Below, piece after piece: positions 1-37,072 of a stretch of DNA of 37,072 bases. The position numbers were made by a program, and so were the translations under genes. Origin of the DNA: an uncultured Eubacteriales bacterium (GTDB lineage Bacteria; Bacillota; Clostridia; Christensenellales; Aristaeellaceae); assembly GCA_900315315.1 (NCBI GenBank), contig OMYT01000032.1, positions 1 to 37,072 on the forward strand, read 5' to 3'. Every line of letters starts with the position of its first letter. The stretch's first letter is position 1. A model generated the notes under the pieces. It saw only the letters and a program-made list of their open reading frames with translations, was not told where the DNA came from and did not search any database.

Positions 1-99
1 GATGACATCGGGGAAGCCGTCGCCGGCGTGCCCGACGTGATCGCTTCCATCCCCCAGGATTACACCGCGCTGAGTAACTCTGTTGGTGATTTAAAGAGC
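1..99. repeat. Terminal direct repeat, copy 1 (circular closure)
   Basis: The first 99 bases are identical to the last 99 bases (36974-37072). Joining the ends keeps one open reading frame running from 36515 into 1-1824, so the repeat is a redundant overlap of a circular or circularly permuted molecule and not two biological copies. The exact odd length (99) is typical of assembly graph overlap. The unique genome length is then 36,973 bp. Confidence 0.95.
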
Positions 100-1824
100 A
101 CTTTTACCAATAACGGGATCAAAATTGTCGGTCAGATCGCATCGACAGTTACAACGATTTCTTCCCTGACAGAGCCGGGACTGTATTTCATTCCAAAGGC
201 ATATGTCGGGAACCTGACAGATAAACCGTCTGATATGTCAACGGCGAACAATTACGCTTTGCTTGTGCTTTACAGTGCGGGGCAGAAAGTTCAGCAGTTG
301 ATTGCCGACTGGGTCAATTTTGATACGATTTGGGATCGGCATAAGACAACGACAACGTGGTCAAATTGGAATAAGTCAAAATTCAACGGGCTTGGGCCTG
401 ACGAACAATTCGCAGACAGGGGGAACATTGATTCTTCCACAACTTCTTTGGTATCCGTTCTTAAACCGGGTGCGTACTTTATCAGTTCTACCGTTTTCAG
501 CGGGATAAACGATCTTCCGTCCAACATCGCAAACAATAACAGTTGTGTTCTGGTATGTTATCATATCGATACACGTGTAGCACAGTGGCTTTGGCAGAAG
601 GACAGCGGTTATCTGTGGATGCGGTATGTTACCATTTCCAACACTTCCGCGACCGCATGGGCAGAAATCCACGATTCAAAGTATCTTGTCAAGGTTGACG
701 GTGCGGACGCTAATAACATCACATGGAACGGATTCTATGGCTGGGGCAGTACGGAAACGGTGTACAATGTACCAAATAACGTGGCCGCCGGGATGCTGTG
801 CAATATCATGCGGACAGCTACAACAAAGTATCAGTTCGGAATTGATTATTTCACAAATAATGTCTACTCCAGAAACTGCCAGTTGGGAACATGGAGCAAC
901 TGGCGAAAACTCGCATACTCTGATGAAATTCAGACGGCGGCAAAGCCAAAGGTTAAGTATCAGTCCGGGAGCTATGCACAAGGGCTTGCAACGGAAAAAC
1001 TGGACGTTTTCATTCCCACGCAGAGCGGTTATATTCTTTATCGTGTATACCATTTCATCAACACGGATGTAAGCGAAAATTACAATGTCTGGCGTATTTA
1101 TCAGGCGAACCGTGTAGATGATCTGGCAGAAACCGGGCTGACTTATATCACAACAGCAGGTGAATGGGAGTGCGCCCTTCATCTTAATGGCAGAGGGGAT
1201 TTTTCCGGCGGGAGTACGCATGGCGATGAAGTAATGACGGATGTTGTGCTGATTGTTGACGGTCTTCCTGTTGCGATTTCATCGCTTACAAGTATGACAG
1301 ATTTCGGCGAACTGCGCCTGATACGCACATCCCATCTTTATGACCCGAATGATCATACAACCGTCATTGCTGATCATGGCGTTGAGTATGTCTTTTCAGG
1401 CGAAGGGCTTACAATCAATCAGTCAGTCAACTGGAAAGTGGCAGAACAGCTTGAAAGATGCTACCTTGCCATGTTCCTGCCGTCAAAGGCAAGAATAGAC
1501 AGAATGGCTGTCAATACGGACTTTGAAATACTGGAACTGCCGTCAGATGAAACCACAAGATCGGAACCAATCGTAAAGCAAAAGGGAACCGCTGTAACGA
1601 TGTGGGACACTGGCAGTGGCGTATATGCTGAAGTAAGCATACCGACCTATCCAGCAGGACTGACCGGAGGGGATACTGTAAGGATTCAAGACAACTCGAC
1701 TTCTTCAACAGTCGGAAGATATAACAAACTGTACTATACGGTTTGTGATGGCGGGAGTTCTACAATCGGCGAACTGTGGAAATCAACCACTGTGTACAAG
1801 ATCGGATATAATGGAGCAACTTAA
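1..1824 (+). CDS. Tail fibre / receptor-binding protein B, C-terminal part (continues from 36515)
   Basis: This is the 3' part of the gene that starts at 36515; across the junction it gives one protein of about 760 residues. After the short linker ending in TALS come three domains that resemble pyocin-knob / tail-fibre knob modules (full-protein residues about 195-280, 292-380 and 388-460). Each shows a Gly-Tyr/Phe-Tyr start, a V-x-Y strand and a closing W-x-x-W. The last 285 residues (about 474-760) match the C-terminus of the upstream fibre gene, with a shared FSGGSTHGDE motif, IADHGVEY motif and LTGGD..I.DN ending. The role is host-surface binding at the tail tip. The DNA from about base 66 onward is clearly richer in A+T than the rest of the genome, while the N-terminal part is GC-rich, so the gene is a chimera. 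Confidence 0.85.
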   Translation, partial: DDIGEAVAGVPDVIASIPQDYTALSNSVGDLKSTFTNNGIKIVGQIASTVTTISSLTEPGLYFIPKAYVGNLTDKPSDMSTANNYALLVLYSAGQKVQQLIADWVNFDTIWDRHKTTTTWSNWNKSKFNGLGPDEQFADRGNIDSSTTSLVSVLKPGAYFISSTVFSGINDLPSNIANNNSCVLVCYHIDTRVAQWLWQKDSGYLWMRYVTISNTSATAWAEIHDSKYLVKVDGADANNITWNGFYGWGSTETVYNVPNNVAAGMLCNIMRTATTKYQFGIDYFTNNVYSRNCQLGTWSNWRKLAYSDEIQTAAKPKVKYQSGSYAQGLATEKLDVFIPTQSGYILYRVYHFINTDVSENYNVWRIYQANRVDDLAETGLTYITTAGEWECALHLNGRGDFSGGSTHGDEVMTDVVLIVDGLPVAISSLTSMTDFGELRLIRTSHLYDPNDHTTVIADHGVEYVFSGEGLTINQSVNWKVAEQLERCYLAMFLPSKARIDRMAVNTDFEILELPSDETTRSEPIVKQKGTAVTMWDTGSGVYAEVSIPTYPAGLTGGDTVRIQDNSTSSTVGRYNKLYYTVCDGGSSTIGELWKSTTVYKIGYNGAT

Positions 1825-1879
1825 AGGAAACAATAAGTAACCATCAGTAACCATTAGTGTGTATTGGGGGGTGATACTA

Positions 1880-1954
1880 TTGACTACGACTGCCGGATAT
1901 TCTCCATATGTCCAACCTCTCAGTAGCATCGCCCCGGAAACGGGGCTGAGATGA
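1880..1954 (+). CDS. Possible 24-residue leader peptide
   Basis: A TTG codon at 1880 lies 3' of a GGGGGGTGAT ribosome-binding-like sequence and opens a 24-codon frame (MTTTAGYSPY... to TGLR). Its stop overlaps the ATG of the next gene as ATGA, the arrangement used for translational coupling. The frame contains a perfect hairpin with a GAAA tetraloop (GCCCCG-GAAA-CGGGGC, 1931-1946). No family is recognised. It could be a coupling leader or chance. Confidence 0.35.
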   Translation: MTTTAGYSPYVQPLSSIAPETGLR

Positions 1955-2139
1955 TAGCATATCTTCATAACGGACGTTGGTATTTGTTTGGATATCGAAT
2001 ACGAATACCGAAATGGTTTGCGAAACGTATCAGCAAGTATGGGTACTATACAGATGAACGTGATAATTTTATATGGGTATTTGGTAAATCAAGCAAAAAG
2101 AAGGACATGAATGTCCACGACAAAAATGTCGGGAAGTAA
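1951..2139 (+). CDS. Small basic protein of unknown function
   Basis: A 62-residue frame (MIAYLHNGRW...) rich in Tyr, Arg and Lys, with a Lys-rich tail. Its ATG overlaps the stop of the 24-codon frame before it. It lies in the AT-rich accessory stretch after the tail-fibre gene and before a bidirectional terminator, so it is the last gene of the late rightward operon. No motif is recognised; there is no signal peptide and no clear membrane segment. It could be fibre-associated cargo acquired together with the fibre tip. Its reality is supported by position, coupling and the terminator that follows. Confidence 0.5.
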   Translation: MIAYLHNGRWYLFGYRIRIPKWFAKRISKYGYYTDERDNFIWVFGKSSKKKDMNVHDKNVGK

Positions 2140-2143
2140 AAGA

Positions 2144-2166
2144 CGGGGCTACCGTCAATAGCCCCG
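2144..2166. terminator. Bidirectional intrinsic terminator
   Basis: An 8-bp perfect stem (CGGGGCTA/TAGCCCCG) with a 7-nt loop separates the rightward fibre operon from the leftward RHH gene. On the minus strand it is followed by TCTTTTA and contains the stop codon of the RHH gene. On the plus strand the tail is CTTCTT. It should end transcription arriving from both sides. Confidence 0.75.
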
Positions 2167-2337
2167 CTTCTTGAGAAACTCGTCCAATGCTTTCTGGATC
2201 GTCCATGAACGAGGCCGTTCTTCCTCTTTCATGAACTTGTCCAGACGCTCATTGATCGAAGGTGGAAGGCTGATGTTATGCCTTACATACCCTTCCTCTT
2301 CTATCCCTCTGAGCGAACGACCGCCATTGATACCCAC
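2155..2337 (-). CDS. Ribbon-helix-helix (CopG/Arc-type) DNA-binding protein
   Basis: A 60-residue protein. Residues 18-60 fit the ribbon-helix-helix fold: a beta strand (VRHNISLPP), helix A (SINERLDKFMKEE), a short turn, then helix B (WTIQKALDEFLKKRGY). Such proteins are dimeric repressors. The GTG start at 2337 is chosen because AAGGAGG stands 7-8 nt upstream. The gene has its own sigma-A type promoter on the minus strand and a terminator built into its end. It faces the small HTH gene and lies 500 bp from a tyrosine recombinase whose promoter carries a related operator sequence. It is therefore a good candidate for autoregulation and for control of the recombinase (inference). Confidence 0.8.
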   Translation of the reverse strand: MGINGGRSLRGIEEEGYVRHNISLPPSINERLDKFMKEEERPRSWTIQKALDEFLKKRGY

Positions 2338-2362
2338 GGTGATTCCTCCTTATGTTGTGATA

Positions 2363-2396
2363 GACAATAATAGTCACTTAAAGTGGGTTTTGTCAA
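2363..2396 (-). promoter_or_regulatory. Promoter and operator of the RHH gene
   Basis: Minus-strand TTGACA (2396-2391), an 18-bp spacer and TATTAT (2372-2367) form a near-consensus promoter. A 13-bp imperfect palindrome (GACAATAATAGTC, 2363-2375) covers the -10 box. CACTT-A-AAGTG lies inside the spacer. The GACTA-TATTG core of the first element is seen again at the recombinase promoter. Confidence 0.7.
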
Positions 2397-2532
2397 TGGA
2401 GCGCAAAAGTTACTGTTACGACAACGTAAATATCATAAGGCAAGTTTCGCAGAACGACTTTAAATCACTATCGCTGGCCTGCGGGTCGGCCCTTAATGGG
2501 CGGGGATGTACCCCGCTGATCACCTGAAAAAG

Positions 2533-2556
2533 ACCCGGAGGATCATTCCTCCGGGT
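2533..2556 (-). terminator. Intrinsic terminator of the small HTH gene
   Basis: A perfect 10-bp stem (ACCCGGAGGA/TCCTCCGGGT) with a 4-nt loop. On the minus strand it is followed by CTTTTTC. It overlaps the stop codon of the leftward HTH gene. The 2397-2530 stretch further left holds two more short GC hairpins (one is GCGGGG-N5-CCCCGC at about 2501-2517) and no gene. Confidence 0.8.
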
Positions 2557-2752
2557 CCGGTTCCCAGGTCAGCAGCTCGCCGGGCTGGCATTGGCACAGG
2601 CGGCAGATGGTGTCCAGCGTGTCGGTGCTGATTGACATCTTCTTCCGCAGCCGTATGATGGTTCCGTTGCTGATCAGGCCTTCCTTCTGCAGTCTGTAGC
2701 CTGACCAGCCGTTCTCTCTCAGTTTCTCCAGGATATCGACAAATACGATCAC
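2543..2752 (-). CDS. Small Cro/C1-type HTH regulator
   Basis: A 69-residue protein with one XRE-like HTH: WSGYRLQKEGLISNGTIIRLRKKM carries the two HTH helices, followed by the STDTLDTICRLCQCQPGELL tail usual in this family. A longer TTG-started form from 2785 exists, but GTG at 2752 is preferred because GGAAGGGGGTGA stands 7 nt upstream. The gene is divergent from the tyrosine recombinase, with only about 115 bp between the starts. This suggests that it regulates the recombinase or its own promoter (inference). It is separate from the main lysogeny switch at 7381-8069. Confidence 0.75.
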   Translation of the reverse strand: MIVFVDILEKLRENGWSGYRLQKEGLISNGTIIRLRKKMSISTDTLDTICRLCQCQPGELLTWEPDPEE

Positions 2753-2804
2753 AGCCGCGTCACCCCCTTCCGGGAATTGTAACAAACCGGCGCGCCTCCT
2801 GTCA

Positions 2805-2849
2805 AGACTAATATTGATATTGACATATGCATTAATATTAGTCTATAAT
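2805..2849 (+). promoter_or_regulatory. Promoter and palindromic operator of the tyrosine recombinase
   Basis: TTGACA (2820-2825), an 18-bp spacer and TATAAT (2844-2849) form a consensus promoter. A perfect 11-bp inverted repeat (AGACTAATATT at 2805-2815, AATATTAGTCT at 2834-2844) brackets the -35 box and touches the -10 box. A repressor bound there would block RNA polymerase. The arms resemble the GACTATTATTG element at the RHH gene promoter (10 of 13 positions). Confidence 0.8.
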
Positions 2850-2868
2850 CAGGTCAGGAGGTGATTGT

Positions 2869-3849
2869 ATGGCAATCGAAGCAAAAGCCACTTTACTGAA
2901 CGAGATGGAGCGGGCCCTGGCCGCAGAGGTCACGGCAGCAGAGCGGGACAGGATCATGGCGATCCTGACCGAGGCCCTGGACGGATACGACCTGACCATC
3001 GTCCAGCAGGACGGGATCCGGCAGGACGATCTCCTGGATGCCTACCTGTCCGCCCTGGCCATCGAAGGGCGCAGCGCGAAAACGATCGAGCGGTACCGCT
3101 ATCTGATCGGCAGGATGATGGCAGCCGTGAGGACGCCGACCAGGAAGATCACCGTCTACCATCTCAGGAAGTATCTGTCCGACGAGAAGGCCCGCGGGAT
3201 CTCCGACCGAACGCTGGAGAGCACCAGGCAGGTGTTCAGCGCCTATTTCAACTGGCTGCAGCGCGAGCGGCTGATCGATCAGAACCCGACCGCCAACCTG
3301 GGTGCGATCCGGTATGCCAAGAAAGAAAAGGACATCTATTCCGATGTCGACCTGGAGCGCATGAAGTTCGGATGCAAGTCCCTGCGGGATCGCGCGATCG
3401 TTGCCTTCCTGCGGGCCACCGGCTGCCGTATCAGCGAGATGTGCGGCCTGAACCGGGACGATGTGGATCTCCAGTCCCTGGAGTGCAAAGTCCTGGGCAA
3501 AGGCAACAAGGAGCGGACCGTCTTCCTGGATCAGGTGGCAGCTGCCACCCTGCAGGCCTACCTGGACACCAGGACGGATGATCACCCGGCCCTTTTCGTC
3601 GGCAAGGGCACGACGAGAATGCACCCGGGCGGGATCCGGAAGATGTTGGTGGATCTCGGTGCATCGTCGCATGTTACCCATGTGCATCCGCACAAGTTCC
3701 GCCGGACGACGGCCACGAACCTGATCCGGCACGGAATGCCGATCCAGGAGGTCGCGGCCATCCTGGGCCACGACAAACTCGACACGACCATGCAGTATGT
3801 CGTCCTGGACAAGTCTGATATAAAGAATTCCTACCGCAAATACGCATAA
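2869..3849 (+). CDS. Tyrosine recombinase (XerC/D-like), accessory module
   Basis: A 326-residue protein with a SAM-like N-terminal core-binding domain (about 50-135) and a C-terminal catalytic domain. All active-site residues are visible: R187 (ATGCRISEM), K211 (GKGNKER), H275 and R278 (HPHKFRR), H301 (LGHDKLDTT) and nucleophile Y310. AGGAGG stands 8 nt before the ATG. The gene has its own strong, operator-bearing promoter and is not the attP-linked integrase. It sits between the tail-fibre pair and the lysis genes next to two small DNA-binding proteins. It could be a DNA-inversion or site-specific switch enzyme, a dimer resolvase, or the integrase of an inserted mini-element. Only the family is certain. 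Confidence 0.9.
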   Translation: MAIEAKATLLNEMERALAAEVTAAERDRIMAILTEALDGYDLTIVQQDGIRQDDLLDAYLSALAIEGRSAKTIERYRYLIGRMMAAVRTPTRKITVYHLRKYLSDEKARGISDRTLESTRQVFSAYFNWLQRERLIDQNPTANLGAIRYAKKEKDIYSDVDLERMKFGCKSLRDRAIVAFLRATGCRISEMCGLNRDDVDLQSLECKVLGKGNKERTVFLDQVAAATLQAYLDTRTDDHPALFVGKGTTRMHPGGIRKMLVDLGASSHVTHVHPHKFRRTTATNLIRHGMPIQEVAAILGHDKLDTTMQYVVLDKSDIKNSYRKYA

Positions 3850-3854
3850 AGGAT

Positions 3855-4805
3855 GTGATCCACATCGTCACCGCGAAAGCGTTTATCATGCAGATCCTGA
3901 TCCCGCTGCGGCAGGCCTGGGGCTATATCTGGGGCTACGCAGGCGTTACATGGACGGAAGATCTGCAGGATAAGATCGAACAGACCACCGACGAGAACCG
4001 GGAGGCGTCCCGGAATTATGGTTCCCAATGGATAGGCCGGAAAGTCACTGACTGCTCCGGCCTTTTACGTTGGGCACTGAAGCAGCTGGGCGAGGAGATC
4101 CCGCACCAGGCGCGTTATCAGTATACGGATCACTGCAGGGCCAAGGGCAAGCTCATCGACGGCAAGCGGGACGACGGCCAGCCGATCCTTCCTGGCACCG
4201 CCGTCTTCCTGGCGGCCCCGCAGACGAAGATCCACCATGTAGGCGTCTATGTTGGCCAGGGCATCTGCGTCGAGGCCAAGGGTGCGCGCTACGGCGTCGT
4301 GACCAGCAAGCTGGACCACTGGGACCACTGGGGCGAGCTCAAGGCCGTGGACTATACGGACGCAGCTGCCCTGGAAGGCGCGATCGAGATCCCAGAGCGC
4401 GGGGAAGGCGGGGAACCCGTGTCCGTCTGGCCGTTGGCCGTCGCCAACAATCCAGGCTCCTGGCTGAATCTCCGGAAGAAGCCGGACAGCAGCTCCGAGC
4501 GCCTGGCCAAGATCCCGCGCGGCTCCACCGTCGAGGTGATGACCCAGGACGGGAACTGGTGGCAGGTCCGCTACGCCGGCCGGATCGGCTGGGCAACGTC
4601 TGAATATCTGTCCCTGATCGAGCCGGATCAGGACGAGCCGGGGGACACCGATCAGGAGATCCATCCGGATCCGCCCGCGCCTGCTCCGGATGATCCGCCC
4701 GCACCGCCGGATGATCCCCAGCTGCCGGACCTGATCGGGGAGCTGCGCGGGATCCGCGAGCACATCGACCGGGTGATCCGCATGATGGGAGGCGATTCCG
4801 GATGA
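3855..4805 (+). CDS. Endolysin: NlpC/P60 peptidase with SH3b domain
   Basis: A 316-residue cell-wall hydrolase. Residues about 30-170 are an NlpC/P60 cysteine peptidase, with C67 in TDCSGLLRWAL, H128 in HHVGVYVG and a polar third residue near E140; this family cuts peptide stems of peptidoglycan. Residues about 195-255 form an SH3b wall-binding domain (WLNLRKKPDSSSERLAKIPRG and WWQVRYAGRIGW). A Pro/Asp-rich linker (about 256-290) leads to a C-terminal amphipathic helix. There is no signal peptide, so release depends on the holin. The GTG start at 3855 has a weak binding site; ATG at 3888 is an alternative. It heads the lysis cassette and overlaps the next frame by ATGA. Confidence 0.9.
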   Translation: MIHIVTAKAFIMQILIPLRQAWGYIWGYAGVTWTEDLQDKIEQTTDENREASRNYGSQWIGRKVTDCSGLLRWALKQLGEEIPHQARYQYTDHCRAKGKLIDGKRDDGQPILPGTAVFLAAPQTKIHHVGVYVGQGICVEAKGARYGVVTSKLDHWDHWGELKAVDYTDAAALEGAIEIPERGEGGEPVSVWPLAVANNPGSWLNLRKKPDSSSERLAKIPRGSTVEVMTQDGNWWQVRYAGRIGWATSEYLSLIEPDQDEPGDTDQEIHPDPPAPAPDDPPAPPDDPQLPDLIGELRGIREHIDRVIRMMGGDSG

Positions 4806-4882
4806 TTTGGGTGATCATCGCGGTCATCGTGATCGCGCTGACCGAATGGCTTCTGGCGATTGACAAAAACAGGCGTATTTGA
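4802..4882 (+). CDS. 26-residue single-pass membrane peptide
   Basis: A short frame coupled to the endolysin stop by ATGA. It encodes MIWVIIAVIVIALTEWLLAI followed by DKNRRI, that is, one hydrophobic segment and a positive tail. Its place between endolysin and holin genes suggests a lysis accessory peptide. It could be a pinholin-like or regulatory peptide; there is no family evidence. Confidence 0.6.
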   Translation: MIWVIIAVIVIALTEWLLAIDKNRRI

Positions 4883-4896
4883 GAGGAGTGAATGAC

Positions 4897-5127
4897 ATGG
4901 CCGACGCATGGGTCGCAGCCCTGTCCGCATTAGGCACAGGGCTGCTGTCACTGATCGGGGTCTACATTGCAAACAGGAAGAGTTCTGCGCTGATAGCGTA
5001 CCGGCTCGAACAACTGGAGAAAAAAGTAGACAAGCATAACAAGGTGGTCGAACGGACCTTCATCCTGGAAGGCCAGGTAACCGAACTGCAGCATGATATT
5101 CGTGACATGAAGGGGGCTAAAGCATGA
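4897..5127 (+). CDS. Lysis-cassette membrane/coiled-coil protein (XhlA-like role)
   Basis: A 76-residue protein with an N-terminal membrane segment (VAALSALGTGLLSLIGVYIA, about 4-23) followed by a charged coiled coil containing YRLEQLEKKVDKHNKVVERT and LEGQVTELQHDIRDM. Proteins of this shape usually stand beside holins in Gram-positive phages. The ATG at 4897 has GAGAGGAGTG upstream, preferred over an in-frame ATG-less extension from 4879. It overlaps the holin start by ATGA, so the two are translated together. It may set holin timing or form a holin complex (inference). Confidence 0.7.
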   Translation: MADAWVAALSALGTGLLSLIGVYIANRKSSALIAYRLEQLEKKVDKHNKVVERTFILEGQVTELQHDIRDMKGAKA

Positions 5128-5330
5128 AATATAACTTTCGTGAATGGATCAAAGCTGCCGGCGTCCGAGCTATCAAAACGGTGGCGCAGACAGCTGTTGC
5201 CACCATAGGCACCAGCGCGGTGATCTCCGAGGTCAATTGGCTGATGGTCGGCTCCGCCGCCGTCTTGGCTGGAATCCTGTCCTTGCTGACCAGCGTGGCA
5301 GGCCTGCCGGAGCTGGACAAACAGGAATAA
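5124..5330 (+). CDS. Holin (r1t-like small holin)
   Basis: A 68-residue protein. The opening FREWIKAAGVRAIKTVAQTAVATIGTSA is a first amphipathic/hydrophobic helix, followed by W-LMVGSAAVLAGILSLLTSVAGLPEL as a second one. The RAIKT.AQTAVA and LTS.AGLPE signatures are those of the small r1t/phage holins of Gram-positive phages, which open the membrane for the endolysin. It is the last gene of the lysis cassette; beyond it lies the attP region. Confidence 0.85.
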   Translation: MKYNFREWIKAAGVRAIKTVAQTAVATIGTSAVISEVNWLMVGSAAVLAGILSLLTSVAGLPELDKQE

Positions 5331-5333
5331 TTT

Positions 5334-5357
5334 CATTGCCATTTTCATTGCCAATTT
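5334..5357. repeat. Putative integrase arm-type sites
   Basis: Two adjacent 12-bp copies, CATTGCCATTTT (5334-5345) and CATTGCCAATTT (5346-5357), lie left of the attP core. A third copy, CATTGCCATTTT, lies at 5557-5568 on the right, inside the end of the integrase gene. Same-orientation copies on both sides of a core are what arm-binding sites of tyrosine integrases look like. Confidence 0.55.
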
Positions 5358-5426
5358 ACATGTATTTAGATGCACTTATCGGCACTTCTCATAAGTCTGA
5401 GCCACCGCTGTAACTTGGCTATTTTC

Positions 5427-5442
5427 CGTTGATATATCAACG
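5427..5442. repeat. Perfect 16-bp palindrome in the attP region
   Basis: CGTTGATATATCAACG is self-complementary over all 16 bases. It lies between the left arm repeats and the attP core, directly next to the integrase terminator. It may bind a protein (Xis, a host factor or the integrase) or extend the terminator stem; function unknown. Confidence 0.5.
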
Positions 5443-5467
5443 AAAAAGCCACCGTTTCAGCGGTGGC
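5443..5467 (-). terminator. Intrinsic terminator of the integrase operon
   Basis: Stem GCCACCG/CGGTGGC (5448-5467) with a 6-nt loop is followed on the minus strand by CTTTTTC (plus-strand 5443-5447). It ends leftward transcription coming through the integrase gene and attP, and shields the lysis genes from it. Confidence 0.75.
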
Positions 5468-5475
5468 CCTTCTTA

Positions 5476-5501
5476 TGGAGGTGAGGAGAATCGAACTTCT
5501 C
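5476..5501 (-). other. attP core: 3' end of a tRNA-type gene (probably tmRNA/ssrA)
   Basis: Read on the minus strand, this gives a T-arm-like segment (AGAAG-TTCGATT-CTCCT, with one A-C mismatch) followed by CACCTCC and discriminator A. That is the last part of a tRNA-like gene without CCA. U at position 70 of the acceptor strand would face G3, the alanine identity pair, so tmRNA or tRNA-Ala is expected; tmRNA is favoured by inference because it is a frequent integration target. It lies 36 bp from the integrase stop codon. Integration would rebuild the host gene's 3' end. Confidence 0.7.
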
Positions 5502-5536
5502 ACGGGGTACTTAAAAGTGGCGAGATATGGGCGTTA

Positions 5537-6598
5537 TCAGGAATCCGTTGCCGAAGCATTGCCATTTTGAGGAGGGAGAAGGGACTCGAAATAGGCGTTA
5601 ATGGTGGCGTCGGCGGCTTTGCGTTCGGGGGCGAAGGTGTGGGTGTAGACGCGGTTCATGGTGTAATCGGTCTTCCAGCCGCCGCGCTCCTGGGCGATCT
5701 CCTTCTGGACGCCGAGCATGGCCATGGCGGAGGCGTTCAGGTGGCGGAGCTGGTGGAAGGTCATCGGCGGAAGGCCGGCGGCCTGGATGGCCTTGCGGAA
5801 GCGGCCGTAGATCTGTTTGCCGGTCATCGGCACCAGGACGTCGCCGTCGACCTGGTCGATCAGGGCCTGGATGTACGGAGGGATATCGAAGACGCGGGTG
5901 CGCTCTTCTTCCTTGCCGCCTTCCTTGCGGACGTCCCGGCCTTTGACGCGGACGACGGTCTCCATGACGTAGAGCTGGCCGTTGTAGATGGATTTGGACT
6001 TCGTGAGGCCGCGGATCTCTGACATGGACAGGGACAGCCAGGCGGCCAGGAGACACGGCAGCTCGATGTCGGTGCCGCGGATCGCGCTGATCACATCCGG
6101 CGGCATCGGGATCCGGACGATGCGGCGCTTCTTCTCCGGCGTAATGATGCGGGAGGAATCAATCTGAGCGCCGGCGGTGCGCATGACGGTCTTGATGAAG
6201 GCCACGCGGTCGTTGATCGTGGCGGGGCTCAGGGTTCCGCCGCGGCGGGACTTCCGGGTGCATTCCAGGGTGATCGCCTTCTGCAGGGCGGACTCGTCGA
6301 TGTCCTTCAGGCGCTTGTCCATGATCGAGGAGAAGTGCTGGTCCCGGTTCTTTTCGTAGGATTCTATGGTGGTGGCGGAGCAGATGCCGCGCCGTTTGTC
6401 GATGTAATCATTGCAGGCTTCCCTGAGCGTCATGTTCAGGGGAGTCTTTTTCGATTCCAGGATGCCGGTCTTGTAAGCCAGGGCACGGGCGAAGCAGCGT
6501 TCCTCCGTGGGCTCGGTGATGCCGATGTCCTTCCCGTCCACCCGGACGCGGCAGAACCAGTTGCCGCTGGGCAGCTGGCGGGGAACTGGGTTTTTCAT
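5537..6598 (-). CDS. int: Phage integrase (tyrosine recombinase)
   Basis: A 353-residue integrase: N-terminal AP2-like/arm-binding part (1-55), SAM-like core-binding domain (about 57-145) and catalytic domain (165-330). Visible active-site residues are H282 and R285 (FHQLRH), W308 in the place of the second His (as in Cre) and Y318 (NRVYTHT). The first catalytic Arg position reads Ser (S191 in LSLSMSEIRG), with R196 five residues on, which is odd. The start has GGAGG 5 nt upstream. The gene lies directly beside attP and downstream of repressor and cargo gene on the same strand, so it may also be read from the lysogeny promoter. It catalyses integration and, with an excision factor, excision. 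Confidence 0.9.
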   Translation of the reverse strand: MKNPVPRQLPSGNWFCRVRVDGKDIGITEPTEERCFARALAYKTGILESKKTPLNMTLREACNDYIDKRRGICSATTIESYEKNRDQHFSSIMDKRLKDIDESALQKAITLECTRKSRRGGTLSPATINDRVAFIKTVMRTAGAQIDSSRIITPEKKRRIVRIPMPPDVISAIRGTDIELPCLLAAWLSLSMSEIRGLTKSKSIYNGQLYVMETVVRVKGRDVRKEGGKEEERTRVFDIPPYIQALIDQVDGDVLVPMTGKQIYGRFRKAIQAAGLPPMTFHQLRHLNASAMAMLGVQKEIAQERGGWKTDYTMNRVYTHTFAPERKAADATINAYFESLLPPQNGNASATDS

Positions 6599-6607
6599 AG
6601 CGCCTCC

Positions 6608-6649
6608 GATCGTGAGAAATCATGTGAAAAACTTGTGAAATCGTGAGAT
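6608..6649. repeat. Short direct repeats upstream of int
   Basis: ATCGTGAGA occurs twice and TGTGAAA twice in the 51 bp between the integrase start and the cargo-gene stop. They may be regulator or excision-factor sites in front of int. There is no clear promoter box. Confidence 0.3.
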
Positions 6650-7348
6650 TTATTTGAATAAGTCAAAATCGAAGCCTTTGAAGGGGCGGAGATAGACGGT
6701 CGCTTTTTCGATCCTGAGACGGCCGCCTTCTTCGAGATTGACGATCATGGTCTGCTCATTCTCATCGGAACCGATATAGTAATATTCCGCCCAGTCCTCC
6801 GCGTCATAGGTCCAGACTGTCACGCGCCTGGCCGATCCTGCGTCGATGACATACTTCCCGGCCGGGATATCAGCGCCGATGCTGTAATCTCCCTGCGGGA
6901 TGGCGACGCCCTGGACGGCCTGGGCGGGTTCCGGCGTCGGATCCGGAGCAGGTGCGGGCGTCGCTCCGGCAGCCCTTCCCCAGACCGGGACCCTGCCGAA
7001 TGTGACATACTGATCGCCGCCCAGCGGGACCATCAGGAAGCCGTCAGACATATACACATCCGTTTCCGTGTTGTCTCCATACTTCAGATGAATAACGTTC
7101 CCGCGGACGTCCCAGCTGCCGATATACTGGCGGCCGAAGCCTGGGTCGTCCTTTTCAAAGCGGCGGTTCAGATAGAAAACCCTGTGATCTTCCCGGATAT
7201 GGAAGAACTCCATGGTAACCCCGCCGTCGTTGTTGTCATAAATGTTGACCCAGGTGCCCATGAAGTCATCTTCCGTCAAACCATCGGCGAAGGCCGGAAC
7301 GGCAGCGAAGAGACAAAGGACGAGAACCAGAGCGAAGAACTTTTTCAT
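6650..7348 (-). CDS. Secreted two-domain protein, probable lysogenic-conversion cargo
   Basis: A 232-residue protein with a clear signal peptide (MKKFFALVLVLCLFAAVPAFA, cleavage after AFA). Residues about 25-125 form a lipocalin-like beta-rich domain (GTWVNIYDNND, IGSWDVRGNVIHLKYGD). A Pro/Ala/Glu linker (about 128-145) follows, then a second beta domain (IPQGDYSIGADIPAGKYVIDAG ... GRLRIEKATVYL), a repeat-type module common in exported proteins of Clostridia. The start has AAGGAGG. It sits between the CI-like repressor and the integrase on the same strand, so it should be made in lysogens when lytic genes are silent. It has no known phage function. It may alter the host surface or environment (inference). 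Confidence 0.8.
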   Translation of the reverse strand: MKKFFALVLVLCLFAAVPAFADGLTEDDFMGTWVNIYDNNDGGVTMEFFHIREDHRVFYLNRRFEKDDPGFGRQYIGSWDVRGNVIHLKYGDNTETDVYMSDGFLMVPLGGDQYVTFGRVPVWGRAAGATPAPAPDPTPEPAQAVQGVAIPQGDYSIGADIPAGKYVIDAGSARRVTVWTYDAEDWAEYYYIGSDENEQTMIVNLEEGGRLRIEKATVYLRPFKGFDFDLFK

Positions 7349-7380
7349 GTTGTGCCTCCTTGATTATGTTTTGAGATAAA

Positions 7381-7740
7381 TTATTCCGCCATTTTTGTAG
7401 GCGGAGCGCCTTTTGTGTAGCGGTCATTCTCAGTCAGATCGCGGGCATAGTCCAGGAGCTTCTCCATGCCCTGGGCGTTCAGCCGGCGCGCTAACAGAAT
7501 CAGCTGACGCTCATATTCTGTCAGCATTGTACCGCTTTCCGGATGATATTCGTCGAGCAGTTCTGATACCGTGCAGTTCAACGCGGTTGCCAACAATCTC
7601 AAAGTTCCCTCTGACGGTGTATTACGGCCGCTTTCAATGAAGCTGATGGCCTGCTGTGATACACCGCTTTTTTCTGCCAGTTGGATCTGTGTGAGCCTGG
7701 CCTGTTTGCGTTTTCTTTTCAAGTTCTCCGAAACCGGCAT
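7381..7740 (-). CDS. CI-like lysogeny repressor (XRE HTH)
   Basis: A 119-residue protein with an N-terminal Cro/C1-type HTH (residues 5-60; LTQIQLAEKSGVSQQAISFIESGR is the classic HTH core) and a short C-terminal helical region (TEYERQLILLARRLNAQGMEKLLDYARDL) that probably dimerises. There is no peptidase domain, so induction is not by RecA-driven self-cleavage; an antirepressor or another signal is expected. GGGGGT precedes the ATG. It is divergent from the Cro-like gene across a 128-bp operator region and heads the leftward cargo-int operon. Confidence 0.85.
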   Translation of the reverse strand: MPVSENLKRKRKQARLTQIQLAEKSGVSQQAISFIESGRNTPSEGTLRLLATALNCTVSELLDEYHPESGTMLTEYERQLILLARRLNAQGMEKLLDYARDLTENDRYTKGAPPTKMAE

Positions 7741-7769
7741 TTTTTACCCCCAAAGATTTAACACCAAAA

Positions 7770-7836
7770 GTAGTAAAAATCTTTACTACATAATACTACA
7801 AAAGGTGTTGACAAACTGTTAAAATAGTAGTATTTT
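7770..7836. promoter_or_regulatory. Divergent early promoter and operator array
   Basis: Rightward promoter: TTGACA (7808-7813), 17-bp spacer, TATTTT (7831-7836). A perfect 8-bp-arm palindrome (GTAGTAAA-AATC-TTTACTAC) covers 7770-7789. Further GTAGTA/TACTAC half-sites lie at 7794-7799, 7827-7832 (touching the -10 box) and 7849-7854. On the minus strand TTAACA with TAGTAT at 18-bp spacing is a possible repressor promoter. This is a genetic-switch arrangement for the two HTH proteins. Confidence 0.8.
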
Positions 7837-7868
7837 ATTGTTAGATTTGTAGTAAGGAGTTGTTAAGC

Positions 7869-8069
7869 ATGATCGCTTTACAGAAGATGCGGGAAAAACG
7901 GCGTCTGACGCAGGCCGAGCTGGCAAGCATGAGCGGCGTGACACAACAGGCTATCAGCAAAATCGAAAACGGAGAGCGGAAGAATCCAGGCGTTCTGACA
8001 CTGAACAAACTGGCTGAATCGCTGAAATGCTCCATTTATGACCTGATCGACGATGACGAGGCAAGCTGA
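7869..8069 (+). CDS. Cro-like HTH protein
   Basis: A 66-residue protein that is almost only an XRE HTH (LTQAELASMSGVTQQAISKIENGERKNPG), with a LNKLAESLKCSIYDLIDDD tail. The ATG at 7869 is preferred over TTG at 7860, since AAGGAG is 9 nt before the ATG. It is the first gene of the rightward early operon and divergent from the repressor, so it is the natural Cro counterpart. It probably binds the same GTAGTA operators. A perfect hairpin follows directly on its stop codon. Confidence 0.85.
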   Translation: MIALQKMREKRRLTQAELASMSGVTQQAISKIENGERKNPGVLTLNKLAESLKCSIYDLIDDDEAS

Positions 8070-8092
8070 AATCCGCAATCAATTGCGGATTT
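8069..8092 (+). repeat. Intergenic hairpin, copy 1
   Basis: A perfect 10-bp stem (AAATCCGCAA/TTGCGGATTT) with loop TCAA sits directly behind the Cro-like gene. The identical stem with loop CTGA recurs at 16288-16311, behind the last early gene. There is no U-run, so it may be an RNA processing, stability or protein-binding element and not a simple terminator. Confidence 0.7.
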
Positions 8093-8106
8093 GACTGGAG
8101 AAGGCA

Positions 8107-8511
8107 ATGAAGTGCGCGTACTGCGGGAAAATGTTCCGGATCACGACTGCCGGCTGGGGTTATGCCTACGATGGGCACTACACCTGCTCATACAGCTGTA
8201 TGCGCGCCATGGAAAAGGAGGACGGCATCAGGATGTTGACGGACGAACAGAAAAAGGCCGTTGAGCAGCTGCGGGGCGAAGGGCTGAAAGCCAGCCAGAT
8301 TGCAGACAGGCTGCAGGTCAGCGCCAAAGCGGTCGGCGGATACATTTCCGGCAAGATGCACGGGAAACAGGAAACCGTCGGAAGCATCACCCTGCCGGTG
8401 CCGCAGCTGGAGATATCAAAAGATCAGCCAGTCAGCGACGACGTCCGCCTGGCTGTGGTCCGCCTGATCCAGGACATGCTGGACGTGCTGAAAAGGCTGT
8501 ACGGGATCTGA
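8107..8511 (+). CDS. Early zinc-ribbon plus HTH protein
   Basis: A 134-residue protein. Residues 1-32 carry paired cysteines (MKCAYCGKMF and YTCSYSCM) like a small zinc finger. Residues 43-82 form an HTH resembling a sigma region 4/resolvase type (LTDEQKKAVEQLRGEGLKASQIADRLQVSAKAVGGYI). The C-terminus (DDVRLAVVRLIQDMLDVLKRLYG) is helical. It is probably a DNA-binding early regulator. The ATG has GGAG 8 nt upstream. It is not assigned to a named family. Confidence 0.65.
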   Translation: MKCAYCGKMFRITTAGWGYAYDGHYTCSYSCMRAMEKEDGIRMLTDEQKKAVEQLRGEGLKASQIADRLQVSAKAVGGYISGKMHGKQETVGSITLPVPQLEISKDQPVSDDVRLAVVRLIQDMLDVLKRLYGI

Positions 8512-8520
8512 GGAGGGCGT

Positions 8521-8829
8521 ATGGAAGGAAGGCTGCTGCACCTGTCGGAGCTCATGCGGGCCCGGAACGGGCACGGGTGGATCGAATTCAAACCGGATTT
8601 CGAGGATCAGAACGCGGCCCATGATCCGGACGACAACCTGATGGAAATCGTCTGGATGGAAGGTGCCACCATGATGCGGGACTGCTACGGCGCGATCTCT
8701 TACGGGGATTTCGGCGCGGAACAGAGGCTTCAGTATCTGAAAGAATGGCGCGTATGGACGGAGAAGCCGACGCTGGAACAGAGAAATATGACGCCGTGGG
8801 AAAAGGAGGCGGGCATATGCCGCGGTTAA
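8521..8829 (+). CDS. Hypothetical early protein
   Basis: A 102-residue acidic protein (MEGRLLHLSELMRARNG...), with AGGAGG directly before the ATG. No signal peptide, membrane segment or known motif is seen. Its end overlaps the next gene by 13 nt, indicating one operon. Function unknown. Confidence 0.6.
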   Translation: MEGRLLHLSELMRARNGHGWIEFKPDFEDQNAAHDPDDNLMEIVWMEGATMMRDCYGAISYGDFGAEQRLQYLKEWRVWTEKPTLEQRNMTPWEKEAGICRG

Positions 8830-9050
8830 GGATGCCGCCGGAACAGCAGGAGATCTTCGACGACCTGAGCGATTTCCTGGACGGGGCGCGGATGATCAAC
8901 GCCCCGCAGCTGGCGAAATACTGGGGGAGAGACGTGCGCTGCATCCGGGAATGGCTGGAGCAGAACCAGCTGACCAGATACCGGCTGCATAACGGTTACG
9001 CCTACGCGCTGCGGGACGTGAGCAGGGCCATGTATATGAGCCAGATGTGA
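8817..9050 (+). CDS. Excisionase/MerR-like winged-helix protein
   Basis: A 77-residue protein. INAPQLAKYWGRDVRCIREWLEQNQLTRYRLHNGYAYALRDVSRAM reads as a winged-helix DNA-binding module of the MerR/Xis type. The ATG at 8817 is chosen because AAAGGAGG lies 7 nt upstream; an upstream in-frame extension has no such site. It may be the excision partner of int, or a small packaging or transcription factor. Its early-operon place fits excisionase but does not prove it. Confidence 0.6.
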   Translation: MPRLRMPPEQQEIFDDLSDFLDGARMINAPQLAKYWGRDVRCIREWLEQNQLTRYRLHNGYAYALRDVSRAMYMSQM

Positions 9051-9056
9051 GGAACA

Positions 9057-9091
9057 GGGAATAGGGAATAGGCAATAGGGAATAGGGAGGA
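9057..9091 (+). repeat. Heptamer tandem repeat GGGAATA, cluster 1
   Basis: Five consecutive 7-bp units, GGGAATA, GGGAATA, GGCAATA, GGGAATA and GGGAGGA. The last, diverged unit supplies the Shine-Dalgarno of the next gene (GTG at 9098). Further clusters lie at 9325-9347 and 10368-10388. Confidence 0.85.
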
Positions 9092-9097
9092 ATATAC

Positions 9098-9331
9098 GTG
9101 GCCAAGTGGACGCAGACCGGGATCCGCATCAGCGGGAAAAACGGCGAGAAGACGATCACATACAAAGCGCCGTATATCTACGCGTGGATCGAGAGCAGGA
9201 AGAAGGCGGTGCCGCACGCCGACGGCATCGGGGTCTGGATGCACACCACCTATTTCGTTGTACGGCCAGACGGAAGCGAAAAGGAATACTGGAAGTTGAG
9301 CGACGCGAAGAAAGCGGCAGAAACGGAATAG
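9098..9331 (+). CDS. Hypothetical early protein with repeat-derived start and stop signals
   Basis: A 77-residue basic protein (MAKWTQTGIRISGKNG...). GTG at 9098 is used with GGGAGG 7-8 nt upstream, that binding site being part of a GGGAATA repeat cluster. The stop codon (GAA-TAG) is also made by a GGGAATA cluster. No motif is recognised. The presence of host-type repeats at both ends suggests that the gene was trimmed or framed by repeat insertion. Confidence 0.6.
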   Translation: MAKWTQTGIRISGKNGEKTITYKAPYIYAWIESRKKAVPHADGIGVWMHTTYFVVRPDGSEKEYWKLSDAKKAAETE

Positions 9332-9347
9332 GGAATAGGAGGAATAG
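9325..9347 (+). repeat. Heptamer tandem repeat GGGAATA, cluster 2
   Basis: The sequence GGAATA-GGGAATA-GGAGGAATAG contains the stop codon of the preceding gene (TAG, 9329-9331). It also contains the AGGAGG that serves the next start (ATG 9350). Confidence 0.8.
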
Positions 9348-9349
9348 TG

Positions 9350-9613
9350 ATGTTTAAGCGTTTGATCCAGAATCTGACATGGGACTATGAATTCATCGCC
9401 AGAGGGCGGGGCATCCTGTCCAAAGAAGAGATGGACCTGATCGTGCGCGGGGACCGGACGAAGGTCAAGCACGCGGACGTCATCATGAAGCCGGTGGACG
9501 CGACGCCGTCCAAGGATGACATGATCGATCTCAAAGAGTGCAGCCTGATCGTGGACCATGTGGAGCAGATGGTCGAATGGATCGACCAGCTGGGGAGGGC
9601 TGAGATCGTATGA
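9350..9613 (+). CDS. Hypothetical early protein
   Basis: An 87-residue acidic protein (MFKRLIQNLTWDYEFIARGRG...) with a C-terminal amphipathic helix (VDHVEQMVEWIDQL). The ATG at 9350 is preferred over GTG 9347 by spacing to AGGAGG. Its end overlaps the next start by ATGA. No family is recognised. Confidence 0.6.
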   Translation: MFKRLIQNLTWDYEFIARGRGILSKEEMDLIVRGDRTKVKHADVIMKPVDATPSKDDMIDLKECSLIVDHVEQMVEWIDQLGRAEIV

Positions 9614-9828
9614 GTGATAAGGTCCTTCGCTCCGCTCAGGATGCGGTCCGCTATGCGGACCTGACAGGGCCGGAACTGCACAGGCACATCTGGGAATATG
9701 ATCCTGACAGCACGATGTATGTGTGCCGGGTGTGCGGGGCATCCAGGATGCCGTATCCCGGCGAGATTGAGATGGCGACGGCTAAGGAACTCAGAATCCG
9801 GCACGACGGGGAGGAATCGGATCTGTGA
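9610..9828 (+). CDS. Small CxxC protein carrying a REP-like insert
   Basis: A 72-residue protein, translationally coupled to the gene before it. VCRVCGAS is a CxxC knuckle, with HRHIWEY upstream. Codons 5-19 (KVLRSAQDAVRYADL) are encoded by a REP-like palindromic element (9621-9667), kept in frame. Without this element the protein would begin near TGPELHRHIWEY. Function unknown, possibly metal-binding. Confidence 0.6.
   Translation: MSDKVLRSAQDAVRYADLTGPELHRHIWEYDPDSTMYVCRVCGASRMPYPGEIEMATAKELRIRHDGEESDL
9621..9667 (+). repeat. REP-like palindromic element, copy A (inside a gene)
   Basis: GGTCCTTCGCTCCGCTCAGG ATGCG followed by the hairpin GTCCGC-TAT-GCGGAC and CTGACAG. It has the same layout as copy B (13923-13975). 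The reverse complement reads GCATCCTGAGCGGAGCGAAG, the common host REP type whose spurious translation gives HPERSEG-like peptides. Confidence 0.75.
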
Positions 9829-10382
9829 GGCTCTGCGATCAGGGCGCGGCCAATCTGGTCGTGGAGATTGTCAAGCAGGCGATCAGCGACTACCGCTTCG
9901 CCCAGGCGATGCTGCGCGCCGGAGATGATCGGCGGGCGGAGCTGCGCAAGAGATCATCCGCCAGGAGCCCGAAGGCCGTCACGGATCCGGCGGAGGAGAT
10001 GCGGATGCTCGAAAAGTTCTTCACCGGGAAATGGTTCCATCTCCTGGTGGACCTGGACGGGCGGGAACTGGTGCGGCTCCTGCAGACGACCAGGCGCGGG
10101 CCCCAGCCGGAGGAACTGCGCAGGAAACGGAAACGGGGCGCGCCCAGGGGGCGGCATCCCGGCGCGGTGACGGACTGGCAGAGCCTCGCCCGAAAATGGC
10201 CGGACCTGCAGGACCTGGCAAAGCGACTGGACGCGCAGGGCATCACAAAAACCAGGCTGGCGAGAGTCCTGGGCGTTGACACGTCCACGCTGAACAAAAA
10301 CATCCAGGTGGGAACCGAACGGACCAAGCAGAAGGTGATCGAAGCGGCGGAGAAGGTGATGAGGGAAGGGAATAGGGAATAG
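9825..10382 (+). CDS. Early protein with C-terminal HTH
   Basis: A 185-residue basic protein. The GTG start overlaps the previous stop (GTGA). Residues 60-100 (MRMLEKFFTGKWFHLLVDLDGRELVRLL) are helical and followed by an Arg/Lys-rich stretch (RRKRKRGAPRGR). Residues about 145-165 (ITKTRLARVLGVDTSTLNKNI) form an HTH. It is probably DNA-binding, in regulation or replication. Its last codons and stop (EGNRE-stop) lie in a GGGAATA repeat cluster. Confidence 0.6.
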   Translation: MRLCDQGAANLVVEIVKQAISDYRFAQAMLRAGDDRRAELRKRSSARSPKAVTDPAEEMRMLEKFFTGKWFHLLVDLDGRELVRLLQTTRRGPQPEELRRKRKRGAPRGRHPGAVTDWQSLARKWPDLQDLAKRLDAQGITKTRLARVLGVDTSTLNKNIQVGTERTKQKVIEAAEKVMREGNRE

Positions 10383-10388
10383 GGAATA
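10368..10388 (+). repeat. Heptamer tandem repeat GGGAATA, cluster 3
   Basis: Three perfect GGGAATA units. The first two contain the last codons and the TAG stop of the preceding gene. The cluster marks the left border of the long gene-free structured stretch. Confidence 0.85.
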
Positions 10389-10462
10389 GGATACGCGGTG
10401 GCCAGCGCGGGCGGGTTTCTTCCTTTGACCGCCTTCCGGGGGCAGCACCCGGACACCGCACC

Positions 10463-10502
10463 ACCGCCCCGTTTTTGACAGGTGCGGGGCGGTTCCTTCT
10501 TT
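10463..10502 (+). terminator. Terminator-like hairpin with competing pairing
   Basis: A 9-bp stem (ACCGCCCCG/CGGGGCGGT) with a 13-nt loop, followed by TCCTTCTTT. Within it, GCACC (about 10468 upstream side) and GGTGC can pair alternatively, giving two exclusive folds. It may end the upstream early transcript, or be the first domain of the structured RNA. Confidence 0.45.
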
Positions 10503-10736
10503 CGTATAGGGCGGAAACGCCCGCCATCCGGGCCGGAATTACCCCACGGTCCGGGTGGTTATGTGCGGCTTCGAGCGACACGCGGATCCTTTGCTCCCAC
10601 AGAGGCAAAGCCCGCGCGCAGCCGGTGCGAAACCGGCGGGCCGCAAGATCCTTCGTATGCCTGTTCAACCTCACCGGCATGGGAAGGGAATATCGTCCAA
10701 GGGCGGGGTCGTTTGGCGACAGCCCCGCCCACTTAC

Positions 10737-10804
10737 GCAGGCGCGAGTGCCCGGACCGTCTGGATTAGCGGACGGCGGGGGTGCAAATCCTCCGGCCTGC
10801 GCCA
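10737..10804 (+). other. tRNA-like domain in the structured region
   Basis: GCAGGC (10737-10742) pairs with GCCTGC (10795-10800), followed by G-CCA (10801-10804) like a tRNA 3' end. Directly inside lies a T-arm-like hairpin with a 7-nt loop (GGGGG-TGCAAAT-CCTCC, 10777-10793). The rest is not a canonical tRNA: the middle hairpin is CCGTCTG/CGGACGG with a 6-nt loop and the D-arm part is too short. It is a tRNA mimic or a domain of the larger RNA. Confidence 0.5.
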
Positions 10805-11004
10805 GGGCTGCTGCCGGCCCGAACGTCAGCGGGTTTAGAAGTATGCTCCGACCATGAGGAAGCGGCTGTACCCATAACAGCGCGCAAGAGAATGAGTTGG
10901 CAGCGGGGAACAGACCGCCCAGGGAGGTATCCCGGGTTACAGCCTCCCTGGTTATCATTGCGAGACTTTCCCGGACACGGGAAGGATCAAAAGGAGGAAG
11001 GACC

Positions 11005-11916
11005 ATGAGTGACCTGTCAGCACCAAAGTCCGGCCGATTGAGTGGGCGGACGAGAGAGGAAATCGACCGGGATTTCCGTGAGAATTGCCGGAAAGGCGCG
11101 GAGAGCATCCTGCGGATCGGATACGATCTCGCGGAAATGAAGGCCCTGTGTGAGCACGGGGAATGGCTGGAATGGCTCAAATCCGTCGAATGGAGCGAGC
11201 GCACGGCCCAGAACTACATGAGGGTGGCAAAGTCCTGGGATCAGAACCCTAAGCTGATGGCCATGGGCTACACCAGGACGGTGGCCCTGCTGGCCGCTCC
11301 GGCGGAAGTGCAGGAGATGGCCGCAGACGGTCAGCTGGACAACGCCAGCGCCGCGGAGATCAGGAGGCTGAGCAAGGAGCTCAGCGGCAGCGAGGAGACC
11401 AGGCAGAAGCTGATCCGGGAACTGGAGCAGCGCGATCAGACCGTCAGCGGACTGCTGGACCAGCTGAAAGAAGCTGACAAAAAGATTCACGATCGTGAAG
11501 AAAAATTGCGCGAACGTGCGAAAAATCCCGAGATCGTGGAAAAGATCGTCGAGAAGATCCCGGACGACTATGAACTGCTCAAGCGCCAGTTGAGACTGGC
11601 CGAGGACGCCGCGGAGGATGCCGAGCGCCGGGCGGCGGAAGCGGTGCAGCAGGCCCAGGAGGCCATGGCCGGAGAACCGGATCCGTTCGAGGGGCCGACT
11701 GTCTCCGGGTTCATCGGCTCTGTGAACACCTTCCTGGCCGCGTCCGGCCATCTGCCCTACGCGGAGGAATGGCTGAGGACACTCAGCCCGGACGACCGCC
11801 GGAGCGTGCGGATGTTCGCAGATTCGATCTGGCACTGGTCGGAGAACATGCTGAAAGCCCTGGAAGCGGACCGGCTGGTGGTGATCCCTGGGGAAGGGGC
11901 CGTGTCCAATGAGTGA
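11005..11916 (+). CDS. DUF3102-type phage protein
   Basis: A 303-residue protein. Residues about 12-85 match the DUF3102 pattern: RKGAESILRIGYDLAEMKAL followed by HGEWLEWLKSVEWSERTAQNYMRVAKSW, a helical region related to nucleoid/ParB-type DNA-binding proteins. The middle (about 125-235) is a long charged coiled coil, and the end (240-300) a helical domain around SGFIGSVNTFLAASGHLPYAEEWL. The ATG at 11005 has AAAGGAGGAAGG upstream. It is common in early regions of Clostridia and Bacilli prophages with unknown role. It is the first gene after the structured RNA stretch. Confidence 0.8.
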   Translation: MSDLSAPKSGRLSGRTREEIDRDFRENCRKGAESILRIGYDLAEMKALCEHGEWLEWLKSVEWSERTAQNYMRVAKSWDQNPKLMAMGYTRTVALLAAPAEVQEMAADGQLDNASAAEIRRLSKELSGSEETRQKLIRELEQRDQTVSGLLDQLKEADKKIHDREEKLRERAKNPEIVEKIVEKIPDDYELLKRQLRLAEDAAEDAERRAAEAVQQAQEAMAGEPDPFEGPTVSGFIGSVNTFLAASGHLPYAEEWLRTLSPDDRRSVRMFADSIWHWSENMLKALEADRLVVIPGEGAVSNE

Positions 11917-12337
11917 AGAGTGGGGAGTGGAGAGTGGAGTTTCCCTCTCCGCGGTGCTGAAGCCGGACATGATGACGCGCACCGAGGAGCTGGCGGTCCG
12001 GATGGAGAGCCAGATTAATCAGCTGGCCATGATGATCAGCCAGCTGAACGCCAGGCTGGCAGCCATGGAGGATGACGGCAAGGCGACGATCCTGCACCAG
12101 GACGCGCTGAAGCTGGGGCAGCTGATCAAGGCCAGGGCGCGGGTGCTTTCGGAAAAGTACAGCCTGGGCCCGGCCGGGGAGAGGCGGATCCGCGCGGCGA
12201 TCAAGAAGGCGGTGCTGACCCAGTACGGGATTAAAGACCTGCACGACCTGCCGGCCAGGCGTCTGGCCGCGGCCCGGATGCTGATCGACGGCTGGAGCAG
12301 CTACCAGGTGATTCGGGAGGCGTCGCTATGCGGATAG
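11909..12337 (+). CDS. ORF6C-domain protein with repeat-derived N-terminus
   Basis: A 142-residue protein. Residues about 30-140 resemble the phage ORF6C domain: a coiled first helix, LHQDALKLGQLIKARARVLSE, RRIRAAIKKAVLTQYGIKDLHDLPARRLAAARMLIDGW. This domain is found at the end of antirepressor-type and regulatory phage proteins. The first codons (SEEWGVESGV) are encoded by four GAGTGRR heptamers (11911-11938), so the start has been rebuilt by a repeat. The gene overlaps the DUF3102 gene by 8 nt. It may act as an antirepressor partner (inference). Confidence 0.7.
   Translation: MSEEWGVESGVSLSAVLKPDMMTRTEELAVRMESQINQLAMMISQLNARLAAMEDDGKATILHQDALKLGQLIKARARVLSEKYSLGPAGERRIRAAIKKAVLTQYGIKDLHDLPARRLAAARMLIDGWSSYQVIREASLCG
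11911..11938 (+). repeat. Heptamer tandem repeat GAGTGRR inside a gene start
   Basis: Four consecutive units, GAGTGAA, GAGTGGG, GAGTGGA and GAGTGGA, lie directly after the A and T of the ATG at 11909. This is a second heptamer family, different from GGGAATA but with the same unit length and purine-rich strand. Confidence 0.8.
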
Positions 12338-12945
12338 CAAACGGGATCCTGCCCGGGCCGATCACGGCGGAAGAGATCGAAAGGGTCAAGAAACTGCGGG
12401 ACAGCGGGGCTGTCCCGCTGCCCAAGGCAAAGCCGGCGGACAACGGCGAACGCCTGACCAGCCGGGAGATGAAAGCGCTGTATTCGATATCCGGAGCGAA
12501 GCTGCTGCTGGCATCCGACGCCATGGACGCGCTGACGAGGCGGTTCAAAAGGCTTCGGCTCTGGTGGCGGTACCGCGGAGCCGTCCGCACCCTGCAGACG
12601 TGCATCGACCAGGTGATCGACAGCAGCGACGCGGAGCAGATGCGGTCTTTGCCGCTGAAGACCGTGAACATGATCGCATCCGTGCATGAACGGAAACGCG
12701 AGGATCCGCAGGGCCTGACGACCTGGGTGTATATCAAGGACCTGAACCTGGTGGTCCGGCGCGTGCTGGATGACACCTGCGACCTGTGTATGCTGGACGA
12801 GGAAGAAGCGGCCTGCTGTCCGCTGCAGAAGGCCCTGAAAGCCATGACCACCCTGAGCACCCTGGACATCAGCCCGGGCCGGAACGGGTGTCTGTTCCGG
12901 GGGATGACGGTGATGGACGAGATTGAGGAGGACGAAGATGGCTGA
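12328..12945 (+). CDS. Early phage protein with Cys cluster (DUF5651-like?)
   Basis: A 205-residue protein. It overlaps the ORF6C gene by 10 nt. The C-terminal third has a cysteine cluster (CDLCMLDEEEAACCPLQKAL), likely metal-binding. The middle (VRTLQTCIDQVIDSSDAEQMRSL) is helical. The pattern resembles phage proteins annotated DUF5651, but from memory only. It is followed without gap by an AT-rich gene. Function unknown. Confidence 0.6.
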   Translation: MRIANGILPGPITAEEIERVKKLRDSGAVPLPKAKPADNGERLTSREMKALYSISGAKLLLASDAMDALTRRFKRLRLWWRYRGAVRTLQTCIDQVIDSSDAEQMRSLPLKTVNMIASVHERKREDPQGLTTWVYIKDLNLVVRRVLDDTCDLCMLDEEEAACCPLQKALKAMTTLSTLDISPGRNGCLFRGMTVMDEIEEDEDG

Positions 12946-13366
12946 CGGAGATTCTGGCATCACCCGGGAGATGTACGACGATCTTGTGAAGCGTCTCGAA
13001 GCAGTAGAGTTCAGCACCAGAAGAATGGACTGCTTCATCATCAGGCTTTTTGGTTTTCTCTTTGATACTGACAGGCTGAATCTTGGGATTAATAATCTGA
13101 GAATGTTTTTTCTGGACCCGGACGAAGCTGAACGTGCGGTTTATCGGGAACTTCAATTCATGGCTGACTATTCAAATCCGGATACGAATAAAAGAGATAT
13201 GGAAAAAGTGGCCAGTTATCTGAATATAGCTAATGATATCGGATACATAAAAACAGGCAAATCTGATTTAGATAAATGTTTCGAGCTTTGGCAAAACATG
13301 AAAAAGCCACAGGAAAATGACAGCAAACGTAACAAAAGGCGGCGGAAGGCGATCAGAAAGGAGTGA
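12938..13366 (+). CDS. Hypothetical AT-rich cargo gene (moron candidate)
   Basis: A 142-residue protein (MADGDSGITREMYDDLVKRLEAVEF...) with a very basic tail (KRNKRRRKAIRKE). The ATG at 12938 has GAGGAGG upstream and overlaps the previous gene by 8 nt. From about 13020 to 13310 the DNA is much richer in A+T than its neighbours, with many AAT, ATA, TTT and AAA codons, which points to recent acquisition. There is no recognised family and no signal peptide. The size, tail and position in an early operon would fit a host-takeover or defence-related accessory gene, but nothing in the sequence proves this. Confidence 0.6.
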   Translation: MADGDSGITREMYDDLVKRLEAVEFSTRRMDCFIIRLFGFLFDTDRLNLGINNLRMFFLDPDEAERAVYRELQFMADYSNPDTNKRDMEKVASYLNIANDIGYIKTGKSDLDKCFELWQNMKKPQENDSKRNKRRRKAIRKE

Positions 13367-13373
13367 TTTGACA

Positions 13374-13670
13374 ATGAAACTGTCATTCGGCGACCAGGTC
13401 ATTGAGATCCGGCCGTGGGGCGGGGAGGATTCCGGGAAGGTGCTGCTGATGACCAGAGATCCAAAGCTGAAGGGCGCGATCCTGACGCAGATGTATGAAT
13501 TCCCGGAGGCGTTTGAGCACCTGGCGGATGATGCGTGTGTGGAGGACATGGCCGGGATGTGGCTGATCGTGGCGGACGCCAGGAAGGTCGGGCTGTTCTT
13601 CGACCTGGAGCAGATGAAGCCCGGCTGCTGTGTGTGCGCTGAAGCAGAAGAAGAGAGTGAGCCGGAATAA
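13374..13670 (+). CDS. Hypothetical early protein
   Basis: A 98-residue acidic protein (MKLSFGDQVIEIRPWGG...). ATG 13374 has AAAGGAG 9 nt upstream; longer in-frame forms lack a site. Two cysteines (CCVC) lie near the end, with an acidic tail. It is followed by a GGCGGCCC-AA-GGGCCGCC hairpin (13681-13698). Function unknown. Confidence 0.6.
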   Translation: MKLSFGDQVIEIRPWGGEDSGKVLLMTRDPKLKGAILTQMYEFPEAFEHLADDACVEDMAGMWLIVADARKVGLFFDLEQMKPGCCVCAEAEEESEPE

Positions 13671-14115
13671 GCCTGGGAATGGCGGCCCAAGGGCCGCCGC
13701 TACAATCATCGCCGGGGATCCTGATCTCGAAGATCTGTATTTGTGCGAAATCGTGAAGCCGGCGGATCACCTGGCGGCCAATCCGCTGGTGCGGGTGCTG
13801 CGGATCATCCGGTATCCGATCCAGCACGCGATCATGCTGCCGGATGTCGTGAACGAAAATGTGCCGATCGCAGCCGGCACGGTGTGCAGGCTGACGGAGA
13901 TGGGAGCAGCTGATGGCTGTGGGGTCCTTCAGGCCTTCGGCCTTCAGGATGCGGACCGCGATGCGGTCCTGACAGTGCTTTCGCTGACTTACGCTGAAAG
14001 TCAGCGATTGTCAGCGGAAGAATATCTGCGAAGAGCGCCGCCGGGCGAGGCTGAAATCGTCCGGCGGCATCTGCGCGGGGAGTATGGGAAAAAGCGAATT
14101 CTGATCCATCATTGA
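13657..14115 (+). CDS. Hypothetical early protein carrying a REP-like insert
   Basis: About 152 residues from GTG 13657; GTG 13630 is an alternative, and neither has a good binding site. The body contains LYLCEIVKPADHLAANPLVRVLRIIRYPIQHAIMLPDV. The stretch GVLQAFGLQDADRDAVL is encoded by REP-like copy B, and VLSLTYAESQRLS by a further hairpin (TCGCTGACTT/AAGTCAGCGA, 13981-14007). A strong hairpin at 13681-13698 overlaps the first codons. The reading frame survives the insertions. It may be a real protein with repeat-derived linkers or a decaying gene. Confidence 0.45.
   Translation: MSRNKPGNGGPRAAATIIAGDPDLEDLYLCEIVKPADHLAANPLVRVLRIIRYPIQHAIMLPDVVNENVPIAAGTVCRLTEMGAADGCGVLQAFGLQDADRDAVLTVLSLTYAESQRLSAEEYLRRAPPGEAEIVRRHLRGEYGKKRILIHH
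13923..13975 (+). repeat. REP-like palindromic element, copy B (inside a gene)
   Basis: GGTCCTTC, then AGGCCTTCGGCCTTCAGG, then the hairpin GGACCGC-GAT-GCGGTCC and TGACAG. It has the same start (GGTCCTTC), middle (CAGGATGCGG) and end (CCTGACAG) as copy A at 9621-9667. An extra 10-bp stem follows at 13981-14007. Confidence 0.75.
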
Positions 14116-14193
14116 CTGCGGAACAACGGCCGCGGGCCGGGCGAATACGCCCCGCCGGCAGGCCCTTCGGAACCGCGGGAAAAGGAGTATACC

Positions 14194-14898
14194 ATGCCGA
14201 CAAGACTGATCAAAGAGAGCGTGTGCACAAGCGACACCATCAACGGCCTGACCTGGTTTCAGGAGGTTTTCTTCTACCGCCTGATCACCGTCTGCGATGA
14301 CTTCGGTCGGATGGACGCCAGGCCGCCGATCCTCAAAGGCAGACTGTTCCCGCTGAAGGAAGATCTGCGGAGCGGGGAGATCGGGAAAGCGCTGGACGCG
14401 CTGCAGGCTGCCGGGCTGATCCAGAAGTACATGGCGGACGGGAAGCCCTATCTGCAGATCACCACCTGGGAGCACCACCAGAACGTCCGGGCACAAAAAC
14501 CAAAGTATCCGGAGCCCGAAAGCATCTGTATACAGATGAATACAGATGTATACGAATGTTCCCGTAATCCTAATCCGAATCCTAATCCGAATCCAAAAGA
14601 GAACGAACGCGCGCGGCGGTTCGTTCCGCCCTCTGTTTCGGACGTGGCGGATTACTGCCGGGAGAGAAAAAACGGCATCGATCCGGCCCAGTTCGTGAAC
14701 TTTTATGAGAGCAAGGGCTGGAAGGTCGGCAGCACGCCGATGAAGGACTGGAAGGCCGCGGTCAGGACCTGGGAACAGCGGGAGAAGACGGGCGGGAAGG
14801 TCGTTTCCGCCCAGAAGTACACGCAGCGCGATTACGACGAGCAGGAGCTGGAAGAGCGCCTGGGGGTGAACGAGCTTTTCAAAGCAGCGGAGGAGTGA
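14194..14898 (+). CDS. Replication initiator / replisome organiser-like protein
   Basis: A 234-residue protein. Residues 1-110 (MPTRLIKESVCTSDTINGLTWFQEVFFYRLITVCDDFGRMDARPPILKGRLFPL..) match the N-terminal winged-helix domain of phage replisome organisers. A flexible NPNPNPNPNP linker follows, then a DnaD-like C-terminal part (VSDVADYCRERKNGIDPAQFVNFYESKGWKVG...MKDWKAAVRTWEQRE). It would bind the origin and load the host helicase, as the phage encodes no polymerase or helicase. The ATG has AAAAGGAG upstream. The linker-coding DNA is AT-rich and repetitive, a likely origin. Confidence 0.85.
   Translation: MPTRLIKESVCTSDTINGLTWFQEVFFYRLITVCDDFGRMDARPPILKGRLFPLKEDLRSGEIGKALDALQAAGLIQKYMADGKPYLQITTWEHHQNVRAQKPKYPEPESICIQMNTDVYECSRNPNPNPNPNPKENERARRFVPPSVSDVADYCRERKNGIDPAQFVNFYESKGWKVGSTPMKDWKAAVRTWEQREKTGGKVVSAQKYTQRDYDEQELEERLGVNELFKAAEE
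14529..14594 (+). repeat. Iteron-like repeats, putative replication origin
   Basis: Three tandem 10-mers (TATACAGATG, AATACAGATG, TATACGAATG; 14529-14558) are followed by five hexamers (T/G)AATCC at 14565-14594. Both sets are AT-richer than the surrounding gene and encode the linker of the initiator protein. Origins embedded in the initiator gene are usual in temperate phages. Confidence 0.55.
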
Positions 14899-14899
14899 C

Positions 14900-15424
14900 A
14901 TGGGAAAACTGCCTTCCCCGATCCCGGGGAACGTGTACCGGCATGTGGAGCACCACATCCGGCACAGGAACACCGTCCTGCGCAGGGCCCTGCTGGCGCT
15001 GGCCCAGGCCGAAGGGGACGCGGGGGCCATCCGGTCGCCGGGTGCGGAAAGCGTCGGCGGGAACGGCAGCTCCGACCGGGTGTGCAGCGCGGCGATCCGG
15101 ATCGCGGAAGCAAGGACGCGGGTGACCAGGGCGCAGACATGGCTGAAGATCTACCGGCAGACGATGGACGCCTTCGCCGGCACGGACGCCGGGCGGGCCG
15201 TCCGGCATCTGTTCGACAAGGGAATCAGCCAGGCCGAAGCGGCGAGAATCCTCAGCTGCGACCGCCAGACGATCCGGCGATACAAAGACGATTTTATCAT
15301 CCGGGCGGCATTCCTGGCCGTCGGCTGCGGGCTGATCCGGATGAATATTGGGGGAGGTATCAGCAGTGCTGACGATGGAAATCATCGGGAATTTAACGAG
15401 GGATCCGGAGAGCAGGACGATTAA
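14900..15424 (+). CDS. ArpU/RinA-like HTH protein (possible late activator)
   Basis: A 174-residue protein with a C-terminal sigma-region-4-like HTH: IYRQTMDAFAGTDAGRAVRHLFDKGISQAEAARILSCDRQTIRRYKDDFI. The N-terminal half is helical and basic. The layout recalls RinA/ArpU-type regulators of late transcription or packaging in Gram-positive phages. It lies between the replication initiator and SSB, upstream of the late promoter, which fits that role. Its end overlaps SSB by 59 nt, so the last 20 residues are constrained by the SSB frame. Confidence 0.6.
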   Translation: MGKLPSPIPGNVYRHVEHHIRHRNTVLRRALLALAQAEGDAGAIRSPGAESVGGNGSSDRVCSAAIRIAEARTRVTRAQTWLKIYRQTMDAFAGTDAGRAVRHLFDKGISQAEAARILSCDRQTIRRYKDDFIIRAAFLAVGCGLIRMNIGGGISSADDGNHREFNEGSGEQDD

Positions 15425-15785
15425 ACGGGACGGCGGGGACCGGACCGTCTGCAATTTTACCGTCGCGGTCAACCGGGTTGGCCGGGAGGATGCGGCATTC
15501 GTCCGGGTGGCCGTGTGGGGCAAATCCGGGGAAAACTGCCAGAAGTTCCTGGCCAGGGGCCGGAAGGTGTTCGTAAAAGGCGAGCCGTCCGTCCATGTGT
15601 GGACGAGCCGGGACGGAGAGGCCAGGGGAGAGCTGGAAATCACCGCGGACCCGATGGGCGGGGTGGAGTTCCTGACGCCGAAGGGCCAGGGCGAACAGCA
15701 GGAGGCCTTCCGGCAGGATACCGGCGCAGCGCCCAGCGACACGAACGGATATGTCGAGGTGGACGATGAAGAATTGCCGTTCTGA
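15366..15785 (+). CDS. ssb: Single-stranded DNA-binding protein
   Basis: A 139-residue SSB. The OB fold starts at IIGNLTRDPESRTI, continues through VCNFTVAVNR and FVRVAVWGKSGENCQKFLARGRKVFVKGEPSV, and ends with the acidic DDEELPF tip that recruits partner proteins. The GTG start at 15366 (VLTMEIIGNL) has GGGGGAGG 8 nt upstream and lies inside the end of the previous gene. It protects ssDNA during phage replication and recombination. Confidence 0.92.
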   Translation: MLTMEIIGNLTRDPESRTIKRDGGDRTVCNFTVAVNRVGREDAAFVRVAVWGKSGENCQKFLARGRKVFVKGEPSVHVWTSRDGEARGELEITADPMGGVEFLTPKGQGEQQEAFRQDTGAAPSDTNGYVEVDDEELPF

Positions 15786-15939
15786 GGTGTTCGTATTGTA
15801 TCGGATCGACCGGTCCGGGCGGAAGGAGCCGCTCGGGTGGTATTACACCGTCGGCGAGGCCGCGTGCGCGATGGAAGAGGAGCGCGGGAAGGAAGACGGC
15901 GTGCAGCTGGAGATCAACCTGGAGGAAGAGCAGAAATGA
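15766..15939 (+). CDS. Small hypothetical protein
   Basis: A 57-residue protein (MKNCRSEVFVLYRIDRSGRKEPLGWYYTVGEAACAMEEE...). ATG 15766 follows GAGGTGG inside the SSB end, and the stop overlaps the next start by ATGA. It is a compact alpha/beta frame. Function unknown; such proteins often follow SSB in phage early operons. Confidence 0.6.
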   Translation: MKNCRSEVFVLYRIDRSGRKEPLGWYYTVGEAACAMEEERGKEDGVQLEINLEEEQK

Positions 15940-16283
15940 CCAACTGGATCAGCGCGAAAATCAGGAAACCGCAGGACGGGGAAGAGGTGCTGGCTGTCGT
16001 ATCAGGACAGCATGGGGGATTCCGGTATGACCATGAGGTCGTCCGGGCCATTTACGACGAGGGCAGCTGGTACCTGGACGACGGCGTGGTGGACGACGAG
16101 CAGACGATCATCGTCTCCGACTGGATGCCGATCCCGAAGCCCATCGTCCGGGAGACGCCGCATCAGATCGACGCGGTGGAGCTGTACAACCGGCTGGTGC
16201 TGATCAGCGCGACCGCCGGCCAGTGGTCCGGGCCCAGGGTGATCCAGGAGGTCATCGGCGAGGTCAAGAGGATGATGAGCTGA
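15936..16283 (+). CDS. DUF551-like protein
   Basis: A 115-residue protein. The first 65 residues follow the DUF551 pattern: start MTNWISAKIRKPQDGEEVLAVV, a middle GSWYLDDG, then VSDWMPIPKP. The tail (HQIDAVELYNRLVLISATAGQW...VIQEVIGEVKRMM) is helical. DUF551 proteins are small phage/prophage proteins of unknown role. It is coupled to the preceding frame by ATGA. It is the last early gene; a hairpin identical in stem to the one behind the Cro-like gene follows. Confidence 0.75.
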   Translation: MTNWISAKIRKPQDGEEVLAVVSGQHGGFRYDHEVVRAIYDEGSWYLDDGVVDDEQTIIVSDWMPIPKPIVRETPHQIDAVELYNRLVLISATAGQWSGPRVIQEVIGEVKRMMS

Positions 16284-16287
16284 GTTC

Positions 16288-16311
16288 AAATCCGCAACTG
16301 ATTGCGGATTT
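16288..16311 (+). repeat. Intergenic hairpin, copy 2
   Basis: Stem AAATCCGCAA/TTGCGGATTT with loop CTGA. The stem is identical to copy 1 at 8069-8092 while the loop differs. The two copies stand at the two ends of the early gene block. Confidence 0.7.
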
Positions 16312-16415
16312 GGATATGTCACTAAAAAACGCGGAAACGACAAAGACGGGCGCGGGCCCGGGTGATCTTTCCATAATATAATAGTAAGAATACGTCGGAA
16401 GGCGGGCGGCCTGTT

Positions 16416-17063
16416 ATGTCGGAATTTGTGGAAAAAGCGACAGAAGAGAAGAAGAAGAGACCTAAGACCGTGCGGAAGGTGGAGCCGATCCGCAGCAAGA
16501 AGGTGATCCGGGAGACGCTGGAAGCCCTGAGCCAGGACAGGAGCAGGATCGGGGAGAGGCGTTATCTGCTGTTTGCCAGCGGGATCTATCTGGGCAGACG
16601 GGTCGGGGACCTGCTGAAGCTGAAGGTCGGGGACGTCAAGGGGATGAAGAACCTGGCCATCGTGGAAGAGAAGACCGGGAAGTCCATGTCGATGGCGATC
16701 AATGAGACGCTGCAGGAGATCTACCGGGAAAGGCTGAGGGACCGGGATCCGGCGGAACCGCTGTTCGCTTCATCCAGGGCGAACAGGATCACGGGCAGGT
16801 TCAATGCCATCGACAAGCGGACGGCGCTGCGGGATATCAAAGAGGTCGCCAGGATCGCCAGGCTGCCGGCTGATTACCGGATCGGCACGCATACGATGCG
16901 CAAGACGTTCGGCTACTGGTATTACAAAACCTTCGGCGATATGGCGACGCTGATGAAGATGTTCAATCACTCGAAGGCGGAGATCACGCTGATCTATATC
17001 GGGATCACCGATGATCAGCTGAGGATGGCGTTCCGGAAAACCAAGGATCTGTATGACGACTAA
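16416..17063 (+). CDS. Tyrosine recombinase, short XerD-like form
   Basis: A 215-residue protein lacking a normal core-binding domain; it starts with a Lys-rich tail and goes almost straight into the catalytic domain. Active-site residues are R62 (YLGRRVGDLLKL), K86 (EEKTGKS), H159 and R162 (GTHTMRKTFGY), H185 (FNHSKAEIT) and Y194. Related short recombinases are often found next to terminase genes in Clostridia phages, with unknown purpose (genome circularisation or dimer resolution, by inference). Its binding site is modest (GGAAGGCGG). A TATAAT box lies at 16377-16382 without a good -35. It is directly upstream of the late promoter. Confidence 0.8.
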   Translation: MSEFVEKATEEKKKRPKTVRKVEPIRSKKVIRETLEALSQDRSRIGERRYLLFASGIYLGRRVGDLLKLKVGDVKGMKNLAIVEEKTGKSMSMAINETLQEIYRERLRDRDPAEPLFASSRANRITGRFNAIDKRTALRDIKEVARIARLPADYRIGTHTMRKTFGYWYYKTFGDMATLMKMFNHSKAEITLIYIGITDDQLRMAFRKTKDLYDD

Positions 17064-17084
17064 TTTTTTTGAATGTGTGATACA

Positions 17085-17114
17085 TTGACAGGGGCCGGGC
17101 GGGTGTGATAGGAT
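17085..17114 (+). promoter_or_regulatory. Putative late promoter
   Basis: TTGACA (17085-17090), an 18-bp spacer and TAGGAT (17109-17114). Transcription would begin near 17121 and meet a strong terminator within about 40 nt, before the HNH, terminase and structural genes. Confidence 0.65.
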
Positions 17115-17130
17115 ACGCTCGAAAAGTTGT

Positions 17131-17163
17131 GGGGACCGCGGAACAGACCGCAGTCCTCTTTTT
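17131..17163 (+). terminator. Intrinsic terminator/attenuator behind the late promoter
   Basis: GGGGAC pairs with GTCCTC and GCGG with CCGC around loop AACAGA, with one mismatch between the two stems; TTTTT (17159-17163) follows. A terminator so near the start point suggests control by antitermination, as with lambda PR'-tR'. The same GCGG..AACAGA..CCGC core occurs at 10903-10918. Confidence 0.8.
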
Positions 17164-17183
17164 GTTGGAAAGGTGGCGCCGGC

Positions 17184-17495
17184 GTGCATGAGCAGTTTGC
17201 TAACGCGTTCTACGGCAGCGGCGCGTGGAAACGCTGCCGGCGGGAATTCGCCAAGGCGCGCGGGAATATGTGCGAACGATGCTACCGGAAAGGACTGGTC
17301 GTTGTCGGCACCAGGGAGCGGCCGCTGGAAGTGCACCATAAGATCAGGCTCACGCCGGAGAACATCGGGGATCCGGACATCACGCTGAACTGGGACAACA
17401 TGGAGCTGCTTTGCAAGGATTGCCACGAAGAGGAGCGCGAGAGAGCGAAGGGACGCTGGAAAGTGGACGAAAACGGACACGTTTCGGCGAGGTGA
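17184..17495 (+). CDS. HNH endonuclease (packaging-associated)
   Basis: A 103-residue HNH nuclease. CERCYRKG and LLCKDCHEEE give the two CxxC pairs that hold zinc; EVHHKIRLTPEN and LNWDNMELLC give the catalytic His and Asn. The GTG start at 17184 has AAAGGTGG 7 nt before it. Its place directly before cos and the terminase genes is that of the HNH proteins which help terminase cut cos in HK97-like phages, so it is most likely part of the packaging machine and not a homing enzyme. Confidence 0.88.
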   Translation: MHEQFANAFYGSGAWKRCRREFAKARGNMCERCYRKGLVVVGTRERPLEVHHKIRLTPENIGDPDITLNWDNMELLCKDCHEEERERAKGRWKVDENGHVSAR

Positions 17496-17642
17496 GCCCC
17501 CCCTGGTCATCAAAAATTTTTTCAAGCCCTCCAGTCCGGGTGTTCCCAGCGATCTTTAGCTCCACGGGGGCGCGTAGGGGGGTGCGCGCGATAAGGACCC
17601 CACCCCGGCAGGGGCGGCATGAGATGTATGGATTTTTTGGAG
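17496..17642 (+). other. Probable cos region
   Basis: A gene-free stretch between HNH and small terminase. It has C-runs followed by AT-rich sequence (AAAAATTTTTT), then short GC palindromes and G-runs. Many Gram-positive HK97-type phages with an HNH-terminase order have cos here. The exact cut site cannot be read from the sequence. Confidence 0.5.
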
Positions 17643-17650
17643 AGTAACAA

Positions 17651-17698
17651 AAACAACCGCTGAAAAGGCAAGAACATTGCCCGAAAAGGCGGTTTTTT
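17651..17698 (+). terminator. Compound hairpin terminator before the terminase genes
   Basis: AACCGC (17655-17660) pairs with GCGGTT (17689-17694) around an inner hairpin (GGCA/TGCC, 17667-17681); TTTTTT follows. It is also A-rich on the left, so it may work in both directions. No promoter is seen in the remaining 17700-17804 stretch. Confidence 0.6.
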
Positions 17699-17804
17699 GT
17701 TTGGGGAAAGCGGCATTTCACCCAGGGAAAAGACGTGTTCCAGCGGGCCCAGCGGGATCGGATCCACCGCGGAGAGGCCGGCATGAAAAGGAGGCGGATC
17801 GGCG

Positions 17805-18140
17805 GTGACAACGGAAAAATCGGAGACTGAACGACTGCAGACGGTGTACGCCAATCTGCAGCCGAAGCAGAAGCAATTGGCCCAGGGGCTGATCGTTCAG
17901 GCCGCCCGCCTGCGGGTGCAGCTGGACAAGCTGAACGCGGACATCCGGAAGAACGGGATGACGGAGCTTTTTTCGCAGTCATCCAATATCGAGCCGTATG
18001 AACGCGAGCGGCCGGCCTATTCCATGTTCATCAAGGCGGACAAGAACTACCAGGCAATCATCCGCCAGCTGAACGAGATGCTGCCGCCGGAAGAGGACGT
18101 GGGCGATGACGAAATCAGCCAGTTCCGCGCCGGCCTGTGA
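17805..18140 (+). CDS. terS: Terminase small subunit (P27-like)
   Basis: A 111-residue protein containing LQPKQKQLAQGLIVQAARLRVQLDKLNADIRKNGMTELFSQS and PYERERPAYSMFIKADKNYQAIIRQLNEMLPPEE, the pattern of P27-type small terminases, which recognise the packaging site. The GTG start has AAAAGGAGG about 10 nt upstream. It overlaps the large subunit by 35 nt. Confidence 0.88.
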   Translation: MTTEKSETERLQTVYANLQPKQKQLAQGLIVQAARLRVQLDKLNADIRKNGMTELFSQSSNIEPYERERPAYSMFIKADKNYQAIIRQLNEMLPPEEDVGDDEISQFRAGL

Positions 18141-19803
18141 GGCCGCGGCCGTCAATTACATCCTGGCTTATTACCAGGCCATGAAGAACGGCAGCGTGAC
18201 GGTCGGGTGCTGGATCCGGAAGCTGTACGAGCGGGTGATCCATGATCTGGAGGAAGGGGTCTATCAGTTCGACCAGCGGAAGGCGAACAACGCGATCGCC
18301 TTCATTGAGCGGTACATGCACCACAACAAGGGCAAGCTGGCACCCGGCCGGCTGGTGCTGTCCCTGTGGCAGAAGGCGGCGCTGTCGCTGATCTTCGGCC
18401 TGGTGGACCAGGACGGGAACCGGCACTTCCGCCAGGTGCTGATGGTGGTGGGCCGCAAGTGCGGCAAGACCCTGCTGGCCGCTGCCATCATGCTGTACGT
18501 GACCTACTGCGAATGCGAATTCGGATCCGAAGTGTACTGCGTGGCCCCGAAGCTGGATCAGACAGACCTGGTCTATTCGGCGTTCAAGTTCTCGGTGGAG
18601 CAGGAGCCCGCCATGGACAAGCGCACCAGGCCCCGGAAGAACGATCTCTACGTCAAGGAATCCAACACCACGATCAAGAAGATCGCCTTCAACGAGCGCA
18701 AGTCCGACGGCTACAACCCTCAGCTGACGGTCTGCGACGAGGGATCCTCCTGGCCTGGCGAGCGGGGGCTGAAGCAGTACGAGGTCATGGTCTCCGGCAC
18801 CGGCGCGCGCGAGCAGCCGCTGACCCTGATGATCACTTCCTCCGGATATGAGGACGAAGGGATCTACGACGAGCTGGTGAAGCGCGGGACGTCCTTCCTG
18901 AACGGGGACAGCCGGGAGACCAGGCTGCTGCCGATCCTGTACATGATCGACGACGCCGGGAAATGGGACGACATCAACGAGCTGCAGAAGAGCCTGCCCG
19001 GCCTGGGCGTTTCCATCCCGGTCCAGTTCATGCTGGACGAGATCAACAGCGCCTACCAGAGTCTGCCCAAGAAGATCGAGTTTTTAACCAAGTATGCCTG
19101 CATCAAGCAGAACAGCGCGCAGGCCTGGCTGCCGGCGGAAGTCGTGGAAGCGGCCACCGGCGACCCGGTCACCCTGGACAGTCTCCGCGGCAGCTACTGC
19201 GTCGGCGGGATCGACCTTTCCCAGAGCACGGACCTTACGTCCTGCTGCATCGTGGTGGAGAAGGACGGGCAGCTCTTTGTGGTCTCCCATTTCTTCCTGC
19301 CGTCGGCGCGGATCAAGGACGCGACCGCCCGGGACAACCTGCCCTATCAGATCTACGAACGCCGCGGCCTGCTGACGTTCAGCGGGGAGAACTACATCGA
19401 CTACCACGACGTTTACAACTGGTTCACCGCCCTGATCGAGCAGTATGAGATCTACCCGCTGGCCGTGGGGTACGACCCTTACGGAGCCAGCTACCTGGTT
19501 CAGGACATGAAGGCCTACGGGTTCAAGATGAGCGACGTCAAACAGGGCGAAAACCTGACCGGCGTCATCAACGAGACCGACGGACGCTTTCACGACCGGA
19601 ACTTCCGCATCGGCGACAACGACCTGCTGAAAGTCCACCTGCTGGACAGCGCCCTCAAGGTCAACGCCGAGAACAACCGCCGGCGGCTGTGCAAGCTCAA
19701 GCGCACCTGCCACATCGACGGCATGGCCGCCCTGCTGGACGCCATGTGCATGAGGGCATGTTTCCATGACGAGATCGGCGAGCAGCTGAAGAACACAGGC
19801 TAA
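18106..19803 (+). CDS. terL: Terminase large subunit
   Basis: A 565-residue ATPase-nuclease that packages DNA into the prohead. Walker A is GRKCGKT (116-122) and Walker B ends at D211-E212 (LTVCDEGSSW). A C-terminal RNase H-like nuclease has an Asp in GGIDLS (about 368-373) and a second acidic site in YDPYGA (about 457). This is the Terminase_1 (HK97-like) family, full length. It starts inside terS. Confidence 0.95.
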   Translation: MTKSASSAPACEAAAVNYILAYYQAMKNGSVTVGCWIRKLYERVIHDLEEGVYQFDQRKANNAIAFIERYMHHNKGKLAPGRLVLSLWQKAALSLIFGLVDQDGNRHFRQVLMVVGRKCGKTLLAAAIMLYVTYCECEFGSEVYCVAPKLDQTDLVYSAFKFSVEQEPAMDKRTRPRKNDLYVKESNTTIKKIAFNERKSDGYNPQLTVCDEGSSWPGERGLKQYEVMVSGTGAREQPLTLMITSSGYEDEGIYDELVKRGTSFLNGDSRETRLLPILYMIDDAGKWDDINELQKSLPGLGVSIPVQFMLDEINSAYQSLPKKIEFLTKYACIKQNSAQAWLPAEVVEAATGDPVTLDSLRGSYCVGGIDLSQSTDLTSCCIVVEKDGQLFVVSHFFLPSARIKDATARDNLPYQIYERRGLLTFSGENYIDYHDVYNWFTALIEQYEIYPLAVGYDPYGASYLVQDMKAYGFKMSDVKQGENLTGVINETDGRFHDRNFRIGDNDLLKVHLLDSALKVNAENNRRRLCKLKRTCHIDGMAALLDAMCMRACFHDEIGEQLKNTG

Positions 19804-19814
19804 GGAGTGAATGT

Positions 19815-21023
19815 ATGGGGCTCTTTCAGAACATCTTTGGAAAATGGGGCAACCGGGCCCCGAGCGGCGGCGGCGGGATCTGGACGACGCTGACGGGATA
19901 CGCTCCGGCCTTTACGTCCGCCGGCGGCGAGCTGTATGAGGTCGCGCTGATCCGCGCGTCGATCGACGCGAAGGCCAGGGCGATCTCCAAGCTCAAGATC
20001 GAGATGCAGGGAGGCGCGAGGGCGAAGCTCCGGTCCGAGCTGCGGAGCGGGCCGAACCCGTGGCAGACGTGGAGCCAGTACCTTTACCGGCTTTCCACGA
20101 TCCTGGACATCCGGAACACCGCCTTTATCCTGCCGATCCTGGACGACTTCGGGGAGCCCTGCGGGTTCATCCCGATCCTGCCGACCAGGACCGAGGTGAT
20201 CCAGGACAGCCACGGCGACCCGTGGCTGCGGTTCCAGTTCGCGACCGGCGAGCACGCGGCGATGGAGCTTTCCCGCGTCGGCATTATGACGCGGTACCAG
20301 TACCGCGATGATCTCTTCGGCGAATCCAACCGGGCGCTGGATCCGACGATGCAGCTGATCAGTATGCAGGAGCAGGGGATCACCGAGGGCATCAAAAACG
20401 GGGCGACCTTCCGTTTCATGGCCAGGGTGACCAACTTCACCAAATCCGAGGACCTGACCAAGGAGCGGAACCGGTTTAACAAAAACCAGCTGGCGGAAGG
20501 GGCCGGCGGAATCCTGCTGTTCCCGAACACCTACAGCGATATCCATCAGATCGACCAGAAGCCCTACACGGTGGACGCCGACCAGATGAAGCTGATCCAG
20601 GAGAATGTGTTCACGTATTTCGGCACGAACCTGGACGTTTTGCAGAACAAATGCTTCGGCGACGCCTGGAATGCGTTTTATGAAGGCGCGATCGAAACCT
20701 TCGCGATCCAATACAGCGACGTCACGACGCGGATGACGTACAGCAAGCGGGAGATCGCCGCCGGGAACCGGTTCTTTGCCACATCGAACCGGCTGCAGTA
20801 CATGAGCAACGCGGACAAGCTCCAGGTTTCCGCCCAGATGGCGGACCGCGGCCTGATGTACGTGGACGAGATCCGCGACATGTGGAACCTGCCCGAGCTG
20901 CCAGACGGCCTGGGCAAGCGGCTGCCGGTGCGCGGCGAATATTACGACGCTTCGCAGCCGAGGAAGGACCAACCAGTCAAGAACGAGGAGGATGAGAAAG
21001 ATGCCGCGAATCCAGATTCCTGA
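19815..21023 (+). CDS. Portal protein (HK97 family)
   Basis: A 402-residue portal. It starts MGLFQNIFG and contains the family segments ALIRASIDAKARAISKLKIE, NPWQTWSQYLYRLSTILDIRNTAFI and FGTNLDVLQN. The protein forms the 12-fold ring at the capsid vertex used for packaging and tail joining. Its acidic tail (KNEEDEKDAANPDS) overlaps the protease gene by 23 nt. The ATG has TAAGGAGTG upstream. Confidence 0.93.
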   Translation: MGLFQNIFGKWGNRAPSGGGGIWTTLTGYAPAFTSAGGELYEVALIRASIDAKARAISKLKIEMQGGARAKLRSELRSGPNPWQTWSQYLYRLSTILDIRNTAFILPILDDFGEPCGFIPILPTRTEVIQDSHGDPWLRFQFATGEHAAMELSRVGIMTRYQYRDDLFGESNRALDPTMQLISMQEQGITEGIKNGATFRFMARVTNFTKSEDLTKERNRFNKNQLAEGAGGILLFPNTYSDIHQIDQKPYTVDADQMKLIQENVFTYFGTNLDVLQNKCFGDAWNAFYEGAIETFAIQYSDVTTRMTYSKREIAAGNRFFATSNRLQYMSNADKLQVSAQMADRGLMYVDEIRDMWNLPELPDGLGKRLPVRGEYYDASQPRKDQPVKNEEDEKDAANPDS

Positions 21024-21672
21024 TTATATCCAGGAGCGGCTGAACGCTGGCAGGGAATTCCGCCGGATGGCGGAGCCGATGCAGATCCGCGCCGGCGGCG
21101 AGGGCGACATGATCGTCGAGGGCTACGCGACCACGTTCAGCCAGCCCTATGAGCTGTGGAGCATGGACGGATACACCGTGATGGAGCAGGTGGACGCGCG
21201 GGCCTTTGAAGGCTGCGACATGTCCGATGTGATCATGCAGTACGACCACCACGGGCGGGTATTCGCCCGGAACCGGAACGGCACGCTGGAGCTGTCCGCA
21301 GACGAGCACGGGCTCAAGTGCATCGCCAGGCTGGGCGGCACCGATCTGGGCCGGCAGGTGTACCAGGAAGTTCAGGGCGGTTATTCCGACCGGATGAGCT
21401 TCTGCTTCACCGTGGAGCAGGACAGCCGGGTGGTGGAAGAAGACCATAACACCGGGCATATCACGGTGCTCCGGACGATCCAGCGGATCAAAAAACTTTA
21501 CGACGTTTCGATCGTGTCGATCCCCGCGAACGACGCGACGGAAATATACGCCCGCGGTGCGGCTGACGGAGAGATCGGCTGGGCCCAGCAGGAGTTGCTG
21601 AACTACCGGGCGCGCATCAGACAGCGCAGAGCGCTGGAACTCAAGATCAAATTAACGGAGGTACAGAAATGA
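21001..21672 (+). CDS. Prohead maturation protease (HK97 gp4 family)
   Basis: A 223-residue serine protease. IVEGYATTF begins the fold. H83/H84 stand in QYDHHGRVFAR..NGTL, and the nucleophile is probably S133 in YSDRMSFCF. ATG 21001 is preferred over 20992 because GAGGAGG would be directly adjacent to the latter. It cleaves the N-terminal delta domain of the capsid protein during maturation. It is coupled to the capsid gene by ATGA. Confidence 0.93.
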   Translation: MPRIQIPDYIQERLNAGREFRRMAEPMQIRAGGEGDMIVEGYATTFSQPYELWSMDGYTVMEQVDARAFEGCDMSDVIMQYDHHGRVFARNRNGTLELSADEHGLKCIARLGGTDLGRQVYQEVQGGYSDRMSFCFTVEQDSRVVEEDHNTGHITVLRTIQRIKKLYDVSIVSIPANDATEIYARGAADGEIGWAQQELLNYRARIRQRRALELKIKLTEVQK

Positions 21673-22838
21673 ATTACACCCGCGAGCAGATCATGGCTAT
21701 GGACGCTGACGGACTGGATCAGACCCTCACCGAGATCCGCAGCCGCATGAATGACAACGACGCCAACCTGGACAACCTGAACCAGGCTGTGGACTGGATC
21801 GAAGAACGCCGGACCGCGCTGCGCGAAGCCGAACAGCGCAGGGCCCAGCTGCGCTCCCGCATCGCCGGCGGCGAAGGGAACGTCATGCGGAGCATGAACC
21901 ATGAAACCAACGCGCCCAGGGCCTACAGCGCCGATTCTCCCGAATACCGGACCGGCCTGCTCCGCCACCTGCTGGGCCAGGAACTGAGCCGTGAAGAGCG
22001 CGACGCCGTCACCTACGTGGCGACCACCGGCGACACCACCAACGGAGCCGCCAACGTGCTGCCCACCACGATGCTCAACAGCATCTGGGACCTGATGGAA
22101 GAACAGCACGCGATCCTCGGCGACATCACCATGTACCGCACCGGCACCATCATGGAGATCGCCGTCCGCACCGGCATCACCCAGGGCGACGCCGCGACCG
22201 TGAACGAGAACGCCGCCAACGACGACGAGATCAACACCTTTGCCAAGGTCACCCTTTCCGGCAAGGACTTCTCCAAGCATGTTGAACTGTCCTACGCCAT
22301 GCAGCGGATGAGCCTGGACGCCTTCGAGAGCTTCCTGGTCTCCGAGATCGCGGCCCGCATGGGCGCTGCCCTGGCCGCCGACGTCATGGCCCAGATCAAC
22401 ACCGACTACGCTTCCAGCACCAACGCCGTCAACTCCGCCGCCACCAAGAAGCTGGCCTTCACCGACGTCGCCGGCGCGATGGCCCTGCTGGAGAATGCCA
22501 ACGGCCAGTGCGTGGTCTACGGCAAGCGCGCCACCATCTTCAACTACCTGGTGGGTATGGTGGACACCACCGGCCGCCCGATCTTCCAGCTCAACGCCCA
22601 GGAAGGCCAGGAGGGCTCCCTGATCGGCTGCCCCGTGAAGGTGGAAGACGCCGCCGCGGCCAACGTGCTGTGGATCGGCTTCCCCAAGAACGTGGTCGGC
22701 AACATGATCCAGGACATCATGATCGAAAGCGACAAGGACATCAAAAAGCATGTGGTCATCCACTCCGGCTATGCCCGCTTCGAGTGCAAGCTGATCGCCG
22801 GCAAGTCCTTCGTGAAGCTGACCGTGAAGCAGTCCTGA
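21669..22838 (+). CDS. Major capsid protein (HK97 fold)
   Basis: A 389-residue protein. Residues 1 to about 85 are a coiled-coil delta/scaffold region (LDNLNQAVDWIEERRTALREAEQRRAQL). The HK97 fold follows, recognised by YVATTGDTTNGAANVLPTTMLNSIWDLM, then DITMYRTGTIMEIAV, FSKHVELSYAMQRM and the C-terminal VIHSGYARFECKLI. Codon use is strongly biased toward C-ending codons, as expected for a very highly expressed gene. Confidence 0.95.
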   Translation: MNYTREQIMAMDADGLDQTLTEIRSRMNDNDANLDNLNQAVDWIEERRTALREAEQRRAQLRSRIAGGEGNVMRSMNHETNAPRAYSADSPEYRTGLLRHLLGQELSREERDAVTYVATTGDTTNGAANVLPTTMLNSIWDLMEEQHAILGDITMYRTGTIMEIAVRTGITQGDAATVNENAANDDEINTFAKVTLSGKDFSKHVELSYAMQRMSLDAFESFLVSEIAARMGAALAADVMAQINTDYASSTNAVNSAATKKLAFTDVAGAMALLENANGQCVVYGKRATIFNYLVGMVDTTGRPIFQLNAQEGQEGSLIGCPVKVEDAAAANVLWIGFPKNVVGNMIQDIMIESDKDIKKHVVIHSGYARFECKLIAGKSFVKLTVKQS

Positions 22839-22853
22839 TGAGGAGGTCCGGCG

Positions 22854-23123
22854 ATGCTCGAAAAAGTAAGGCTGGCGCTCAGGATCACGTCCACCGCTTA
22901 TGACGAGGACCTGAACGGCCTGATCGACGCCGCACTTGCCGATCTCGGGCTCGCCGGCGTCCTGAGCGATCAGGTCACTTCCCCGCTGATCCAGCGGGCG
23001 GTGATCACCTACTGCCGCTGCCACTTCGGCAGCCCGGCGGACTATGACCGGCTGAAAGCGTCCTACGACGAACAGAAGGCCCAGCTGATGACCGCCACCG
23101 GATACACCGACTGGGGGGAGTGA
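22854..23123 (+). CDS. Head-tail connector (gp6-like)
   Basis: An 89-residue protein. VRLALRITSTAYDEDLNGLIDAALADLGLAGV and QRAVITYCRCHFG give the helical fold of HK97 gp6-type adaptors that sit under the portal. The ATG has GAGGAGG upstream. Order after capsid fits. Confidence 0.85.
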   Translation: MLEKVRLALRITSTAYDEDLNGLIDAALADLGLAGVLSDQVTSPLIQRAVITYCRCHFGSPADYDRLKASYDEQKAQLMTATGYTDWGE

Positions 23124-23124
23124 C

Positions 23125-23427
23125 GTGAACAAGTACGACATCATCCAGCTGATCACCGAAGTCCCGGAATCCCGCGGCATCCACGACGACCACCGGCCCA
23201 TCCCGAGGGAAGTATTCTGCGAGGTCAAAAGCGTGGGCCGCCGGGAAGCATACGAGGCCATGAGCCACGGATACTACCCGGAGATCGTGTTCGAATTGGC
23301 GCAGGCGTTTGAGTACCACGGCGAAAAAAGGATCGTCTATCACCAGACGGACTACAACATCGTGAGAACGTACGAAACCCAGGCCGATACCATTGAGCTG
23401 GTGGCCGAGAAGGCGGTGGCCAAATGA
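23125..23427 (+). CDS. Head closure / head-tail adaptor protein
   Basis: A 100-residue protein of the head-closure (SPP1 gp16-like) type: RPIPREVFCEVKSVGRREAYEAMSHGYYPEIVFELA and KRIVYHQTDYNIVRTYE. The GTG start has GGGGGAG upstream. It ends with ATGA overlap to the next gene. It plugs the connector after packaging. Confidence 0.8.
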   Translation: MNKYDIIQLITEVPESRGIHDDHRPIPREVFCEVKSVGRREAYEAMSHGYYPEIVFELAQAFEYHGEKRIVYHQTDYNIVRTYETQADTIELVAEKAVAK

Positions 23428-23768
23428 CGGAATACGAAACCATGGCCGCCGCCCTCAAGGCGATCGGCCTGCCCTTCGCAGAGGACGGCTGGGATGAAAA
23501 GCCCGCCCCGCCCTACGGCGTTTACGCCATCGATAACGGGGCGGCCGCCCTCTGGGCGGGAGACCGGCGCAGGGAGCACGCTTCCCAGGGCACGGTGGAC
23601 CTGTTCACCCCCGTGGGCAGGGGCCGCGTCAGACGGTCCGTGATCGAGGACGCCCTGGATAAGGCAGGGGTCAGCTACTGGTTCAACAGCCAGCAGTATG
23701 AACGGGAAACCCGGCTGATGCACTACGAATGGATCTTCGAGGTGGACGACAGCGATGGCGAAGATTGA
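23424..23768 (+). CDS. Tail completion/terminator-type protein
   Basis: A 114-residue protein (MTEYETMAAALKAIGLPFAEDGW..PPYGVYAIDNG...VDLFTP...IEDALDKAGVSYWFNS..RLMHYEWIFEV). The pattern of a short alpha/beta protein between head closure and HK97-gp10-like protein fits a minor tail completion/terminator protein that caps the tail tube. The assignment rests on order more than on motif. Confidence 0.65.
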   Translation: MTEYETMAAALKAIGLPFAEDGWDEKPAPPYGVYAIDNGAAALWAGDRRREHASQGTVDLFTPVGRGRVRRSVIEDALDKAGVSYWFNSQQYERETRLMHYEWIFEVDDSDGED

Positions 23769-24321
23769 GATGACCGGCGCGTCCGACGTGCTGAAGATGC
23801 TCAACGACCTGAGCCGCACCACCGGCGACATCTGCCGGCGGGCCGTTTTCTCCGGTGCGGGCGTCCTGGCGAATGCCCTGGCCGAAGCGGTCGAGGACCT
23901 GCCGGCCGAAGAATTCCACCCGCTTCCGGGCGCGCCGAACGGCGGCGATCCGCTGAACGTGGTGACCCAGGACGATAAGGAGGACATCCGGAAAGGCCTG
24001 GGCATCTCCCGGATCAACGACACCGGCGACGGGGCGGATGTGGCCATATCCTTCAACGGATACACCAGGCACACAGAGCGAAAATACCCGAACGGCGTGC
24101 CCATCCCGATGGTTGTCCGCAGCATCGAAAGCGGATCGTCCACCAGGCGGAAGAACCCGTTCATCCGGCGTACCGTCAGCGCGTATACGGAGGCCATCCA
24201 GCAGGCGGAAGAGGACACTGTCCACGATTGCCTGGAGGCCTACCAGAAGACCGGACGGCTGCCGAACTTCTCCGCGCCCGAGAAAGGCAGCGGGAAAGGG
24301 ACCAGAAAGAAACAAACCTAA
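23755..24321 (+). CDS. HK97 gp10-like tail completion protein
   Basis: A 188-residue protein. IEMTGASDVLKMLNDLSR and RRAVFSGAGVLANALAEAV start the gp10-like fold, followed by GDGADVAISFNGY, RKNPFIRRTVSAYTEAIQ and a basic tail (GKGTRKKQT). The family helps to join head and tail. It overlaps the previous gene by 14 nt; no gene lies between it and the tail tube gene. Confidence 0.85.
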   Translation: MAKIEMTGASDVLKMLNDLSRTTGDICRRAVFSGAGVLANALAEAVEDLPAEEFHPLPGAPNGGDPLNVVTQDDKEDIRKGLGISRINDTGDGADVAISFNGYTRHTERKYPNGVPIPMVVRSIESGSSTRRKNPFIRRTVSAYTEAIQQAEEDTVHDCLEAYQKTGRLPNFSAPEKGSGKGTRKKQT

Positions 24322-24336
24322 CACAAGGAGGAGCTT

Positions 24337-24921
24337 ATGGCAATTATTGGCATCCGCCACCTGGTCGTGGCGAAAATCAACACCGAAACCGACGGCTCGC
24401 CGATCACCTATGACGCCGGCATGATCATGGCCGAGCCCATTGAGGCGAACGTCACCATCAGCCGGTCCGACAATCCGCTGTACGCCGGTGACCGCGAAGT
24501 CGAGAACGAGAACGGCATCACCGGGATCAGCACCGAGCTCAACGTGGACGACCTCTCCGACGAGGTGCGCGCGTACATGCTGGGCGACATCGCCCTGTCC
24601 GGCGAAGGCAACACCGGCATCTACCGCGAGACCGACGACCCCGCGCCCTATGTCGGCTACGGGTTCATCCGGGTCAAGAAAAAGGCCGGCGTCCGGAAGT
24701 ATATCGGCGTCTGGAACCACAAGGCCCAGTTCAGCTATAACGCGGAAGGCACCCGGACCAAGGGCGAAAACGTCGAATGGCAGACTCCCACGGTGGTCGG
24801 CCGCGGCCAGGGCGTTTACCTGGACAACACCGGCAAGATCGCCTGGCGCGACCGCAAGACCTTTAACAGCGAGGCCGAAGCGATCGCCTTCCTGGACGGC
24901 AAGGCAGGCATAACCCCTTGA
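24337..24921 (+). CDS. Major tail (tube) protein, phi13-like
   Basis: A 194-residue protein. IGIRHLVVAKINTETDGSPITYDAG, NVTISRSDNPLYAGDREVENENGIT and VGYGFIRVKKKAGVRKYIGVW are typical of phi13-type tail tube proteins, and NSEAEAIAFLDGKAG of the C-terminus. AAGGAGGAG precedes the ATG. The stop (TGA at 24919) overlaps the TTG of the following Ig-like frame, which is in the -1 frame after CCCCTT. Confidence 0.92.
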   Translation: MAIIGIRHLVVAKINTETDGSPITYDAGMIMAEPIEANVTISRSDNPLYAGDREVENENGITGISTELNVDDLSDEVRAYMLGDIALSGEGNTGIYRETDDPAPYVGYGFIRVKKKAGVRKYIGVWNHKAQFSYNAEGTRTKGENVEWQTPTVVGRGQGVYLDNTGKIAWRDRKTFNSEAEAIAFLDGKAGITP

Positions 24922-25358
24922 ACCTGACTCTTTCGGGGATCACGATTGAGTCAAGTTATGAGTTTGTTGAGTTGCCGCTCGACAAACCGTTTGATCCACA
25001 GGTCAATGATTACACTGTTCAGGTGCCTGCCGAAATCATCGAAAATGAAGAGCCTGTCAATGTCTTTTTTGACAAGACCGATTATGATACGTACTGGGGT
25101 TACGAGGACGCGCAGCTGAACCGGGAGTGCAAGGCTCCGGCGAATGTGTATTACCTTCTCCCGGGTCAAAGCGAATTGCCTGACACATACTCCACCTGGA
25201 CGCCGCCTGAAGAAGCGGTGCTCCATGACAATTCGTACATGACACAGGTTGATTTTTCATTACATGCAGACGCGGACAGAGCAGTTGTAACCATTGGCAT
25301 ATTCAACGGCCAGGCGACAAAGGTGACGAAAATCACCTTCAGCAGAGCGAACGCATAA
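24918..25358 (+). CDS. Ig/cadherin-like beta-sandwich tail decoration, coupled to the tube protein
   Basis: A 146-residue frame. LTLSGITIESSYEFVELPLDKPFDPQVNDYTVQVPAEI has the F-P-x-x-x-x-Y-T-V pattern of cadherin-like/Ig-like beta-sandwich domains often added to phage tail proteins, where they hold carbohydrate or host surfaces weakly. There is no ATG; the frame opens with TTG overlapping the tube stop (TTGA), with a weak binding site. It is made either by re-initiation or by a -1 slip on C-CCC-T giving a tube-Ig fusion. The DNA is AT-richer than both neighbours, so it is a later addition. Confidence 0.75.
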   Translation: MNLTLSGITIESSYEFVELPLDKPFDPQVNDYTVQVPAEIIENEEPVNVFFDKTDYDTYWGYEDAQLNRECKAPANVYYLLPGQSELPDTYSTWTPPEEAVLHDNSYMTQVDFSLHADADRAVVTIGIFNGQATKVTKITFSRANA

Positions 25359-25363
25359 TGAAC

Positions 25364-25390
25364 CCCGGGGGCGGCCCAGCCGCCTCCGGG
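25364..25390 (+). terminator. Strong hairpin behind the tube/Ig genes
   Basis: A 12-bp stem (CCCGGGGGCGGC/GCCGCCTCCGGG, one G-T pair) with a 3-nt loop and no U-run. It probably lowers read-through, or protects the abundant upstream capsid and tube mRNA, before the chaperone and tape-measure genes. Confidence 0.6.
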
Positions 25391-25418
25391 TGAATTACTA
25401 TTACGTCCGGAGGCAACT

Positions 25419-25799
25419 ATGAAGCAGCACACCGTCAGGCTCGGCGGCAAAACTTTTGAACTTGCGTTTACCATGGGGACCCTGGAGATGATCGAAGAGG
25501 CCATCCCGGACTTCGATATGTCCAACGTGTCCAAATTCACCAGGCGCGCCGGCACGATGATCGACATCGTGTATGCGATGGCCCGGCAGGGCGAGCTGCT
25601 GGCCGGGCGGAAGGTGGCCGAGGACCGCGCCTGGTTCGCGGCCCATATCCCCGCGTCGCCCAGGTGGATCGCGGACATCCAGATCGCGGTGTTCAACACG
25701 ATCAGCGACGCGATCAAAATGGAGAATGAAACTGAGGACGGCGGCGAGGTCGACGAAGTCCTCGAAGAGATCAAAAAAAAAGACGGGACGGACGCCTGA
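25419..25799 (+). CDS. Tail assembly chaperone (gpG-like)
   Basis: A 126-residue protein in the standard frame: VRLGGKTFELAFTMGTLEMIEEAIPDF at the start and MIDIVYAMARQGELLAGRKV in the middle, with an acidic end. It lies between tube and tape-measure genes as gpG-like chaperones do. Nine A residues (25773-25781) near the end contain the slippery heptamer A-AAA-AAA; a -1 shift there gives the longer G-T form. The start has CCGGAGG. Confidence 0.85.
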   Translation: MKQHTVRLGGKTFELAFTMGTLEMIEEAIPDFDMSNVSKFTRRAGTMIDIVYAMARQGELLAGRKVAEDRAWFAAHIPASPRWIADIQIAVFNTISDAIKMENETEDGGEVDEVLEEIKKKDGTDA

Positions 25800-25963
25800 C
25801 CTGGCGGACCGTCCTGGCCTACGGGCTGATCGCCGGACTGCGGTTCCGGGAGATGGAGCAGCTGACGCCCGGCCTGATCATGGACCTTTATCTGTACCGG
25901 ATGCGGTACGACGACCAGCAGCACGGGATCCAGCGGAAAAAAGAGACGTTTGACGACGTATGA
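25781..25963 (+). CDS. Frameshifted gpT-like extension of the tail chaperone
   Basis: After a -1 slip at 25773-25781, translation continues for 60 codons (RRDGRLTWRTVLAYGLIAG ... MDLYLYRMRYDDQQHG ... FDDV) and stops at 25961-25963, giving a fusion of about 181 residues. The frame has no start codon with a binding site of its own. WRT..AYGLI and LIMDLYLYRMRYDD resemble the second half of Gram-positive tail chaperones. The shifted form binds the tape measure in this protein class. Confidence 0.8.
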   Translation, partial: RRDGRLTWRTVLAYGLIAGLRFREMEQLTPGLIMDLYLYRMRYDDQQHGIQRKKETFDDV

Positions 25964-25981
25964 GCGTTTGGAGGGTAGACG

Positions 25982-28900
25982 ATGGCGAAGGGCGATATCA
26001 AAAGCCGGCTGATACTGGAAGGCGAATCCGAATACAAGCGGCAGATGGCCGACGCGGCGAGCGCCCTGAAAGTGCTGAATTCCGAGCAGAAGCTGGCGGA
26101 AGCTCAGTTCGAGGCCACGGGCGACGCCCAGCAGTACGCCGCAGACCAGGCGCGGATCCTGAAGGAAGAGATCGAACACCAGAAGAAATCCGTCGAAGCG
26201 GCTGAGAAAGCCGTCCGGCAGCTGGCGGAAAACGGGTTCGACAAAAACTCCAAAAAGATGCAGGAGTGGCAGACCAAGCTGAACGGATCGCGCGCCAAGC
26301 TGCTGCTGTTCCAGAATAAGCTCAAGGACATCGGGACAGAGTTCGACACCACCGACGGGAAGATGAACGAGTCTGACCTGGCCAAGGGGATCAACTTCCA
26401 GAGCACGATCATGGCCATCGACGGCATCACCCAGGCGATGGAGAACACCGTGCGGATGGCCGCACGGGCCGCCAAGGCCGTCTGGGACCTGGGCGTGGAC
26501 GCCAGCAAGAAGGCCGACGAGTGGCTCACCAAGTCGGACGAACTGGGCATCGACGTCGAAACCTATCAGAGCTGGCTGTACGCGTCCCGGTTCATCGACA
26601 CCAGCGTGGACGACATCACCCGCTCCTGGCAGGACATCCAGAAGAAACTGGGGGACACGAACGAGGAATTCCTGCGGTCCATGGCCCAGATGGGGGTCGC
26701 GACCAAGGACGGGTCCGGCCATGTGCTGAAGGCGTCTTCCATTTTCTGGAACGCGATCGACGCCCTGCACAACATGACCGACGAGACCAAGCGGGCGGAA
26801 ATGGCCGACAAGATCTTCGGGAACGACTGGAGACGGCTGAACCCGCTGATCGAGGCAGGATCCAGGGGCTATAAAAAAATGGCCGAGGAAGGCCGGCAGG
26901 TCGGCGTCGTATCGGAGAAGAACGTCCGGGCGCTGGGCGACTTCAACGACAAATACGAGGACATGCAGGCCAAGCTGGAGAAGCTGAAGATCGACACACT
27001 GGCAGCCCTCGCGCCCACCTTCAACGACGTGGCGGACGCCCTTTCCAAGGCCATCACCGCCCTGGATACCTTCGTGGAATCCGAGGAAGGGCAGGCGGCC
27101 CTGCAGGGGCTGAACGAGGCCCTTTCCGGGCTGATCAAGTCTTTCCTGGGCGAAGACAACGGGCAGGGAACCTTCCAGAAGATCGTGGAGAACGCCACCG
27201 AAGCGGTCGGCACGTTCACCGGCGCGCTGGCATGGATCCAGGAACACGGCAACGCCGTCGCCGATATCATCAAAGGGATGGCCGGAGCCTGGCTGGCGCT
27301 GAAGATCACCAAAGGCGCGCTGGAAATGTTCCAGATCGGCAAAGGCGCGGTCGGAGCCGGGAAGAGCATTCTGAGCGGCGGGAAAAACCTGCTGTCCCGC
27401 CTGTTCGGATCCAAATCCTCTTCCGCCGAAAGCCTGGACGACGTGGCCCAGGCCTTCAACGATACCGCGGAACGGTTCTCCGATACCGCGGACGCGTTTG
27501 AATCCGCCGCGGACAGCGCGAAACAGAGCGCCGAGGCGGCCAAGAGTTCGTCCGAGGCCGCGAAGAGCGCGAGCGAATCCGCTTCTTCCTCTTCCGAATC
27601 GGCGTCTTCTTCCTCGAAGGCCGCGGAAAGCTCTTCCCAGGCCGCGGAAAGCGCATCCAACACGGCGGAAAGCTCGTCCACGGCAGCCGGTTCTTCCGCT
27701 GATGCGGCAAGCAGTTCGTCTTCGGCGGCAGCCGCTTCTGAGGACGCCGCCGCCAGTTCCGCGGCCGCTTCGGAAAATTCCCTGACAGCCGCCCAGAATT
27801 CAGCGGCAGCGGCAGGAGATTCTTCCGCCGCAGCGGCCGCATCCGGCGACGCCGCCGCTCTGTCCGCCGGGGCTGCCGACCAGGCAGCCCTTTCCGCGGG
27901 ATCGTCCGCGGCGGCGGCTGATCAGGCCCTGCTTTCGGCAGGATCCTCCGCGGCAGCTTCCGAACAGGCTGCGCTGGCGGCGGGATCATCCGCCACAGCC
28001 GCGGATCAGGCCCTGCTGTCCGCCGGTTATTCCGCCGAAGCGGCAAGCCAGTCGGCCCTGGCTGCCGGATCTTCCGCTGACGCTGCGGCCAGCTCCGCGC
28101 TGGCTGCAGGGAGCGCGGACGCCGCGGCTCTGAGCGCTGCCACCGCTTCCGGCAATGCCGCACTGACCGCCGGGAATTCGGCGACGGCTGCCATCGCATC
28201 CGCAGACGCCGCTGCGACTGCCGCGCTGACTTCCGGGTCGGCCCTGGACGCCGCCCTGAGCGCTGCCGAGGCAGCCGCCACGTCCATTGAGACAGCCGCC
28301 AATTCGGCCGCAGCGGCCGCGGAGAGCGCTTTGGGTGCAGCGGCATCCCGCGCGGCCCTGGAAGCGGAACTGGCCGGAGCGGCAGCCGCCAGAAGCCTGG
28401 CTGAAGCCGCCGCCGCCAAAGCGATCGCTTCCGCCAACGCCGCCGCCCTGGGGGCCGGCGGGTCTGCCGGATCTGCCCTGCTGGGCGGAGGCGGAGCCGC
28501 TGCTTTGCTTGGATCGGGAGGAAATTCTTCCGTGCCTGCTCTTCCAGCGCCGGCGACTCCAGTCGTCCCGCCTGTCACAGGGCCAGGCACAACCGGGGTG
28601 ACGATGTTCAACTTCGGATCCTGGATCCGGCAGTCAAGGGAGCAGCTCGAAGAAGATGCCGAAAAATTCGCCGAGCTGTATCAGAAGGTCGCTGCCGATA
28701 AAGAACAGGCCAATCAGGAACGCGAGATGGCCAAGGCCGAAGAGGAGAGGGCCAAGGCGATCGAGAAGATGGCCGCCGCTCAGGAATTCTGGGACGCCGT
28801 CCGGAACCCGGATATAGACGACGATGAATTCATGGAAAAGTACGACAACTTCGCCAGGGCCTACGCCGGCGATCTTGCCGAATTTGCTGAACTGAACGAA

Positions 28901-29524
28901 AAGATCGAGGAACTGGTCAGAGGGCAGCAGAACGATCTGGAAGATCTGCCGGATGACTGGTTCAACGTCGGTTCTGACGCGGCCACGGGCCTGGCGGACG
29001 GCATTGGCAGCGGGGCGGAAGACACCGCCGCGGCATCCACAGACATGGCCCAGGGTGTGATTGACGCCGCCATGGCCGCCCTGGACGAGCATTCCCCGTC
29101 CCGGGTGATGGAGATCATCGGCGGGAACGCGGCCGTCGGCCTGGCCAACGGCATCTATGACCGGGCGGATGAGGCGATCAGGGCCGCCCAGTGGCTGGCC
29201 AACCAGGTCACCGCCACCGTGCAGAGCGCCCTGGACATCCACAGTCCGTCGAAGGTGCTGGAACGCCTGGGCGGGTTTACCGCCGAGGGCTTCGCCCAGG
29301 GCCTGGAGGCCAAGATCGCGGAGGTGGAGCTGGCGACGTCCCGCATGGCCGCGGCGGCGTCCCGTCCCGTGGTATCCACGGGCAGGATGCAGGATCCGGC
29401 CGCGCGCGCCCAGGGAAGCCAGGCGATGCGGGCCGTGATCGTGATGGACAAGGAGATCGTCGGCGAGCTGGTCGCCCCTGTGGTGGACGGATTCATCGGC
29501 GCGGAGATACAGGCGAGGAGGTAA
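25982..29524 (+). CDS. Tape measure protein with giant Ala/Ser heptad insert
   Basis: A 1180-residue protein that sets tail length. The N-terminal part (1-470) has coiled-coil and TMP features (LKVLNSEQKLAEAQFEATGD, SIFWNAIDALHNMTDETKRAEMADKIFGNDWRRLNPLIEAG). The C-terminal part (about 880-1180) has the usual DEHSPSRVM and DIHSPSKVLERLGG motifs. Between them, residues about 505-760 are almost only Ala and Ser with a strict 7-residue period (SxxAAxS units), including five 14-residue units (635-704, such as AALSAGSSAAAADQ) encoded by 42-bp near-repeats at 27884-28093. A Gly/Pro stretch ends the insert near 870. Such heptads are known from tail fibres (lambda Stf) and are unusual in a tape measure. 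Confidence 0.92.
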   Translation: MAKGDIKSRLILEGESEYKRQMADAASALKVLNSEQKLAEAQFEATGDAQQYAADQARILKEEIEHQKKSVEAAEKAVRQLAENGFDKNSKKMQEWQTKLNGSRAKLLLFQNKLKDIGTEFDTTDGKMNESDLAKGINFQSTIMAIDGITQAMENTVRMAARAAKAVWDLGVDASKKADEWLTKSDELGIDVETYQSWLYASRFIDTSVDDITRSWQDIQKKLGDTNEEFLRSMAQMGVATKDGSGHVLKASSIFWNAIDALHNMTDETKRAEMADKIFGNDWRRLNPLIEAGSRGYKKMAEEGRQVGVVSEKNVRALGDFNDKYEDMQAKLEKLKIDTLAALAPTFNDVADALSKAITALDTFVESEEGQAALQGLNEALSGLIKSFLGEDNGQGTFQKIVENATEAVGTFTGALAWIQEHGNAVADIIKGMAGAWLALKITKGALEMFQIGKGAVGAGKSILSGGKNLLSRLFGSKSSSAESLDDVAQAFNDTAERFSDTADAFESAADSAKQSAEAAKSSSEAAKSASESASSSSESASSSSKAAESSSQAAESASNTAESSSTAAGSSADAASSSSSAAAASEDAAASSAAASENSLTAAQNSAAAAGDSSAAAAASGDAAALSAGAADQAALSAGSSAAAADQALLSAGSSAAASEQAALAAGSSATAADQALLSAGYSAEAASQSALAAGSSADAAASSALAAGSADAAALSAATASGNAALTAGNSATAAIASADAAATAALTSGSALDAALSAAEAAATSIETAANSAAAAAESALGAAASRAALEAELAGAAAARSLAEAAAAKAIASANAAALGAGGSAGSALLGGGGAAALLGSGGNSSVPALPAPATPVVPPVTGPGTTGVTMFNFGSWIRQSREQLEEDAEKFAELYQKVAADKEQANQEREMAKAEEERAKAIEKMAAAQEFWDAVRNPDIDDDEFMEKYDNFARAYAGDLAEFAELNEKIEELVRGQQNDLEDLPDDWFNVGSDAATGLADGIGSGAEDTAAASTDMAQGVIDAAMAALDEHSPSRVMEIIGGNAAVGLANGIYDRADEAIRAAQWLANQVTATVQSALDIHSPSKVLERLGGFTAEGFAQGLEAKIAEVELATSRMAAAASRPVVSTGRMQDPAARAQGSQAMRAVIVMDKEIVGELVAPVVDGFIGAEIQARR
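27884..28093 (+). repeat. 42-bp tandem near-repeats in the tape-measure gene
   Basis: Five consecutive units encode 14-residue repeats with the pattern (A/S)(A/L)LSAGSSAxAA(D/S)Q. Codons differ between units (GCA/GCG/GCC, TCC/TCG/TCA), so the protein repeat is conserved while DNA identity is partly lost. The units sit in a longer 21-bp-periodic region from about 27500 to 28270. Confidence 0.75.
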
Positions 29525-29527
29525 AAC

Positions 29528-30286
29528 GTGAGGAAGCTGGAAGCGTGGATCAACGGCGTACCGCTGTCCGGCGTCGGCCGGATCCTGATCCAGGACATCG
29601 CGGACAACGTGCCGGAGACGGAGATCACCTACGGGGACAGCCCGGACCGCATGGGCCAGCGCCTGCTGGCGCGCAGACGGCTGTCCCGCCGGGTGAATAT
29701 CGAATTCGCCGTGCGCGAACTGACCGACCTGGCCGCCCGCGCCGCCGCTGTGGACCGGGTGAACGCCTGGGCCCAGGACGGTATCCTGGAAGTCGGGCAC
29801 CGGCCCGGCCAGAGGCTGCGCGTCATCTGTTCCGCCCGGGCGTCCATTCAGAAGCCGCGGGACTATACCGAGGCCTTTACCGTATCCTTTGAGGCCGTGT
29901 GGCCGTACTGGGAGGACGCCAGCCCCTATATCACAGAAATGTCCGGCGCGTCCGGAAGCGGCGTGCTGATCAACTACGGGACAATGGATTCCTATGTGTC
30001 CGCGTCCGTTACGCCGCAGAGCGCGGCGCTGACCGCGCTGACGCTGACCGTGGGTAGCACCAGCTTTTCCCTGACCGGCCTGAACGTCGCGGCCGGGACC
30101 GCGCTGACCATCGGGTATGACGAGCGCGGGCTGCTGCTGATCCGGGCCGGGAACGTGGGCCTGCTGGGCTGCCGGAGCGAGCAGAGCAGCGACGACATGG
30201 CAGCCGCGCCCGGGCGGAACAGCGTTTCCTTCACAGCGAATACAGCCTGCAGCGTCCGATTGGAGGTGAGAGGTTCGTGGCTGTAG
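29528..30286 (+). CDS. Distal tail protein (Dit)
   Basis: A 252-residue protein. Residues 1-140 show the Dit N-terminal fold (MRKLEAWINGVPLSG, LLARRRLSRRVNIEFAVREL, YTEAFTVSFEAVWPYWED). The C-terminal beta domain (about 150-250) contains SFSLTGLNVAAGTALTIGYDERG and ends VRLEVRGSWL, as in hexameric baseplate hubs. The GTG start follows GAGGAGG by a few bases. Order after the tape measure is as expected. Confidence 0.9.
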   Translation: MRKLEAWINGVPLSGVGRILIQDIADNVPETEITYGDSPDRMGQRLLARRRLSRRVNIEFAVRELTDLAARAAAVDRVNAWAQDGILEVGHRPGQRLRVICSARASIQKPRDYTEAFTVSFEAVWPYWEDASPYITEMSGASGSGVLINYGTMDSYVSASVTPQSAALTALTLTVGSTSFSLTGLNVAAGTALTIGYDERGLLLIRAGNVGLLGCRSEQSSDDMAAAPGRNSVSFTANTACSVRLEVRGSWL

Positions 30287-33200
30287 TCCTTCCCGCCGTC
30301 CGGCAGCCTAGGCTGCTGGATGAAACAACCTGGCGCGAGGCCAGGCGTCTGCGCCCGAACGCCGCGGAGCTGCACCTGAAGCTGAACGGCATCAGCTACG
30401 GGGTGCTGACGATGCCATGGACCGACACCGTGCTGCCGATGCGCGCCTGGGTGGAGATCTATACCAGCAAGGGCAGCGCGGGGCTGTACCGCGTCACCAG
30501 GGCGGATAGCCGGAAGTTCCATACCGTCGCGTACACGCTGCAGCACGCCATCGACACGCTGAACGACAGCCTGTGGCGCGAGCAGGGGGACTTCAAGGGC
30601 ACTGCCCAGGCGTTCCTGACGAAGCTGCTGTCCTTCCAGCGCGTGCCCTACTGGCAGCTGGGCACCTGCGAGGACACCGGGAACTATAAAGTGACCGGCA
30701 TCAACTACGGCAAACTGAGCGACATGCTGTCCGGGTTCGTGGAATCCAGGACGGGCTATTACCTGAGCTACGACTTTTCCACTACACCGTGGACGGTCAG
30801 CTGGCTGCGGCTGCCGGCAGGCGTGCGCTGCGAGTGGCGCGTCCGCCGGAACGTCAAGACCTGCTCGGTGACCACGTTCGACACGGACCAGTGCACCAGG
30901 CTGTATTATACCGTCAGCCCGGCGGAAGGACAGGAAGCCGACCCCACCGTCTACACGCTCGACAACACGGAACAGCAGCAGCGCGGCGTCTATATCGAGA
31001 AGGCCATCACCATCGACGCGGACGAGATCGCGGATCCCGCCGCGTTCGCCGCCCAGTTCATGCAGGATCACGCGGAGCCGGGCGTGCAGATCGCCGTGGA
31101 GGGCTACGAATTCGCCCGCCAGACCGGGGACCGGCTGGACGCCTATGAGCTGGGCGACCTGGCCCGCTGCATCGTGGACGACCTGGGCCCGCTGCGTGAG
31201 CGGATCGTGGCGCTCAACTATCCGGACCTGATCGGCGCGCCGGAGAGCGTCAGCGCGGAGCTGGCGAACAACCTGCCCAAGTTTTCCGAAAGCCTGACGA
31301 CGGCGTCCAAGACCGCGGCGGCAGCCGCCCGGTCCGCCCGGGCCAACGCCAAAGCGGTCGAAAAGCAGGAAAAAGAGATCACCCACTGGAGCCAGATCGT
31401 CACCTACCACGGGGAGGCCCTGGATGGCAGCGGCGTCACCGCGATGTACGAAAGCGGCATCGACATGGACGCCACCGGCGGGGTGAAGATCTACAGCCTG
31501 GAAGAGGGAATGCAGGCGCTGTATTCCGCGATCCGGGTCAACGCTTCCAGCATCGACATGGAATCCCAGCGGATCCTGATGGTCGCGAAGCAGGCCGGCA
31601 CCGGCGCGGAGATGTTCGACCCGACGCATTCCTACCAGATCGGCGACCGGGTCGGCTACAATGGGAAGATGTACGAGTTCACCGCGGCCCACAGCGGCAC
31701 CGAGGAGAACCCGCTGCCCTGGGATCCGACGCACGTCCAGGAAGTCGCGTCCCTGCAGGATCAGATCGCGGACAACGCCGGGGACATCTACGACATCACC
31801 CAGAGCGCGATCATGCAGAACGCCAGCTCCATCACCGGCGTGGTCGGCAAGTTCGAGATCGACAGCCAGGGGAACCTGGTCGTCAAGGACGGCGGCGCGT
31901 TCAAGCTCAAGAAAAACAACGTCGAATACGGCCTTTACAGCGAGGACAACCTGACGGCCGGCCTGGTCGTCGGGCTGATCAACAACCAGCAGACCGGCGA
32001 AGGCGTAACGGTCGCCCGTATTTCTGCGGATAAAATTATTTTAGACGGCACGACCACGGCCACCACCCTGGACGCCAGGCTGGCGAACGTGGATGATCTT
32101 TTCACCAACACCGGATACGCCGGAACGATCAATGTCCATTCCCTGAACACGGTATCAAAAAACGGATCCGCCGGGACGGTCACCGGCGACATCATCACGG
32201 CGAACACACAGCTATCCATCGGCACTGGCACGAACGGCGGCAGCGGTAATCTGTATTACCGCGGCGAGCAGTATTACAAGCGGGCGCTGACACTTGGACC
32301 GTCCAACGGCTATATTGCTGAAGGTTATTTCCTGGGCAACTCCAACACGGCACTGTCCATAAATCATTCCCATGCCCTGGCCATCACGGAGCTGACCGGT
32401 GACGATGCCGGGAAGATCCAGGTCACGCTGGGCGCGGCTGTCTCGGAAAGTTCCTCGGAGCGCATCAAAAATTTTAAGATCGCCGACACGGCTTATTACA
32501 AGAGCCGTGTCGGCATCTCCAATCTCTCCGTGACCGGCGGCACCGACCAGGGATCCCAGCAGGATTACAGCGATTCGTCTGCCCAGGTCGTGACAGTCGT
32601 TGCGGACGGCTACTACATCGTGGCAGCGGACGCGAAAGACGGGACGCATGAATATAAAAAGTTCCATGTGCCGGCCGGATCCGCTGTCACCGTCAACGTG
32701 GTCGGCCCGACCTGGGACGGCTCGACGGCGACGTATTCCAGGAAGGTCACTTTCTCTCCTTCCTCCGGATCCGGCAGTTCCGCCGAAATGACGCTCACGC
32801 TGTCCGCTTACGCTTCCAACTTCAACTGGCATGACACAGGCACAAATGCCGGGAAATATACCTACGATGTTACCGGCAACGTGAACGACGGAAGCGGTGT
32901 AAAACTGACCAGAACCGTTTCCGGCCTCACGCTGACACCGACCGACGCCATCAACTACGGCAAGACACTCGTTTCCCCGACCAGCGCGTCCATCTCCAAC
33001 ATCACGGCCAACAGCTCCACCGGACTGGCCACCGCCACCCTGACCGTCAAATATACCGGCAACACAACCGGCGTGCCGATCACCGGCGTGGACGTATCGT
33101 CCATCTATCAGGCCGGAAAGAATTCCGGCACAGAGGCGGACGAATATGATGTGGTGTTTGATATCACCATGTCGGACGGCGGCAGCTACTCCGCTGTGAA

Positions 33201-33909
33201 GCGGATCCCGGTCGACTGCGTCGACGTCTACAACAAAGGCGTGGAGGACTCAGGTTCTTCCGTTACTTATGTTTATGCTTATGCATCCGGAAACGATAAT
33301 CCCGTGAACATTAGGAAAACCGCAAGCGGATCCACGAGCAACTTGCTTGGCAGGCTTTACTGCAATACGAAGGTCCAGCTGATCAGTTATGCGAACGGCT
33401 ACGCATGTGTATCCTATGACGGTTATACCGGGTACATCAGCTGCTCGGGCGGCATAGACCATAATTATGTATGGTCAACGCCGAAATCAGGGAAGACCGT
33501 TGTCACTTCCGGCTGGGCTCAGGCTCCCAGCGGCGGCGGCGGAGACGATCCGACACCCGGCAAGACCATCACCAAGGTCACGATTTCGTCCGTCGCTCAT
33601 AATTCCAGCAGCGCAGGATCACTTACGGTATCTGTCTGCTCCGCGACGAGCTCGAACAATATGCCGACGAGCAAAACCGCTGCCTATGTCAATTCGACCA
33701 CCTGGAACCTGCCGATTGCTTCCGGCGGCTACAGAACAACATCTTCCAGCGTATCGTCCTATCTGAAAGCGGTTGTCAACGGTCATTACGCCGGACATGC
33801 AGGTTCCTCGCACAGTTCGATGCTGACGGTCCGCGTCGTGGTCAGCGTGGATTACAGCGACGGATCCAGCAGCACCGAATGCGTCGAAACAACCAGTTTC
33901 CCCTATTAA
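30277..33909 (+). CDS. Tail-associated (Tal-like) tip protein with added binding domains
   Basis: A 1210-residue protein. Residues 1 to about 325 form the gp27/Tal-like hub (SYGVLTMPWTDTVLPMRAWVEIYTS, YTLQHAIDTLNDSLW). A coiled segment (about 327-372), then a chitin-binding-like (CBM5/12) module follow (about 441-491; MFDPTHSYQIGDRVGYNGKMYEF). Beta-rich Ig-like repeats continue to about 990. Residues 1008-1058 are a bacterial SH3b domain (PVNIRKTASGSTSNLLGRL and GYTGYISC), and a final beta domain ends FPY. It closes the tail tube and contacts the cell wall. The GTG start overlaps Dit by 10 nt. Confidence 0.85.
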   Translation: MAVVLPAVRQPRLLDETTWREARRLRPNAAELHLKLNGISYGVLTMPWTDTVLPMRAWVEIYTSKGSAGLYRVTRADSRKFHTVAYTLQHAIDTLNDSLWREQGDFKGTAQAFLTKLLSFQRVPYWQLGTCEDTGNYKVTGINYGKLSDMLSGFVESRTGYYLSYDFSTTPWTVSWLRLPAGVRCEWRVRRNVKTCSVTTFDTDQCTRLYYTVSPAEGQEADPTVYTLDNTEQQQRGVYIEKAITIDADEIADPAAFAAQFMQDHAEPGVQIAVEGYEFARQTGDRLDAYELGDLARCIVDDLGPLRERIVALNYPDLIGAPESVSAELANNLPKFSESLTTASKTAAAAARSARANAKAVEKQEKEITHWSQIVTYHGEALDGSGVTAMYESGIDMDATGGVKIYSLEEGMQALYSAIRVNASSIDMESQRILMVAKQAGTGAEMFDPTHSYQIGDRVGYNGKMYEFTAAHSGTEENPLPWDPTHVQEVASLQDQIADNAGDIYDITQSAIMQNASSITGVVGKFEIDSQGNLVVKDGGAFKLKKNNVEYGLYSEDNLTAGLVVGLINNQQTGEGVTVARISADKIILDGTTTATTLDARLANVDDLFTNTGYAGTINVHSLNTVSKNGSAGTVTGDIITANTQLSIGTGTNGGSGNLYYRGEQYYKRALTLGPSNGYIAEGYFLGNSNTALSINHSHALAITELTGDDAGKIQVTLGAAVSESSSERIKNFKIADTAYYKSRVGISNLSVTGGTDQGSQQDYSDSSAQVVTVVADGYYIVAADAKDGTHEYKKFHVPAGSAVTVNVVGPTWDGSTATYSRKVTFSPSSGSGSSAEMTLTLSAYASNFNWHDTGTNAGKYTYDVTGNVNDGSGVKLTRTVSGLTLTPTDAINYGKTLVSPTSASISNITANSSTGLATATLTVKYTGNTTGVPITGVDVSSIYQAGKNSGTEADEYDVVFDITMSDGGSYSAVKRIPVDCVDVYNKGVEDSGSSVTYVYAYASGNDNPVNIRKTASGSTSNLLGRLYCNTKVQLISYANGYACVSYDGYTGYISCSGGIDHNYVWSTPKSGKTVVTSGWAQAPSGGGGDDPTPGKTITKVTISSVAHNSSSAGSLTVSVCSATSSNNMPTSKTAAYVNSTTWNLPIASGGYRTTSSSVSSYLKAVVNGHYAGHAGSSHSSMLTVRVVVSVDYSDGSSSTECVETTSFPY

Positions 33910-33925
33910 AGAAAGGAGCATCCAC

Positions 33926-34078
33926 ATGTCCGTCTATGAACTGATCGAGAAGATCCTCGCCGACCTGAATCAGACCGCATCCGCCATCCTGGGCACGGCC
34001 CAGAACATCGCCGTCCTCCGGGACGCCCTGAAGGCCGCCGACAAGGCGGCCCAGGACAAGCAGGAGGAGAAGGAATGA
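33926..34078 (+). CDS. Small coiled-coil protein between Tal and fibre genes
   Basis: A 50-residue protein (MSVYELIEKILADLNQTASA...AADKAAQDKQEEKE), AAAGGAG 8 nt upstream, coupled to the next gene by ATGA. It is a predicted amphipathic helix with a charged tail. It may be a small baseplate or trimerisation component; no family is recognised. Confidence 0.65.
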   Translation: MSVYELIEKILADLNQTASAILGTAQNIAVLRDALKAADKAAQDKQEEKE

Positions 34079-34350
34079 GAAATATCAAACTTCTCGACGG
34101 CACCGTCTACCCCGTGGATCGCTGCGGGGCGGACGGCGGCGTCCTCCGGATCCGGATCCTGCCGCCGTTCGTGATCGCGGACGTCGCGGCCCGGTTCACC
34201 GATCCGGAAAAAACGGACCGGATCGAGCATTACTTCGACGGCGTCGAGACGGATCATGTGATCTTTGAGCATTACACCGTATTTCAGTCCATGGAAGCGG
34301 ACCGGGACAAACTGCTGCTGTGGATGAAGCAGGACGGAGGCGGCGCATGA
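34075..34350 (+). CDS. Hypothetical baseplate-region protein
   Basis: A 91-residue protein (MRNIKLLDGTVYPVDRCGADGGVLRIRILPP...IEHYFDGVETDHVIFEHYTVFQSM...). It is coupled on both sides by ATGA overlaps, so translated together with the fibre gene. The alternating strands and helices look like a small adaptor. Context suggests a baseplate part; function is unproven. Confidence 0.65.
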   Translation: MRNIKLLDGTVYPVDRCGADGGVLRIRILPPFVIADVAARFTDPEKTDRIEHYFDGVETDHVIFEHYTVFQSMEADRDKLLLWMKQDGGGA

Positions 34351-36503
34351 TTGCAATCAGACGGTTTTTCTGCCCAGGCCATGGCCTGATCAGGCCGGAG
34401 GAGCTGAAAGGCTTCGTATTCTCGCCGGAATCGAACGCCCACACCTTTGTCATCACGAAGCTGGACGGATCCAACATTGTGCCGTTCCCGGATGATTCAG
34501 AGGTCACGGCCCGGCTGATCCGGGCCGACCAGGAGACCATCCTGATCGACGGGGACCTGACGGACGGAACCGCCGCCGTGAACCTGCCGGCCGAGTGCTA
34601 CCAGGTGCCCGGCAGGTTCACGCTGCATGTGTTTGTGGAAACGGACGCCGGCGTCACCTGCGTATACGCTGCCGCCGGCACCGTCGTCCAGGCGGATTCC
34701 GGCCGCGTCAGCATCCCGGAAGGGACAGCCCGCGAAATCGACGACGAGATCATCGAGATCAGGACGGCCGTCTCCACCGTCCCCGATGTGATCGCATCCA
34801 TCCCCCAGGATTACACCGCGCTGTCCGATACCGTCAGCAGCCTGGAACGGGGCAGCCTGGGTGAGACAAACACCGCCTGGCTGAAGCACGGCCGGTATAT
34901 ATCCGGCAGCGGAAAATGGGCGTCCGGAACCAATTATGTGTACGCGCTGATCCCGATCCAGGGCGGGGATGTCATTCAAATCAAAGCCGGATCCAACGTG
35001 TGCATCTATGCGTTCCTCAAGTCGGATTACTCCGGGACGTCGGCCGTCTCGTTTGCGGACGGCGTATCCGGGCGCGCCACCGTTGCCGCGGGCGGCAAAA
35101 CGGTCACAACCGCCCCGGCCACCAGCGTCTATCTGTATGTCCTCGTCAACAACGTAAGCAACCGCAGCCAGTGGCTGTACTGGCCGGAAAAACTGATTAT
35201 CAACGGAGAAAACGTTTCCTGGCCTGTCCGCTGGCTGACGGAGCAGAACCTGGAGCTGGCCCTGTCTGCGCTCCACAGCGTGAACGGCGGGAACGGCGCG
35301 CCGTATCTGCGCGGATTCTTCTCCGTCAGTTCGGAGGGCACCTGGATCGCCGGGGATTATCAGTACGCGCTGCTGCCGGTTTCTGCGGGCGACGTCGTCA
35401 CCATCACGGTAAGGGCCGGATCCTATTCCTGCTATTACGCTTTCCTGGAGCATGATGTCATCCCGGGGGAAGTCAGGGTGGCGTTCGCCGGAAACGAAAC
35501 GGCCCGCAGGACCGTGAGCCCCGGGGCGATGGCCAGCGTCACAGCGCCGGTCGGCAGCGTGTATCTGTATGTGCTGTATTCCATCGGCAGCGATCTGTAT
35601 TATCCGCAGAGCATCTCCATCAACGGGATCAGCATGGACGGGAACGTCCGGCAGATGAACGCCGGCGTTTTCAAATATGAGGCCGGGACCTTCCTCAACG
35701 GCGTGGCCACCGAGCGCCTGACGGTCGGGTTCCCTTCCGGGACAGGATACGTCGGCTATGTGCTTTACCGGTATGTGTATCCGGACAATCACTGCAACGT
35801 CTGGCGGGTGTTCTCGTTCAACGTGTTCGATCATGCGCTCAACAGCACAGCCACACTGTCCGCGAAAGGAGAGCTGGAATGCGCTGTCAGCCTGCAGGGC
35901 CGGCCTGATTTCTCCGGCGGATCCACGCACGGGGACGAGATGATGACCGGGTTCAACGTGTACGCGGACGGCCGGGAGATCACGTCCAGGCTGGCCGACT
36001 GCGGGAACTGTATGCCGTTCAGGGAGCTGCGGCTGGTGCGGCACTCAGAACTGTTTGATCCTTCCGCCCCTTCAACGAAAATCGCAGACCATGGCGTGGA
36101 GTATATCTTCTCCGACGGGACGATGACGATCAACCAGGCGCTGAAATGGGCTGTATCCGAAAGCCTGAGCAGCTGCTACATGGCCATGTTTACGCCCGGG
36201 AAAGCGTATACCGATCATTATTACACGGATGTCGACTACGCCGTGACCGAATATCCGGGCGACAATTACGGGATCAGCGTGCCGGGAGCCAGGCACGCGG
36301 TGGCATACGGATCCGGCGGGTTCTGCGGGGAGTTCTGGGTGGAACAGTATCCGGAAGGCCTGACAGGCGGGGACCGGATGCTGATCACGGACAACAGCGG
36401 GAACAGCTACAACAAGATGTATTACGTGATCTGCAACGCCGGGCAGACAACTGTCGGGGAGCTGTGGAAGACGACGACAAAGTACAGGGTCAGGTTTTCG
36501 TAA
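34347..36503 (+). CDS. Tail fibre / baseplate upper protein A (BppU-like N-terminus)
   Basis: A 718-residue protein. ATG 34347 has GGAGG upstream. Residues 1-125 resemble the BppU-type N-terminal Ig-like domain (HTFVITKLDG, ARLIRADQETILIDGDLTDGTAAVNLPAECYQVPGRF) that anchors fibres to the baseplate. After a helical linker ending IPQDYTALS, two tandem beta-sandwich domains of about 130 residues follow (W.SGTNYVYALIPIQGGDVI and W.AGDYQYALLPVSAGDVV), a clear internal duplication. The last 280 residues match the C-terminus of fibre B. It is directly followed by fibre B (36515). Confidence 0.85.
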   Translation: MIAIRRFFCPGHGLIRPEELKGFVFSPESNAHTFVITKLDGSNIVPFPDDSEVTARLIRADQETILIDGDLTDGTAAVNLPAECYQVPGRFTLHVFVETDAGVTCVYAAAGTVVQADSGRVSIPEGTAREIDDEIIEIRTAVSTVPDVIASIPQDYTALSDTVSSLERGSLGETNTAWLKHGRYISGSGKWASGTNYVYALIPIQGGDVIQIKAGSNVCIYAFLKSDYSGTSAVSFADGVSGRATVAAGGKTVTTAPATSVYLYVLVNNVSNRSQWLYWPEKLIINGENVSWPVRWLTEQNLELALSALHSVNGGNGAPYLRGFFSVSSEGTWIAGDYQYALLPVSAGDVVTITVRAGSYSCYYAFLEHDVIPGEVRVAFAGNETARRTVSPGAMASVTAPVGSVYLYVLYSIGSDLYYPQSISINGISMDGNVRQMNAGVFKYEAGTFLNGVATERLTVGFPSGTGYVGYVLYRYVYPDNHCNVWRVFSFNVFDHALNSTATLSAKGELECAVSLQGRPDFSGGSTHGDEMMTGFNVYADGREITSRLADCGNCMPFRELRLVRHSELFDPSAPSTKIADHGVEYIFSDGTMTINQALKWAVSESLSSCYMAMFTPGKAYTDHYYTDVDYAVTEYPGDNYGISVPGARHAVAYGSGGFCGEFWVEQYPEGLTGGDRMLITDNSGNSYNKMYYVICNAGQTTVGELWKTTTKYRVRFS
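34583..34613 (+). repeat. 31-bp repeat shared by both fibre genes
   Basis: The 31 bases encoding LPAECYQVPG are identical at 36763-36793 in fibre B, although the rest of the N-terminal domain has diverged. It is a direct repeat usable for recombination between the paralogues. Confidence 0.7.
34797..34823 (+). repeat. 27-bp repeat at the fibre module border
   Basis: The 27 bases encoding SIPQDYTAL are identical at 37019-37045 (equal to 46-72 at the window start). In both genes the sequences diverge completely right after it, so it marks the point where the central module was exchanged. Confidence 0.75.
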
Positions 36504-36514
36504 GGAGGAGAAAA

Positions 36515-37072
36515 ATGATCGAAATCAAACGAGCTTTCCGCCCGGCCCGCGGGTTTGAACGGATCGATGAGCTGCCGGGATACCTGTTCACGCCGGAAAT
36601 GGACGCGCACACGTTTATCATCACGAAAGTGGAGAAGGTGGACGGCCAGGAGACGGCAGTTCCCTTCGATACCGGCACGGAGATCTCCGCGCGCCTGATC
36701 AAGGCCGACGGCGTCACCGAGCTGGTGGACGGCAGTCTGGCCGACGGGGCCGCCGTCGTGACCCTGCCGGCCGAGTGCTACCAGGTGCCCGGCCGCTTCA
36801 CGCTGACGGTCTATGCCTCCCTGGGCGGGACCGTCACCTGCATCTACGCAGCCACATCCACCGTCCTGGCCGGCGATACGGAGGATCTCAACATCGCCGG
36901 CGGAACCGTCCGGAACATCGACGCCAAGATCGGCGAGATCCGGGACGCCATCTCCGACGCCCAGGACGCCGTCGATGACATCGGGGAAGCCGTCGCCGGC
37001 GTGCCCGACGTGATCGCTTCCATCCCCCAGGATTACACCGCGCTGAGTAACTCTGTTGGTGATTTAAAGAGC
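36515..37072 (+). CDS. Tail fibre / receptor-binding protein B, N-terminal part (continues at 1)
   Basis: The start of the roughly 760-residue fibre B. The ATG has TAAGGAGGAG 4-5 nt upstream and lies 11 bp behind fibre A. Residues 1-125 are the BppU-like anchor (HTFIITKVEK, ARLIKADGVTELVDGSLADGAAVVTLPAECYQVPGRF), followed by a helical linker (IDAKIGEIRDAISDAQDAVDDIGEAV). Codon 154 falls on base 36974, identical to base 1, and the frame continues without break. The anchor is clearly paralogous to fibre A. Both fibres are probably attached to the same baseplate. Confidence 0.88.
   Translation, partial: MIEIKRAFRPARGFERIDELPGYLFTPEMDAHTFIITKVEKVDGQETAVPFDTGTEISARLIKADGVTELVDGSLADGAAVVTLPAECYQVPGRFTLTVYASLGGTVTCIYAATSTVLAGDTEDLNIAGGTVRNIDAKIGEIRDAISDAQDAVDDIGEAVAGVPDVIASIPQDYTALSNSVGDLKS
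36974..37072. repeat. Terminal direct repeat, copy 2 (circular closure)
   Basis: Identical to bases 1-99. For a non-redundant genome, one of the two copies should be removed. Confidence 0.95.

Follow-up and report, generated by a model that had tools for sequence, protein, structure and literature searches.

A structured, gene-free stretch of a phage early operon with two tRNA-like units and a hairpin that recurs across phages

Phage T4 yields the stable RNAs C and D, which are not tRNAs and are processed from the phage tRNA transcript, and in organelle transcripts tRNA units serve as cutting signals between RNAs, an arrangement known as tRNA punctuation. Bacterial RNase P and the enzymes of the 3' end recognise the acceptor/T-arm stack, and tRNA-like elements that lie in messages can be cut. 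ROOL and GOLLD are described in PMC12286853 as large ornate phage and prophage RNAs, often near tRNA islands, GOLLD being composed of a conserved 3' part and a less conserved 5' part. The abiF and type III antitoxin RNAs are small and structured with repeated hairpins, and a prophage case is given in PMC12373285.

The RNA described here was found in a 37,072-nucleotide contig of an uncultured Eubacteriales bacterium (OMYT01000032.1, assembly GCA_900315315.1), and the whole of this stretch of DNA is referred to as the window. The RNA belongs with ROOL and GOLLD, to which it is akin in kind as a structured phage RNA near tRNAs, and it matches neither model. ROOL is likewise a large ornate phage or prophage RNA, often near tRNA islands according to PMC12286853, but the window contains no match to its model, the tRNA-like elements lie inside the stretch, and the small hairpin of the stretch recurs alone across phages. 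GOLLD is comparable as a phage RNA near tRNAs with, by the same paper, a conserved 3' and a less conserved 5' part; it differs in that its model finds no match here and in that the common 3' element of the window's family measures only about 21 nt. The abiF RNAs resemble the family as small structured RNAs with repeated hairpins, but the abiF model (RF03085) had no match in the window, and no Abi family was found among the window proteins scanned. The likeness to T4 RNAs C and D, as stable non-tRNA RNAs from a tRNA cluster, is one of description. Organelle tRNA punctuation likewise places units between RNAs, whereas the units of the window are degenerate phage tRNA-like elements whose cutting is only proposed.

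The window is one contig of the host assembly and contains integrase, terminase and portal genes, and both genes that flank the RNA are carried at 99-100% identity by the viral contig IMGVR_UViG_2799112443_000003. Two integrase-like genes were found, at 2869-3849 on the + strand and 5537-6598 on the - strand (Pfam Phage_integrase, E 1.1e-35 and 3.2e-10), and a small protein encoded at 8107-8511 on the + strand matches sigma-70 region 4 weakly (E 1.2e-4, below the Pfam cut-off). The G+C content is 0.43-0.47 at positions 1-2400 and 0.48-0.70 elsewhere in the window, and the low values perhaps mark a boundary or another element. Exactly 622 nt separate the + strand gene at 9825-10382 from the DUF3102 gene, whose ATG is at 11005, and the features of this region are the following:

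9825-10382, + strand: upstream gene of 185 aa, weakly HTH-like (below Pfam cut-offs; context).
10383-11004, + strand: highly structured RNA region with no credible gene, from ORF and family searches and the fold.
10494-10503, + strand: UCCUUCUUUC, which according to the 622-nt fold would base-pair with the ribosome-binding site of the downstream gene, at a mean probability of 0.94.
10564-10645, + strand: tRNA-like unit A, with an acceptor-like helix (10564-10569/10640-10645) and without CCA.
10575-10619 and 10621-10637, + strand: inner parts of unit A, a long arm and the T-arm (GCCGG TGCGAAA CCGGC), respectively.
10650-10687, + strand: hairpin CCTTC.TATGCC...GGCATG.GAAGG between the units, mean pair probabilities 0.84-1.0.
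10736-10804, + strand: tRNA-like unit B, with an acceptor-like helix (10736-10742/10795-10801, 7/7 Watson-Crick) and CCA at 10802-10804.
10756-10775, + strand: anticodon-like arm of unit B, drawn with a 6-bp stem and an 8-nt loop, the fold preferring 7 bp and 6 nt.
10777-10793, + strand: T-arm of unit B (GGGGG TGCAAAT CCTCC), from the T-arm pattern and comparison with model R2.
10805-10897, + strand: spacer RNA, containing a hairpin at 10862-10885 (predicted fold).
10898-10919, + strand: family hairpin in a variant form, TGGCAGCGGGGAACAGACCGCC, with 2 mismatches to the form in locus L274.
10921-10951, + strand: hairpin AGGGAGGT...GCCTCCCT, following the family hairpin, z -1.16 and within chance on its own.
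10993-11002, + strand: GGAGGAAGGA, region of the ribosome-binding site that precedes the DUF3102 gene, from the sequence and the predicted fold.
11005-11916, + strand: downstream gene of 303 aa, DUF3102 (Pfam PF11300, E 4.7e-12; context).

The first-pass annotation had noticed 622 bp without a credible gene, and this was confirmed. Nine listed ORFs of at least 60 aa overlap the gap, of which one is an extended reading of the DUF3102 frame and two are mostly antisense to the upstream gene; the remaining six (75-177 aa, both strands) gave nothing in Pfam or in PHROGs at E <= 0.1, and the 118-aa gap ORF had no tblastn match at E <= 0.01 in 50,697 phage records. The strong structure that had been noted in the same stretch was also borne out. 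The + strand of 10383-11005, which is the strand of both flanking genes, folded at -305.4 kcal/mol compared with -268.7 (sd 8.1) for shuffles, giving a z of -4.52 with none of 20 shuffles equal, while the reverse strand had a z of -1.24 with 2/20 shuffles equal, and thus only the + strand folds far beyond its shuffles. The mean pair probability was at least 0.9 in 20 of the 36 helices of the 622-nt fold, and sub-domains folded alone were weaker (z -2.63 for domain A, -1.71 for domain B and -1.37 for the 3' spacer). As for the several GNRA-type loops that had been reported, a GAAA loop was found at 10509-10522 (GGGCG-GAAA-CGCCC), but two conspicuous loops read as T-loops, TGCGAAA at 10626 and TGCAAAT at 10782.

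No Rfam 15 family reached its gathering score in the window with cmscan, and ROOL, GOLLD, HEARO and the group I and II introns were absent among the Rfam matches at E <= 10 in 10300-11100. The stretch had been proposed to be a member or relative of the ROOL-GOLLD group or a new class; membership of ROOL or GOLLD was not borne out, with no cmscan match even at E 10, and what is supported is a large structured phage RNA with tRNA-like sequence, together with the suggestion of a new class. The argument that the length fits ROOL is of no help because the stretch is composite, consisting of two tRNA-like units, a spacer, the family hairpin and further hairpins. In 99 related genomes other than its own, in phages and in plasmids, the whole stretch had no sequence relative. 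Riboswitches, introns and HEARO had no cmscan support in the window, and a resemblance to a cobalamin-riboswitch T-loop had no Rfam support either. Relatives scanned with Rfam showed only tRNA at the gathering score, and one member of the G1 sub-class described below had two chance-level matches at E <= 10. A literature search by sequence string returned only unrelated texts with a 12-mer, and no description of the hairpin or the RNA was found in the full-text literature searched, outside which lie supplementary tables (e.g. those of PMC8040213) and most subscription papers.

T-arms were sought as a 5-bp stem with a closing G-C pair and a loop T-[GTC]-C-R-A-N-N, and over the two strands of the window only two places match, 10621 and 10777, which lie 156 nt apart on the + strand. 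The 3' strand of an acceptor-like helix begins 1 nt past each T-arm, with Watson-Crick pairs at 6/7 positions in unit A and 7/7 in unit B, and CCA directly follows this helix in unit B only. On pattern, each unit is therefore tRNA-like in having an acceptor-like helix that closes a T-arm with U54, C56, R57, A58 and a 53-61 G-C pair; neither was called a tRNA by ARAGORN or Rfam RF00005. Sixty Markov resamples gave 0.35 T-arms per strand and 0.03 with a 7-pair acceptor, and two T-arms within 300 nt in none of the 60. These two T-arms with their acceptor-like helices support the earlier suggestion that tRNA-like sequence accompanies a large structured phage RNA. When unit B is folded for minimum energy, its acceptor-like helix and middle arm are retained but its T-arm does not form, as the T-arm bases take other partners (10747-10752 with 10779-10784, probability 0.45). 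The T-arm of unit B consequently rests on pattern and comparison.

R2, a covariance model made from unit B only, found a tRNA-like element in phage locus L012 (E 0.0037), with TGGCAGCCGGGAAAGACCGGC downstream of it. In 47 other loci it found nine elements outside the window at E <= 0.05, the best at 4e-4, and three of these share one sequence. ARAGORN calls no tRNA that overlaps any of the nine, and R2 misses all canonical tRNAs of L242, L108, L155 and L264. The corresponding model of unit A (R1) gave matches at E <= 0.1 in 4/300 genomes, one of them the window's own and the others at E 0.04-0.09, and these were set aside as unconvincing. tRNA-like elements with an acceptor, a D-arm-like part and a T-arm, and by eye without an anticodon arm, were also seen in L018 (3344-3402 minus), where the element still scores 43 bits with Rfam tRNA, and in L077 (about 1653-1716 minus), a locus from a different contig of the window's host genome.

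The window's copy of the family hairpin, TGGCAGCGGGGAACAGACCGCC, starts 93 nt past the CCA of unit B and has T-arms at -121 and -277. It combines TGRCA, a stem, a loop of the GGAA(C)AGAC type and the second strand of the stem, which places 10898-10919 in the TGRCAG family, and it differs from the canonical form in its loop and in the register of its stem, which re-registers to 4 bp. The 22-mer is the sole match in the window to the L274 form at up to 3 mismatches, and no match occurred in 100 shuffles, the L274 form having been picked as the reference after the window had been seen. The loop variant GGAACAGAC was found in L274, L192 and L093 in a scan without a loop list, and not at all with a reversed-prefix control. 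In the spacer, the loop ACCCAT (10870-10875) could form 5/6 pairs, with an internal mismatch, with ATGAGT (10892-10897), which directly precedes the family hairpin. This is a weak candidate pseudoknot, proposed from its likeness to the G1 sub-class and only suggestive; the automatic test called no structure for the window, and the hold-out model R3 described below lent the pairing no support.

Across phages the family follows the pattern TGRCAGCCN-GGAAAGAC-NGGCA. Its exact form TGGCAGCCNGGAAAGACNGGC was matched in at least 120 viral-contig stretches and in 58 stretches from genome contigs. Among the matches listed there are 186 exact occurrences, and in 180 of them the two free positions of the stem can pair if G-T is counted, so that this is a hairpin kept by selection; the six that do not pair are all from genome contigs. 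When all collected loci were scanned without a loop list after removal of near-identical copies, the loop GGAAAGAC occurred 198 times in these non-redundant loci and never with the reversed prefix. Three overlapping searches of the 50,697 annotated phage records with queries of 31-34 nt matched 21, 5 and 36 records, mostly in forms that depart from the exact TGGCAG form. Of the 36 named-phage matches, 24 overlap no annotated feature, 10 are located within annotated genes and 2 come from unannotated records, and the hairpin lies outside annotated genes in all six phages inspected (mEp390, ESP2949-1, Alexa, Pokken, crAss-like cr55_1 and P7641). Pokken has it 344 nt before the first of the four annotated tRNAs shown. 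The sources include records named Clostridia, Bacteroidales and Proteobacteria as well as cyanobacterial phages, and a member is carried by the lambdoid E. coli phage mEp390. Because the hairpin recurs in viruses of very different bacteria, often with a tRNA or tRNA-like element, it looks like part of an uncatalogued group of viral RNAs. Phage mEp390 (L261, about 1350-1420) and Klebsiella phage P7641 (L266, about 1320-1400) also have in common an extra element, GGACTGGAAGAGTTACCACTTGGAGACGGTCCT...AAATGTCCTGGACAGTGGCGC, upstream of the hairpin. Parts of the mEp390 stretch match 35/5426 E. coli genomes, in no case across 80% of its length; in one genome the match falls within 1 kb that is free of annotation, next to an XRE-type regulator.

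The association with T-arms was counted for 167 non-redundant hairpins in 141 loci, restricted to loci L083-L266 with near-identical copies removed. A T-arm lay within -250..+110 of 69/167 hairpins, compared with 76/2815 random positions on the same strand and 0/167 on the opposite strand, and the window, with its T-arm at -121, has one inside these limits; by the strict T-arm pattern 98/167 hairpins have none. At least two hairpins were present in 19/141 loci, and a T-arm followed 25-110 nt downstream of 35/167. Some of the neighbours are genuine tRNAs and others are tRNA-like elements that ARAGORN does not call.

Homologues of the DUF3102 protein occur in 32/300 family genomes, and 29 loci (L005-L033), fetched solely by homology to this protein, were examined for canonical hairpins, with the window's loop excluded. 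Thirteen such hairpins were found in 9 of the 29 loci. Every one precedes the gene and shares its strand, and none occurs downstream of or within the match (a nearly equal length) or on the other strand; the window RNA likewise lies upstream of its DUF3102 gene on the same strand. The 34 viral loci fetched by the terminase gene contained no canonical hairpin in 331 kb. The TerL relatives comprise 35 viral loci, the window itself among them, and blastn and nhmmer searches with the window RNA in the TerL and DUF3102 loci gave nothing convincing. No ORF-free gap (ORFs of at least 40 aa) comparable to that of the window lies directly upstream in the 29 DUF3102 loci, where chance ORFs can hide an RNA, and the ORF list shows none in the early region of L070 (80% TerL). 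The nearest syntenic region is L005, where each of the two flanking genes has a homologue (42-43% identity). These two homologues overlap with no RNA between them, and a hairpin (1041-1061) and a T-arm (1003-1019) lie instead directly upstream of the homologue of the window's upstream (HTH) gene. In the host genome itself, a different contig carries a canonical hairpin 139 nt past a T-arm, which belongs to a tRNA-like element with, by eye, no anticodon arm. Both placements support the window's link to the family, and they indicate that the cassettes come and go between genes.

One sub-class of the family, G1, is defined by a spacer between CCA and hairpin with the conserved core TAGGAAGTCCTGAACGANNCCCC, found in host-family genomes and viral contigs: 20 viral-contig stretches and, at up to 2 mismatches, 14/308 family genomes, three of them looking like coding sequence. 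The G1 alignment (A6) contains 15 of the 27 core rows plus L241, which is near-identical to L033, and excludes the window; an alignment with the window in it (A4) was set aside as evidence. Twelve rows were omitted: L288, L291 and L295 look coding by eye, L015, L267, L268, L269, L271, L281, L282 and L284 are without the common 3' hairpin as written, and L287 has it poorly aligned. In the 16 sequences both sides change in 14 of 24 pairs, including all five pairs of a pseudoknot between the hairpin loop and the strand just 5' of TGRCAG; the helix of 12-14 with 37-40 shows no compensatory change. The covariation score was reached by 0/500 shuffles, and shifted partners scored 0.04-0.12 compared with 0.37, a control that leans toward this structure because it was drawn from those same sequences. 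When loops were reassigned among strands, 1 of 20,000 reassignments equalled the observed pairing (11 types, the stem and loop pieces cut by eye).

Model R3, built from these 16 sequences, recovered all seven that were searched of the nine omitted G1-like rows (L287, L271, L281, L284, L015, L268 and L267; the other two are L269 and L282) and found other members at E 1e-5 to 1e-3, many over the hairpin alone. With the window held out, R3 scored 1.3 bits at 10898-10918, over the hairpin only, while unrelated places in the window reached 9.1 bits; membership of the window in G1, first judged by eye, was rejected because this hold-out model has no full-length match at the spacer. The window has the tRNA-like units, their order, the hairpin and the place in common with the family, and not the G1 spacer, which makes it at most a divergent relative. 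A sensitive nhmmer search of three window pieces against the loci had a best E of 1.9. A pseudoknot general to all family hairpins was also rejected, being only weakly enriched: in a loose test on 194 unique hairpins a score of at least 10 was reached in 0.448 against 0.339 and 0.315, a mild enrichment, and an adjacent helix was found in 54/173 hairpins against 0.155 and 0.130, near-identical copies and hits within 120 nt of a locus start having been left out of both counts. Separately, G1-type cores with other 3' ends were seen in L271, L281 and L284 and in L267, L269 and L282 (CCGTGGGAACTACGA.AGTGCCA or CCCCGCCCGG-type end), as if the 3' module of these RNAs were swappable. A second conserved spacer class, GACACCCAAAAT...AAATAAGGGGCTGA...AGCGGTACAAGCAGAAACGG...GCTCA, occurs in L155 (about 4040-4130) and L077 (minus, about 1538-1625).

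At the level of sequence and prediction, the analysis documents the anatomy, the + strand fold bias, the hairpin match, the T-arm and DUF3102 associations, and the covarying helices and pseudoknot of G1. The reading that we regard as probable is a composite non-coding RNA of the early operon, in which the tRNA-like units would serve as processing punctuation that frees a spacer RNA with the family hairpin. The stretch would be transcribed with the early operon in the order of two tandem tRNA-like units, the second with CCA, then the spacer RNA and then the hairpin TGRCAG-stem-GGAA(C)AGAC-stem. Host tRNA-maturation enzymes may then cut out the tRNA-like units, RNase P at the 5' end and the 3'-end enzymes at the CCA, so that the spacer with its 3' hairpin would be freed as a small RNA and the next message would gain a clean 5' end. 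The tRNA-like units are taken as the cutting signals and the spacer with the 3' hairpin as one of the products on the ground of the anatomy, which fits the strand-specific neighbourhood, the alternating units and the CCA. More speculatively, the freed tRNA-like units and spacers might act in trans as decoys or scaffolds in infection or lysogeny, or the freed RNA might be a regulator.

Other explanations were weighed against this one. The RNA could be a cis-acting 5' untranslated element that pairs with the ribosome-binding site of the DUF3102 gene and switches its translation, since it ends directly at that site, since UCCUUCUUUC (10494-10503) is predicted, from the window's sequence alone, to pair with GGAGGAAGGA (10993-11002) at a mean probability of 0.94, and since 9/29 loci carry family hairpins ahead of the DUF3102 homologue, on its strand. 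The nearest hairpin in those 9 loci, however, begins about 460-1440 nt ahead of the protein match and does not adjoin it, so that the RNA belongs to the early region rather than to the leader of the gene, and the flanking genes of L005 overlap with no RNA between. Family-wide, a ribosome-binding site with a start codon was found within 75 nt downstream of 27/167 hairpins (16.2%) compared with 12.6% of random positions, and with such sites hardly enriched, translation control by the family hairpin was rejected and a cis element is considered unlikely. It is also unlikely that the stretch is a decayed tRNA cluster with chance hairpins whose match to the hairpin of other phages is coincidental; this would fit the lack of tRNA calls by ARAGORN and Rfam, the failure of the G1 model at the window spacer and the departure of the window hairpin from the canonical loop and stem register, but leaves unaccounted for the pair of T-arms, each with its acceptor-like helix intact and one followed by CCA, the strand-specific fold, and a hairpin match that was unequalled in 100 shuffles and is placed where relatives have canonical hairpins.

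A processive antitermination element, put- or nut-like, would suit the early-operon position, the several phage hosts and a small hairpin with a purine-rich loop, which may resemble boxB or put; because it does not explain the link to tRNAs and tRNA-like elements, with at least two hairpins in 19/141 loci and T-arms 25-110 nt downstream of 35/167 hairpins, it is thought improbable. The same degree of doubt attaches to a multimeric RNA cage like those of ROOL and GOLLD but of independent sequence, for which speak the length, the helix density, the phage origin and the position of ROOL and GOLLD near tRNA islands (PMC12286853), and against which stand the absence of an Rfam match at E 10 and the separate recurrence of the hairpin and the tRNA-like elements, in varying order, in other phages.

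The composite RNA with tRNA-like punctuation may, as a tentative and rather doubtful extension, represent a wider arrangement in which phages of several phyla carry modular RNAs that are punctuated by tRNA-like elements and act in trans once freed, for example as decoys against RNA- or tRNA-cutting defences, the window being a divergent member. The tRNA-like elements of such RNAs would be degenerate, some apparently without an anticodon arm, and would alternate with structured RNAs, covarying and pseudoknotted in one class, that end in the common hairpin. As a member is present in the E. coli phage mEp390, expression, processing and phenotype are directly testable in E. coli. Tied on one strand to tRNAs and tRNA-like elements, the shared hairpin would give access to a layer of RNAs in phage genomes that escapes the annotation of proteins.
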